Part shown: piece by piece, positions 1 through 44,256 of the stretch
How the letters are laid out: each line of letters starts with the position of its first letter
Position numbering within the stretch: the stretch's first letter is position 1
DNA from: a virus
Strand: one strand, 5' to 3'
Length of the DNA: 44,256 nucleotides
Virus record (IMG/VR): IMGVR_UViG_3300010938_000067
Span: 1-44,256 of that record
Made by a program: the position numbers and the translations under genes
Notes under the pieces: generated by a model
What the model saw: the letters and a program-made list of their open reading frames with translations, nothing else
The model's database searches: none
Told to the model about the DNA's origin: nothing

Positions 1-178
1 TCGGCCGAGTGGGTCTTCGTCCCGGTGGCCTTCAGGAAGGCGTCGGCCGAGTGGGTCTTCGTCCCGGTGGCCTTCAGATCGGCATCGGCCGAGTGGGTCT
101 TCGTCCCGGTGGCCTTCAGGAAGGCATCGGCCGAGTGGGTCTTCGTCCCGGTGGCCTTCAGATCGGCATCGGCCGAGT
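1..178. repeat. 42-bp tandem repeat in the tail-fibre gene
   Basis: Four full copies of a 42-bp unit start at 1, 43, 85 and 127, and a partial fifth starts at 169. Copies alternate between two forms, differing at the aggaag versus agatcg segment, so the true period may be 84 bp. On the minus strand each unit encodes 14 residues, THSADA then D or F, then LKATGTK. The array touches the window edge, so the copy number is a minimum and may be collapsed by assembly. Confidence 0.95.
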
Positions 179-1277
179 GTGTCTGTGTTCGGGTGACCGG
201 TCCCGATGCTTCTGGCACCGCGTACTGGAGCATCAACGCCGACCAACGCGGGTTCGGCGAAACATCGGTCGAGAACCCGACCCGGCCCATCACGCCGTTC
301 AAACCGGCTTGCGTCCAGGAGCCTCCGGGAGCGGCGATGATGGCGCTCTTGTAAAAGAGGCTCGACTCGGACATGTCCCCGCTGTAGATGTCGGTGAGCG
401 TCGTTCCGGCCGAGTCCACGATGCGCGTGGTCCCGTTGTTCGTCGCCGTGCCCGCCGCGAAGTACGCGAGGTACCCGTGGACACCCCAGATGGTCGTCTC
501 GGTGGTGTCCTGGAACTGCACCTCGCGGTAGGAGATACCCGAGACCGTCGTCTGGGCGATGTAGGTCATGGTATCGGCGGGCCACTCGTCGAGGACTTCC
601 CAGTTCGTCGTGCCACCGGTCAGGGTGAAGTTGTTCCCGCCGACGTCGGTGCCGTCGGCGTTCGGGACGAGCGAGAGCACCTTGTGGGCCCCGATGGGGT
701 GGTCGGCCGAGGTGTAGGAGAGGACGACGTCGTCGTACCAGCAGGTCGCGGTGTGGGATGCCGTGCCCGAGCCGAACCGGATCGCGGTCATCGCGGCGGC
801 GGTCTGGCCGGACAGGCTGGAGGTCGTCTGGGCGGTCCCATCGACCGACCACTCGATGGTGTAGGTCGTGGAGTTGGTCGAGATGCGGAAGTCCAGCCGG
901 TGCCAGGCCCCGTCCACGATGTTGGGGCCATCGACGGTCGCCGAGCCACCGATGGCGGCCCGGATGAGGCCGGTGCTGGTCACCCAGAACTGTGGGTTGC
1001 TAGCTGTTCCGATGAAGGGCATGATGATGCTGTTGACCGACGGGTTCGCCGTGAGCCGGACGTAGAGGCTGCCGACGACGACCTGCGAGTTGATGGACTT
1101 CGAGATGTAGGTCGTCGTCGTGCCGTCCTCGGCGACCCTCAGGGCCGCCGAGCCCGTGCGCTTGTTCGCCGTGTCGATGGTGATGGCAGCAGCGTTCTGG
1201 ACGCCACTCCAGATGCCGCCGCCGCTCGTGGAGAGCGTCTGGTGCTCGAAGCCGTCGATCAGGACAGGAGTGGGCAT
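1..1277 (-). CDS. Tail-fibre-like structural protein, 3' end cut by the window
   Basis: An open frame starts at the ATG at 1277-1275, with AGGAG eleven bases upstream, and runs leftward to base 1 without a stop, so at least 425 residues are present. It begins MPTPVLIDGFEHQ. The first 300 or so residues are rich in Ser, Thr, Gly and short beta-strand-like stretches and resemble a concanavalin/LamG-like jelly roll as found in phage tail and receptor-binding proteins. The C-terminal end becomes an array of 14-residue repeats (THSADADLKATGTK and the F variant), typical of fibre stalk regions. It is GC-rich compared with the replication genes. The role as a virion fibre is inferred from architecture; no specific family was recognised. 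Confidence 0.75.
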   Translation of the reverse strand, partial: MPTPVLIDGFEHQTLSTSGGGIWSGVQNAAAITIDTANKRTGSAALRVAEDGTTTTYISKSINSQVVVGSLYVRLTANPSVNSIIMPFIGTASNPQFWVTSTGLIRAAIGGSATVDGPNIVDGAWHRLDFRISTNSTTYTIEWSVDGTAQTTSSLSGQTAAAMTAIRFGSGTASHTATCWYDDVVLSYTSADHPIGAHKVLSLVPNADGTDVGGNNFTLTGGTTNWEVLDEWPADTMTYIAQTTVSGISYREVQFQDTTETTIWGVHGYLAYFAAGTATNNGTTRIVDSAGTTLTDIYSGDMSESSLFYKSAIIAAPGGSWTQAGLNGVMGRVGFSTDVSPNPRWSALMLQYAVPEASGPVTRTQTHSADADLKATGTKTHSADAFLKATGTKTHSADADLKATGTKTHSADAFLKATGTKTHSA

Positions 1278-1299
1278 CTAGCCAACCACTCCTGATATC

Positions 1300-1377
1300 T
1301 TCGTAGTCATCAGCATTGTATTGCCTCACTATGGGGCCCATTGTATTGGGCTTTACCATAGTGAGTATGACTACGAA
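1300..1377 (-). promoter_or_regulatory. Three-tier hairpin between two leftward genes
   Basis: Nested inverted repeats: ttcgtagtcat (1300-1310) with atgactacgaa (1367-1377); ctcactatgg (1325-1334) with ccatagtgag (1356-1365); and gccca (1336-1340) with tgggc (1347-1351) around a six-base loop. It lies downstream of the lysozyme-like gene and upstream of the tail gene. No U-tract follows on the minus strand, so a simple intrinsic terminator is not indicated. The minus strand also carries CAATACAAT twice (1315-1323 and 1340-1348), each containing a TACAAT -10-like box. It could be a processing site, a terminator without U-tract, or a promoter region for the tail gene. Confidence 0.55.
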
Positions 1378-1394
1378 AGGATTAAGAATCTACT

Positions 1395-1880
1395 TCAAGC
1401 GCACGACCACGGCCCCCATCCGCCGTCGTGAGCCATCCTGATTGCGATGATGACGTTCGCTCTGGCGAGATAGGCGGCTCCTGGGTGTACAGTGGCATCG
1501 CGGTCGATCCTTTCCCATTGCGGATCGGTGAACCACCGCTTATTCAGGAAGGAACGAACCCTATCATGCCAGTAGTCGTCTTTGTGTTGGAAAACACCGA
1601 GGTTATCCCCGCCTTTGGCCCACGGCCAGAAACCCGACTCACACTCAGCCACATCGAGCGCCTTCGAGGCACCTCCTGGCACCGACCAGCGATCCGTCAC
1701 GCACCGGATGAGTGCTTTCACCCGCCTTGCGACCTCATCGTGTCCCATGCGTGGCTTCACATCGTAGAAGTCGCTTGAGCAGACACCGTAACCGGAGGCA
1801 TGCGCCTCAGTGAAATTACCATTAGATATGACAATATTGAAAGATACAAAAAGAGCCAGCAAAATCCGAAGGAGCAGCAA
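1395..1880 (-). CDS. Secreted lysozyme/transglycosylase-like protein
   Basis: About 161 residues. The N-terminus is a leucine-rich signal-peptide-like segment (LLLLRILLALFVSFNIVIS) ending near AHA, so export is predicted. The mature part contains AECESGFWPW followed by GVFQHK, the Glu-Ser-Gly and GxFQ arrangement seen in the lysozyme-like superfamily (transglycosylase and resuscitation-factor-like domains); the Glu of ECES is the candidate catalytic acid. It ends GGWGPWSCA, a tail often seen after such domains. A GTG at 1889 overlaps the GGAGG ribosome site, so the TTG at 1880, eight bases after GGAGG, is the better start. It probably cuts peptidoglycan during lysis or entry. Fold assignment is by motif only. 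Confidence 0.6.
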   Translation of the reverse strand: MLLLRILLALFVSFNIVISNGNFTEAHASGYGVCSSDFYDVKPRMGHDEVARRVKALIRCVTDRWSVPGGASKALDVAECESGFWPWAKGGDNLGVFQHKDDYWHDRVRSFLNKRWFTDPQWERIDRDATVHPGAAYLARANVIIAIRMAHDGGWGPWSCA

Positions 1881-1965
1881 TAATCTCACCTCCGTAAGGT
1901 CTTCAGTGGCTGGCCTTCACGGCAAGGTCGTTACTTTCTATCACCCCCCCTATCGTTACCAGTCA

Positions 1966-2232
1966 CTAAATGGTCACCAAGTTGTAGTACCAGGTTATCA
2001 CCTGGTAGTCGAATATGACTTCTTCTTCTTTAACTTGATCTCTGTAGCGCCTCAGTGCGTCTTGGATTATCTTGACGCATCTGAACCTTAGGTTCTCATA
2101 ATCTTCCGGGCCATCGATGCCCACCACGTACCTGATGTCTTTAGGTGTATCCCAACTAAAGGATATCGACTTCACGCCGGGGACTCTGCCGAGCGTAGTG
2201 GTAATCTCCTCAACCATGTCGTGAACAGTCAC
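1966..2232 (-). CDS. Hypothetical protein, 88 aa
   Basis: Starts at a GTG whose GTGA overlaps the stop of the upstream glycosyltransferase, indicating translational coupling. The protein is acidic and basic mixed with no membrane segment and no Cys motif. The stretch VPGVKSISFSWD followed by a helical KIIQDALRRYRDQVKEEE suggests a small alpha/beta fold. Function not recognised. Downstream to 1889 lies a short gap containing a run of eight C (1945-1952 region). Confidence 0.7.
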   Translation of the reverse strand: MTVHDMVEEITTTLGRVPGVKSISFSWDTPKDIRYVVGIDGPEDYENLRFRCVKIIQDALRRYRDQVKEEEVIFDYQVITWYYNLVTI

Positions 2233-2990
2233 CGCTCCATCATCCCTCGCACATGATCTGGACTAATCTCTTCGGCTGTCCTCACGTAATACCCACCCTC
2301 GATACGACCGGCTCTAGCGGACAGGGTATCAGGGTGTTCCCTCCGGTACATGGCCGGGACAGGGATCTTCACGTACCCGGCATGATACTTCAAGATGTCG
2401 GTGACGTACCCCACATCCCAGGAATGCGGATGGCCTTTGTAGCCCTTCCTCCATTTCACATCACATTTCCTGAAACACTCAGATCTGTGCGTGAAGGCAC
2501 CGAGGTTCCACCACGTCGTCAAGGAGCCGTCCTCTTCCTCGAACTCTATCGGGAATCCCAGTCGCCCATCCTCGAACGGGTCTTCACCGTCATAGAAGTA
2601 GTACATATCGCCCACTACGACATGCAGGTTGGGGTTCTTCATCAACATGTCATCGGCGTAAAAAAGCCAGTCTGGATGAAGGATGTCATCATCGCATAGG
2701 TACGTGATGGTCTGCCCGTCAGGTATCTTCGAGAGGAGCCAGTTCATATTGGTAGACCATCTGGTACTTCCAGGGCGTACCCGTTCCTCCGGAGTGACTT
2801 TATCAGCGACGGCAAGTACGACCCTATTGTCTCCGATGTCCTCTATGACGGACCGTATGTCGAAGTCGCTCCCGTCATCGTAGACCCAACATACCACCTC
2901 GGCTTTCGAGGCGAGAACGCTTTCTATAGCCTCCCGCACCATACGGGGGCGATTATACGACATCACGATGACGTTGTTAATCATAGTCAT
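2229..2990 (-). CDS. GT2-type glycosyltransferase (copy 2)
   Basis: 253 residues of GT-A fold type. It begins with a Rossmann-like strand and NxxxSYNRP motif (VIVMSYNRP), followed by the helix REAIESVLAS, then YDDGSDFD (nucleotide-binding Asp) and YLCDDDILHPDWL, the DxD metal/nucleotide-sugar motif. A C-terminal YRREHPDTLSAR segment is shared with the second glycosyltransferase at 4153-5001, so the two are paralogs. It should transfer a sugar from a nucleotide sugar; the acceptor is not visible. DNA bases, virion protein or host surface are all possible. It overlaps the coiled-coil gene upstream by 14 bases. Confidence 0.85.
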   Translation of the reverse strand: MTMINNVIVMSYNRPRMVREAIESVLASKAEVVCWVYDDGSDFDIRSVIEDIGDNRVVLAVADKVTPEERVRPGSTRWSTNMNWLLSKIPDGQTITYLCDDDILHPDWLFYADDMLMKNPNLHVVVGDMYYFYDGEDPFEDGRLGFPIEFEEEDGSLTTWWNLGAFTHRSECFRKCDVKWRKGYKGHPHSWDVGYVTDILKYHAGYVKIPVPAMYRREHPDTLSARAGRIEGGYYVRTAEEISPDHVRGMMER

Positions 2991-3237
2991 AGTACTTATG
3001 TACTATATAATCGACATCTAACTTGTCGGCCATATAACCGACAACACCGTTAAGATATTCGACTGTTTCGACCATCTTCTTAAAAGCATCGTTGATAGCG
3101 TCCTTTTTCTGCTCAAGCTCTTCTAGTTTTTTCATCCTCCTTTCGAGACGGCCGACTTCTTTCTTGAGTTCTTTAATCTGATCTCCAGCTATCTGCTCTA
3201 TCATAGATTCCGGCACATCAACCTTAAGCTTAGCCAT
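2977..3237 (-). CDS. Small coiled-coil protein
   Basis: 86 residues starting MAKLKVDVPES; the ATG at 3237 is chosen because GAGGG lies at a usable distance, with an alternative ATG two codons earlier. Residues roughly 20-50 (IKELKKEVGRLERRMKKLEE) form a strong heptad coiled coil, followed by a second helix. No catalytic or metal motif is present. It is coupled between the RNA ligase and glycosyltransferase genes. It may be an oligomerising accessory protein; the function is unknown. Confidence 0.75.
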   Translation of the reverse strand: MAKLKVDVPESMIEQIAGDQIKELKKEVGRLERRMKKLEELEQKKDAINDAFKKMVETVEYLNGVVGYMADKLDVDYIVHKYYDYD

Positions 3238-4156
3238 CTTCATCACCCTCGAACTGTCGATCAAGAAGTTTCTGTTTGTACCACTCTGGCAAACCCCTGG
3301 TGGATTTCCGTTGGATCTCTGGCAGAATGAACTTCATGAACCTTCCTGCTATATATTCATATTCCTCTTCTGCGATATCTTCCCATACCTCTTTGAGGAT
3401 CTTCCCGATGTCACGAGGCGACCACTCTAGTTCTCCGCGCTCATCGAGATGCATAACCGCTTTCTGCCACCTGGCAGGCGAACGCAACTCATCCACCAGA
3501 TGAGCGATGACATCGCCTATGGTCGGATTACTCTTGCGCCACTCCCTCCGGTGAACCTCCTTGAAAGATTCAGCCACGTGTTTGCCCATAAGGACCTTCC
3601 CGGTCCTTTCGTCGAACATGTCGTAGTTCTTTATGACGACACCCTCGACCTTAGATTTGCCGAGCATGCTCTCCCTCTCCAGGAAGGAATCTAGGAAATC
3701 TTTAGTGACTTCCTCTCCTGGCATGGTGATGACATCGACCATCTCCAGCCCGAGCCTTTCACACTCTGCCTTAACTTCATCTGGGCGCAAGAAGTCATTC
3801 GGGGCCCGCTCGATGTCGAACACCACGAGGTTGCCGACTGGCACCCTACCGTATTCGATGGTGTTATGCCGTTCGCGGAATATCGCCTCGCATCGGTAGA
3901 TGTAACCAGGAGTAAGTAGCCCCTTCTTGTTGAGTTTCCGCATGGTTGCGATGGAACGAATGAATAGCTGACTGGTTTCCGTTTCGTATAGGGTCGTCCC
4001 TTTGGATCGCATGTAGAGGTTGCCCTCCTCATCGACCGCAGCAGAGAACTGACTGCCGTCAATCTTCTCACTCACATGGACGACCCCATCGAGGAGGCTC
4101 TTCAGCACCGGGTGGCCGAGGTTGTGGACCTTTGGATAGGAGTGTATCTCCATCAT
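3230..4156 (-). CDS. RNA ligase, Rnl2 (T4 RnlB) type
   Basis: 308 residues with the nucleotidyltransferase motifs in order: motif I KIDG at 31-34 with Lys31 as the adenylated lysine, SKGT near 51, RCEAIF near 88, VFDIE at 112-116 (motif IIIa-like), EGVVIKNY at 171-178 (motif IV) and GKHVAESFKE at 191-200 (motif V lysines). The family joins 3'-OH and 5'-phosphate ends in RNA and can seal nicks, including repair of tRNA cut by host anticodon nucleases in T4. Start is one of two consecutive ATGs overlapping the stop of the upstream glycosyltransferase. It sits between two GT2 genes. Exact substrate preference cannot be read from sequence. Confidence 0.9.
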   Translation of the reverse strand: MMEIHSYPKVHNLGHPVLKSLLDGVVHVSEKIDGSQFSAAVDEEGNLYMRSKGTTLYETETSQLFIRSIATMRKLNKKGLLTPGYIYRCEAIFRERHNTIEYGRVPVGNLVVFDIERAPNDFLRPDEVKAECERLGLEMVDVITMPGEEVTKDFLDSFLERESMLGKSKVEGVVIKNYDMFDERTGKVLMGKHVAESFKEVHRREWRKSNPTIGDVIAHLVDELRSPARWQKAVMHLDERGELEWSPRDIGKILKEVWEDIAEEEYEYIAGRFMKFILPEIQRKSTRGLPEWYKQKLLDRQFEGDEDG

Positions 4157-5001
4157 TCCATCATCCCTTCGATGTGCTCTCGTCTTGCTGGTGGGGGGAT
4201 ATAGCCTGGCTTATATCTTCCCTCTTCGTCCTTTCTGCCCAGCTTAGCAGAAAGGGTCTTAGGATGTTCCCTCCTGTAAACGGATGGGCTCGGGATATAG
4301 AGGTAGTCTGAATGTAGGTTCCAGAGATCTAGGATGAAATTAGCATCTTGCGAGTGGAGATAGTGGTTATCCTTCCACCACACCCCTTCTTCCTTGCAGC
4401 ACTTCACCCGATGACCGAAACTCCCGGTGGACCAGTACGCGGTCGGGATGCCTGACGCCTCATAGGTAGATAGCCCGTACCTCGCCTCGGTTCTCCAATC
4501 CTGGCCATCATCGAAATACCAAGACTCTCCAGCCACGACATGGATAGCCGGATAGTTTATGAACCCAATCATAGCCCGCAAGATCCAGTTCGGAGCCATG
4601 ATATCGTCATCACAGAGGTAGAAAACCACATCGTCGTTATCGAGTGTCTCGATGACGGAATTCAGATTCCTACCGAGCCGGCTCACCTTCACCCTTTCCT
4701 CGACCGAAATCTTCGGAGCCTGAGCGAGCAGCAATCTGGAATCTTCGAACTCTTTTATGAGCCCCCAGACGTCGAAGTCACTTCCGTCATCCACGATGTA
4801 GATGTCGAGGTCACCGTATTGCTGGTCCAGGACAGACTCGATAGCCTGCCGGAGCATCTTCGGGCGGTTGTACGAAAGGATGAGCACGTTCGCTTTAAAC
4901 GAAGGCGTGACGGGTTCTTCTTTGAACTGCCGCTCGTCCTTGGTCATCATTATCAGGTCTTTCTGCATATCGAACTTAGGTTCTTCTATGATCCTTTTCA
5001 T
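4153..5001 (-). CDS. GT2-type glycosyltransferase (copy 1)
   Basis: 282 residues, paralog of the gene at 2229-2990. An N-terminal extension of about 35 residues precedes the GT-A core VLILSYNRPKMLRQAIESVL, then VDDGSDFD, FYLCDDDIMAPNW (DxD metal site) and the shared YRREHPKTLSAK tail. The predicted reaction is transfer of a hexose from a nucleotide sugar to an unknown acceptor. It is upstream of and coupled to the RNA ligase. Two related enzymes in one operon suggest two successive or alternative glycosylations. Confidence 0.85.
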   Translation of the reverse strand: MKRIIEEPKFDMQKDLIMMTKDERQFKEEPVTPSFKANVLILSYNRPKMLRQAIESVLDQQYGDLDIYIVDDGSDFDVWGLIKEFEDSRLLLAQAPKISVEERVKVSRLGRNLNSVIETLDNDDVVFYLCDDDIMAPNWILRAMIGFINYPAIHVVAGESWYFDDGQDWRTEARYGLSTYEASGIPTAYWSTGSFGHRVKCCKEEGVWWKDNHYLHSQDANFILDLWNLHSDYLYIPSPSVYRREHPKTLSAKLGRKDEEGRYKPGYIPPPARREHIEGMME

Positions 5002-5013
5002 ATCTCAGCCTAT

Positions 5014-5103
5014 CTATTTGTTCAGCATTCCCAGCAACCTTAGGACTATGAACGCCAAGACAACCCCCACACCAAGCGATAGTAAGATTGCATAATCAGT
5101 CAC
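5014..5103 (-). CDS. Single-span membrane miniprotein, 29 aa
   Basis: GTG start at 5103-5101 overlaps the stop of the upstream gene by eight bases and is preceded by GAGGA at eight bases, a good ribosome site. The product starts MTDYAILLSLGVG and is almost entirely one hydrophobic helix (AILLSLGVGVVLAFIVL) with a short basic tail RLLGMLNK. It fills what would otherwise be an empty gap between two coupled genes. Function unknown; it could be a membrane anchor or lysis-related peptide. Confidence 0.6.
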   Translation of the reverse strand: MTDYAILLSLGVGVVLAFIVLRLLGMLNK

Positions 5104-5353
5104 TACCGGATTCCTCGATTATCCATGAAACTGTCAGTGTTCTTATCTTCCCATTGTTATCCAGTGTACCAGAAACACGCACATTATCTGGGTTCAGGTG
5201 GATATGTTCAGGGCTATCACTGCGATCGAAATTCATACGGACGTACCTCTTCCTTACGCCGTTATCTGAAACCGTGTCGAACTCATCTATAACTGCTTCC
5301 ACTACACGTCTACTGTCTGGCGATTTAGCTGTTTCCTTCTTCTTTCGGAACAT
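5096..5353 (-). CDS. Hypothetical protein, 85 aa
   Basis: Starts MFRKKKETAKS with a basic N-terminus and overlaps the end of the upstream gene, as is typical here. It contains alternating polar and hydrophobic residues (VRVSGTLDNNGKIRTLTVSWIIEE) suggestive of beta strands. There is no membrane segment or Cys motif. Function not recognised. Confidence 0.7.
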   Translation of the reverse strand: MFRKKKETAKSPDSRRVVEAVIDEFDTVSDNGVRKRYVRMNFDRSDSPEHIHLNPDNVRVSGTLDNNGKIRTLTVSWIIEESGSD

Positions 5354-5573
5354 ACCTCGCCCTACCGCCTTTCCACTTCACGGTTCCTAGGAAGTGCAGA
5401 TCGCCCCCGACGAACCCCTTGTAGACGTACACCTCATCACCGTTTTCCACTTGCTCGACGAAAGAGAAGGCATCATCGATCGCATCCTGAAGGGTCGCAT
5501 ACCCTTCGGTCGCTTCTCCTCCGTGCAAAACGTTGTCGTCGTCTATGTAGTAACCGGTGATTATGGTATACAT
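5325..5573 (-). CDS. Hypothetical protein, 82 aa
   Basis: Acidic small protein starting MYTIITGYYIDDDNVLHGG. The pattern of short strands and one helix (ATLQDAIDDAFSFVEQVE) suggests a compact alpha/beta domain. It follows the stop of the upstream gene by only two bases. No family recognised. Confidence 0.7.
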   Translation of the reverse strand: MYTIITGYYIDDDNVLHGGEATEGYATLQDAIDDAFSFVEQVENGDEVYVYKGFVGGDLHFLGTVKWKGGRARYVPKEEGNS

Positions 5574-5575
5574 AC

Positions 5576-5899
5576 TTACTTGCGCAAACCCTTCATGATG
5601 CGCTCGGCCAAGAACCTCTCCCCATCGATATCAATCCACTCCACTTCTTTCTTCTCTTGGTTGTAGTCGAGGTATTGTATCTTGACCGATGCGTCGAAGA
5701 AGTTCTTCACGTTCACGAGCGCAGCACGCTGCTTCTCCTTCGTCTCATATATCCTCAGACAGAATGGGTTGTCGTCATAGGACCGTTCGCTCGGGATTAT
5801 CCTTGAATACGTCACCTTCCAGTCGCCGGGGATCTCAACCCTTATGACATCATTTTCGAGCTGGATGATGTAGATTCTCGTTTCTTCCTTGTCGGCCAT
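5576..5899 (-). CDS. Hypothetical protein, 107 aa
   Basis: The ATG at 5899 is preferred because GGAG lies seven bases upstream; a GTG one codon earlier is also possible. Sequence MADKEETRIYIIQLENDVIRVEIPGDW begins a beta-rich domain and the C-terminus is a basic helix (RFLAERIMKGLRK). No catalytic motif was recognised. It lies directly downstream of the SPFH gene and may belong to the same transcript. Confidence 0.7.
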   Translation of the reverse strand: MADKEETRIYIIQLENDVIRVEIPGDWKVTYSRIIPSERSYDDNPFCLRIYETKEKQRAALVNVKNFFDASVKIQYLDYNQEKKEVEWIDIDGERFLAERIMKGLRK

Positions 5900-5935
5900 C
5901 ACTTTTCTCCTTTCATCATCTTGCGTCCTAGACAG

Positions 5936-6865
5936 TTACCCCTGCCCCCCGGGCAGGGTGAGTGAAAGATCTTTGTCGCTAGGTATAACCCAGAACGTAA
6001 TCTTACCGGACTTAATTGCCTCATAGAGGACACACGTTTGGCCGCACTCAGTGAGAGCCTTCTGGCGCTCACGGATGGCCTCAGCCTCGAGCTTGGCCTG
6101 CTCGACCTCGTTCAGCTTCGTCTGCACCGCAATCTGCGAGGTCCGGTTGGCCTCGAACGCCTCCTTCACGGAGGCCGGGATTGAGATATGTTTGATGACG
6201 AACGTGAAGTCGGGACACACATCCGGACGAGCGATGTTGTACTCAACCCCGCAGAAGTAGTCATCGCCTAGGACATCGTTGATGTTCTCCTTCAGGGAGA
6301 CACCGACTTCGTGCTGGATCTCCGTCAAGGTCTGGCTGTCGGCGTAGATGTCGGCGACATCGTACTTGCGGGCCTCGCGCTGGAGTGCGAACTCGATCTG
6401 TTGCCGGAACGACTCGGACAGCATGCGCTCCCACCCGTCGTCCGTCCAGGCTTGGTATTTGAGCCCGATGGTCTCGTGGAACTGCCGGATGAGCGACAAG
6501 TTCAGCTTGAAGTAGGTGGCAACTTCGAAGTCGACCTGGATTCGATCACGTGACGGAGCTGAGATTGCACCATTGATGTCCCCCTCACCAGAGCGACTTA
6601 TGATGTATGAACGTTGAGTAACTGGGTAAAGGTAAAGTTTATCGCCCCAACCGTTGAAGAAGATTGACGAACCTGGCTGCACTACTCCCTGGAAATGTGC
6701 TCCTTCGAAGAAACCACCTCCATAAGAGAGCCCAATCTTATCCCGAGGAGTTTTCTTGAAGGGCCATAAGACAGCAACGATTATTGCCGCGATTACCAAC
6801 AAGAATATCAAAATCCCAACCAAAGTTTGCACTAAGAGTTCACGAGCACGAGCATCAGGGTCCAT
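5936..6865 (-). CDS. SPFH (stomatin/prohibitin/flotillin)-like membrane protein
   Basis: 309 residues. An N-terminal membrane helix lies at about 14-36 ([19 protein letters not shown]), followed by a beta-rich domain with [20 protein letters not shown] and a YPVTQRSY segment like the start of SPFH/band-7 domains, then a charged helical region ([21 protein letters not shown]) matching the long SPFH helix. Family members oligomerise on membranes and organise membrane microdomains or control proteases such as FtsH. The product would sit in the host membrane. ATG at 6865 overlaps the upstream stop (TGATG) and has AAAGGAG upstream. Assignment by architecture, fairly confident. Confidence 0.75.
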
Positions 6866-7206
6866 CAATCATCTCCTTTCTCGCTGACTTTCCTGGCAAC
6901 CCAGTTCCCTAACAGCTCAACGACCCTTTCTGTACGGAGGTTAGGCTTACCACTCTCCTCTGCATCTAGCGAATAGTCATCAGGATCAGCCAGCATCATA
7001 GCAATCTCGCCGACCCAATCCCCTGTGTTCGCTATCGTGAACGGTTCGACACCGGCTTTCCCATACCCGAGGAGGTTCAGGAGCCAAAGGAGGTTATCGC
7101 GCTCGTACCGATTCAATACGAGCACCCACCGCACCCCTTCATGTGCCCTAGAAGGGGGGAGCCCTTGACTCTCATAGATGACTGCTGGTCCTCTATATAC
7201 CGACAT
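6865..7206 (-). CDS. Hypothetical protein, 113 aa
   Basis: Start ATG at 7206 has AAAGGGG seven bases upstream. The product [15 protein letters not shown] contains a helical centre ([17 protein letters not shown]) and an acidic middle. It ends in TGA overlapping the SPFH start, so the two are translationally coupled and may act together. Family not recognised. Confidence 0.75.
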
Positions 7207-7226
7207 CGATTAACCCCTTAAAGGTT

Positions 7227-7775
7227 TCAATCGACCTCGAACCTAGCCGAGTCAACCAACCTTGCAAGGATATGGGAGATGTCCCAGTTCACCCCCTGAG
7301 CGAAGATGTTACGCTGCTCACGAGGAGGAGATATAGGGACTTCGCCCTTCTTCCGCCACACATCGATGATCCTTACCCCTCTCCTGGCCGGAGGCACAGA
7401 AACCTTCACGAAATACGTATGCCCATCATATTCACTAGCGAAGACGAGGCGATAAGGGGAGATAGGGTTAGAAACACCTTCGTTGGAGAACTCGTAAGGA
7501 ATCCCCTCGGAAACCGTGTTGACGACGTGTCGATATTCCGGCACATCGTTCAGTCTTCCGATATTCTCCTTGACGAACTCCATGTTCTCATCTATGACAT
7601 CGAGGTCGTTCGGCAAGATGCCTCGTTCAATCATCTTCTTGATGACGAACGGCGGAACGAATACATAGCACTTAGCCATGTAATCCTGCAACTCATCGAG
7701 CATGTCGATTTCACGCTCGGTGAAATCCCGATAGAACTTCTTCTTGATGGTGTGATGCTGCTTAACCACTACCAT
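7227..7775 (-). CDS. Hypothetical protein, 182 aa
   Basis: The ATG at 7775 (MVVVKQHHTIKKK) is chosen because AGGAG sits seven bases upstream, giving a short overlap with the neighbour. The protein has an N-terminal basic segment, a helical region (EREIDMLDELQDYMAK), and a C-terminal beta-rich part. No catalytic or metal motif was recognised. Confidence 0.75.
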   Translation of the reverse strand: MVVVKQHHTIKKKFYRDFTEREIDMLDELQDYMAKCYVFVPPFVIKKMIERGILPNDLDVIDENMEFVKENIGRLNDVPEYRHVVNTVSEGIPYEFSNEGVSNPISPYRLVFASEYDGHTYFVKVSVPPARRGVRIIDVWRKKGEVPISPPREQRNIFAQGVNWDISHILARLVDSARFEVD

Positions 7776-8151
7776 TTCGCCACTCCTCTCCGAAAACTGC
7801 TGCCGATGCAATCCTGACTGCGTCGAACTTATCGACGAACATCGGCCTAAGGATTACAAGGTTGTAGTATTTCACCACGGGGATCTTCTCGATGACCGCC
7901 TCTTCCGGCTCGAAACCGAACCATACCCCACCTTCGGCTTCCATCCAATCATATCGAACTTGTGGAAGTTCGGCTATGATCGCCTTATCGAGACGACTTA
8001 TCGGCGTCCATCGATCAGCCCTATATATCGACACCTCCAACCCGCCGGTCGGAGCCTCCCGCAGGGCGAACGTGCCCATATGTTTGACACCTATAGGGCC
8101 GAACTTCGTCCTTTCGGGTCCGCTGATGCCGAAGAAATCTGTTTTGCGCAC
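7762..8151 (-). CDS. Hypothetical protein, 129 aa
   Basis: GTG start at 8151 follows the Ku stop by three bases and uses the GAGGAAG at the end of the Ku gene as ribosome site, so it is coupled to Ku. It carries segments such as YRADRWTPISRLDKAII and WFGFEPEEAVIEK. No known family was recognised. Coupling hints at a role near Ku, but this is only positional. Confidence 0.72.
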   Translation of the reverse strand: MRKTDFFGISGPERTKFGPIGVKHMGTFALREAPTGGLEVSIYRADRWTPISRLDKAIIAELPQVRYDWMEAEGGVWFGFEPEEAVIEKIPVVKYYNLVILRPMFVDKFDAVRIASAAVFGEEWRNGSG

Positions 8152-8154
8152 TTA

Positions 8155-9057
8155 TCACTTCCTCTTCTTAGAGCCGACCGCCTTTACCTTGGTGGCCGAC
8201 ACCTTCTTAGTCTTCGGAGTGAGCGAGTCGAGGAACCCCTTGATGTCAACGAGCGGGGCAGGGAATCCCTCTGCGGGGGCCTCGATGGGCCTCGCGGTGA
8301 TGACCTTCTCCTTCGTATCGAGCAGCGCTGCCACCTTCTCATACTGTTCCTGACCAGACGGAGCCTCCATGATGGAGCGCTCCTTCGCCTTGAAGAACTT
8401 CGAGATTGCGACAATCTCTCGCTTGTCGTATCCCTCGCCGGGGTCATACATAAGAGGGATGGGCTCCCTGATTTCCTCCTGATAGCGGATGGTGATGAGG
8501 TTCCCACTCGGGAACAAAATCCCCATCCTGATGCCGCCCGAAAGCGGCACGGAAACGTAGAGCCCCTGGTTGTTCTTATCGAGCGCGTCGAAGAGTAGCC
8601 GAAGCTGCCGCTCGACGGAGGGCAGCGTCTCGCGCTTCTTACTCCCGGTCTTGAATCCCCTCACGAGGTAGTGATCAACCGGCGAGATAACCCCTGAGTC
8701 GATTAGCCTCGGGATATCGTCGAGAGGGATGGGGTGGATGATCTCGATAGCGACACTATCTCCGCCGAGGGCCTCCTCGACCTCCTCCCGAGAGACGAGC
8801 ACGAAGGCATCACCGTATTCCGCCATCTTCGTAACTTCTGTCTTCGGAACGGTGATATCGCAAACAGGGCAATAGTAGTTGTACCTCACCCTGGTTGAAC
8901 AGTCGGTGTGGTAAAGATGGAACTCAACACCGCCAGCTCGGATGTCAGAAGACATCCTGTAGAGGAAGACGGGGATTGAGATATGGCCGTCTTCAGTGTT
9001 GTAGTCTAGCGTGCCCTTGAACAGAGCAGACCTGGGCTGAGCCCGCATCGCACACAT
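8155..9057 (-). CDS. ku: Ku-like DNA end-binding protein
   Basis: 300 residues. It has the order of segments seen in prokaryotic Ku: ISIPVFLYR near the start, FHLYHTDCSTRVRYNYYCPVCD, then VPKTEV, EYGDAFVLVSREEVE, an IEIIHPIPLDDIPRL stretch, a central VSVPLSGGIRMGILFPSG and ITIRYQEEIREP, matching the beta-barrel core that rings DNA. A Lys-rich C-terminal tail ends KKRK. Bacterial Ku binds double-strand ends and recruits LigD for end joining. The ATG at 9057 is chosen because AGGAGG lies five bases upstream. No LigD is in the window, so a host ligase would be needed. Family call is by motif order. Confidence 0.8.
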   Translation of the reverse strand: MCAMRAQPRSALFKGTLDYNTEDGHISIPVFLYRMSSDIRAGGVEFHLYHTDCSTRVRYNYYCPVCDITVPKTEVTKMAEYGDAFVLVSREEVEEALGGDSVAIEIIHPIPLDDIPRLIDSGVISPVDHYLVRGFKTGSKKRETLPSVERQLRLLFDALDKNNQGLYVSVPLSGGIRMGILFPSGNLITIRYQEEIREPIPLMYDPGEGYDKREIVAISKFFKAKERSIMEAPSGQEQYEKVAALLDTKEKVITARPIEAPAEGFPAPLVDIKGFLDSLTPKTKKVSATKVKAVGSKKRK

Positions 9058-9134
9058 CGTTTCCTCCTTTCCCCACGCAAATCGTTTTACGGCATCACCA
9101 TCATGATAGACACGGTGCAACCATATGTCATATC

Positions 9135-9302
9135 TTATTTCGAGGACTTATCGATTCCATCAATGCCTTCATGAAGGCACAGCTGACAAATCCCTGCATA
9201 AACGTAGTTCGGCCCCCACGGTGCGGGACCAAACTTCCTGAAACAGGCGCCGCAGATAAGACATTCAGTTATACGTTCAGTCCACTGAACAGATTTGGTC
9301 AT
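9135..9302 (-). CDS. Small zinc-ribbon protein, 55 aa
   Basis: ATG at 9302 overlaps the methylase stop as ATGA. The product has CLICGACF and, 24 or so residues later, CQLCLHEG: two CxxC knuckles of a zinc ribbon. Such proteins usually bind nucleic acid or protein partners. It is coupled to the DNA methyltransferase directly upstream. Confidence 0.75.
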   Translation of the reverse strand: MTKSVQWTERITECLICGACFRKFGPAPWGPNYVYAGICQLCLHEGIDGIDKSSK

Positions 9303-10231
9303 TGGCCCCTGCTCCAACCTCGAGTCTTCCCATACCGAGTCACCGACTTCCTGCTGGTGCCGAGTCGCTCTGCATCGATAGCAATCTTATCGAAACTCGC
9401 GACCAACTGCTGAGGTCGTACTGCGAGAGGCTCCTGGATGCGATCCCTCGCGTAGCATACGTACTTTTCCACGATGTCGTAACCGACGTAATGCCGGCTG
9501 AGATGCCGCGCTACCTTGAGTGTCTGCCCTGACCCGCAGAACGGGTCCAGCACCAGGTCTCCTGGGTATGAGTATAGCTGGATCAAACGCCAGGGGATTT
9601 CCTCAGGGAAGGGGCAGGGGTGATTGAGATGGCCCGGTGGCACGGGCGCGATGTGCCACACGTTGTGCGCGATTTCGTTCGTGAAAAGCCGCCCCGTCGG
9701 GACGACTGCCTCTGCCTTATCTGCGCTAGCTCGCGTCTCGTAGATCTGAGGTCCGGGCTTTCGGAAAACCAGGATGTACTCGGTCATGATATTGGGGTAG
9801 AAATACCCAGGGTAGGGCTTCTGGAGGAAGACACCCGCGCGCTTGACGCCCCCCGTCACCTTATGCCAGATGATGTCTTGACGGAACTCCCAGCCCTTGC
9901 GCCAAAGAACAGACGTGATATCGAAAGGAACTGGGTAGTAGGTCCCCTCCAAGAGGATGGTTCCGACCACGACCGCATAGAAGCCACCTGGTTTTGTGAC
10001 CCGAAGCACTTCGTCAGAGATGCGCGAGAACCACTCGAGATATTCATCGTACTGGCTGAAACCGGCGGAGTAACCACGCGTCCTGTAGTAGCTGGTCGGA
10101 TTCGACGCATGCACGTCATAATCGACCGCGTTCCAGTAGGGTGGAGAGGTGACCGTAAGGGCAACTGCGCCGTCTGGGATCTCCGCCATAGACTCGCTGG
10201 ACTTACAGAATACATTGTCGATATAGAGCAC
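9299..10231 (-). CDS. DNA methyltransferase, N4/N6 amino type
   Basis: 310 residues with the catalytic motif TSPPYW at 28-33 near the N-terminus and the SAM-binding motif DPFCGSGQT at 229-237 near the C-terminus, the beta-class order. The SPPY form is more common in N4-cytosine methylases, while N6-adenine enzymes of this class often carry DPPY, so N4-cytosine is favoured but not proven. It would methylate phage DNA, probably against host restriction; no partner nuclease is nearby. GTG start at 10231 has GGGAGG ten bases upstream. Two dyads lie upstream (10252-10298). Confidence 0.9.
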   Translation of the reverse strand: MLYIDNVFCKSSESMAEIPDGAVALTVTSPPYWNAVDYDVHASNPTSYYRTRGYSAGFSQYDEYLEWFSRISDEVLRVTKPGGFYAVVVGTILLEGTYYPVPFDITSVLWRKGWEFRQDIIWHKVTGGVKRAGVFLQKPYPGYFYPNIMTEYILVFRKPGPQIYETRASADKAEAVVPTGRLFTNEIAHNVWHIAPVPPGHLNHPCPFPEEIPWRLIQLYSYPGDLVLDPFCGSGQTLKVARHLSRHYVGYDIVEKYVCYARDRIQEPLAVRPQQLVASFDKIAIDAERLGTSRKSVTRYGKTRGWSRGQ

Positions 10232-10251
10232 CTGTTAATTGCCTCCCTAGT

Positions 10252-10298
10252 TGTTTGTAAATTCTTACAATCCTTGCTTCCCAAATCCGATGCAAGGA
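10252..10298 (-). promoter_or_regulatory. Two inverted repeats upstream of the methyltransferase
   Basis: A perfect 6-4-6 inverted repeat ttgtaaattcttacaa (10252-10267) lies about 20 bases upstream of the methylase start. A second pair, tccttgc (10271-10277) and gcaagga (10292-10298), is next to it. They sit in a 146-bp gap between genes, where a promoter and operator would be expected; a clear -35/-10 pair was not found. Confidence 0.4.
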
Positions 10299-10377
10299 GA
10301 ACCTTGCGTATCGCTTAACGCCAATCTTCGGGTTGACCGAGTAAAACGCACCGTATGCTTCTTGCCCAGATTACCCA

Positions 10378-10596
10378 TCAGTAACCCAATCCTGGCCGTC
10401 TATCTTCTAGAAGAGTTATGGTTACACTGCAACGATGTTCGTTCTGCCAATCTTCAACATCTTCTGGACAATCGAATGGGCCACTCATCTCATAACACCA
10501 ATTACACTCACCTTGCCACATCGGGCCATAGAGGACGAACCGATTGTCTTTATGCCACTCCTGATTCATCTGGAATTCATCTACTCGCACAGTCAT
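10378..10596 (-). CDS. Hypothetical Cys/His-containing protein, 72 aa
   Basis: MTVRVDEFQMNQEWHKDNRF is followed by GECNWCYEMSGPFDCPE and EHRCS. The CNWC pair plus later Cys and His could bind one zinc ion. It closely follows the DUF6011-like gene. Family not recognised. Confidence 0.65.
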   Translation of the reverse strand: MTVRVDEFQMNQEWHKDNRFVLYGPMWQGECNWCYEMSGPFDCPEDVEDWQNEHRCSVTITLLEDRRPGLGY

Positions 10597-10602
10597 ATGT
10601 TA

Positions 10603-11145
10603 TCAACTCCCAATCTTCCCCAAGGACCACATAACCCGTTTGGCGCATTGCGGGCCGATACCATCTTTCACGCTCTGCTCGTCGCTCAGAGTGGCACCAC
10701 ATACGCAACAGGTACCATATAGGATACCCCACTCCTTTGCTTCCTCCAATGACATCTTATATTCTGGCTTCAGTTGAAGAACTGCCCCCCTTTCATACCG
10801 GAAGCGCGCCTTATTACCGTCATAATTCAAGATGAGTCGTTTCGCGTAAACCTTATCCTTCTTGCGGTTCTTCTGAACCTTGAATACACTTCCATCGGGC
10901 ATCCTATAGATGCCCTCGTCTATGTCGGCGTACTCGCCTCTTTCATTGCCTTCTTTTTGAGCCTGCCACTGTTTTTCAAGATTGATGCACTTCTCAGCGG
11001 CTCTAAGTTGCCGACGGGTTAGTTTGAACCCGTGCTCGACATGCCACTTAAGATCTTTCAGGAATTGGAATTCGCCATCATATCCCATCAAGAAGCCAAG
11101 GATTTCAGCCTGCGAAAGATGGGGAGCTTCATCCATTCTTCTCAT
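10603..11145 (-). CDS. Phage protein with C-terminal DUF6011-like zinc motif
   Basis: 180 residues. The N-terminal half is helical (LSQAEILGFLMGYDGEFQFL). The C-terminal part has CCVCGATLSD followed by GIGPQCAKR, the pattern of the DUF6011 zinc-binding domain found in many actinobacteriophage proteins. The middle stretch GIYRMPDGSVFKVQ is also typical. The molecular role is unknown. The start overlaps the upstream gene; ATG at 11145 or the in-frame ATG at 11136 are both possible. Confidence 0.7.
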   Translation of the reverse strand: MRRMDEAPHLSQAEILGFLMGYDGEFQFLKDLKWHVEHGFKLTRRQLRAAEKCINLEKQWQAQKEGNERGEYADIDEGIYRMPDGSVFKVQKNRKKDKVYAKRLILNYDGNKARFRYERGAVLQLKPEYKMSLEEAKEWGILYGTCCVCGATLSDEQSVKDGIGPQCAKRVMWSLGKIGS

Positions 11146-11521
11146 CGACCGGGTAGTACCTCGAAGAAGTCCTTGACCCCTCGATACGGATCAGTCCCAT
11201 ATCCCGCAAGCGCTTCCCTGCGGCGGAGATAGCCGCGCCGGTAGTCCCGGTAAGCTCGGCGTACTCGCGAGGGTGCAGACCGGGATTGGCCTTGATGAGG
11301 TTCATGAGCTGCTCGCGTCGCCACGCCCTGTCCTTACCCTTGCCGTTCCCGGTAACGACCTGCTCGGCCTCTGATTCGATACGGAGCCGCTGGATATGCT
11401 TCTGACAACGAACGATAGTGAAGGGCTCGATGTCCGGTGAAGCTACCGCGACAACCCTCAGGACGATACCATCGTTAGGGCAAAGATCGCAGAGCGGGAT
11501 CTCGATAGTGCGCGTCCTCAT
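11129..11521 (-). CDS. Winged-helix DNA-binding protein with N-terminal Cys motif
   Basis: 130 residues. The N-terminus MRTRTIEIPLCDLC has a CxxC with further Cys/His (RCQKH). The C-terminal half, RREQLMNLIKANPGLHPREYAELTGTTGAAISAAGKRLRDMGLI, is a typical winged helix-turn-helix with a following wing (RIEGSRTSSRYYP). It is a likely transcriptional regulator. The start overlaps the upstream stop with GGAGGTGAT as ribosome site. Confidence 0.75.
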   Translation of the reverse strand: MRTRTIEIPLCDLCPNDGIVLRVVAVASPDIEPFTIVRCQKHIQRLRIESEAEQVVTGNGKGKDRAWRREQLMNLIKANPGLHPREYAELTGTTGAAISAAGKRLRDMGLIRIEGSRTSSRYYPVDEKNG

Positions 11522-11868
11522 CGCTCATCACCTCCAGACGACAACCTGTTTGCCTCAGCAACCAACCTCTGAAGCAGGACAAGCCGAACGGCCTTGTTCA
11601 CGGCCAGCCTGCCGCCAAGGCTCTCGATGTCCTTAAGGCAATAGCCGGAAACATAGGAGTAGCCCCGGTTGTCGATATCCCCGTTGTTGGCGACGCTATC
11701 CTTCCTAAGGGTGTCGCAACGAAGGCACCGCCACTCAGCACGGAAGTACTTGCGCCCGCCGTCTCTCTCAACGTAGACGGAAACGGGCTCCCAAGCGTGA
11801 CCGACCATACGGCACTTCAGGTAATCGTTCGCCAGATCTGGCACCTTGCGAAGCTTGGTCTTCGCCAT
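11518..11868 (-). CDS. Zinc-finger-like phage protein, 116 aa
   Basis: The protein has CRMVGHAWEP, then WRCLRCDTLRKD, then the aromatic segment YSYVSGYC. This Cys-His...CxxC layout with a following tyrosine-rich segment recurs in small actinobacteriophage proteins of unknown function. AAAGGAG precedes the ATG. It probably binds zinc and nucleic acid. Confidence 0.72.
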   Translation of the reverse strand: MAKTKLRKVPDLANDYLKCRMVGHAWEPVSVYVERDGGRKYFRAEWRCLRCDTLRKDSVANNGDIDNRGYSYVSGYCLKDIESLGGRLAVNKAVRLVLLQRLVAEANRLSSGGDER

Positions 11869-11942
11869 CTCACCGCTCCTTTCCTCTCAACCTTTGCCAA
11901 CAGGATACACCACGCGACAGAGCCTGTCTACCACCGATAACC

Positions 11943-12140
11943 CTACTCGACATCAACCCATCTCATGCACGTAGCGACAAGATGATCATAGTCGCCAGAG
12001 GTTGCCTCATCGATGAACTGTTCAATCACCTCCTCCGGGATGCCAACCCTACGCATCTCGCGCTGAACACGACTGAGGATGGAGAAGGCGTTCCCATCCT
12101 CTCCAGACAGCTGAACACGAACCTCAGGGAACTTAATCAT
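11943..12140 (-). CDS. Small conserved phage protein, 65 aa
   Basis: Starts MIKFPEVRVQLSGEDGNAFSILSRVQREMRRVGIPEEV, an opening I associate with widespread phage/plasmid hypothetical proteins. It is an alpha/beta miniprotein with the acidic helix EEVIEQFIDEATSG. Strong GAGGAAG/AGGAAG ribosome site. Function unknown. Confidence 0.75.
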   Translation of the reverse strand: MIKFPEVRVQLSGEDGNAFSILSRVQREMRRVGIPEEVIEQFIDEATSGDYDHLVATCMRWVDVE

Positions 12141-12143
12141 TCT

Positions 12144-12347
12144 CTACTTCCTCTTCTTCCTCACCAACAGATGACTTACCTCCCCCATGTTCTCGACTAA
12201 AGATTTACATTTCTTCGAGCAGTAGTCCTTCTTATGCGGGTATTCGATGAAATAGGTTCCACACCAACGGCAAGATACGATGGTGTTCTCCGGGTATTTC
12301 AGGGCCCGCCCGGACTTCGTTCTCCTGTAAAGCCTCCTAGGGTACAT
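12144..12347 (-). CDS. Small zinc-finger protein, 67 aa
   Basis: Strongly basic. CRWCGTYFIEYPHKKDYCSKKCK forms a C2-C2 zinc knuckle of the type found in many phage regulators. The basic C-terminus ends VRKKRK, consistent with nucleic-acid binding. The start codon ATG at 12347 lacks a close ribosome site; it follows the upstream stop by nine bases. Confidence 0.75.
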   Translation of the reverse strand: MYPRRLYRRTKSGRALKYPENTIVSCRWCGTYFIEYPHKKDYCSKKCKSLVENMGEVSHLLVRKKRK

Positions 12348-12356
12348 ATCTCATTA

Positions 12357-12881
12357 TCAGCCCTTAACCTTCATCCTATAGTACCCATGCATACGAAGAG
12401 CACGAACTATCGTCTGGTAAGATACACCGAACTTCTGCGCGATTTTATGAAGCGGCTCGTCGGAGTTCTGCTTGGCATAGAGGTACATCTCCTCGTACCG
12501 CTTCCTAGTCTTCTCTTTTCTCCCCGCCCATCCAGGAGCGAAGATGCCGTTCTCATGTAGGATCTTGATGACGAAACTTGTCGTCGCTCCTGTATCTTCG
12601 GCAATCTTCCTTATCGAAGCGCCCTGCTTGCCCATCTCGATAATCTTATCCTTATAGGGTAGCTGCTTCCGATAAGACTTCGACGGGATATATTTCTTCC
12701 CTGTATATCCATACTTACTGATGATCTGCTGGATACGCTGACGACTAACACCATACTTCTTTGCGATATCACCCATAGACGTGTACGCATCAGAGAAGTA
12801 CTCATCGATGATAGCCTTATGCTGCTCCGGAATCCCCCTTGGAGGATTCTTGACGATCAAGTTGCTGAACTTCTCGGTCAT
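12357..12881 (-). CDS. Protein with three helix-turn-helix repeats
   Basis: 174 residues starting MTEKFSNLIVKN at the ATG 12881. Three homeodomain/sigma-4-like HTH units are visible: MGDIAKKYGVSRQRIQQIIS (about 37-56), IRKIAEDTGATTSFVIKIL (about 90-108) and HKIAQKFGVSYQTIVRALR (about 145-163), each followed by a YGY, ENG or HGY turn. It should bind DNA at extended or repeated sites. It is downstream of the promoter near 13290. It could be a regulator of phage transcription or a replication initiator; sequence alone does not decide. Confidence 0.75.
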   Translation of the reverse strand: MTEKFSNLIVKNPPRGIPEQHKAIIDEYFSDAYTSMGDIAKKYGVSRQRIQQIISKYGYTGKKYIPSKSYRKQLPYKDKIIEMGKQGASIRKIAEDTGATTSFVIKILHENGIFAPGWAGRKEKTRKRYEEMYLYAKQNSDEPLHKIAQKFGVSYQTIVRALRMHGYYRMKVKG

Positions 12882-12892
12882 AATCACGCCCC

Positions 12893-13252
12893 TTAAATCT
12901 CCGAAAACTTCTTCCATTCGAACTCCGAAACCTTCTTGCGGCGACCACGAGGAGGAGCATCCCCTACATGATGTCCCCTGAAGTACAGGCCAGGGGTATA
13001 TTTGCCGGCGTTGTCGGGATGCACGTAGAACGATTCAACCTCTCTACCGGCAATCCTCGCCGCGTAACCGATCTTCCCCATCCAGGCAGATTTCTTCTCA
13101 GGTGCGACTTCTGGCACGCAGTACCATGACCCACTATCTGCAGAATCGACGAGGATCTTCACGAGCCGCTCCACCTGAGCGGATCTACGCCGCCTGGTCT
13201 TCCGGTCCGGCAGATGCTCCGGGTCGATAGGGATGATGTCTTGCTCTGGCAC
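12893..13252 (-). CDS. Hypothetical basic protein, about 119 aa
   Basis: GTG at 13252 follows AAAGGAGG, so it is preferred; the ATG at 13267 in the same frame would add five residues. The N-terminal part is basic (RKTRRRRSAQVERLVK) and the middle reads GSWYCVPEVAPEKKSAWMGKIGYAARIAGREVESFYV, a beta-rich pattern. An extended -10 promoter lies just upstream (13287-13295), making this the first gene of a transcript. Function unknown. Confidence 0.65.
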   Translation of the reverse strand: MPEQDIIPIDPEHLPDRKTRRRRSAQVERLVKILVDSADSGSWYCVPEVAPEKKSAWMGKIGYAARIAGREVESFYVHPDNAGKYTPGLYFRGHHVGDAPPRGRRKKVSEFEWKKFSEI

Positions 13253-13286
13253 CTCTCCTCCTTTCATGGCATCCAGCACACCACCC

Positions 13287-13295
13287 ATCATAGCA
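13287..13295 (-). promoter_or_regulatory. Extended -10 promoter, leftward
   Basis: The minus strand reads TGCTATGAT (TGN plus a TATGAT -10), predicting a start near 13280, just before the gene ending at 12893. No good -35 was found at 16-18 bases, as is allowed for extended -10 promoters. It lies directly downstream of the terminator at 13331-13379, as expected for the start of a new transcript. Confidence 0.5.
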
Positions 13296-13330
13296 AGCAA
13301 TCAAGACCATTTGGCGCACTTGATCTCGTT

Positions 13331-13379
13331 ATTAAAATCGGCGGCGAGGCTACCCCATATAAAGAGGTATGCCTCGCCG
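13331..13379 (-). terminator. Rho-independent terminator, leftward
   Basis: Stem cggcgaggc (13342-13350) pairs with gcctcgccg (13371-13379), extended by tacc/ggta (13351-13354, 13366-13369) with one bulged base. On the minus strand the stem is followed within four bases by TTTT (13334-13337). It is placed just after the stop of the gene at 13404-13631 and upstream of a new promoter. Confidence 0.75.
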
Positions 13380-13403
13380 TAACCGATCTGGCGCTATCGA
13401 TGG

Positions 13404-13631
13404 CTATAGAGCGACCGCCGTCTCCCCGGTGAGGGCAACGTCATGGACGGGGCACTTAGCGGTATCAACCTGAGCGCCGGAAGAGTCGTAACCGAGTCGT
13501 ACCGCAGCGAGAACCTTGTGAGAGTCGACCGGGCACACGTACTTGTAGACGACAGCGGTATCGGCACCAAGTGGTTTCCACCACAGGACATCGCCGGCCT
13601 CCTGGGCGTTGAATGCGACTATGTTAGCCAT
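13404..13631 (-). CDS. Small Cys/His protein, 75 aa
   Basis: MANIVAFNAQEAGDVLWWKPLG leads into YVCPVDSH and AKCPVHD, two CPxxxH-like knuckles that could hold one zinc. It is second in a two-gene unit: its start overlaps the stop of the 57-aa zinc-finger gene by 13 bases, and a terminator follows. A GGGGGAGGTGA ribosome site precedes the ATG. Function unknown. Confidence 0.7.
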   Translation of the reverse strand: MANIVAFNAQEAGDVLWWKPLGADTAVVYKYVCPVDSHKVLAAVRLGYDSSGAQVDTAKCPVHDVALTGETAVAL

Positions 13632-13792
13632 TCTATGTCTTCACCTCCCCCTTTCTTTTTCCAATATCGTTCCCTTGCAAGCTTCTTAGCGCATGAACGA
13701 CATGGTTGATGAACGGCCTTCCTATCTTTACGGCGGTAGAAGTAAGCATTGAACTTGACTTCTCCGCACATGTAGCATCTCGTTCTGGCCAT
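13619..13792 (-). CDS. Zinc-finger miniprotein, 57 aa
   Basis: MARTRCYMCGEVKFNAYFYRRKDRK followed by CRSCAKKLARERYWKKK: two CxxC pairs 22 residues apart and a basic helix, as in treble-clef or HNH-like zinc proteins, but without visible HNH catalytic residues. The ATG at 13792 lies only about five bases after the predicted transcription start, so the mRNA is nearly leaderless and no Shine-Dalgarno is visible. It is first gene of the cassette 13342-13833. Confidence 0.72.
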   Translation of the reverse strand: MARTRCYMCGEVKFNAYFYRRKDRKAVHQPCRSCAKKLARERYWKKKGGGEDIEWLT

Positions 13793-13803
13793 ACCATCAA
13801 GAG

Positions 13804-13833
13804 ATATTATCTATGACAAAGATTTTTTGTCAA
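13804..13833 (-). promoter_or_regulatory. Strong sigma-70-type promoter, leftward
   Basis: The minus strand carries a perfect -35 TTGACA (13828-13833), an 18-bp spacer, and a -10 TAATAT (13804-13809). The predicted start is near 13797, five bases from the ATG at 13792. This is the best promoter match found in the window. Confidence 0.8.
13814..13832. promoter_or_regulatory. Operator-like dyad overlapping the promoter
   Basis: tgacaaa (13814-13820) and tttgtca (13826-13832) form a perfect 7-5-7 inverted repeat covering the -35 box and most of the spacer. This position would let a dimeric repressor block RNA polymerase. A role as a hairpin in the preceding transcript is also possible. Confidence 0.6.
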
Positions 13834-14195
13834 CTTTTCAGCCCATCAATCATCTTAGCGAAGACCAGATTGGACATAGCCTCACGAGCACGGCAGGGAA
13901 GACAACTCCCGCAATCACCACCTGATATGCAATCCTCCGAAGCCATGTCCCAGATTAGTCTGGACATGTCGACGAATGACTTCTCGAGGATATCCAGCCT
14001 ACTCAATACCTCTTGGAGTTTCTGCAGCACGCTCGAGTATTCAGAATATGAATATGTATTCTGGGGCGGGTATGTTGGAGTTGATGTGTACGGATATGTA
14101 GAGTTGTCATCAGATATGTATCTGTAATATGGGTGGTTGTAATACGTGCTCGTACTGGATGACACAGAGTACACAGGATACTCGTACATCGTCAT
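13830..14195 (-). CDS. Tyr/Ser/Thr-rich low-complexity protein with Cys cluster
   Basis: 121 residues. Residues 1-55 are extraordinarily rich in Tyr, Ser, Thr and Pro (for example YSVSSSTSTYYNHPYYRY), resembling a disordered or prion-like segment. Then follows a coiled coil (VLQKLQEVLSRLDILEKSF) and a C-terminal Cys cluster CISGGDCGSCLPCR. It overlaps the -35 box of the next promoter at its stop. Function unknown; a scaffold or condensate-forming protein is possible but speculative. Confidence 0.7.
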   Translation of the reverse strand: MTMYEYPVYSVSSSTSTYYNHPYYRYISDDNSTYPYTSTPTYPPQNTYSYSEYSSVLQKLQEVLSRLDILEKSFVDMSRLIWDMASEDCISGGDCGSCLPCRAREAMSNLVFAKMIDGLKS

Positions 14196-14428
14196 TACCC
14201 CTCCTTACCCTCATCCTTGGGATATGACTTCAGATACCCAAGATTCCCGACAGCATCATCTTTCTTCCTACTGGGTTTCTTCTCGACTTCTACCATCGGC
14301 TGCATATACCCCTTACGATCTACACAACCAGGACGTGAACACCAAGCCCCTTTATACCTGATGTACATCGTAACGGTACCACCGCACTTCGGACATATCA
14401 ATACGGTTCCTTTATTTTTCTTCGGCAT
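14195..14428 (-). CDS. Zinc-ribbon protein, 77 aa
   Basis: MPKKNKGTVLICPKCGGTVTMYIRYKGAWCSRPGC: CPKCGG and CSRPGC form a zinc ribbon. The C-terminal half is basic and probably flexible. The ATG at 14428 is chosen since several upstream Met codons lie inside the WhiB gene end and GGAG precedes it. Confidence 0.72.
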   Translation of the reverse strand: MPKKNKGTVLICPKCGGTVTMYIRYKGAWCSRPGCVDRKGYMQPMVEVEKKPSRKKDDAVGNLGYLKSYPKDEGKEG

Positions 14429-14672
14429 CTCCATCTCCATAATCAAGTTCTACTTGTACCACCTGACCGAACAAGAGCCACTTACCCCCCCAAACTCCGG
14501 TCGATTTCGTCGCTTCTCCATAACGGAAACAGATATCTCTAACCTGACACTCCATACATAAGTCGTTTACCTGATTGAACACCTCCAATGACCTGAGGTA
14601 ATCATCGAAGAAGTGATTCAGTGGTATATCTAATTCAGCGCATAATGCTTTCTCCATCCACTTCGGTGCCAA
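14412..14672 (-). CDS. whiB: WhiB-family Fe-S transcription factor
   Basis: 86 residues with the WhiB layout: Cys11 (ALCAE), then LCMECQVRDIC giving Cys39, Cys42 and Cys48, the four ligands of a 4Fe-4S cluster, then the beta-turn motif GVWGG at 59-63. WhiB proteins bind the housekeeping sigma factor region 4 and are confined to Actinobacteria and their phages. A basic C-terminal AT-hook-like tail is missing; the end is acidic instead (ELDYGDGDAEEK), so it may lack its own DNA contact. TTG start at 14672 follows the terminase stop by one base. Confidence 0.85.
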   Translation of the reverse strand: MAPKWMEKALCAELDIPLNHFFDDYLRSLEVFNQVNDLCMECQVRDICFRYGEATKSTGVWGGKWLLFGQVVQVELDYGDGDAEEK

Positions 14673-14673
14673 T

Positions 14674-16926
14674 TCAGATTAACCCCATCCCACTGAGATA
14701 CTCTTCTATGTCATCCGGCATCTCTTTCTCCTGGACGTGCTCTTCTCGCCTTTCCTCTTCGTCCTGTTTGACAGGCTGCGGAGTCCCGAGGATGTCGATG
14801 TCGATGACCTCCTCGACCGGAGTATTCACAGTGCAGGTATACACAGCGCCAGCTAAGGAGTCGGCTCCGTCCTTGAACCCCTTCCTTGGGTGATCGACCT
14901 TGTTGCCTCTGATGAGTTGCAACTTCAGGAGTTCCTGATCGACGAGGATGGGATGGTAATACGCACGAAGACGCCCATCATAGATGGAGGTGGAAAGCGT
15001 ATCATAGTGGTCTTTCTTCACCACCATGAATTCCGTATAAATGCCTTTATTCATGAAGATGTTCTTCGTATCGACGCTCTGCCACCTGTCCATCGTCACC
15101 ATCGCCACGTTGAACCTATCGTTCAGCATGAACACGAATCTGCGAACGTCATTGAAGTCTATCTCGCCGTTCGGAGGGGCCTCCCAATATTTGATGAGGT
15201 CCATCCGTATCACAGGCATTATCTGTCCATCTGTTTCGCTTTTCCTGAATCCTTCACAGTGAACCATACACAGTGCAGACCTGTCGCGGTTAAGGCCGAG
15301 GTCGATATGGATGAACCTCGGCGCTGCGCTGTCATCTTTATCCCGGAATGTAGGGGGGAGACGCCCCTCTTCATCGAACGGCGAACGGACGCAATACTTA
15401 TCCGTACAAGATTCATCATGTTTATGGAAGCAGGCCATGACCCTATCTGGATCGCGGAAATACGCTTCCGCCATCTTCGGTGGCCGGCAAAGGATGCGTG
15501 CGTTCGCATTCACCGGGTCACGTATGAAGTCGGAGGTGAAATCTTCTGGTTTCTTGGTGGGATTGGATACGAAAGTGGGGCACTTTATAGCCCATACCCT
15601 CGGTTCTCGATACCCGAGGATTTCATCATCTTCCCACCATATCGTTATCGGGCCGAGATCCTTCGTCACCTTTCTCGTAATCTTCCTTTCTATCACCCCA
15701 TCGTACCGTTGCTGGATGAAGTCGTTCTCATACCTCGGGAACGAAAGCAGCGCAACCTTTCCGACCTGGGGGAAACGCGAGATGACCGACAGCCTCGCCA
15801 TGTCGTAGATGGCCTTAGCAGAAAACTTCACGGATTCTTGGGTATGGGCAGAGTCATCCTGAGTTTTGAATGCGGAGATTTCGTCCAACGTAACCGCAAT
15901 CAGGTTATACCCCTCCCACCCCTCAGCCTCAGAGTGGCCAGAGAAACACCTGATGGGTCGCTCCATGAACTCGATCTTCTTGCTCATCGGGATGAACCCC
16001 TTCTTCTGGAAGTATGGGCTGGCGATGAGCAAGTTCTTCAGTGGGTCGAAGAACACCCGTTGTGCTTGCTCGGAGTTCAGCGCGATGTTCAGGAGGTCGA
16101 TGTACTCCCCATGACCGATACCGTAATAGTCAAGTGGGTCCCTTAGGCAATGCATCAGGTAGATGATCCTGGCGAACGCTATACGAAGGGTGTTGCCGGT
16201 CAATATATTGCCCTCTAAGGTGAAGTTATGTATCTCTGGAACGTCTGGGCAATATGTTTGTTCAACCCTATCCGTTTCCTCGACCGATACCACCTTCCAG
16301 TGAGCCTCTGGACCAGGATTGATGTCGCGATGCTCATAGTTAACTTGTAACCAACTACCGTGCACCAGGTCGCAAGTGTAAGTTTCTTCGAACTTCCTCT
16401 TGACCATATCTAAGGTCTTAGTCGCAAACCACCTGTGATATCTAGTCGTGTGAATCTCTTTCGTTTCGTCGCCCCGTTTCACAACCAACTTCCATATCGG
16501 AAGCACGCTCGTTTCAAGGACCTTAGCCTCTTTCCACCCCTGCGAAGTCAGCAGCGTTTGAACGGTGTTCGCCACATCCCCGATCTTCCTTATACCGTCT
16601 TTGGTGATTATTTCTGTTTCATACGCGAAGCACCAATCTTTCCCACCACCTTTACCAATCTGACATATAACCTCATTTACAGTGGACTCCCAGATCTGTT
16701 GCGCTTTCTCCTTCCCATGCATCTTCTCTAGTGTGTGGGGGAGGAAGATCTGGGTCATCTTCGACGCAATCTGCTCTTGCACAGGAGACAGTGGCTTAAG
16801 TCCTAGGAAATACGGGTCCGTCACGAACCTATGCAGATCGACTGGCTCCTCCTCGAACTCCTCCTTCTGGAGCAAAGACCTGAAGTCCTCAAGCGTTATG
16901 TTCCCGCCGAACCTACGCATGGCCAT
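14674..16926 (-). CDS. terL: Terminase large subunit with intein
   Basis: 750 residues before splicing, about 603 after. N-terminal ATPase: Walker A GKGGGKDW at 91-98 is interrupted right after Trp98 by a mini-intein, and continues with TLRIAFARIIYL. A Walker-B-like segment LIAVTLDEIS lies in the second third. The C-terminal nuclease has an RNase H fold with HIDLGLNRDRSAL (first Asp), VTMDRW and a late HPRKGFKDGADSLAGA (last Asp). The enzyme pumps and cuts phage DNA during packaging. The stop of the small subunit is directly adjacent. The P-loop would be broken without splicing. Confidence 0.92.
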   Translation of the reverse strand: MAMRRFGGNITLEDFRSLLQKEEFEEEPVDLHRFVTDPYFLGLKPLSPVQEQIASKMTQIFLPHTLEKMHGKEKAQQIWESTVNEVICQIGKGGGKDWCFAYETEIITKDGIRKIGDVANTVQTLLTSQGWKEAKVLETSVLPIWKLVVKRGDETKEIHTTRYHRWFATKTLDMVKRKFEETYTCDLVHGSWLQVNYEHRDINPGPEAHWKVVSVEETDRVEQTYCPDVPEIHNFTLEGNILTGNTLRIAFARIIYLMHCLRDPLDYYGIGHGEYIDLLNIALNSEQAQRVFFDPLKNLLIASPYFQKKGFIPMSKKIEFMERPIRCFSGHSEAEGWEGYNLIAVTLDEISAFKTQDDSAHTQESVKFSAKAIYDMARLSVISRFPQVGKVALLSFPRYENDFIQQRYDGVIERKITRKVTKDLGPITIWWEDDEILGYREPRVWAIKCPTFVSNPTKKPEDFTSDFIRDPVNANARILCRPPKMAEAYFRDPDRVMACFHKHDESCTDKYCVRSPFDEEGRLPPTFRDKDDSAAPRFIHIDLGLNRDRSALCMVHCEGFRKSETDGQIMPVIRMDLIKYWEAPPNGEIDFNDVRRFVFMLNDRFNVAMVTMDRWQSVDTKNIFMNKGIYTEFMVVKKDHYDTLSTSIYDGRLRAYYHPILVDQELLKLQLIRGNKVDHPRKGFKDGADSLAGAVYTCTVNTPVEEVIDIDILGTPQPVKQDEEERREEHVQEKEMPDDIEEYLSGMGLI
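16192..16632 (-). other. Mini-intein inside TerL (residues 99-245)
   Basis: 147 residues. It starts with Cys99 in CFAYETEIITKDG (block A), has a block-B TxxH in HTTRYHRWF (Thr161, His164), block F in the EIHNFTLE stretch, and ends GNILTGN with Asn245, followed by Thr246 as +1 nucleophile. The penultimate residue is Gly rather than the usual His, a known but less common variant. There is no room for a homing endonuclease. The insertion is within the P-loop, the most conserved site of the ATPase, which is a classic intein position. Confidence 0.85.
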
Positions 16927-17490
16927 TTATCTAGTCACTTCTCCGTCGCTAAGCTCTGGTTGGTTACGCCAGGCATCCTGTAGCTGCGACCAGGCGAGGT
17001 CAGAGCATCTGGGGCAGTTACTTATGGTAGTCCTGATTATCTCCGACAAAATTGAGTTAACGCGCTCAACCTTCTTGGTCCGCTCGATGTACCCGGATTC
17101 GAGTCGCGGAGACATAAGTTGGAAGAGCCGAGCCTTGGTTTCCATGAGGTCTTTCGCCAGACGAAGAGCCTGGAGCTTCGTTGACATGGCGCCGTTCTCT
17201 TCAGCCAACCTCACAACTTCCCATGCCTGCTCATTGATCATCCTTATCTCTTCATCGAACCTGAAGACGTTCTCGGTGAACTTCTCCATGATGTCGGGAT
17301 CAGCTTCTGCGCGCATCGATATGTATTCATCCCACTCTTTGATGGCCTTCTCCACTGTGCTAAGCGGGATATCAAGTTCCTTTGCTATCGACACCTTCGG
17401 TTTGCCCTGCATGTAGAGCCTGGCGATCATATAGACCTTCTCGGCCCTTTCAAAGTCGTTCATCTTATCGAGAGAAGATTTGGCACCCAT
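16927..17490 (-). CDS. terS: Terminase small subunit
   Basis: 187 residues directly upstream of terL. Residues about 15-55 form a helix-turn-helix (VSIAKELDIPLSTVEKAIKEW) for binding the packaging site, and the rest is helical and charged, suitable for ring assembly. A CPRC pair occurs late. Its identity rests on the HTH, size and position before TerL. Confidence 0.75.
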   Translation of the reverse strand: MGAKSSLDKMNDFERAEKVYMIARLYMQGKPKVSIAKELDIPLSTVEKAIKEWDEYISMRAEADPDIMEKFTENVFRFDEEIRMINEQAWEVVRLAEENGAMSTKLQALRLAKDLMETKARLFQLMSPRLESGYIERTKKVERVNSILSEIIRTTISNCPRCSDLAWSQLQDAWRNQPELSDGEVTR

Positions 17491-17518
17491 CGTTTGAATA
17501 TTCCCATATGAAGTGTGG

Positions 17519-18439
17519 TTATGTCAATGGCTTCAACTCTACAGCCCTCGGGTTCCTCCATATCGTCTCTATCCGAGAGGCGTGCTTAAGCAGAGCACCC
17601 TTGCCAACGGTTTTCGTGCCACGGTTCCTCGCCGCTGCACTCGCATAAGACTTGAACGGTATCTTCTGCCACCCAGCATCTTCAAGTGGGGTGTAGACGG
17701 GGTGCTCGTACCCGATGAGCACGACGGCCGACCTGAGTTTCAATATGGTGTCCACCAGGAGTTCGTGGTGTTCTATCGGCTGGTCTATATGATAGACTTT
17801 CTTATTGACTCGCGTATCTGGTACATATGGAGGGTCCAGGAATACGGTCGTATCGTCACTATCATATTCGAGCATCACCTCGATGGCGTCCCTGTTCAAT
17901 ATCTCGACCCCTTGCAACCTCTCGTGCTGACGAGGGAGTCTGTCTATCCGTATGGTGTACGTCCTTACCTTCTTCGCTACACCTTTGTCGTCCGTGAAGG
18001 CGCGCCCCCAATGGCCCGGTAGGTGCGATATCCCCCCATACCCCTGGTTCTGGATCACGAAGAAAGCCCATGCCTTATCATCATCACTTGCCGATGGGTC
18101 TTTCATAATCTCCAGACCACGGACGAACTCGCTCCTCGAATAGAGGGTGTAGAAAACCCTATGGTATAGGAGCCTGAAACGATCCGGGTCCTGGATGGCC
18201 TTGAGCAAGTTCACTATTCGCCAGTCGAGATCGCTATAGACTTCAAGGTCTGAGCGATCTTTAGAAAGGAGCACTGATGCTGCGCCGCCGTAAGGCTCAA
18301 CATATGTGCTGGTGATGGGGAGAACCTTCAATATCCTTGGCAAGTTCCAAGACCCTTTCCCGCCGTACCATAGGACAGGACCAGGCAATCTCTGCTCTTT
18401 GAACCATTTCGATCCGAATGCGGCATTCACATCAACCAT
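17519..18439 (-). CDS. Dam-family adenine DNA methyltransferase
   Basis: 306 residues of the D12 class. SAM-binding motif LWYGGKGSW lies near residues 23-31, YVEPYGGAASVL follows (second motif), then SDLD and, near 202-205, the catalytic DPPY in VFLDPPYVPDTR. These transfer methyl groups to N6 of adenine; recognition site unknown. The ATG at 18439 has GAGGG nine bases upstream and overlaps the stop of a degenerate paralog upstream. It ends RNPRAVELK, a tail also seen in the paralog. Confidence 0.9.
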   Translation of the reverse strand: MVDVNAAFGSKWFKEQRLPGPVLWYGGKGSWNLPRILKVLPITSTYVEPYGGAASVLLSKDRSDLEVYSDLDWRIVNLLKAIQDPDRFRLLYHRVFYTLYSRSEFVRGLEIMKDPSASDDDKAWAFFVIQNQGYGGISHLPGHWGRAFTDDKGVAKKVRTYTIRIDRLPRQHERLQGVEILNRDAIEVMLEYDSDDTTVFLDPPYVPDTRVNKKVYHIDQPIEHHELLVDTILKLRSAVVLIGYEHPVYTPLEDAGWQKIPFKSYASAAARNRGTKTVGKGALLKHASRIETIWRNPRAVELKPLT

Positions 18440-19052
18440 CTTCAACAGCCCTCGGATTGCGGTAGATGTTCACCCGCTCGTTAAGGCTGACCTTCACCCA
18501 CCCAGCACTTAAGAGGTCTTCATAATCGTTGTCATCACAACAAGTCGACAAAACGATCTTGCCATTGCACGACATGATGGCTCTCAACAGATACTCATCG
18601 CAGGTTCTACCGCATGGTATATTTACGTACTGAGTCGTATCATCACCATCCCAATAAGCAATAACATCAAGTATCGGACGAGAATCAACCTGTACGTGAG
18701 AGATGATGTCAAACCATCTGCTAAACATCTCGATAGAAGCAACAGTAGTTCTATCCAATGCGTAGACCCTTCGCCAACCGTCATCGAAAGATGGCAACGA
18801 TACTCCACCAGTTTGGAACCTGAATATCTCAAGTGACCGATTGATGTCGAGGTCGTATGGGTCTTCTCCACAGATCAAGTGCTGACGGAAGACCACCTCT
18901 GACTCGGGATCTTGCAACAATCGAACCAAATCTATGAGCCACCCGTCTACGTCGTTGAAGACCTCAACTGGGCGCGGCTTCATCCGGAAAAACAATGAAT
19001 CCACACCACCTAACGGCTCAACGTAAACCTGTGACCACGGTATGAACCCCAA
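18432..19052 (-). CDS. Degenerate Dam-like paralog without catalytic motif
   Basis: 206 residues aligned by eye with the active methylase next to it: YVEPLGGVDSLFF matches YVEPYGGAASVLL, NDVDGWLIDLVRLLQDPE matches SDLDWRIVNLLKAIQDPD, and the end NIYRNPRAVEDG matches TIWRNPRAVE. At the position of DPPY it has NIPC (144-147). The TTG start (GAGG eight bases upstream) also excludes motif I, although FGHRK, a plausible motif-I remnant, is encoded just upstream. It is probably catalytically dead but maintained as an open frame, perhaps a DNA-binding or regulatory partner. Confidence 0.7.
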   Translation of the reverse strand: MGFIPWSQVYVEPLGGVDSLFFRMKPRPVEVFNDVDGWLIDLVRLLQDPESEVVFRQHLICGEDPYDLDINRSLEIFRFQTGGVSLPSFDDGWRRVYALDRTTVASIEMFSRWFDIISHVQVDSRPILDVIAYWDGDDTTQYVNIPCGRTCDEYLLRAIMSCNGKIVLSTCCDDNDYEDLLSAGWVKVSLNERVNIYRNPRAVEDG

Positions 19053-19148
19053 AATCCTATCCTCGATCTGCTTCCTGTGTCCGAATCTCGTTTCCCATCA
19101 CATCCGAAATGAGAGTTCCCAAGTCGCATCCTCTCAGGAATGCCTTGT

Positions 19149-19340
19149 TTACCAATCCCTTTTGATTACTCTTCGGCCGAGACTTCTTCCTTTCCCTTTG
19201 TATCTCAAAAGATCGAACTTCTTGAGCCAGTTATATATCGTCATCTCTGTGACGCCCACATCATCGGCTATGTCTTTCGCCGTCCTGCCCTGCTTCACAT
19301 ACTGTTCGAACAGCCAATCTCTATCTTCATAAATCTTCAA
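19149..19340 (-). CDS. Small helix-turn-helix protein, 63 aa
   Basis: The sequence WLFEQYVKQGRTAKDIADDVGVTEMTIYNWLKKFDLLRYKG is a clear homeodomain-like HTH, close to those of transposase or terminase-small-subunit N-termini. The C-terminus is very basic. It is probably a DNA-binding regulator. The 96 bases down to 19053 contain only the decayed start region of the methylase paralog. Confidence 0.75.
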   Translation of the reverse strand: MKIYEDRDWLFEQYVKQGRTAKDIADDVGVTEMTIYNWLKKFDLLRYKGKGRSLGRRVIKRDW

Positions 19341-19346
19341 GTTGGA

Positions 19347-19700
19347 TCACCTACCCATCAGGAACCTTATCAATGCCCTATTATCCCTGATAACACTGAG
19401 GAGGAATGGCGACATGCGTGCTACCAGCTCCTCCTCTTCGTCATTGTTCATCTCGTTATAACCAGACACGAAAATAATCGCGTGCAACACCTCATGCAGC
19501 AGCGAGTCAGCCATGGCGTCATCAGCCTGTTCTTCCTCAAGCAGGATTACCTGGTGTTCTCGCTGCGTAATCCCGTAGTTGATGTCCCCAGCACCGAATG
19601 GGTCGAGCGAAGTCACCTTAACTTGATACCTATACGGCCCGATCTTTATGCTGTTCGGGACCGTTACCTCGTCTGGCACCTTGTGCTCCACGTCCTCCAT
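19347..19700 (-). CDS. Putative zinc metalloprotease-like protein (HExxH)
   Basis: 117 residues with DSLLHEVLHAIIF, containing His69-Glu70-x-x-His73, the gluzincin/SprT-like zinc site, followed by an acidic region EMNNDEEEELVARMSPFL where a third ligand Glu may lie. An N-terminal beta-rich part (IKIGPYRYQVKV) precedes it. It resembles short phage proteins of the ImmA/SprT-like group. The substrate is unknown. Confidence 0.7.
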   Translation of the reverse strand: MEDVEHKVPDEVTVPNSIKIGPYRYQVKVTSLDPFGAGDINYGITQREHQVILLEEEQADDAMADSLLHEVLHAIIFVSGYNEMNNDEEEELVARMSPFLLSVIRDNRALIRFLMGR

Positions 19701-19724
19701 TTTAGTTCATTCCCCATTTTTTGA

Positions 19725-20297
19725 CTAGTTGTGTTTGCCTAGTTTCTCCCAACAGTACAATGCGATACCTAGAGCATCGGCCAAGTCGTCCGATTCGAGC
19801 TGTTTAGCGAACATGGGATACATATCCTTCAGTTTCTCCTGCACCTGCGCTTTCCTGATCTTGCGCAACTCCTTCCGCCCCTCAGTCTCCCCATACTCTG
19901 ACAGCACCCTCTCACGCTCCTGCTTCGATATAGCCCGATACCCGATATGGCTTTTCCACTCCATAGGGGGCACGTCTGCTGTTTCTATGCCTCGTTCGAG
20001 GCATTCACCGAAGAGGATGCCGACCATGTAGGCGAGATGCTTCGTGGCGAGCGGATTTTGAACCAATATCGGTGCCTCGATGTAGCAAGCTCCCGGCCTG
20101 TACACATCGAGTACGCTCGAGAACCATTTCCTGGCATGCGAAAGTCTCAAGTGGATATCTCCCCTCGGTAGACCCACAGACACGAGAGCAAGTGGCTCGC
20201 CACTATCAACTACCGCCACAGCTATGAGTTTCGTCGAGACATCGATGCCGATGACCCTGTCGTACCTCTTCGCCACCGATTGAACCGCTTTCTTCAT
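19725..20297 (-). CDS. ruvC: RuvC-like Holliday junction resolvase
   Basis: 190 residues with RNase H fold acidic residues: Asp19 in RVIGIDVSTK, Glu74 in CYIEAP, and Asp171/Asp174 in DDLADALGIAL. RuvC-type enzymes cut four-way junctions symmetrically and in phages clear branched DNA before packaging. It is next to recombination genes (Cas4-like, RecA). The stop of the upstream gene overlaps its ATG. Confidence 0.82.
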   Translation of the reverse strand: MKKAVQSVAKRYDRVIGIDVSTKLIAVAVVDSGEPLALVSVGLPRGDIHLRLSHARKWFSSVLDVYRPGACYIEAPILVQNPLATKHLAYMVGILFGECLERGIETADVPPMEWKSHIGYRAISKQERERVLSEYGETEGRKELRKIRKAQVQEKLKDMYPMFAKQLESDDLADALGIALYCWEKLGKHN

Positions 20298-20536
20298 GCG
20301 TTCACCAAGAGGGCCAAAGCGAACTGCTCATTATGGACATATTTGTAGTGGCATATCACTTTTCTGTAGTACTTCATGCTGTCCCCCCTAACTGAAGATG
20401 CGCCGATGGTTGTCTTGCAAAGATCGCACCACCAATCATCGAAACGGAAGGAGTGCGACCCGAAGCGCATTCTCATGATGGTGCGGACGAAGACCCGCAT
20501 CGCTAAAATCTTCTCCACCTCATCTTCAGCACTCAT
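20294..20536 (-). CDS. C2H2-like zinc-binding protein, 80 aa
   Basis: The centre reads WWCDLCKTTIG and later VICHYKYVH, giving Cys-x2-Cys and Cys/His-x4-His ligands as in a single zinc finger. The N-terminus is helical and Met/Arg-rich. It is coupled to the RuvC gene. Function unknown. Confidence 0.7.
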   Translation of the reverse strand: MSAEDEVEKILAMRVFVRTIMRMRFGSHSFRFDDWWCDLCKTTIGASSVRGDSMKYYRKVICHYKYVHNEQFALALLVNA

Positions 20537-20841
20537 AACAACCCTATATCCTCAGCGCATCTGTAGCAGTACTCGCTTTTGTTGTAAACAGAGAGGATGG
20601 TCCCGCATCCATCGGTTCTGCATATCCGACCAGGTTTCGGACGTTTCTTGTTCTCGTGATATCTCTGTAGGATTTTCCTATTGGTTGCAACACGACAACA
20701 TTCCTGAGAACAGTATTTGCTGTTATGTGAACGTTTCTTGAACTTCTTTCCGCACTCTGGTAATGCGCAAGTGATGATCTCATCACGTATGACTATCTTT
20801 CTGGTCGCTATCTGGCAACACCTCCCAGCAGTATTTCTCAA
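20533..20841 (-). CDS. Double zinc-finger protein, about 102 aa
   Basis: Two zinc modules: CALPECGKKFKKRSHNSKYC with CSQEC, and CRTDGCGTILSV with YCYRC. The first resembles the HNH-associated knuckle of phage proteins. The start is uncertain: no ATG lies near, and a TTG at 20841 is proposed, which overlaps the Cas4-like gene by about 58 bases; an unusual start such as ATA after GGGAGG is possible. Confidence 0.6.
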   Translation of the reverse strand: MRNTAGRCCQIATRKIVIRDEIITCALPECGKKFKKRSHNSKYCSQECCRVATNRKILQRYHENKKRPKPGRICRTDGCGTILSVYNKSEYCYRCAEDIGLL

Positions 20842-21556
20842 GATCGCACTCTGAACAATGAGACGAATCCCGTTTGTACGGCCGAGGAGGCAAGACATCC
20901 CTCTGGATATAGTCATACGCTTTCGACCAAACCTTAGCCCTTTTTTCGAACTCAGAATCATCGCGCTCGATCTCGAATATCAGGAGTTCCTGACTCCCCT
21001 TCGATTCGTAGATGATGAACCCCTTCTCGAGCTTGAGCGCTCGAAGATACACCTGAGCTTGTGCGTTATGTTCGGGCTTAGGCTTGTTGTAGTATTTCCT
21101 GAACTGGAAACCCTCTGGGGATATACTTTTCAACTCGATGAGCTTATATCCATCCCAATCGATTATCCCGTCTGCAGTCCCAACTATCGGCACAGGGGTG
21201 TCCAGTTTAATAGGTATCTCCCTGTCAACCAATATCCCCATCTCTTTGAGATAACCGCATATACGCTCATGCATGAGATGGCCATTATCGAAGATCCGGT
21301 ACAACCTCGCATCAATCTTGGGGGTCACCTCGACCCCCTTGAACATCAGGTACCACCATCTTGGGCATACCTGATTGTAAGAAGGGTGGAACCCGTTCAG
21401 TTTCTTGAAGACAGGAGCATTCCTCTCGAGGAGATACGAGTCGATCGACTTCTTCAAGCTATCAGCCGTACCCCCTGGCGGAGCTGTTCTGACTTTGTCT
21501 GACTTATGGGTTACGAATCTCTTATCGTGCCTTTTGAGGATTCTTTCAAGCGACAT
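20783..21556 (-). CDS. Cas4-like PD-(D/E)XK exonuclease with Fe-S cysteines
   Basis: 257 residues. Nuclease core: GTADGIID with Asp129, then IELKS with Glu141 and Lys143, and the QxxxY-type motif around QAQVY (166-170). Four cysteines, Cys64 in QVCPRWWY and CSECDLEKYC (234, 237, 243), match the 4Fe-4S staple of Cas4 and AddB nucleases. It is likely a DNA exonuclease that makes 3' overhangs for RecA, which is encoded nearby. There are no CRISPR arrays or cas1/cas2 genes here, so a CRISPR role is not indicated. Confidence 0.85.
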   Translation of the reverse strand: MSLERILKRHDKRFVTHKSDKVRTAPPGGTADSLKKSIDSYLLERNAPVFKKLNGFHPSYNQVCPRWWYLMFKGVEVTPKIDARLYRIFDNGHLMHERICGYLKEMGILVDREIPIKLDTPVPIVGTADGIIDWDGYKLIELKSISPEGFQFRKYYNKPKPEHNAQAQVYLRALKLEKGFIIYESKGSQELLIFEIERDDSEFEKRAKVWSKAYDYIQRDVLPPRPYKRDSSHCSECDLEKYCWEVLPDSDQKDSHT

Positions 21557-21557
21557 A

Positions 21558-21758
21558 TCACATCTCTACTTTCACGTAGTGTAGGGTCGCGACTTCTTCC
21601 CCTGGTTCTGGTCCGGCATATAGGTAATCTTCCCTGCCTGAGGAGTAAACTACGTATCCGTGCTTTTCTGCATAATTATTCATCTCATGAATAGCTATGC
21701 TTTCTGATAGGAAGCACCTAACCCCTTCCGGAAATACCAGAACCCACAAAAATATCAC
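21558..21758 (-). CDS. Hypothetical protein, 66 aa
   Basis: GTG start overlaps the upstream stop as GTGA. The product MIFLWVLVFPEGVRCFLSESIAIHEM begins hydrophobic and may be membrane-associated or a buried strand-helix unit; then NNYAEKHGYVVYSS. Family not recognised. Confidence 0.6.
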   Translation of the reverse strand: MIFLWVLVFPEGVRCFLSESIAIHEMNNYAEKHGYVVYSSGREDYLYAGPEPGEEVATLHYVKVEM

Positions 21759-22033
21759 TCTGCCTCCCCGGCCCAGTAGTTCTTGAAATCTGTGTATGAC
21801 CTGTACTGATACTTCAGTGTTCCTATAAGCCCCTCTAACCCCTTGATGAGATCCTTTATCTTCCTAGCCTCCTCCTTGTTCTCTACATCATGGGCCGCCA
21901 AGTAGAGGTGCCCTACTATCGCCGCCAGCTCATTCATCATGGGCACCAACTCTTCTTTTGGCACCATCGGCGAGTCGATAACCGCATCGAGACGCTCGAC
22001 CGCCTTCTTCACGAGATACCTCGGGTCTGCCAT
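21755..22033 (-). CDS. Helical hypothetical protein, 92 aa
   Basis: MADPRYLVKKAVERLDAVIDS opens a fully helical protein (ELVPMMNELAAIVGHLYLAAH, KEEARKIKDLIKGLEGLIG) ending with an aromatic YQYRSYTDFKNYW segment. The Met at 22033 is chosen over one four codons earlier. Likely a four-helix bundle; function unknown. Confidence 0.7.
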   Translation of the reverse strand: MADPRYLVKKAVERLDAVIDSPMVPKEELVPMMNELAAIVGHLYLAAHDVENKEEARKIKDLIKGLEGLIGTLKYQYRSYTDFKNYWAGEAE

Positions 22034-22299
22034 CCTTCCTCCCAATCATCGTAATCCATCACTACCAGTCTCATCCCATCTTTGAACTCGACCAATAAAG
22101 CCGGGACGTATTCCCATCCATACGTAGATGCATCAGTACATACCTTAGTCCATACAGACTTATTCAGTGAAAAAGATTTCTCGACCTCTTTGAGGTCGAA
22201 GACGACCCTGCCTTTGATCATGTCGCCCTTCCTCAAACCGCGCCCCGAGTTCTTGACTTTTCTGGCCCCGATCTCCTTCGCTACTGATGCCTCGCTCAC
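22009..22299 (-). CDS. Hypothetical protein, 96 aa
   Basis: The GTG at 22299 overlaps the TAG of the upstream gene by one base. MSEASVAKEIGARKVKNSGRGLRKGD is basic, then beta-rich (GRVVFDLKEVEKSF, EYVPALLVEFKDGMRLVVMDYDDW). Could be a small DNA-binding OB or beta-barrel protein, but no family was recognised. Confidence 0.68.
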   Translation of the reverse strand: MSEASVAKEIGARKVKNSGRGLRKGDMIKGRVVFDLKEVEKSFSLNKSVWTKVCTDASTYGWEYVPALLVEFKDGMRLVVMDYDDWEEGWQTRGIS

Positions 22300-22502
22300 T
22301 AAAACCACTTCACTTTCTTCAGCGATTCACATTCGGGGCATATGAACACTGCGGTTTGAGGGTCATCCACAAGAACCCCTCCGTCCATCTTGCCCCAATA
22401 CTCGCAATTATCGCACTGGATAGTAGCTTGGAACTTATTCCGCACCTGTAGTTTCTGCTCTTCAGGCTCTTCCCGCTCAATCTTCTTCTTGAGGAACTTC
22501 AA
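22299..22502 (-). CDS. Zinc-ribbon protein, 67 aa
   Basis: A charged N-terminus MKFLKKKIEREEPEEQK is followed by QCDNCEYWG and FICPECESLKKV, a CxxC...CxxC zinc ribbon. It overlaps the end of recA. Might bind DNA or the RecA region, unknown. Confidence 0.72.
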   Translation of the reverse strand: MKFLKKKIEREEPEEQKLQVRNKFQATIQCDNCEYWGKMDGGVLVDDPQTAVFICPECESLKKVKWF

Positions 22503-23487
22503 CCTCGAACACCTTCTTTTTGATATCTTCAGATACGGACCGGTTCTCCTGTATGAACTTCCTCAAGTCATTTTCACCATGGAACTTCTCGTTACCAATC
22601 TTGAACCAACTACCAGCCTTTTCAATCACACCGCATTTCAAGGCCAAGTCGATGAGTTCGATAGAGTCATCGCGTCTACCATCTGCATACAGAGGGAACT
22701 GTCCAGACAAGAATGGGTTCGATACCTTCGACTTCGTTATCTCCCATTTGATCATCTGACCTATCTTAACTTCTATGACCCTGCCCCCAACATTCTTCTT
22801 CTCGTATATGAATGACGTTTTGTCTTTACCTGAGAATAGTTTCACGATGACGGATGGGAAGTGTTCTGCCGCAAGCCCTCCTCCATGGTCAGCGAACACC
22901 ATCGTTCCGGCGAATTTGTTCCTGGCCTGGGATACGAGGATTATCAGCGCATCCTGGTTCCAGGCGTTCCACTTCGAAAGGAGTTCACCAACAGCTCGTG
23001 CGTTCTGTCCTATAGAGTTGTTCTCTTCTTCGAAGAACTTCGGTGAATTTATGGTATTTATCGAATCCAGTGCTACGACATCGACCATGTTGTTCTGTAG
23101 TAGATCTTTCGTGGCGGACAGGATGTCGTCGAGATTGTTCTTCCGCATCACCAGCAATGACTCTGTATCGACACCATTCTTCTCCGCCCAAGTGGCGTCA
23201 TACCCCTTCTCTGCGTCGATATAGAGGCATCGCCTCATCCCGGCCATCTGGGCTTCAGCTATGCTGCGCAAACAGAGTGTGCTTTTCCCACTCGACCTAT
23301 TCCCCCAAAGCATCACGAATCTACCTGCCGGCCACCCGCCACCCAATGCATGGTCCAAGGATAGCGAACCAGTTGGCACTCTTGCTGGTATGCTGTATTC
23401 AGATCCGGTACCGATGACCTTCTGGCCGAACTTCCTGTTTATCTCGTTGACCTGATTGATGAGTTCTTCCAAGCTAAGTTCGCCCAT
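22477..23487 (-). CDS. recA: RecA-type recombinase
   Basis: 336 residues. ATP site Walker A GNRSSGKST at 62-70 after PTGSLSLDHALGGGWPAGR, the conserved RecA opening; Walker-B-like VDVVALDSI; LIILVSQ as strand with Gln; and an L2-like AGTMVFADHGGGLAAEHF. RecA coats single-stranded DNA and promotes strand exchange. The Cas4-like nuclease and RuvC genes follow. The ATG overlaps the end of the polymerase gene and has GAGGGGG upstream. Confidence 0.92.
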   Translation of the reverse strand: MGELSLEELINQVNEINRKFGQKVIGTGSEYSIPARVPTGSLSLDHALGGGWPAGRFVMLWGNRSSGKSTLCLRSIAEAQMAGMRRCLYIDAEKGYDATWAEKNGVDTESLLVMRKNNLDDILSATKDLLQNNMVDVVALDSINTINSPKFFEEENNSIGQNARAVGELLSKWNAWNQDALIILVSQARNKFAGTMVFADHGGGLAAEHFPSVIVKLFSGKDKTSFIYEKKNVGGRVIEVKIGQMIKWEITKSKVSNPFLSGQFPLYADGRRDDSIELIDLALKCGVIEKAGSWFKIGNEKFHGENDLRKFIQENRSVSEDIKKKVFEVEVPQEED

Positions 23488-25840
23488 CCTGCCCCCTCTT
23501 CAGCTCGAGAATCCTGGAGGCCAGGATGAGGCCATCATCAGCAAGGGTGAGATCTCCACTATCCGTTCTGGTTGTCTTGATGCATATCTTCGTATACGGC
23601 TGTAGCCAAGCGGCCACCTTCTTGTATTGGCTTGGGAATATCACTATATCTTCTACGTTTTCTCCATCGGTCACTATGACCCTGGCCATGTACTCACCCT
23701 TCCTGGTTTTGAATGTCCTCACCGACAGGGGGACGACCAGTGCTTTTGCGTCGGTGAGTTTTCCGATGCCGTGATTATACAACTCTTTCTCGTCCTCTGA
23801 GAAGATATCCCCTTCACAGAGCCGTTCGAACGGGGTGAGGGGCAGCCCGGCTCTTTTCCTTTGTTGGTAGTCAGCAAGATAGGTGAAACCAGCCAGCCTG
23901 TTGCCGCAAACCAAGCCGATGATGACTGCATCCTCATCGACGACACCGAAGTCGACGTATACCGTCATCGACCCAGACTGATCTTCTATGGTTATCCTGG
24001 TGTTGTCGGAATACTTCTTCACTTCTTTGACAATCGCTTTCACGATCCCAGCCCCGTCGATATCGCCGATACCGATGGTTTCGAAGGGGATGTCCAACTC
24101 ATCTAGGTCTACGATGCCGAGCAGATCATAAGCCTTGCGCTCATCACCAGGATGCCCTATCTCCGAGAACGCTCCGGCCTCTTGCAGACGAGCGACAACT
24201 GCCGATGTGCATTTCCTCTTGGAGACCTTTGCGATGAAGTCATCGACAGACCGATAAGGTCGATTAGCGATGATCTCTTCTGCGGCGACAGCGCCGACCC
24301 CTTTGATATTCATCAGTCCATAACGTATGGAATCTCCTTCCAGGGAGAAGGATATGTCCGACTTATTCACGTCTGGCGGCAACAGTTCTATGCCGAGGCG
24401 CTTCGCCTCCATGTAATAAGTTGTGAGTTTTTCCCTCTTCGTTTCATGTTTGAACAATGCATACATGTATTCCACTGGGAAGTGCGCCTTCAACCACATG
24501 CAGCGATACGTTATCAACGAATATGCTGTAGCATGTGCTTTATTGAAGGCGTAACCTGAGAACTTCTCAAAGTCAGACCATAGTTTCTTGGCTGTAGTCT
24601 TTCCGAGTATCTTCGAAGCAGATTCGAGCCACCTCTTTTCGTACTTCTTGAATTCTTCTGGGTCCTGTTTCTTGCCGATGATCTTCCTGACTTTATCCGC
24701 ATCCGACCAGGAGAATCCGCCCACCTTAACGAGTGCTTCTATGAGTTGCTCCTGGAATATGAAGAGGTTGTACGTGTCTTTCGTGATTTCTGTCAGTATC
24801 GGGTGTATCTCAGTAATCTCCTCGAGCCCCTTCTTCCTTCTTATGCACGAATCCCCCACCGTGAGGAGTGCCCCTGGCCTTACCAGTGAAGTCGCTAGAA
24901 CGATGTCGGCGAACGAGTCGACGCCCATCTCTTTCATGAGTTTCGTAAGAGGGGCGGCTTCAGCTTGGAATACGCCTACGGTATGACCTTCCGATAGCTC
25001 CCTGAACACCGTCTCGTCATCAAGAGGTATCTCTTGAAGGTTTACCTCGATGCCGTGCCGCTCCTTGATCTTGTCGAGGCATTCCCTTATACAGGTAAGG
25101 ATCTCCAAACTAAGGATGTCCATCTTGATGAGGCCGACCTTGGCGCAATCTTCCATATCGTATGCAGCGCAAGGAACTCGCTCACGTCCATGTTGGGCTC
25201 GAGACTCCAAAGGCAGGATATCGGTCAGCACTTTCCCGGCCACCACGACGCCGGCTGCATGGACGCCGCTCTGCCGCCATCTACCCTCGAATCGTTTAAC
25301 GAGATGGACAACCTCGCTGTATTTATCTCTGAACCACTTCGTATCGTGAGAACAGAGGAACGTATCGATGTCCTCGAACTGCTTGCATACCCTATTGACA
25401 TCATCCATCGGGACGGCGAATGCCCTGGAGATGTCCCTCACGAGGTTCCTCGACGAGAACTTCGTAAACACAGATATGTTCGTTACGTTCTTCCACCGAC
25501 GCCGGAGGTATTCTTTAACTTCATCACGTCTAGCATCTTCGAAGTCTAGGTCGATGTCTGGAGGCTCGATCCTGCCCTGGTTGATGATCGCCGCTGGCCC
25601 GGTCGGTGCGTAATCGGTTATCCCGATGAGATAAGCAACAGACGATCCTGAGTCGTTCGTGTATTTCTTCCCAGACCGCAGCAATCTCAACATCGCCTCT
25701 GCTCCGCCGAGAACCCGTATGGCGAACAACTCATCTTCGACCCATTTCTGGTCAAGCACCGTTCTGTCTGACTTCTTAACCAAGTCAAGCAGTTCTAGAA
25801 AGCTTAATCTCTCTAAATTTCGGGTCATATTGGATTTCAA
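23474..25840 (-). CDS. dnaE: DNA polymerase III alpha, C-terminal part with catalytic palm
   Basis: 788 residues. Catalytic aspartates: PPDIDLDFED with Asp95 and Asp97, and Asp241 in IKMDILSLE. Other family marks: SGVHAAGVVVAG, VGVFQAEA, IFQEQLIEALVKVGGFSWSDADK, GYAFNKAHATAYSLI, then a helix-hairpin-helix and an OB fold near the end (ITIEDQSGSMTVYV). Residues about 34-93 (EDELFAIRVLGGAEAML, SGSSVAYLIGITD) look like a diverged copy of the early palm that is also present at the end of the upstream gene. TTG at 25840 has GGAGG ten bases upstream; an ATG lies four codons later. Confidence 0.9.
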   Translation of the reverse strand: MKSNMTRNLERLSFLELLDLVKKSDRTVLDQKWVEDELFAIRVLGGAEAMLRLLRSGKKYTNDSGSSVAYLIGITDYAPTGPAAIINQGRIEPPDIDLDFEDARRDEVKEYLRRRWKNVTNISVFTKFSSRNLVRDISRAFAVPMDDVNRVCKQFEDIDTFLCSHDTKWFRDKYSEVVHLVKRFEGRWRQSGVHAAGVVVAGKVLTDILPLESRAQHGRERVPCAAYDMEDCAKVGLIKMDILSLEILTCIRECLDKIKERHGIEVNLQEIPLDDETVFRELSEGHTVGVFQAEAAPLTKLMKEMGVDSFADIVLATSLVRPGALLTVGDSCIRRKKGLEEITEIHPILTEITKDTYNLFIFQEQLIEALVKVGGFSWSDADKVRKIIGKKQDPEEFKKYEKRWLESASKILGKTTAKKLWSDFEKFSGYAFNKAHATAYSLITYRCMWLKAHFPVEYMYALFKHETKREKLTTYYMEAKRLGIELLPPDVNKSDISFSLEGDSIRYGLMNIKGVGAVAAEEIIANRPYRSVDDFIAKVSKRKCTSAVVARLQEAGAFSEIGHPGDERKAYDLLGIVDLDELDIPFETIGIGDIDGAGIVKAIVKEVKKYSDNTRITIEDQSGSMTVYVDFGVVDEDAVIIGLVCGNRLAGFTYLADYQQRKRAGLPLTPFERLCEGDIFSEDEKELYNHGIGKLTDAKALVVPLSVRTFKTRKGEYMARVIVTDGENVEDIVIFPSQYKKVAAWLQPYTKICIKTTRTDSGDLTLADDGLILASRILELKRGQDGRT

Positions 25841-27074
25841 GATTCAGGAACCTCCAGAAGATCAGGTTGAACTTTATAGGGTCGACCTCGGTGATGCCTA
25901 GGACATATGCGAGAAGCGAGCCGCCAACAGAACCTCGTCCAGGCCCAACCATGATGCCGTTCGTCTTACTCGCATGCACCATATCCCAGATGATCAAGAA
26001 ATAGTCTGCGAATCCGGATTTGATAACGATGTCCAGTTCATCTTCCAACCTTGACACGTACTCTTCACCAAGTCCCAACTTCTCGAATCGTTCCCACGCA
26101 ACCTCTTTCAGGAACTCAGCAGAGTCAGTCATCTTCGAGAATCGCGGCAGATTGTTCCCGCCTAGGGTGAGTTCAACATCACAGAGATCGGCTATCGCAA
26201 CGGTATTGTCGTAGATATCCGTCCTGTCGATACCCATACCGACCATGAATTTTTCGATCTCTACCCTAGACAACAGGTAGTTGTCATACTTGTCGAACCG
26301 CAACCTGCGGTTGGGCCACAAGAAGTTTATCCTCTCCATAAGGTCGTACCTGCGAGACTCCGTGAATAGCCCCATCGCTCTTTCCCTGTCACTATCCTTG
26401 AAAGAGGACACCTGGGAGAGGAGCAGCCCAACCTCAGCAGCCACCTTGTCGTCTTTGTCAGCGTAGTGCGCATCAGCTGTAACCACTACTTGCAGCCCGT
26501 TAGAATCCGCTACTGCAAGTAATGCCTCGTTCAGCTCAGGCGGGTTCCACGGCTGTACCTCTACGAATAGATGCTCGAATAAGGACAGTTTCTCGATAAC
26601 ATCCTGTGGGGTATATGGCGTATCTCCTGCAAGAGATCGACTCAATATCCCATCGACGCATCCGGTTAGAACCACCAAGTCTGATTCTTTTCCTGATGAG
26701 AGCGATGACAAGAAATCCAAATCAACACGAGGTTTCTTATAGAATCCGATGTTCCACGCTGCCTCAGATATGCGGAAAAGTTTCTTGAGCCCCTCGTTGT
26801 TCTTCGCTAAAAGGCCGATATGGTAAATGACATCTTCTTTGTTACGCGAAGACATGTCATCGGCGAGATACGCCTCGACACCTATGATTGGCTTGACCCC
26901 GTATTTATGGCATTCCTCGTAGAACTTTACAGTGCAAGCCAATGACCCATGATCAGTGATGGCGACTGCTGGCTGTTCGAGGGTATTGGCACGCGCGGCA
27001 ACCTCTTCTGGCGTTGCGAAACCATCGAGCAACGACCCCATGGTGTGAACGTGCAGATGGACGAAATCACTCAT
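25785..27074 (-). CDS. dnaE: DNA polymerase III alpha, N-terminal PHP domain part
   Basis: 429 residues. The PHP domain starts HLHVHTMGSLLDG with metal-binding His residues, then VAITDHGSLA and GVKPIIGVEAYLAD, as in DnaE. The end has the palm entry VGPGRGSVGGSLLAYVLGIT (376-395) and RFLNLE, after which normal DnaE continues to PDIDIDF; here the frame stops after about 17 unrelated residues. The next gene starts in a different frame with a 56-base overlap. The two products probably assemble into one polymerase, with the PHP part possibly providing proofreading or stability. Confidence 0.9.
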   Translation of the reverse strand: MSDFVHLHVHTMGSLLDGFATPEEVAARANTLEQPAVAITDHGSLACTVKFYEECHKYGVKPIIGVEAYLADDMSSRNKEDVIYHIGLLAKNNEGLKKLFRISEAAWNIGFYKKPRVDLDFLSSLSSGKESDLVVLTGCVDGILSRSLAGDTPYTPQDVIEKLSLFEHLFVEVQPWNPPELNEALLAVADSNGLQVVVTADAHYADKDDKVAAEVGLLLSQVSSFKDSDRERAMGLFTESRRYDLMERINFLWPNRRLRFDKYDNYLLSRVEIEKFMVGMGIDRTDIYDNTVAIADLCDVELTLGGNNLPRFSKMTDSAEFLKEVAWERFEKLGLGEEYVSRLEDELDIVIKSGFADYFLIIWDMVHASKTNGIMVGPGRGSVGGSLLAYVLGITEVDPIKFNLIFWRFLNLEIQYDPKFREIKLSRTA

Positions 27075-27243
27075 CTGATTTCTTCTCCCAATAGATGTTC
27101 TCGCAATCTATTCTGCCGCACAGCTTTACCATCGCAATCCCGGTGAATCGGCCACATACGAGACAGGAGCACCACCTCTCGTCACTCGTCCATATCGGTG
27201 GCTTTATCTTCACTGCCTCTACGTATGGCACTGTTTTTATCAT
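27067..27243 (-). CDS. Small zinc-ribbon protein, 58 aa
   Basis: ATG at 27243 overlaps the deaminase stop as ATGA. MIKTVPYVEAVKIKPPIW leads to CSCLVCGRFTGIAMVKLCGRIDC, with CxxC and CGxxxC that may bind zinc. It overlaps the start of the polymerase gene by eight bases. Function unknown. Confidence 0.68.
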   Translation of the reverse strand: MIKTVPYVEAVKIKPPIWTSDERWCSCLVCGRFTGIAMVKLCGRIDCENIYWEKKSDE

Positions 27244-27728
27244 TCTTCCACTATTTGAGTGACGGGGATTACCCGCAGCTTCGGCACGCTGACCCCAGAA
27301 AGGATACGAACCTTGACTCCAGCTTCTGAAAGGAGGTCGAGCGCCTTCGTATATGGAGAATGTGCAGATGCGACAACTTCCTTTATACCTGACTGGATAA
27401 GTATCCTCGCACATGATTGGCAAGGAGATATAGTCACATACAGGGAAGCACCATCTACGGAGATGCCTAGTCTGGCCGCATTGATGATAGCCATAACTTC
27501 TGCATGTATCGCCCTACAGGCTTTCGAATTCTCGCCGACCTCTCTAGTGGCACATTCTTCCCCGCATAGAGCCGTTCCTTCGGGAGCGCCGTTAGCCCCC
27601 ACAGAAAGGACGACCCCCCTTCCCTTGTCCACCAGGACAGCACCAACTTTTTTGGCAGGGCACGTCCCCCTCTGCGAAACGTATTTCGCTAGACCCAGAT
27701 AATAGAGATCTTCATTGATATCACTCAT
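27240..27728 (-). CDS. Deoxycytidylate (dCMP) deaminase
   Basis: 162 residues of the cytidine deaminase-like fold. Zinc site HAE at 75-77 in AIHAEVMAI and PCQSCARIL with Cys103 and Cys106; further CPAKKVGAV and GANGAPEG typical of the dCMP deaminase/ComEB group. It converts dCMP to dUMP to feed dTMP synthesis. No thymidylate synthase is in the window. Confidence 0.92.
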   Translation of the reverse strand: MSDINEDLYYLGLAKYVSQRGTCPAKKVGAVLVDKGRGVVLSVGANGAPEGTALCGEECATREVGENSKACRAIHAEVMAIINAARLGISVDGASLYVTISPCQSCARILIQSGIKEVVASAHSPYTKALDLLSEAGVKVRILSGVSVPKLRVIPVTQIVEE

Positions 27729-28290
27729 CTCGCACCTCGTTCAGGTCTATGTCCCACAAAGTGTCTATGAAGGAACATAGTTTATTGATTATGCGTTCTT
27801 CGAATGCCACGTTGTATGGCCTTCTGACGACATAACTCCTGAATCCGAAAGCAGAGCATTTATATGCCTCGTAGAAAAGGTCCTCCACGATGAAATCCGC
27901 TTCCACTTTCTGCATATATTCGTATTTCTTCATGGCTGGATAGAAAGCGACCTTCGTGGTCATCACCCCGTTCTTGGCCAGCCATGCTCTCGTCGGGATC
28001 ATGCTTGATTGCGGCCGCGAAGTGAGTATGTGGACGTCATGTCCAGCATCTATCCACGCCCGCACAGCTTCGATATTTCCTGTGAATGGTGGCACCTTTG
28101 CCCAGAACCACTCATCAGATAACAACTTCCTAATCCAGTTATGACCGATGTTGTTCACTGCGAGGAAATCCCGTAGGTCCTCCCACGAAATCTCCGGTGG
28201 GAGGTGAACCCCATGGGTCTTCAGGAGCTCACCCCCCACTGGAGCGGCTAGATCACCAAGTACCCCGTCGATATCGACGCAGATTACCAA
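27721..28290 (-). CDS. HAD-family 5'(3')-deoxyribonucleotidase-like phosphatase
   Basis: 189 residues. Motif I is VDIDGVLGDL (nucleophile and acid Asp), motif II HILTSRP, and a late FIVEDLF for motif III/IV acidic residues. The cap-like stretch WIRKLLSDEWFWAKVPPFTG resembles the 5'(3')-nucleotidase family. It would dephosphorylate nucleotides. TTG at 28290 overlaps the SSB stop and has AAGGAG upstream. Confidence 0.8.
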   Translation of the reverse strand: MVICVDIDGVLGDLAAPVGGELLKTHGVHLPPEISWEDLRDFLAVNNIGHNWIRKLLSDEWFWAKVPPFTGNIEAVRAWIDAGHDVHILTSRPQSSMIPTRAWLAKNGVMTTKVAFYPAMKKYEYMQKVEADFIVEDLFYEAYKCSAFGFRSYVVRRPYNVAFEERIINKLCSFIDTLWDIDLNEVRDE

Positions 28291-28898
28291 CCAGAGGAAT
28301 CTCCTTGCTTCTGGCCTTGCACCATAGCGAGGCACTCATCATAAGTGCGGTACTTGGTGAACTGCGACAGATCGATGATCGGCTTGGAGGCCACATCGAA
28401 CTGAGATACCTCGCGGGGAAGGAGGGTATACGTCGTCTTCAACCCCTCTCCGTTCCGCTTAAGCTTATAGTTCCGGTCACAGAGAGTATTGAAGTCCTCT
28501 GCATACTCGATGAGTGCTCCGCCGATACCCTTGGGCGAGAACCCGCTCGCAACAATCCTCGTGGCTTGGAGTTCTTCCACCCATGCGTTGATGAATATCC
28601 TAGAGCGCCGCTTCCACCTGTTCGAGACGACGACACGCTCGCATCCTACGCACTTACCCTCCTCCTCTGCGGTGCAAAGGAAACGGACGGACGGGTTGTC
28701 GGGATCGAGATGCTCGAACACCGTCACAGCGAGCCCACGTGATTCATCGTAATACTTCCCACTTTCATCTAGTTCCTGTAGGAACCTTATCGTTACAGAC
28801 TGTCCGTCTTTGAGCTTCAGGAAGGAATCCTGTCTCTCTGAGCCTGTCTCAGCTAGCTTCTTCAGAGCCTTTAGCCCTGTCAGTGTGCCCTTCGACAT
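28284..28898 (-). CDS. Single-stranded DNA-binding protein, gp32-like
   Basis: 204 residues from the ATG 28898 (MSKGTLTGLKALKKLAE). It carries the OB-type segment VTIRFLQELDESGKYY, a CVGC pair, RIFINAWVEE, then GFSPKGIGGALIEYAEDF and TYTLLPREV, a pattern of phage SSB proteins related to T4 gp32 with a partial zinc site. It should coat single-stranded DNA in replication and recombination. It overlaps the end of the primase gene by 50 bases. An upstream TTG (spacing five bases from GGAG) is an alternative start. Confidence 0.75.
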   Translation of the reverse strand: MSKGTLTGLKALKKLAETGSERQDSFLKLKDGQSVTIRFLQELDESGKYYDESRGLAVTVFEHLDPDNPSVRFLCTAEEEGKCVGCERVVVSNRWKRRSRIFINAWVEELQATRIVASGFSPKGIGGALIEYAEDFNTLCDRNYKLKRNGEGLKTTYTLLPREVSQFDVASKPIIDLSQFTKYRTYDECLAMVQGQKQGDSSGW

Positions 28899-29832
28899 AT
28901 CCAATATCACTCCTTTCGGGATTTGTCCCCATCTTACCATACCTGCCCATCCTGAGTAGGAAGGCGGGGATCTTTTTCGAGATGCAGTCGCGTATCTGTT
29001 CATCATCCATCTCGCCGGGGTCCTTTACGGGGTACAGGTAGGGGGCCCAATATATACGTTTACCTGCGCAGGAGTCCTCTATGATCTTGCCCAGCCTACG
29101 CCCGGCCTCATCGTTATCGGTGAATATGACGATCGTGTCGAAGTGTTTGAGTAGCAACCGTTTCTGCCTGTCAGAAAGTCCGCCCATCATCGTGGCAACG
29201 ACCGGGAATCCCGCTTGGTGAACCTTCATCGCATCGAACGGTCCTTCAACAACTATGACCTCTCGGGAATCGATGACTTTATCGATGTTGAACAAAGTTT
29301 TACTCTTCGGTAAATCATTGTCTTTATACTTCGGCCCGTTCCCGCTCACAATCCTCCGCGTGAGTCCGAGCAGTCGTCCTTGTTCATCACGCACCGGCAC
29401 ACAGATCGCTTCGCCATCCCAGCCTGCCTCGAAGTCGCGGATGGTCTTCTCGGTAAACCCTCTCTCCACGAGGTACGTGAGGTTCGAGATATCTCGTCTG
29501 AGATTTTTCAGTATAGATTCTTCATCTATCGAATCAGTGCTGAGGTCGTCAGGCCCGGATCCGATCCGTCGTACCGGCCTTACCTTTCCTCTGGCATGCC
29601 GGACGATCATCCTCCGTGCTTTGGCTTCAGAACCTCCAACGATACGCATGATTAGCGCTACCAATGTCCCAGACGATCCGCAATCTGGATTCCAGCATCT
29701 CCAGACCCCGAGACGTTTGTCGATATTGAAAGCCGGAGTATCAGTATTGTTATGGAACGGGCAATAAGCGATGAAATGCGTAGAAGTTTCTCCTTTAACA
29801 GATATTCCTAGCTCATCCAGCAATGAGAGCAT
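28849..29832 (-). CDS. dnaG: DNA primase (CHC2 zinc finger and TOPRIM)
   Basis: 327 residues from ATG 29832 (GGTGAGG five bases upstream); the open frame extends further but without primase-like sequence. MLSLLDELGISVKG leads to the CHC2 zinc site Cys24, His27, Cys46, Cys51, then RRDISNLTYLVERGFTEKTI, and the TOPRIM core VIVVEGPFDAMKVHQAG with Glu and IVIFTDNDEAGRRLG with DxD. There is no helicase domain; a separate DnaB gene lies at 35045. It makes RNA primers. It is the first gene leftward of the candidate origin. Confidence 0.88.
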   Translation of the reverse strand: MLSLLDELGISVKGETSTHFIAYCPFHNNTDTPAFNIDKRLGVWRCWNPDCGSSGTLVALIMRIVGGSEAKARRMIVRHARGKVRPVRRIGSGPDDLSTDSIDEESILKNLRRDISNLTYLVERGFTEKTIRDFEAGWDGEAICVPVRDEQGRLLGLTRRIVSGNGPKYKDNDLPKSKTLFNIDKVIDSREVIVVEGPFDAMKVHQAGFPVVATMMGGLSDRQKRLLLKHFDTIVIFTDNDEAGRRLGKIIEDSCAGKRIYWAPYLYPVKDPGEMDDEQIRDCISKKIPAFLLRMGRYGKMGTNPERSDIGYVEGHTDRAKGSEEAS

Positions 29833-29988
29833 CGAGTCCTCACCGATTTCAATGTTTAACTCACCCCTTTTACGCTGGGGTTTTGTCCCGAAAGCCGTTG
29901 TTTGAGCGGCAAGGGAAATCAGAAAGAGTTTCATGATGGCGGCCTTATTTGTCTTCCGTGAATAGAGGGTCCACACATACCCAACCCA

Positions 29989-30005
29989 TAAGGCCGTCGG
30001 CCTTA
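29989..30005. repeat. 17-base palindrome in the divergent region
   Basis: taaggccgtcggcctta: 8-bp perfect arms around one central base. The half-site cggcctta(g) recurs singly near 30248-30257. Confidence 0.8.
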
Positions 30006-30122
30006 GAGATTCAAGAAGAGAAATTCTGTTTCTTTTTTCCAGATGGCCGAAAGCCCGGTTGCCGCGGAGTTTGAAGGGTACAGACGCCCAGAACTTTGTG
30101 GTTTTCTTAATCTTTTTCTTAA

Positions 30123-30143
30123 ATCCCCCCCGAAGGGGGGGAT
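30123..30143. repeat. C7/G7 hairpin
   Basis: atccccccc (30123-30131) and gggggggat (30135-30143) form a 9-bp stem with a GAA triloop, extremely stable. It lacks a U-tract on either strand, so it is not a standard terminator; it lies in the leader of a primase transcript. Confidence 0.85.
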
Positions 30144-30210
30144 GATTTCGTAAGACCGTAGAGAATATAGACAATATAACCCCTTCGAACGTTATCCAGT
30201 CGGCCTATTT

Positions 30211-30236
30211 GAGCCATTGGCTCTTAGAGCCATTGG
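30211..30236. repeat. Overlapping palindromes and direct repeats
   Basis: Palindrome gagccattggctc (30211-30223) overlaps palindrome ggctcttagagcc (30219-30231). The 10-mer gagccattgg is directly repeated at 30211 and 30227, 16 bp apart. Such overlap allows alternative hairpins. Confidence 0.85.
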
Positions 30237-30257
30237 GGTTTCGGCCATCGGCCTTAG

Positions 30258-30328
30258 CCCCTTAGTCCCTTAGTCCTAGTCCCTTAGTCCCTTAGTCCCT
30301 TAGTCCCTTAGTCCCTTAGTCCCTTAGT
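30258..30328. repeat. 8-bp iteron array cccttagt
   Basis: Eight full copies of cccttagt: two at 30259-30274, a shortened cctagt unit at 30275-30280, and six in perfect tandem at 30281-30328. On the minus strand this reads GGG tracts spaced by five bases (ACTAA), fulfilling the G-quadruplex pattern. Period too short for CRISPR. Resembles iterons or a simple-sequence origin element. Confidence 0.95.
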
Positions 30329-30340
30329 CCCTATAGGGAC
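30327..30340. repeat. 14-bp perfect palindrome closing the iteron array
   Basis: gtccctatagggac is its own reverse complement and directly abuts the last iteron, sharing the gtccc half. It could be a protein-binding site at the array border. Confidence 0.9.
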
Positions 30341-30384
30341 AATAGCACACTTCGGGGCTTTTGTTGGGAAATTTCACGGAAAAC

Positions 30385-30501
30385 TCACAAAGATTTAACC
30401 TTCTTTACCGGTTCTTGTTTGCCGCGACAAGTCACGCAGATGTCGTCGTCGATGTACGGCAGTAGCCTTCCGCATATCCGGCAGAACACCCACCCTTTCA
30501 T
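30385..30501 (-). CDS. Zinc-ribbon miniprotein, 38 aa
   Basis: MKGWVFCRICGRLLPYIDDDICVTC: two CxxC pairs separated by 11 residues, then a basic tail ending KKVKSL. No clear ribosome site precedes the ATG at 30501. The conserved zinc-ribbon appearance argues that it is real. It is transcribed towards the repeat region and divergent from the HNH gene. Confidence 0.5.
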   Translation of the reverse strand: MKGWVFCRICGRLLPYIDDDICVTCRGKQEPVKKVKSL

Positions 30502-30537
30502 GTGCCGAGATTCTGAGACGTATCGGGCGACTTGGTG

Positions 30538-30543
30538 TAGAAT
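30538..30543 (+). promoter_or_regulatory. -10-like box upstream of the HNH gene
   Basis: TAGAAT lies nine bases before the ATG at 30553, predicting a start a few bases from the start codon. No good -35 is present. A weak CGGAG lies between. Assignment is tentative. Confidence 0.35.
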
Positions 30544-30552
30544 CGGAGTTAC

Positions 30553-30945
30553 ATGGGGAACGATTGGCAAAAGATCGAATGGTCGACTCGACCTCGCCGG
30601 TACGACGAGCGGGGCTACGTCGAGCGGTGGTGTCCCGAACATCTTTTCGCCCAACGGGATGGATGGGTTCTTGAACACCGTCTCGTGATGGAGGACTACT
30701 TGGGGCGCTACCTCGATCCGGATGAAGTGGTTCATCACATAGACGAGATAAAAGATGATAACAGGATAGAGAACCTTTGGTTATGTACCAAGAATGAACA
30801 CTCTAAGATACACAAGATCGGGGCGAGTCTCCCGATGAGCATGAAGGCTAAGATCAGGAAAGCACAGCGGCGCCGGAGCGGTCGATTCGTGCGGGACAGC
30901 TCGGGCAGATTCGTAGGGATTTCTGATGAGGAAAAAGACACGTGA
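30553..30945 (+). CDS. HNH endonuclease
   Basis: 130 residues. The motif [17 protein letters not shown] (His61, His62, Asn70) with [15 protein letters not shown] before it and TKNEHSKIH after it is the HNH nuclease of phage and homing proteins. An N-terminal WCPEH gives a possible zinc ligand. The C-terminal region is basic with a repeated SGRFV segment, likely binding DNA. It may be a free-standing homing endonuclease or a packaging-related HNH; terminase is not adjacent, which favours the former. Confidence 0.88.
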
Positions 30946-31192
30946 ACCATCCATAACCGAAAAGAGAGTCATGCACGCGATGTTCAACCCCATCGCTCTG
31001 ATGAGCTGGTACGATAACACCGTTCACTTGTGTGTGGTTGAGGGACCATACAAGGCATTCGAAGGTCCGGAGTACGTGTCGGTGTGTGGACTGTACAGAT
31101 CGATGTCGTACTGGAATCCGAAAAGGGTATCATGGGTAAACAGCAACAGTAAGTGCAGATTATGTAAACGATACGTTGGAGGTTTAATCTGA
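30926..31192 (+). CDS. Hypothetical protein, 88 aa
   Basis: Overlaps the HNH gene end by 20 bases and has AGGGA six bases before the ATG. Sequence [17 protein letters not shown], then VHLCVVEG and CGLYRSMSY, ending [11 protein letters not shown]. The HLC...CG...CxxC arrangement resembles small zinc-binding phage proteins and the group at 40910-41773. Function unknown. Confidence 0.7.
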
Positions 31193-32011
31193 TTGAGTAA
31201 CTATATCGCACCCCCGAAACCTAACAAGGTCTGTAAAACACACAAAGGCTCCGAAATCCCCTTCGTCAAGCTGACTCCAGACAAGCAGGGATGGGCTCAT
31301 GTATTCATGTTTTCCGATACCCATATAGGCGCAGAGTCATTCAGGGAAGATCTATTCTTAGAGCATCTCGCGTTGGCCGAAAAGTTGGGCGCCTACATAC
31401 TCCTCCTGGGTGACCTGATGGAAGTCGCACTACCGAGCAGGATTGAGCAGAGCGTGTGGGAGCAGATTATGAATCCCCACTCTCAGGTCGAAAAGGTCAT
31501 CGAGTACTTCTGGCCGTTCAGAGACCGTATCATCATGACGATATCCGGTAACCATGATCTGCGGGTCTGGAAGAAAACATCCATCGACATCATGGAGTTC
31601 GTGGCCCGAGAGTTCGGTTGCTTCTACAACCGCCATGGTGGGTATGTGAAGCTCGGTGTCGGGAATAATACTTATACGTTCGCAATCTTCCATGGGTACT
31701 CGGCGGCACAGAATCCGTACCATGAGCTAGAGAAGAGGCTAGTGGTGTATGACGATGCCGATGTCCTGGCGATGGGTAACAACCATTTCCTCGGAGAGAA
31801 GCTCGTCGTGAAGAAGCGGGTGATTGATGGCGAGGAGAAGCGCAAGCTCATCCACCTGGTGCGTACTGGGTCATTCATCAGTGAGCCTGACTATAGCCGG
31901 GCCGCCCAATATTCCCCTACACCTGATGGCGCTCCATATGTTAGTCTATCCTCGGAAAGGCACCAGATACTGGTGGATACTCATGGGGAACTACGTTTCG
32001 TGAAGGATTGA
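31193..32011 (+). CDS. Calcineurin-like metallophosphoesterase
   Basis: 272 residues. Metal-binding motifs in order: FSDTHIGA (Asp42, His44), LLGDLMEV (Asp74), SGNHDLR (Asn120, His121), then FHGYSA and GNNHFL with late His. This fold covers nucleases (Mre11, SbcD-like) and phosphatases; the substrate is not clear. TTG start at 31193 is set by GGAGG ten bases upstream. Confidence 0.88.
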   Translation: MSNYIAPPKPNKVCKTHKGSEIPFVKLTPDKQGWAHVFMFSDTHIGAESFREDLFLEHLALAEKLGAYILLLGDLMEVALPSRIEQSVWEQIMNPHSQVEKVIEYFWPFRDRIIMTISGNHDLRVWKKTSIDIMEFVAREFGCFYNRHGGYVKLGVGNNTYTFAIFHGYSAAQNPYHELEKRLVVYDDADVLAMGNNHFLGEKLVVKKRVIDGEEKRKLIHLVRTGSFISEPDYSRAAQYSPTPDGAPYVSLSSERHQILVDTHGELRFVKD

Positions 32012-32013
32012 AG

Positions 32014-32220
32014 ATGCTCTTCATAAAAGCGTTACTTTTAGGTGTTGTATTGGTAGCACTTGTTGCTGCTTCTGCCGCAAGCACTATGGCGGGTTTCATG
32101 CTGCTGCATATGGTGTTCCCGGCTGTACCGGCCATCGGTTTCTTCGACTCAGTGTTGGTCCTGTTCGCTATAGCACTGATAACCTCTCCACACATGTCGC
32201 TATGGCACGCGGAAAGATAG
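32014..32220 (+). CDS. Membrane protein with two spans, 68 aa
   Basis: MLFIKALLLGVVLVALVAASAAS forms the first span, and FPAVPAIGFFDSVLVLFAIALI the second, with a short tail. AAGGA six bases before the ATG at 32014 decides the start. Could be a small holin-like or inner-membrane protein. Confidence 0.7.
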   Translation: MLFIKALLLGVVLVALVAASAASTMAGFMLLHMVFPAVPAIGFFDSVLVLFAIALITSPHMSLWHAER

Positions 32221-32807
32221 CCAAGGTCAGCGATCTAGACCTCATCCGTATAGGTGTTTACGCACAGGTTGAGGGGGGGTTCAGGATACATCCCGGCGGA
32301 CATGGTGGGGCCGGGTATCGCTTCACTTTCTCGTTGAACCAGATAGCGGACATGAAAGATCTCCTCGATAGAATTCTGGTTCTTGGTCATGAGAAGTATA
32401 TGAGGAGTGGTATGTATATATCCTTCTATTCGAAGGAACTTTACCTCATGCTGAGCGATATGGGGTTCGTAGATTTCACTCGTAGGAACTGGAACGTGCC
32501 GAGATGTATATCGACATCACTGTCGATGAGGAGGGAGTATCTGAGAAGTCTCATAGATTCACTCGGTGATGTGGATGTCGAGAAGGGGTATCCGTACATC
32601 AGGATAGGCTCGGTGAACATCGATGGCCTGCATAAAGTTAGTCAGATCTACGGGGGTTCGTTCTTGCCGTACCACGATAACGCTTATCTGCAGTGGAAGG
32701 GGAAGGACGCACTAGAGGTTTGTGAATATCTAGACTGGAGGTTCAATTGTCACAGGAATATACGAGGAGCAGAAATCATAAGACACGCGAAGTGGGAGAT
32801 ATACTGA
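32202..32807 (+). CDS. LAGLIDADG-like endonuclease, possibly degenerate
   Basis: 201 residues with two LAGLIDADG-like repeats: LIRIGVYAQVEGGFRIHP (about 13-30) and YLRSLIDSLGDVDVEKGYPYIRI (about 108-130), each followed by beta strands and helix pairs such as ELYLMLSDMGFV and LHKVSQIYGG. This is the two-fold layout of a monomeric homing endonuclease. In the second motif the expected DADG-like acidic position reads DSLGD, so catalytic residues are unclear. It may be a free-standing homing endonuclease or a DNA-binding derivative. Confidence 0.6.
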   Translation: MARGKIAKVSDLDLIRIGVYAQVEGGFRIHPGGHGGAGYRFTFSLNQIADMKDLLDRILVLGHEKYMRSGMYISFYSKELYLMLSDMGFVDFTRRNWNVPRCISTSLSMRREYLRSLIDSLGDVDVEKGYPYIRIGSVNIDGLHKVSQIYGGSFLPYHDNAYLQWKGKDALEVCEYLDWRFNCHRNIRGAEIIRHAKWEIY

Positions 32808-32959
32808 GTTATCACTTCGAACTAAAGGAAATGGCTGAATTCCTGAGGGGTCGGCGCGATTTGCCGAGGGACATCCGCTTGGTGCTCGTTCAGGGATTCG
32901 AAATCATGTCCGATATGGCTCATGATGTAGCTAGATTGATGGAGGGTAAGGATGGATAA
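32747..32959 (+). CDS. Hypothetical protein, 70 aa
   Basis: TTG start at 32747 with GGAGG five bases upstream, inside the end of the previous gene. MSQEYTRSRNHKTREVGD is followed by helices ELKEMAEFLRGRRDLPRDIR and GFEIMSDMAHDVARLME. Function unknown. Confidence 0.65.
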   Translation: MSQEYTRSRNHKTREVGDILSYHFELKEMAEFLRGRRDLPRDIRLVLVQGFEIMSDMAHDVARLMEGKDG

Positions 32960-33182
32960 CGTGCAATTGTTGTTACTGTCTGCTTCTGTAACACTCAACC
33001 TATTTCTAGTTGTCGCTCTGGTTTACGCACGGAGATCGATGAAGTCGCTGCTGGAGAGAGGGCGTATCCTCGGTGAAGTAACGGGATATGTGAACATACT
33101 GAAGATGCTGAAGGAGATAGTGGAAAACTATGCGGCACAAGAAGGACAGGACAACACAGATGAAGCGAGCCCTGACGTTTGA
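32952..33182 (+). CDS. Single-span membrane protein, 76 aa
   Basis: MDNVQLLLLSASVTLNLFLVVALVYARR is one N-terminal membrane helix followed by an amphipathic helix and an acidic tail. The ATG overlaps the previous gene and has GGAGGGTAAGG before it. Function unknown. Confidence 0.7.
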   Translation: MDNVQLLLLSASVTLNLFLVVALVYARRSMKSLLERGRILGEVTGYVNILKMLKEIVENYAAQEGQDNTDEASPDV

Positions 33183-34320
33183 TGATGTAAGTTGTGTTCC
33201 GGCTCGTTCCAATCTTCTCAGTTGGCGTGATGTAGATGTCTCTGTAGATATAGGTCGCGCTTCAGACTGGGAGCTGGTTCTTGATGTCCCTATCCTCTCT
33301 TCTCCCATGGACACCGTAACCGGCTATAGCATGGCCAGGTTCATGGCGTCGAATGGGGGGATTGGGGTAGTGCATCGGTATTGCTCCATCGACACCCAGG
33401 TAGAGATCGTGAAGACCTTGGCCGATGAGGGGTTCTATGTCGGTGCTGCTGTCGGCGTGAACGGTGACTCATGGGAACGTGCATTGAGCCTCATCGAGGC
33501 TGGGGCTAGTCTCATCACCATCGATGTCGCGCACGGGCATACCGAAGCCGCTCTGGACAGAACTGACAATCTGGTCGGTCTTGGCCATGATGTCATCGTG
33601 ATGTCCGGCAATATATGTACTTACGAGGCAGCATGTGACTATATAGAGGCTGGCGCTCATGTGCTGAGGGTCGGCATCGGAGGAGGGAGTGCCTGTACGA
33701 CCAGGAAAGTAGCTGGTGTAGGTGTTCCACAGATAACGGCTATCATGGATGCAGCCAGGGCGCGGGATCATCTAGATAGTCAGGTTGTGATAGTTGCTGA
33801 TGGTGGTATCCGCACGAGTGGCGATGCTGTGAAGGCGATAGCGGCCGGAGCTGATGCGGTGATGCTCGGAGGTGTACTAGCTCCATACCCAGTTTCGGCG
33901 GGGCCGGTCATGCTCGTGAATACCGGAGAGAAGTCGAATCTCAACAGTGTGGTGCGCTCCATGGTCGCTCCGGGGAAGGGTACCGATGCCGGTGAGTTGT
34001 TGCAGAAGGGTGTTACCGAGATAGATTTCGGCGAACGTATCGTGAAGAAGAAGGTATTCAGGGGGATGGCCTCCGATTCGGCTCTGAAGGATAAAGGTGA
34101 AGTCGATTATGCCGTAGAGGGAGAAGAGTTCCTGCTCGATATCGACTATGATTTCGAGAAGACGTTCGCCGATTTCGTGAAGGGCATACGTCTTGGACTG
34201 GCCTACATGGGGTGCGACTCTATCGATGATGTCCATGAGATGGATCGGCTCATCGAGGTGACTTATAATGGGGCGGTAGAGGCTCTGCCCCATATGATGT
34301 TCAGGGGTGATAAAGCATAG
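33160..34320 (+). CDS. IMP dehydrogenase / GMP reductase family enzyme
   Basis: 386 residues from the ATG 33160. TIM-barrel marks: LTFDDVSCVPARSN, SSPMDTVTG, GGIGVVHRY, then GIGGGSACTTRKVAGVGVPQ with active-site Cys179, and DGGIRTSGDAVKAIAAGADAVMLGG for phosphate binding; the flap region FRGMAS follows. CBS domains are absent, as in GMP reductase and some IMPDH. It would interconvert IMP, XMP or GMP and adjust guanine nucleotide supply during infection. The sequence does not separate the two activities clearly. Confidence 0.85.
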   Translation: MKRALTFDDVSCVPARSNLLSWRDVDVSVDIGRASDWELVLDVPILSSPMDTVTGYSMARFMASNGGIGVVHRYCSIDTQVEIVKTLADEGFYVGAAVGVNGDSWERALSLIEAGASLITIDVAHGHTEAALDRTDNLVGLGHDVIVMSGNICTYEAACDYIEAGAHVLRVGIGGGSACTTRKVAGVGVPQITAIMDAARARDHLDSQVVIVADGGIRTSGDAVKAIAAGADAVMLGGVLAPYPVSAGPVMLVNTGEKSNLNSVVRSMVAPGKGTDAGELLQKGVTEIDFGERIVKKKVFRGMASDSALKDKGEVDYAVEGEEFLLDIDYDFEKTFADFVKGIRLGLAYMGCDSIDDVHEMDRLIEVTYNGAVEALPHMMFRGDKA

Positions 34321-34472
34321 TGTCTCTAAGGTGCAATCGGTGCAAGGGGTTCGTCGTTAAGGTTGAATCCGACAGCAGGGATGATGTCGAGCTGTTGTGT
34401 ATTAATTGCGGCAGAACCGTTTTCATGAAGGTAGACAAATACGAAGAACTATTGGTAAGGAGGGGAACCTGA
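34320..34472 (+). CDS. Zinc-ribbon miniprotein, 50 aa
   Basis: GTG at 34320 shares one base with the IMPDH-family stop and has AGGGGTGA nine bases upstream. MSLRCNRCKGFVVKVESDSRD leads to LLCINCGRTVFMK: a CxxC...CxxC zinc ribbon. The stop overlaps the next ATG (TGATG). Tight coupling on both sides supports it as real. Confidence 0.72.
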   Translation: MSLRCNRCKGFVVKVESDSRDDVELLCINCGRTVFMKVDKYEELLVRRGT

Positions 34473-34708
34473 TGCCGAAGAAATCTACAAAGGACATCGA
34501 TCTCACTGATCCCGGAGACAAGATCACTGTCCATCTCGAATTCAAGAAGGGGCTGCCGAACTATTCATCAATCAGTTTCGGCTCTTCCGTATCCATCACC
34601 AGGCGTCCCGACGAGTCGGATGAACAAGCGTGGGACAGGGCTTGGCGCGTCGTCGAGCGGGAGGTCGATAACGCAGTGGAGCGGGCCGAAAGCATAATGA
34701 ACGAGTGA
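34472..34708 (+). CDS. Hypothetical protein, 78 aa
   Basis: ATG with AGGAGG upstream. MPKKSTKDIDLTDPGDKITVHLEFKKG begins a beta-rich part; the end is a charged amphipathic helix (WRVVEREVDNAVERAESIM). It precedes the possible helicase loader and DnaB. Function unknown. Confidence 0.72.
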   Translation: MPKKSTKDIDLTDPGDKITVHLEFKKGLPNYSSISFGSSVSITRRPDESDEQAWDRAWRVVEREVDNAVERAESIMNE

Positions 34709-35055
34709 TGTCTACGGAATCCAAATCGAGCAAGAAGAAAACCAATGCCTCGAAGAGGATCATTGAGATGTTCATCGACCAGTACGAGTACGCTCACGGC
34801 AGCAAGTATCTCGTTAACTGGCCGATGGTGAGAGCAGCGGAAAGGGTTGGTGAGCACTATACCGTTAGCGAGGTCGGTAGGGCGCTGGAGTACTACTTCA
34901 AGACCAGGAGTAAACATGATTTATGGTCCTTCATAGAGAAGATAGATGAGTGCTTGCGAGCATCAGAAAATGAAGATGCCGCGAAGAAAAGGGTTGAGGA
35001 ACTATTGGAAAAGACGAGGCGCAAGATGGGGGAATTCAAGATAGATGAATCTTGA
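34708..35055 (+). CDS. Possible helicase loader or replication accessory protein
   Basis: 115 residues. Lysine-rich N-terminus, then FIDQYEYAHGSKYLVNWPMVRAAERVGEHYTVSEVGRALEYYF, a winged-helix-like or helical domain, then a helical C-terminus. Its position directly before the DnaB-type helicase with an 11-base overlap suggests a loader or replication-initiation protein; no ATPase motif is present. Role is by position. Confidence 0.55.
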   Translation: MSTESKSSKKKTNASKRIIEMFIDQYEYAHGSKYLVNWPMVRAAERVGEHYTVSEVGRALEYYFKTRSKHDLWSFIEKIDECLRASENEDAAKKRVEELLEKTRRKMGEFKIDES

Positions 35056-36250
35056 AGCTGCACTTATCACGAAGGTCCTCGAAGAGCGCGATGTCACGAA
35101 AGCCATAAACGGGAAGGTGGCCAACTCCATACAGTTCCATAAGGATATATGGAACTTCATCGAGAACTATCATATGAAGTATCGCACTTCTCCCACCCTC
35201 GATATAGTCAAAGATAAGTTCCCCGATTTCGACCCTGAGTATACGGAAGCTACGCTCGAATACCTGATCGATGAGGTGAACAACGAGTACCTCAGATTCA
35301 GGATCGAAGATCTACTTGTCAACTCATCGAGGATGCTCGAAGAAAACCCGAGAGAAGCTCTAGAATACATCTTCGCTAAGTCTTCCATTCTCGGACATCA
35401 GACTGATGTCGTCCGCGACCGAGATCTTGCGAACGAATATTGGTTAAGGGTGAACTCCCTCCGGGAAAGGGCTGAATTGTCCGACAACGGGAAGCAGATC
35501 CTCGGCATCCCATCCGGCATCCCGCAACTTGACCTCCTATTCGGCGGATGGCAGAAGGGTGATTTCATAGTCATCATGGGATGGACCGGTAGCGGGAAGA
35601 CATGGTTCGCCACGTACCTGGCTACCCATGCATGGAAGATGGGGTACAAGCCGATGTACGTGTCATTGGAGATGGACGATATACAGATAGGGTATCGGGT
35701 TGACACGCTATTGGGCGGTGGTTCGTTATCGAACACCGGACTTATAAACGCCAGGAACATCAACATAGACTCGTACGAAGATTGGGCTGCTAAGACCTAT
35801 CCCGGTAAACAGCCGTTCTGGATAGTTACGAATGAGGGTCTTGATGAGATAACTCAAACAACAATTCAGATGAAGATTGAACAATATAGGCCCGATATAG
35901 TACTGTGCGATTACCATTCACTCATTAACGATTCAAGAAGAGGAAGTTCTGAAACGGAAAGACATCGCAACCTGTCTAAGGATTTCAAAAGGATGGCAGT
36001 AAGATACGGTATCCCGATCATAGATATCGTTGCTGTTACCATGGAGGAAGGTCATGACAGTAGGGCACCGGAACTCAATGAGGTGGCCTGGAGCAAACAG
36101 CTTGCCTACGACAGTGACTTGGTTCTATCATTATTCAGATCTGGGCAACTTGTCACTGTTGAAGCTAAGAAGTCCAGGAGGTCAGAGCTGTTTGCATTCA
36201 AGGCGACTTGGGATTGGGACGCTGGGGTCTTTACTGTCCACGATTGGTAG
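35045..36250 (+). CDS. dnaB: Replicative DNA helicase, DnaB type
   Basis: 401 residues. A short helical N-terminal domain (about 1-130), then the RecA-like core: IPSGIPQLDLLFGGWQKGDFIVIMGWTGSGKTW with Walker A GWTGSGKT, VSLEMDD, and PDIVLCDYHSL as Walker B, with the DnaB-type KDFKRMAVRYGIPIIDIVAV and SRRSELFAFKATWD finger. It unwinds the fork ahead of the DnaE-type polymerase and partners the primase encoded on the other side of the origin-like region. Confidence 0.9.
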   Translation: MNLEAALITKVLEERDVTKAINGKVANSIQFHKDIWNFIENYHMKYRTSPTLDIVKDKFPDFDPEYTEATLEYLIDEVNNEYLRFRIEDLLVNSSRMLEENPREALEYIFAKSSILGHQTDVVRDRDLANEYWLRVNSLRERAELSDNGKQILGIPSGIPQLDLLFGGWQKGDFIVIMGWTGSGKTWFATYLATHAWKMGYKPMYVSLEMDDIQIGYRVDTLLGGGSLSNTGLINARNINIDSYEDWAAKTYPGKQPFWIVTNEGLDEITQTTIQMKIEQYRPDIVLCDYHSLINDSRRGSSETERHRNLSKDFKRMAVRYGIPIIDIVAVTMEEGHDSRAPELNEVAWSKQLAYDSDLVLSLFRSGQLVTVEAKKSRRSELFAFKATWDWDAGVFTVHDW

Positions 36251-36269
36251 ATTATCGGAGTACATATAT

Positions 36270-36557
36270 ATGTCTATCGTAACGAGGAACATAAAGAGAT
36301 TCTCAATAGACGGTGTTGCAGTAGATGGCGAGGCGATCCTTCGTATCCGTAAAGAGTTGGAAGATAGGTTGATCGAGAGCATGCGCGAGAGGGGGTATGT
36401 GCCGGTCATCGACATCCTGCCGCAGTTGTACTGGGAATACAACAAAGACCAAGAGAACTTCTCTTACACCATATCCGTCTATGGCGTCTATCTGGGAAAG
36501 AAGAAGTCGAAACAGATATTGGGAGTATTGGACAACAAGTATCTGAAGGTTGAGTAG
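36270..36557 (+). CDS. Hypothetical protein, 95 aa
   Basis: ATG at 36270 has CGGAG nine bases upstream; a longer same-frame open region running into the helicase gene is not believed. MSIVTRNIKRFSIDGVAVDG leads to a helix (LRIRKELEDRLIESMRERGYV) and an aromatic beta-rich end (YTISVYGVYLGKKKSKQILG). Function unknown. Confidence 0.7.
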   Translation: MSIVTRNIKRFSIDGVAVDGEAILRIRKELEDRLIESMRERGYVPVIDILPQLYWEYNKDQENFSYTISVYGVYLGKKKSKQILGVLDNKYLKVE

Positions 36558-36559
36558 CC

Positions 36560-37201
36560 ATGAAGGTCATAGATCTTTTCTGTGGTCTCAAGGGGTGGAG
36601 TGAGCCATTTCTAGAGCGCGGGCATGAAGTTATCACCCTCGATATAGATCCAAAGTTCAACCCTGATATCGTTGCTGACATCTTGGATATAGAACCAGAG
36701 GATTTCCCATGGCGACCAGATGCAATCCTCGCTAGCCCTCCGTGCGAGGCGTTCTCGGTTCTTCGGATTGGGCGGAACTGGACCGGACCGGACGACCAGA
36801 ACCCCCATTCCCCGAAGACGCCGGAAGCTGCACATGCAGTTAAGCTGGTCGAGAAGACCATCGAGCTGGTCGAACAGATGTCTCCTAGATTCTTTGTTAT
36901 AGAGAACCCCAGGGCTAAACTTAGAAAACTTCCTATGATGGCCAGGTTCGATAGGGTTACCGTTACTTACTGCCAGTACGGGCTGAGGTACATGAAGCCG
37001 ACTGATCTTTGGGGGGGGTTCCCAAAAAGTTGGGTCCCCAGACCCATCTGCAGCAATGGAGACCCTTGCCATGTAAGAGCTCCCAGGGGGTCGCTGACAG
37101 GCGTCCAAAGTAGAACCCCATCTGAGATAAAAGCAAAGATACCGAGAGAGCTCGCTCTAGAGATTTGTTTAGCGATGGAACGGGATTTGTCCGTTGGGTA
37201 G
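36560..37201 (+). CDS. Cytosine-C5-type DNA methyltransferase, short
   Basis: 213 residues. Motif I VIDLFCGLKGWSEPF, motif IV ASPPCEAFSV with the catalytic Cys in PPC, motif VI FVIENP (ENV replaced by ENP), and late YGLRYMKPTDLWGGFP. It is much shorter than standalone C5 enzymes, so the target recognition part is minimal. It could methylate phage DNA or be an altered relative acting on other bases. Confidence 0.75.
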   Translation: MKVIDLFCGLKGWSEPFLERGHEVITLDIDPKFNPDIVADILDIEPEDFPWRPDAILASPPCEAFSVLRIGRNWTGPDDQNPHSPKTPEAAHAVKLVEKTIELVEQMSPRFFVIENPRAKLRKLPMMARFDRVTVTYCQYGLRYMKPTDLWGGFPKSWVPRPICSNGDPCHVRAPRGSLTGVQSRTPSEIKAKIPRELALEICLAMERDLSVG

Positions 37202-37212
37202 AATCCTCTCGG

Positions 37213-37291
37213 CGAGGGCGGGAGGCTCTTTACAAAAGAATATAGACCCTTGGGGGAAGGTAAGCGAATGCGCCACACACTCCCGCCCTCG
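37213..37291 (+). other. Long-range 12-bp inverted repeat before the tRNA genes
   Basis: cgagggcgggag (37213-37224) pairs perfectly with ctcccgccctcg (37280-37291), enclosing 55 bases with smaller pairing potential (accctt and aaggt). It lies directly upstream of tRNA-Ile. It may be a structured RNA, a tRNA-processing element or the remnant of another RNA gene. No U-tract follows. Confidence 0.5.
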
Positions 37292-37298
37292 TCACTTA

Positions 37299-37372
37299 TG
37301 GGCGCATGCTAGCTGGTAGCTGGCGGATGTCTTATAAACATCTGGAGCAGGGTTCGATTCCCTGGCGCCCAA
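37299..37372 (+). tRNA. tRNA-Ile, anticodon UAU
   Basis: Full cloverleaf: acceptor TGGGCGC/GCGCCCA, D stem GCTA/TGGC with GG in the loop, anticodon stem GATGT/ACATC with loop CTTATAA (anticodon TAT), T arm CAGGG-TTCGATT-CCCTG, discriminator A at 37372. No encoded CCA. It reads AUA codons, which most bacteria read with a lysidine-modified CAU tRNA. Confidence 0.88.
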
Positions 37373-37383
37373 CCGGCATGGAG

Positions 37384-37456
37384 GGGGCGGTAGCTCAGTT
37401 GGCAGAGCAGCGGACTTTTAATCCGACGGTCGTGGGTTCGACCCCCACTCGCCCCA
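37384..37456 (+). tRNA. tRNA-Lys, anticodon UUU
   Basis: Acceptor GGGGCGG/TCGCCCC, D arm GCTC/GAGC, anticodon loop CTTTTAA (anticodon TTT), T arm GTGGG-TTCGACC-CCCAC, discriminator A. The first anticodon-stem pair is a G/A mismatch. No encoded CCA. It supplies AAA decoding. Confidence 0.9.
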
Positions 37457-37477
37457 CCCCTCCCGAGAGGAGATGAT

Positions 37478-37906
37478 ATGCGTATCTGTGAAGCAGAGGC
37501 TGTCTATATCAAGTTCAGGGATGAGCAGTACATGGTTCTTAAGCGCAAGATTAAGACATTCAAGGCGTGGCTATCTGATCGTAAAGCACATCTATCCACA
37601 AGAGATGGTCTAGTCATAGATACCCTGTGCGGTGTGCGCTACATGTTGATTTACATCATCCCGACTTCAATCAAAAGTATCAATCTAGAAAATAGTGGGA
37701 CGGATTTTCTCATAAGGATTAGTACCTTCACTGGATGGACGAGGTTCTACAAAGATTCGCAGCCCAAAGAGTGTCTCGTGAGTTTCCGCCATCTGAGAGT
37801 TGGCGATGATATATGCGACGTATGTCTAGAGCGGATAGGGATAACCACGAAGAACCACCGTGGCTGCGCCGCTAAACCTCTGCCTCTGTTGCAGTTTGGA
37901 GGCTAA
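37478..37906 (+). CDS. Hypothetical protein, 142 aa
   Basis: ATG preceded by GAGAGGAG. MRICEAEAVYIKFRDEQYMVLKRK begins an alpha/beta protein; the end has ICDVCLERIG and a later Cys, so a zinc site is possible. It follows the tRNAs. Function unknown. Confidence 0.72.
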   Translation: MRICEAEAVYIKFRDEQYMVLKRKIKTFKAWLSDRKAHLSTRDGLVIDTLCGVRYMLIYIIPTSIKSINLENSGTDFLIRISTFTGWTRFYKDSQPKECLVSFRHLRVGDDICDVCLERIGITTKNHRGCAAKPLPLLQFGG

Positions 37907-37925
37907 AGATTTAAAATCATCACTC

Positions 37926-38004
37926 AAACGATAGCGATTTGAATATCGTATCTCTCATGAACAGCCGCCCCGCATGGGTATTGCCTTGTAGTCGAATATC
38001 GTTT
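37926..38004 (+). promoter_or_regulatory. Dyads and direct repeats upstream of a structural gene
   Basis: aaacgata (37926-37933) is inverted as tatcgttt (37997-38004), and cgata/tatcg pair also locally (37929-37933 and 37944-37948). gaatatcgt is directly repeated at 37941 and 37994. The region lies between 37906 and the Thr/Ser-rich structural gene at 38071 and may hold its control region. Confidence 0.4.
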
Positions 38005-38070
38005 AGCCTCATGTGGAGGTGTGGAGTCACCCAAGATAAATCTTGCAACCAGGAGTTGATGTAGGAAGAG

Positions 38071-38616
38071 ATGGCAGCAACAGTTAAGATAATGAGGTGG
38101 ACCGGTTCGAGCGCTTCTCCGACAAAGACCGACATCACCGGGACGACCAACAGGGCGGCAACGGCTGATGACCCGAACCCGGGAACCAACAACCCTATCC
38201 CGGTGCCTTCTTCCGGTACGAACTACTCGTTCTGGGTCGCCACGAGGCTGTCTGCAACATCCGCTCCATCAACGGCGATCAACAACATCAAGTGGTACAC
38301 GGACGGTACGAACTCGATGGGGACAGGTGTTTCGCTCAACGTTGCGACGTGCAGCACGTATGCGCAGGCTACCGGCACCGTCGGTACGAGCGGCAACCAG
38401 CTCACTTCTGCGAACTACACATCGGCGTTGAACCCGTCTGTTGCCGTAAACGCGTTCCAGTACACGTCCGCTTCGCCGCTATCGGTGAACGGCTCGATCG
38501 GATCGACGACCGGTGACTTCGGGGACTTCGTCATCTACCAGGTCGCCGTTATCTCGACCGCCGGACCCGGAGTCACGACCGCAGAACAGCTCACTTGGCA
38601 GTACGACGAAACGTAA
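38071..38616 (+). CDS. Thr/Ser/Asn-rich virion-type protein, 181 aa
   Basis: MAATVKIMRWTGSSASPTKTDI leads to a sequence dominated by Thr, Ser, Ala and Asn with short strands (NNIKWYTDGTNSMGTG, GDFVIYQVAVIS), as in small surface-exposed virion or decoration proteins. No Cys-metal motif. GGAAGAG precedes the ATG. GC-richer than neighbours, like the tail genes at the window edges. It lies isolated among non-structural genes. A 5-bp cgcgt/acgcg hairpin follows at 38658-38670. Confidence 0.65.
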   Translation: MAATVKIMRWTGSSASPTKTDITGTTNRAATADDPNPGTNNPIPVPSSGTNYSFWVATRLSATSAPSTAINNIKWYTDGTNSMGTGVSLNVATCSTYAQATGTVGTSGNQLTSANYTSALNPSVAVNAFQYTSASPLSVNGSIGSTTGDFGDFVIYQVAVISTAGPGVTTAEQLTWQYDET

Positions 38617-38775
38617 ACGTCATAGTCGTCAAATACAAAGCACAAGCGGAGTCCCAGCGCGTAAGACGCGAGGGGCTTCGGGCTTCGCTGTCGCTTGGGC
38701 GAACTATAGGGGCCGTCACTGTCGATGTCGTCCAGGATTGAATCTGTACTGTGGATAGAGATTGGGAACAGAGCC

Positions 38776-38952
38776 ATGAGTGCCTTATTGAAGGAGAACG
38801 CGAGATGTGGGGCCGTGCCTCGGTGCGATGGCAAACAGTTGGGGTTTTCATGTGCTTCCTGTCTCTCCTACATGTTCTTAAGGGAAGATGCAATCATATC
38901 CAGGTGCATGGTTGATTCGTCCTTGCTCGATTTGTTGAACGCGAAAATATAG
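38776..38952 (+). CDS. Cys-rich small protein, 58 aa
   Basis: MSALLKENARCGAVPRCDGKQ then FSCASCLSYMF and RCMV: several Cys able to bind zinc. Start uncertain: no good ribosome site; an ATG at 38725 in the same frame would add 17 residues. Its stop precedes the next promoter. Confidence 0.5.
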   Translation: MSALLKENARCGAVPRCDGKQLGFSCASCLSYMFLREDAIISRCMVDSSLLDLLNAKI

Positions 38953-38962
38953 TTGTTACAAT
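38935..38962 (+). promoter_or_regulatory. Promoter of the endolysin gene, probably leaderless
   Basis: -35 TTGAAC (38935-38940), 16-bp spacer, -10 TACAAT (38957-38962). Six bases later comes the ATG at 38969, so the predicted start coincides with the start codon. Confidence 0.6.
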
Positions 38963-38968
38963 GTGAAT

Positions 38969-39628
38969 ATGAGTGACTCTCTTATTCAGACCCGTTACCG
39001 TCTACGGAAGGTGCCGGACGGGAAGTGGACGAAACCGACCAAGAAGGAGCAGGTTCTCGATATCCTGCAGAACAGAGCCTCGCGGCATGAACCCGAATTT
39101 CGACTGAAGCGGGACGAAGGGAGGTGGAGCGCTCCGAAACCGCTCAGCGATATCATCGGGAGACTCAGAGATGTTCTCCCCAAGGTCGATGTTGGAACCA
39201 GGTACCGTATCAAGTCTTCTGACGGTGCGGTCTGGGAGATTAGGAAAGTTGAGATAAACCTCGTCGTCGTTGCTGACACGATAGGAACTCCGGCGATAGA
39301 TAAGATTTACGGGACAGTCGTTGATCGGTTCCGTGGCGTAGAGAGCTGGGGCATCTACAACTGCCGCCATATAGCCGGCTCATTGAATTGGAGCCAGCAC
39401 GCATTCAAGAACGCTTGGGATATACATCATGACACACTGATGGGGGAGATCGCTGACTTCTTGGTCAAGAACTACGATGTCCTCGATGTCGCAGAGGTCA
39501 TCTACAACAGGAGGATATGGACAAGGAGCGAAGGGTGGCACGCTTACGGCGGCACTGACCCGCATACCGACCATATCCATGTTTCGGGATTCCCGCTTGC
39601 CACGGGGGTTCCGCCATGTGCGAGGTGA
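38969..39628 (+). CDS. Endolysin with M15-type peptidase domain
   Basis: About 219 residues. The C-terminal half has SQHAFKNAWDIHHD (His and Asp zinc ligands) and THDHIHV-like DPHTDHIHVSG (last His ligands), the VanY/M15 or extensin-like layout seen in actinophage lysins that cut peptide stems of peptidoglycan. The N-terminal about 110 residues have basic beta-rich repeats (RYRLRKVPDGKW, EFRLKRDEGRW, RYRIKSSDGAVW) and may bind the cell wall. ATG 38969 fits the leaderless promoter. Confidence 0.75.
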   Translation: MSDSLIQTRYRLRKVPDGKWTKPTKKEQVLDILQNRASRHEPEFRLKRDEGRWSAPKPLSDIIGRLRDVLPKVDVGTRYRIKSSDGAVWEIRKVEINLVVVADTIGTPAIDKIYGTVVDRFRGVESWGIYNCRHIAGSLNWSQHAFKNAWDIHHDTLMGEIADFLVKNYDVLDVAEVIYNRRIWTRSEGWHAYGGTDPHTDHIHVSGFPLATGVPPCAR

Positions 39629-39629
39629 T

Positions 39630-39878
39630 ATGGTGATAATCCAGTGGGGCGATGTCACGGTAGGTGTCGCTGCCATCATCGGACTCATATACGTCGCGAG
39701 AACGTTGCGCAGGACTGTGAACGACACACTCGGATTCGTGGGGAACCATATGAGTGCCCATACCGAAGCTCTGATAGAGGTCAGGGTTGCACTAGAGAAG
39801 GTCGTTGACCGTCTGGAGAGGGTAGAGAACACTGTTAGACAACACTCAAACAAGAAAAGTAGAACTGCTGTGCCATGA
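39630..39878 (+). CDS. Holin-like single-span protein with coiled coil
   Basis: 82 residues beginning MVIIQWGDVTVGVAAIIGLIYVARTLRR: one N-terminal span followed by a coiled coil (EVRVALEKVVDRLERVENT) and basic tail. Located immediately after the endolysin, it may be a holin or its partner. GAGGTG is very close to the ATG; a GTG one codon later is an alternative. Confidence 0.6.
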   Translation: MVIIQWGDVTVGVAAIIGLIYVARTLRRTVNDTLGFVGNHMSAHTEALIEVRVALEKVVDRLERVENTVRQHSNKKSRTAVP

Positions 39879-40078
39879 ATTGGGTGGTTTCGGTACGTGG
39901 AGAATGTGGTCACTGGTCATTGGCGGAGATCAATGACGGCCTAATCGTGACTCCAGAGTTCTGCCGTTGTGAACGGCAGAAACCGCAAAAACCATCGAGG
40001 TTGCGGATCTGGTGGGAAGCCCGGAAGATGCGGGCTTGGTTGCGTAGGGTCCGTGGAGTTAACGGGTTCTCGGGATGA
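39875..40078 (+). CDS. Hypothetical basic protein, 67 aa
   Basis: ATGA overlap with the holin-like gene. MNWVVSVRGECGHWSLAEIND then FCRCERQK, followed by a basic Arg/Trp-rich tail (RIWWEARKMRAWLRRVR). The Cys/His could bind zinc. Coupled to the next membrane protein. Confidence 0.65.
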   Translation: MNWVVSVRGECGHWSLAEINDGLIVTPEFCRCERQKPQKPSRLRIWWEARKMRAWLRRVRGVNGFSG

Positions 40079-40449
40079 AGAGGTGGAGTGAACGCCCTTC
40101 ACAGTGGGCGAGATGGTGGATATTCATGTGGGGGATTATCGCTGCGTCCCTTCTAGTCTCAGCGTTCTTCGTTCCGTTCCGGGCATGGGCGGTAGCAGCC
40201 ACAATCGGGTTCGGTATACCAGAAGGGGTGGCGCTCCTCCATAAGGGAGACAGATTGCCCCCGCTTACCTATGTTTCCGCGTTCTTCCTGCCAAGATGGC
40301 TTGTAGTAACACTGATAGGTTTCTTCACGGGTTCCATAGGAGCGACATGGCTAGGATTCCATAGGCCGTTTTCATTGGGCTGTCTTCTAGCGCTGTTCGC
40401 ATGGGCTATCTCACATTTCGACGTAACATATGATGAGATACCCAAGTAG
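40075..40449 (+). CDS. Membrane protein with three or four spans, 124 aa
   Basis: Hydrophobic stretches WWIFMWGIIAASLLVSAFF, AVAATIGFGIPEGVALL, LVVTLIGFFTGSIGATWLG and LGCLLALFAWAISHF. Small multi-span proteins next to endolysins are frequent holin candidates. It overlaps its neighbour by four bases. Confidence 0.65.
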   Translation: MKRWSERPSQWARWWIFMWGIIAASLLVSAFFVPFRAWAVAATIGFGIPEGVALLHKGDRLPPLTYVSAFFLPRWLVVTLIGFFTGSIGATWLGFHRPFSLGCLLALFAWAISHFDVTYDEIPK

Positions 40450-40460
40450 TCCAGGGAATC

Positions 40461-40469
40461 TGGTATCAT
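40461..40469 (+). promoter_or_regulatory. Extended -10 promoter, probably leaderless
   Basis: TGGTATCAT (TGN plus TATCAT) ends six bases before the ATG at 40476, the same spacing as the endolysin promoter. No clear -35. Confidence 0.5.
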
Positions 40470-40475
40470 GCATAT

Positions 40476-40913
40476 ATGAGTAATGAAATGGACAATCTGG
40501 AGTGGATTGCGGTTTACGATGACGGGTCCATCTTGCGCCAGTACGAGCCAGACGGTACGGAGAACCGCTACGAGGATATCGACAGGAAGAGGGTGTCGGA
40601 GTTCCACCTTCGCCTGAAGGGGGAAGACTTCACCGTTATCGCGTATGCCCTCGATCCGGGGCAGCGCCTGATCTACCGCAAACGGCATTCGATGTCCGGC
40701 ATTACCGGGGAGAAGAACTGGACAATCCATATGGTGGGCTGGCAACAGACGGTGAATGGGAAGAACGTGCAGTGTATATCGTGGGTATTCCCTGACGGTA
40801 GTATCATAAATACCGGGAGGTTTAGGGAGAACCATCCTGTCCTATATGGAGTGGAGCTGCTTCCGTTTGAGGAGCAAGAGGTTGTCGGCGACACAGACGA
40901 AGTTCGGGAATGA
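40476..40913 (+). CDS. Hypothetical protein, 145 aa
   Basis: MSNEMDNLEWIAVYDDGSILRQYEPDGTENRYEDID is followed by beta strands (FTVIAYALDPGQRLIYRKR, WTIHMVGWQQTV, CISWVFPDGSIIN). This pattern is common among conserved small phage proteins of unknown role. Its stop overlaps the next ATG (ATGA). Confidence 0.75.
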   Translation: MSNEMDNLEWIAVYDDGSILRQYEPDGTENRYEDIDRKRVSEFHLRLKGEDFTVIAYALDPGQRLIYRKRHSMSGITGEKNWTIHMVGWQQTVNGKNVQCISWVFPDGSIINTGRFRENHPVLYGVELLPFEEQEVVGDTDEVRE

Positions 40914-41177
40914 TAGACCCGTATCTATCTGACAGAGGAAGAGGTCGTATTCTACACTTTAGCCGGATATATCTACTACGTATCTAGTCTAGACAATATC
41001 CACCTATTTAATAAGGCTCATAGAGCAACGGTATGCGGGGCGAAGGTGCTGTCGATATTTACGGCACTGCTTGATATGTCAATATTATTCAATAACCCGT
41101 TAAGGACCGATATGCCTATAACATGTGATGTTTGTATAGATTTCGTGCTTAGGAAAAATGAAATGGCTAGGGAGTGA
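40910..41177 (+). pseudogene. Small CG/CxxC-type protein broken by a 4-bp duplication
   Basis: An ATG at 40910 overlaps the previous stop as ATGA, the usual coupling here, but its frame stops after 25 codons. From 40929 another frame stays open to the TGA at 41175-41177 and encodes LTEEEVVFYTLAGYIYYVSS, then RATVCGAKV and ITCDVCIDFV, a plausible zinc protein with no usable start codon. TATC is duplicated at 40922-40929; removing one copy joins the two frames as MIDPYLTEEEVVFY. It is thus a recent frameshift, a sequencing error, or a slippage site. Confidence 0.65.
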
Positions 41178-41182
41178 GACGA

Positions 41183-41413
41183 GTGGACGACGAGGCCATC
41201 GCGATGTTGTTGTTGATGGGTGTACCGTTGTTGCTCTTCATGGGCGGTATGGCCCTGTGGATTCTGTTCGACAACTACGGGACCCCATTCCTAGCGCTAT
41301 GCCATCGCTCGACGGGATGCATAAGACTGTGCCACGCAGAAGACAAGAGGCCCATACAACTGCAGAGTCACCCGCATCAGCAATGCCACAAAGGGAGGTG
41401 TTGGCCGAAGTGA
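41183..41413 (+). CDS. Membrane protein with Cys/His-rich tail, 76 aa
   Basis: GTG at 41183 with GGAG eight bases upstream. MDDEAIAMLLLMGVPLLLFMGGMALWILF gives one membrane span; the tail contains CHRSTGCIRLCH and CHKGRC. Part of the tail is read in another frame of the region, so the C-terminal end is less certain. Function unknown. Confidence 0.55.
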   Translation: MDDEAIAMLLLMGVPLLLFMGGMALWILFDNYGTPFLALCHRSTGCIRLCHAEDKRPIQLQSHPHQQCHKGRCWPK

Positions 41414-41619
41414 GCGATAAGTTGGGGGCGATGGATACCATCACACATCTCGTCGGTGACGAGTTCATTTCTCACGGTGTGGACAAGTTCAGCACATGTC
41501 GGTTATGTGTGAAGCGTGTCCGCGATTTGAAGCGTTTGGAGAGCGGAAGCAGGGAGAAGTCCTATAACAAGTACCTGCTTGATGCCGCGCTTCGGGCTGA
41601 GCGGAAGAGGCCATACTAG
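41410..41619 (+). CDS. Small CxxC protein, 69 aa
   Basis: GTG overlaps the previous stop as GTGA, with GGGAGG upstream. MSDKLGAMDTITHLVGDEFISHG leads to STCRLCVKRVRDLKRLE and a basic tail. The THLV and TCxxC pattern resembles the genes before and after it, suggesting a small family. Function unknown. Confidence 0.68.
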   Translation: MSDKLGAMDTITHLVGDEFISHGVDKFSTCRLCVKRVRDLKRLESGSREKSYNKYLLDAALRAERKRPY

Positions 41620-41773
41620 TGTTCGCTATCTGCCGTGTTTACATCGGCTCGGCGTTTGGCCGCCTAAGGAGTATGTTGACCAAGCACTTCTACATCCACT
41701 TAATCAGGAAAGCCAGATAACGTGCAATCTATGTATAGAGATCCTGTCTAGATTAACGACAGAAGACGACTAG
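41582..41773 (+). CDS. Small CxxC protein, up to 63 aa, start uncertain
   Basis: The frame contains VRYLPCLHRLGVW and ends SQITCNLCIEILSRL, matching the ITCDVCIDFV end of the broken gene at 40910-41177. The first ATGs (41579, 41582) lie within the previous gene and lack a ribosome site, so the real start may be later. Its stop directly abuts the convergent tail gene. Confidence 0.5.
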   Translation: MPRFGLSGRGHTSVRYLPCLHRLGVWPPKEYVDQALLHPLNQESQITCNLCIEILSRLTTEDD

Positions 41774-42970
41774 TTATATCGACAACCCCCATTTGTTGGC
41801 AAGGTAAGACTCTAAGTCTTTTATCTCGTCCTTCGTAAGTCTGCGCTTGTAGACAAGGATTTCTCCTATCGTGAATGCTCCAAAAGCATTTGAATCACGC
41901 CGAGCAATCTGCCAAGACATCCCTTGATATACATCTGTCAAACCGGTTTTAGTCCCTTGGTTTATCCCATTTATCCTTAGATTGACTTCTCCGTCATCAA
42001 CAGAGTGATTGCCGATATACAGGATAGGGGTGTTGGCTTGCACATTTGGACCAACTATCGATATCGACTGAAATGGGGATGATGATTTTACCACCTCATA
42101 ATTCCAGCGTAGTGGAGATGTAGCATCTAAAGTCCGTATCGATTGAGTTCTCTCTATGAAAGCACGTGTACTATCCGCGACATCCATCCTGTCTAGCACT
42201 ACGGCTGCAATCGTGCACTCTTTCAGGACCTTGACCGAATCAACGGATGGCATGTTGAAATATTGGTTCACATCGAACTTCAGGGCCGGGCGACCGTTGA
42301 TGCCAGACGAGAGGTAGGTGGGTTGAGCCGTTGTGGTCGGTTGCGTAGCCTCTCCGCTGTGCCCAGAAAAATCTGGCCAAGACGGCACCGATTGTCCGTT
42401 CGAGTAGCCGGACAGTGACTGGGCGTCGTACCAAACCTGCAGTCCGGTATCTGGCGGCCCAGGGGTATGATCGATATCCGAATCGAGGATCATCGAATCC
42501 CCCTTGACGCCGACAGCGAAGATAGAAAGATTAAACTCTTTGTCTCGCTCTATCGTCCTCTTCTCTGGCACGAACACCGTATAGATGATTCTCTTTGGCG
42601 TCACTTTGTTTATGGTCACCGTTTGCGGGACAGTTTGGTTGCCTATTGGGGTTATGGTAACTACAGGCAAGTATTGTTTGTGCCAGTACTCTGGTGGGAA
42701 CTCGTGCTCCTTCGTGAAATATGCGTGTCCATCTGAGTCGTATCCAAGATCGGCTCCGGGTGTTATCGACAGTTTGTTGGAGTAGGTGGCAATCTTATTG
42801 ATTATCCATTTGTTAGACGATCTACGCTCATAGTTGGATGGATCGATATTACTGAGCTTGCACTCAATCTTGCCGTACATCAAGGCAAGATCATTGAAGT
42901 ACATATCGGTGAGGCCATTGAGCGTTACTGGTTCGCCAGAGTACCAAGTCACACCTTCCTTGAATCTCAT
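41774..42970 (-). CDS. Tail protein with C-terminal lectin-like domain
   Basis: 398 residues. The N-terminal about 170 residues (MRFKEGVTWYSGEPVTLNGL) are beta-rich and similar in style to other tail accessory proteins. From GLQVWYDAQSLSGYSNGQ onwards a concanavalin/LamG-like jelly roll follows, with SWPDFSGHSG, GRPALKFD and a final KRRLTKDEIKDLESYLANKWG, a typical end of such domains. It probably binds host glycans. Its ATG overlaps the upstream gene. Confidence 0.75.
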   Translation of the reverse strand: MRFKEGVTWYSGEPVTLNGLTDMYFNDLALMYGKIECKLSNIDPSNYERRSSNKWIINKIATYSNKLSITPGADLGYDSDGHAYFTKEHEFPPEYWHKQYLPVVTITPIGNQTVPQTVTINKVTPKRIIYTVFVPEKRTIERDKEFNLSIFAVGVKGDSMILDSDIDHTPGPPDTGLQVWYDAQSLSGYSNGQSVPSWPDFSGHSGEATQPTTTAQPTYLSSGINGRPALKFDVNQYFNMPSVDSVKVLKECTIAAVVLDRMDVADSTRAFIERTQSIRTLDATSPLRWNYEVVKSSSPFQSISIVGPNVQANTPILYIGNHSVDDGEVNLRINGINQGTKTGLTDVYQGMSWQIARRDSNAFGAFTIGEILVYKRRLTKDEIKDLESYLANKWGLSI

Positions 42971-43461
42971 GGCAGCAGACCTACCCCCATGGCAATCCAG
43001 TTGACGAAGTACTCCATGTCTCTTTCGAAGCTGTCTGAAGCTGCTAGTTCACGTATAGTTATTACGAATCTAGAAGAAGATACTGTTTTGATGGTCCAGG
43101 TTATCTTCCTTATGCCGTTTTTGGTGCCGACCGTACATATCACTATGGGCTTGAACTCTGGGTCGAAGGTATCTTTCGGGAACTTGAACTCTCGTTCGAA
43201 GACGGGTGCAACCTTCCTCTTGCCATCCTTGGAATCTTCTGGGAATGAGGCTCCGGGAGTGAACTCGTTGTATCCAGCGCACATCACGAGTCCCTCCTTC
43301 AGGTATCGAGGAACGGCCCTAGGGTTCCCATCACGATCTATGTTCCGGACGGCACCGGATACCTTGCGACGCCACAGGAACTCGTCATTGTTCACCATGT
43401 CGTTGAGTTTGGAACTCTTGATTACTTCTAGTTCCTGCCACTGCACTGGTTTGAAAGGCAT
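42967..43461 (-). CDS. Tail-associated hypothetical protein, 164 aa
   Basis: MPFKPVQWQELEVIKSSKLNDMVNND opens like minor tail or fibre-connector proteins. The rest is beta-rich (PIVICTVGTKNGIRKITWTIKTV). It overlaps the lectin-like tail gene by four bases, indicating joint expression. A palindrome gtcataatgac occurs just upstream in the 33-base gap. Confidence 0.65.
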   Translation of the reverse strand: MPFKPVQWQELEVIKSSKLNDMVNNDEFLWRRKVSGAVRNIDRDGNPRAVPRYLKEGLVMCAGYNEFTPGASFPEDSKDGKRKVAPVFEREFKFPKDTFDPEFKPIVICTVGTKNGIRKITWTIKTVSSSRFVITIRELAASDSFERDMEYFVNWIAMGVGLLP

Positions 43462-43494
43462 ACCTATATATTACCTCACAGTCATTATGACAAT

Positions 43495-43698
43495 CTAGGG
43501 GTTCAGGGTTCTTTTCGGGGGTGAACTCTGAACCAAGCTGCGGCGGCAGTTGTAGACGCCGGCCCAAACGAGGCGACCGGCTTTCCAGGCGTCCTGGACG
43601 AGGCGGATGGCCTTGGCGTGGGAGAGACCGAGCCGCACGGCGGCAGCGGTCATCTCCTCGGTGGTCATGAGCACCTGTCGGTGCAGCACACCTGCCAT
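43495..43698 (-). CDS. Small helical protein, 67 aa
   Basis: MAGVLHRQVLMTTEEMTAAAVRLGLSHAKAIRLVQDAWKAGRLVW has a helix-turn-helix-like pattern (TAAAVRLGLSHAKAIRLV). GC-rich. It lies between tail genes; regulatory or chaperone function possible. Not recognised. Confidence 0.55.
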   Translation of the reverse strand: MAGVLHRQVLMTTEEMTAAAVRLGLSHAKAIRLVQDAWKAGRLVWAGVYNCRRSLVQSSPPKRTLNP

Positions 43699-43731
43699 AT
43701 CCGCAGATAAGCAGGCGTGTCTAGGGCAGGT

Positions 43732-44256
43732 TCACGCTGGACCGAGGAAGACCATGCTCATCGTGGCCGAGTTGACGGCGAGCGCGCCGCCACTGTTCTG
43801 GTTGACTCTGAACCGAATCTTGTCTCCAGCGGACAACGACAACATGACAGAGAACGACTGCACGGTCGGGACGCCGGCGACCGGTAGGCGATCGTCGGCG
43901 GCGCCCTTGTTCCGGATCGCGGTCCAGGTGGTGCCGCCGTCGGTCGACAGCTCCGCCCAGAGCCTGCGCCGCCCGGTGGCGTTCGCCGCCCATTGCACGG
44001 AGCACTTGACCTCGTACTGCCCGGTGAACGGCACGGTGAACAGCGCGTTGTTGGGGTCGTTGTACGAGTCGGTGTCGACCTCCATCTGCGCCTGACCGAA
44101 CGCGATCGTGACGTCGGCTGAGTCGCCCGGGTTCATCACGCCGGAGCCCAGCACGTACCGGCAGCGCGACAGCCCGTCCGCACGGACGAGCGGAGAACCG
44201 TCGGACGTGCGCAGCTCCGCGCCGTGGCCGGTGCCGGGGAACGTGTTCGAGGATGG
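43732..44256 (-). CDS. Tail-fibre C-terminal domain, 5' end cut by the window
   Basis: The frame is open from 44256 leftward to the stop at 43732, so the start lies outside the window; at least 174 residues are present. The C-terminal about 130 residues (SADVTIAFGQAQ, FTVPFTGQYEVKCSVQW, RFRVNQNSGG, SMVFLGPA) follow the jelly-roll pattern of C1q/TNF-like domains that trimerise at fibre tips. Very GC-rich. An internal GTG at 44154 is not the likely start. Confidence 0.75.
   Translation of the reverse strand, partial: PSSNTFPGTGHGAELRTSDGSPLVRADGLSRCRYVLGSGVMNPGDSADVTIAFGQAQMEVDTDSYNDPNNALFTVPFTGQYEVKCSVQWAANATGRRRLWAELSTDGGTTWTAIRNKGAADDRLPVAGVPTVQSFSVMLSLSAGDKIRFRVNQNSGGALAVNSATMSMVFLGPA

Follow-up and report, generated by a model that had tools for sequence, protein, structure and literature searches.

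A probable mini-intein just past the P-loop lysine of a phage large terminase, with a natural intein-less allele and a mixed class 1/class 3 signature

The terL gene and its insert

The window analyzed here is the whole 44,256-nucleotide stretch of the IMG/VR virus record IMGVR_UViG_3300010938_000067. Its minus strand, on which all the terL features described below are located, contains an open reading frame (ORF) of 750 codons (16926 to 14674, with the stop codon at 14674-14676) that codes for the large terminase subunit, TerL. The reading frame includes an insert of 147 codons, in one open frame from 16632 down to 16192, which corresponds to TerL residues 99 to 245 and translates as CFAYETEIITKDG...HNFTLEGNILTGN. 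According to the translation, the N-extein (16633 to 16926, residues 1 to 98) ends in the P-loop, or Walker A motif, GKGGGKD (16636 to 16656, residues 91 to 97), followed by Trp98, while the C-extein (14677 to 16191) comprises the remainder of the ATPase domain together with the C-terminal part. The identity of the exteins as TerL is given by a match to phrog_2 (E 4e-9), and they are 40% identical to the annotated terminases of Streptomyces phages (Karimac and others, the best cultured relatives) in two blocks that flank the insert. The P-loop is invariant as GKG(G/S)GKD in an alignment of seven TerL sequences (G91, K92, G93, G95, K96, and D97), with an Asp after the Lys and not the Thr/Ser of the classical Walker A motif.

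The insert starts with a Cys straight after GKGGGKDW and ends in a Gly-Asn pair before a Thr, giving the junction context GKGGGKD-W|C...GN|T-LRIAF. These boundaries and coordinates are exactly those of the initial annotation, which had also described an intein that splits the P-loop. The location of an intein at the TerL P-loop is supported by the intein-less allele, the intact active-site residues, and the purifying selection described below, but the site itself has to be corrected to two residues beyond the Lys of GKG(G/S)GKD. From this position, the unspliced precursor is probably unable to bind or hydrolyze ATP, as the P-loop would be cut off from its helix.

An intein-less allele and selection on the insert

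A scan of IMG/VR with the TerL as the query retrieved three contigs, referred to here as L001, L002, and L003. The first two carry the insert, and their terL genes are identical to each other. L003 (IMGVR_UViG_3300043543_000382), however, codes for a 603-residue TerL that is 99% identical and lacks the insert, with the N- and C-exteins contiguous and GKGGGKDW joined directly to TLRIAF at the exact W|T junction. The window and L003 share 94 to 96% DNA identity over about 11 to 11.5 kb (blastn), and their alignment breaks at 16191/16633, that is, at both edges of the insert; L003 lacks exactly 441 bp, the insertion being in frame and seamless. We consider this natural empty allele to be the decisive evidence that the insert is genuine. 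The initial annotation had pointed out that homologous TerLs with the same segment retained would speak against an intein; instead, L003 and the TerLs of Streptomyces, Rhodococcus, and Thermus phages are without it, as are those of Microbacterium and Brevibacillus phages and of a Methanocaldococcus virus.

Between the inteins of the window and L001, 23 of 441 nucleotides differ (18.5 synonymous and 4.5 nonsynonymous changes), which corresponds to a dN/dS of 0.057 for the intein versus 0.043 for the extein and, with the changes taken as independent, departs from neutrality with a P of 6e-10. Four residues are changed (76, 77, 91, and 105), none of them catalytic, while Cys1, the TxxH motif, the block F His, Asn147, and the +1 Thr are present and identical in L001. 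The insert is under purifying selection. Such constraint means that it matters as a protein and says nothing about whether splicing is immediate or unconditional. For an intein in an essential enzyme, the loss of splicing would kill the phage, and this alone is a sufficient explanation of the selection. The dS of the intein (0.23) is no lower than that of the exteins (0.17 to 0.18 in all three pairs), which, within the limits of three alleles, suggests that the intein was already present at the split of these phages and that L003 later either lost it or acquired an empty allele by recombination.

Being an in-frame segment with coding constraint, the insert could also be an extra domain that stays, unspliced, in the mature TerL. 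We find this very improbable, as it parts the invariant P-loop from its helix, is bounded exactly by a complete set of splicing residues, and, outside of the window and the two contigs that share it, is missing in all other TerLs examined, among them the 99%-identical one. Even less credit can be given to a self-splicing RNA intron or to an insertion that keeps the frame but conceals an endonuclease in another one, as the ShiLan element does (PMC11855218). Both kinds of elements are known as insertions in phage genes, but no Rfam intron matches the insert even at permissive thresholds, the five other frames are all closed by stops, and the alleles differ at sites that are synonymous in the host frame.

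In a comparison with intein profiles, which the initial annotation had proposed, NCBIfam intein_Nterm (TIGR01445) matches residues 1 to 85 with 25.9 bits, above its curated cutoff of 24.5, whereas Pfam Intein_splicing remains under its cutoff (19.5 bits, E 9e-4). A phmmer search of the PDB found no sequence relative, and a tblastn search against phages retrieved nothing significant. AlphaFold models built with 2 and with 52 sequences were of low confidence (pLDDT of about 50). The Foldseek result of the first was meaningless, while the nine best PDB matches of the second were all inteins, with class 3 DnaB-1 and gp41-1 first (E 0.08 to 0.2); as the input alignment already contained inteins, these matches lend no more than slight support to a predicted HINT fold. 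With 147 residues, the element has the size of a mini-intein and has no room for a homing endonuclease domain.

Active-site residues and relationship to other inteins

The splicing blocks can be read along the whole insert. Cys1 (16630 to 16632) occupies the class 1 nucleophile position (A:1), block B contains the TxxH motif T63-R-Y-H66 (16435 to 16446), and block F reads Y-C128-P-D-V-P-E-I-H135-N-F, with His135 (16228 to 16230) as the His of HNF. The penultimate Gly146 and the C-terminal Asn147 (16192 to 16197) are followed by the +1 Thr (16189 to 16191), the first residue of the C-extein. In addition to Cys1, the intein contains the complete WCT triplet, which had been overlooked in the initial annotation, namely, Trp68 at B:12 (16429 to 16431), two residues after the block B His; Cys128 at F:4 (16249 to 16251), the class 3 nucleophile position, placed by a gap-free alignment with the block F YD/YC; and Thr145 at G:5 (16198 to 16200). 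A Cys at F:4 alone is not rare among class 1 inteins (PMC4031507), but the WCT triplet is the defining mark of class 3 (PMC3196547, PMC7664689, PMC7891396), the definition of which also requires that there be no nucleophile at position 1 (PMC3196547, PMC7891396). Because Cys1 is present, we do not file this intein as class 3, and its signature is a mixed class 1/class 3 one. Tori and Perler (2011) reportedly studied inteins with WCT plus a position 1 nucleophile, and we treat the mixed type as already known.

The spacing of these residues is nearly identical to that of the class 3 mini-intein of Mle DnaB (H65, W67, C124, and N145, compared to H66, W68, C128, and N147 here; PMC5222942). The class 3 DnaB mini-inteins (Mle, Msm, and Mch DnaB-1) share with the window intein both the WCT triplet and the mini-intein format but lack a position 1 nucleophile, have a penultimate His, and gave no phmmer match to it.

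A similar combination of residues was found in a group of larger phage inteins, which we call the TGN type after their Thr-Gly-Asn ending. The TerL intein of Gordonia phage GordDuk1 (L014) is located near the Walker B motif of a related TerL. Its relatives, from 97 phage records, reside in genes for TerL, portal, methylase, gp55-like, and DNA polymerase proteins. A search of IMG/VR started from the GordDuk1 intein gave 62 distinct examples (loci L238-L317), of which 61 have Cys1 and all have the Cys at F:4, the Thr at G:5, and the terminal Asn. The penultimate residue is Gly, completing the TGN ending, in 60 of them, and the +1 residue is most commonly Thr (32), followed by Ser (23) and Cys (7). 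When these inteins were aligned with that of the window (alignment A4), C1, H66, C128, T145, and N147 were invariant, and T63, W68, and G146 were conserved in at least 90% of the sequences. The TGN-type inteins thus resemble the window intein in Cys1, TxxH, the Trp at B:12, the Cys at F:4, the ending, and a +1 Thr, Ser, or Cys, and they too mix class 1 and class 3 signatures (Cys1 plus the WCT residues). They differ from it in their length (about 325 to 435 amino acids), a long insert separating block B from block F, the WCP in block F, and the lack of the HNF His. Membership of the window intein in this group, considered from the shared signature, was not supported by the profile tests: its N-terminal half scored 17 bits against the TGN-type profile, no better than unrelated inteins, its C-terminal half was not above noise, and the hhalign probability was 2%. 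What remains is the sharing of the signature alone.

These counts bear on the end residues, which the initial annotation had regarded as unusual and as a possible cause of slow or conditional splicing. With Gly in the penultimate position in 60 of 62 phage inteins, +1 Thr in 32 of 62, and Thr being one of the three standard +1 nucleophiles (PMC4031507), the combination is an ordinary one for phage inteins. The penultimate His is poorly conserved among mycobacteriophage inteins, where Gly, Lys, and Ser occur, and in other inteins its role can be taken over by the block F His (Kelley et al. 2016, PMC5050341). A slowing effect finds no support either. The RDF intein of phage Bethlehem (gp51), like that of the window a phage intein with Cys1 and a penultimate Gly, although in another host protein and with an endonuclease, splices completely in its native form, whereas the Gly-to-His mutant reaches about half completion only after more than 5 hours (PMC5050341).

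According to a published hypothesis, class 3 arose from a phage intein after the loss of the first nucleophile. If both cysteines were active or interchangeable, the window and TGN-type inteins could be extant forms that bridge class 1 and class 3, an idea that we consider speculative and rather unlikely. If true, they would represent the phage-borne state that this hypothesis predicts. The largest census of class 3 excluded Cys1 inteins by definition, and both the window and TGN-type inteins fall outside it. The Cys1 plus WCT signature, common to some 60 other phage inteins, makes the origin of class 3 testable with two point mutants.

Insertion at the P-loop and DNA packaging

Inteins at the P-loop of TerL have already been published. 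TerL1-a and TerL1-b of mycobacteriophages (Kelley et al. 2016, PMC5050341) are likewise Walker A inteins with Cys1, and the one tested, TerL1-b, splices readily. However, they are found in another TerL family (terminase_1), where they are inserted at Lys|Thr and at a position one residue off, compared to two residues past the Lys here, and TerL1-b has an active homing endonuclease, while the window intein lacks one. The TerL of Rhodobacter phage RcKickapoo (L012), a more distant member of the same family as that of the window, also has a P-loop intein with a +1 Thr and WCT residues. It corresponds to residues about 123 to 456 of the translated stretch and is a homolog of class 3 DnaB-1 inteins with solved structures (E 5e-16), but it is inserted at or next to Lys|Thr, has 334 amino acids with an endonuclease-like region, and lacks Cys1. 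Of the Microcystis phage Mic1 TerL inteins (PMC7156551), one is also in the ATPase domain and has Cys1 and a +1 Thr; it was discarded as a case of the same site because it lies deeper in this domain (TG|C...HN|TPKGYG), and it has a penultimate His. Given the RcKickapoo, TerL1-a, and TerL1-b inteins, the TerL P-loop has been invaded more than once, and the site in the window is one more within a few residues. The pattern of inteins colonizing the ATPase center of packaging motors is extended by one TerL family and one insertion point.

Many TerLs of this family have a Cys or Thr at the position that would be +1, although pattern scans are biased by the residue sought. The pattern GKGxGKDxC matched 120 stretches in viral contigs, nearly all of them intein-less TerLs with Cys at +1. 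When the pattern was tightened to C-[FLIVM]-xxx-T following the P-loop, which presupposes Cys1 and GKGxGKD, viral contigs gave no more than the two alleles already known, and the matches in bacterial genomes were due to chance.

We conclude that this is very probably a genuine self-excising mini-intein located two residues past the P-loop Lys, which most likely splices constitutively and is largely a neutral passenger. The position, the boundaries, the empty allele, the selection, and the catalytic residues are directly observed, while splicing, its rate, the Cys that starts it, and the lack of a regulatory role are what we infer. The 750-residue precursor would be translated before the intein folds, and Cys1 or Cys128 would then attack the Trp98-Cys99 bond. 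Transfer to the +1 Thr and cyclization of Asn147 would follow, and ligation would leave GKGGGKDW-TLRIAF in a 603-amino-acid TerL laid out as the intein-less allele. The intein would be retained as a passenger because an essential enzyme would be lost if it did not splice. We favor this reading because all five terminase inteins tested by others splice readily (PMC5050341) and because the nearly identical L003 does without the intein.

Alternatively, the intein could be a conditional switch that splices in response to redox state, metal, temperature, or DNA and thereby gates DNA packaging, a control that has been proposed for the Mic1 TerL inteins by their authors (PMC7156551). The insert does interrupt the ATPase center and evolves under purifying selection, two cysteines of the intein are candidate nucleophiles, and conditional intein splicing is documented elsewhere, for instance, in mycobacterial DnaB (PMC6195587, PMC7360933). 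Nevertheless, we consider a switch improbable: a phage with a 99%-identical TerL lacks the intein, each of the five terminase inteins tested splices readily and the penultimate Gly is fast where tested (PMC5050341), purifying selection is expected for any intein in an essential enzyme, and we found no switch-specific sequence feature in the window intein. Packaging gated by splicing, as put forward in the initial annotation, has no support yet. Nearly identical phages with and without the intein form a natural pair in which any cost or regulatory effect of a P-loop intein could be tested directly.

Some other features of these genomes deserve mention. Directly downstream of terL, Streptomyces phage Karimac and Rhodococcus phage Weasels2 (L005 and L006) have an HNH endonuclease gene, and the window contains a free-standing HNH_3 endonuclease ORF at 30553 to 30945 on the plus strand, possibly a homing endonuclease. 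The left end of the contig (1 to 350, minus strand) starts inside a protein with in-frame repeats (TGTKTHSADAFLKATGTKTHSA...) and may be an assembly break in a repeat. DnaE, the DNA polymerase III alpha subunit, is found as two minus-strand ORFs in different frames (23474 to 25840 and 25785 to 27074) that overlap by 56 nucleotides, with the GPGRGS...AYLLGIT segment represented in both. Two related phages (L319 and L320) have the same split arrangement, and Streptomyces phage Daubenski has a single DnaE of 1,094 amino acids; frameshifting, a two-subunit enzyme, or gene fracture are possible explanations. Last, the window codes for a homolog of IMP dehydrogenase/GMP reductase (33130 to 34320, plus strand; Pfam E 2e-81), an unusual metabolic gene in a phage.
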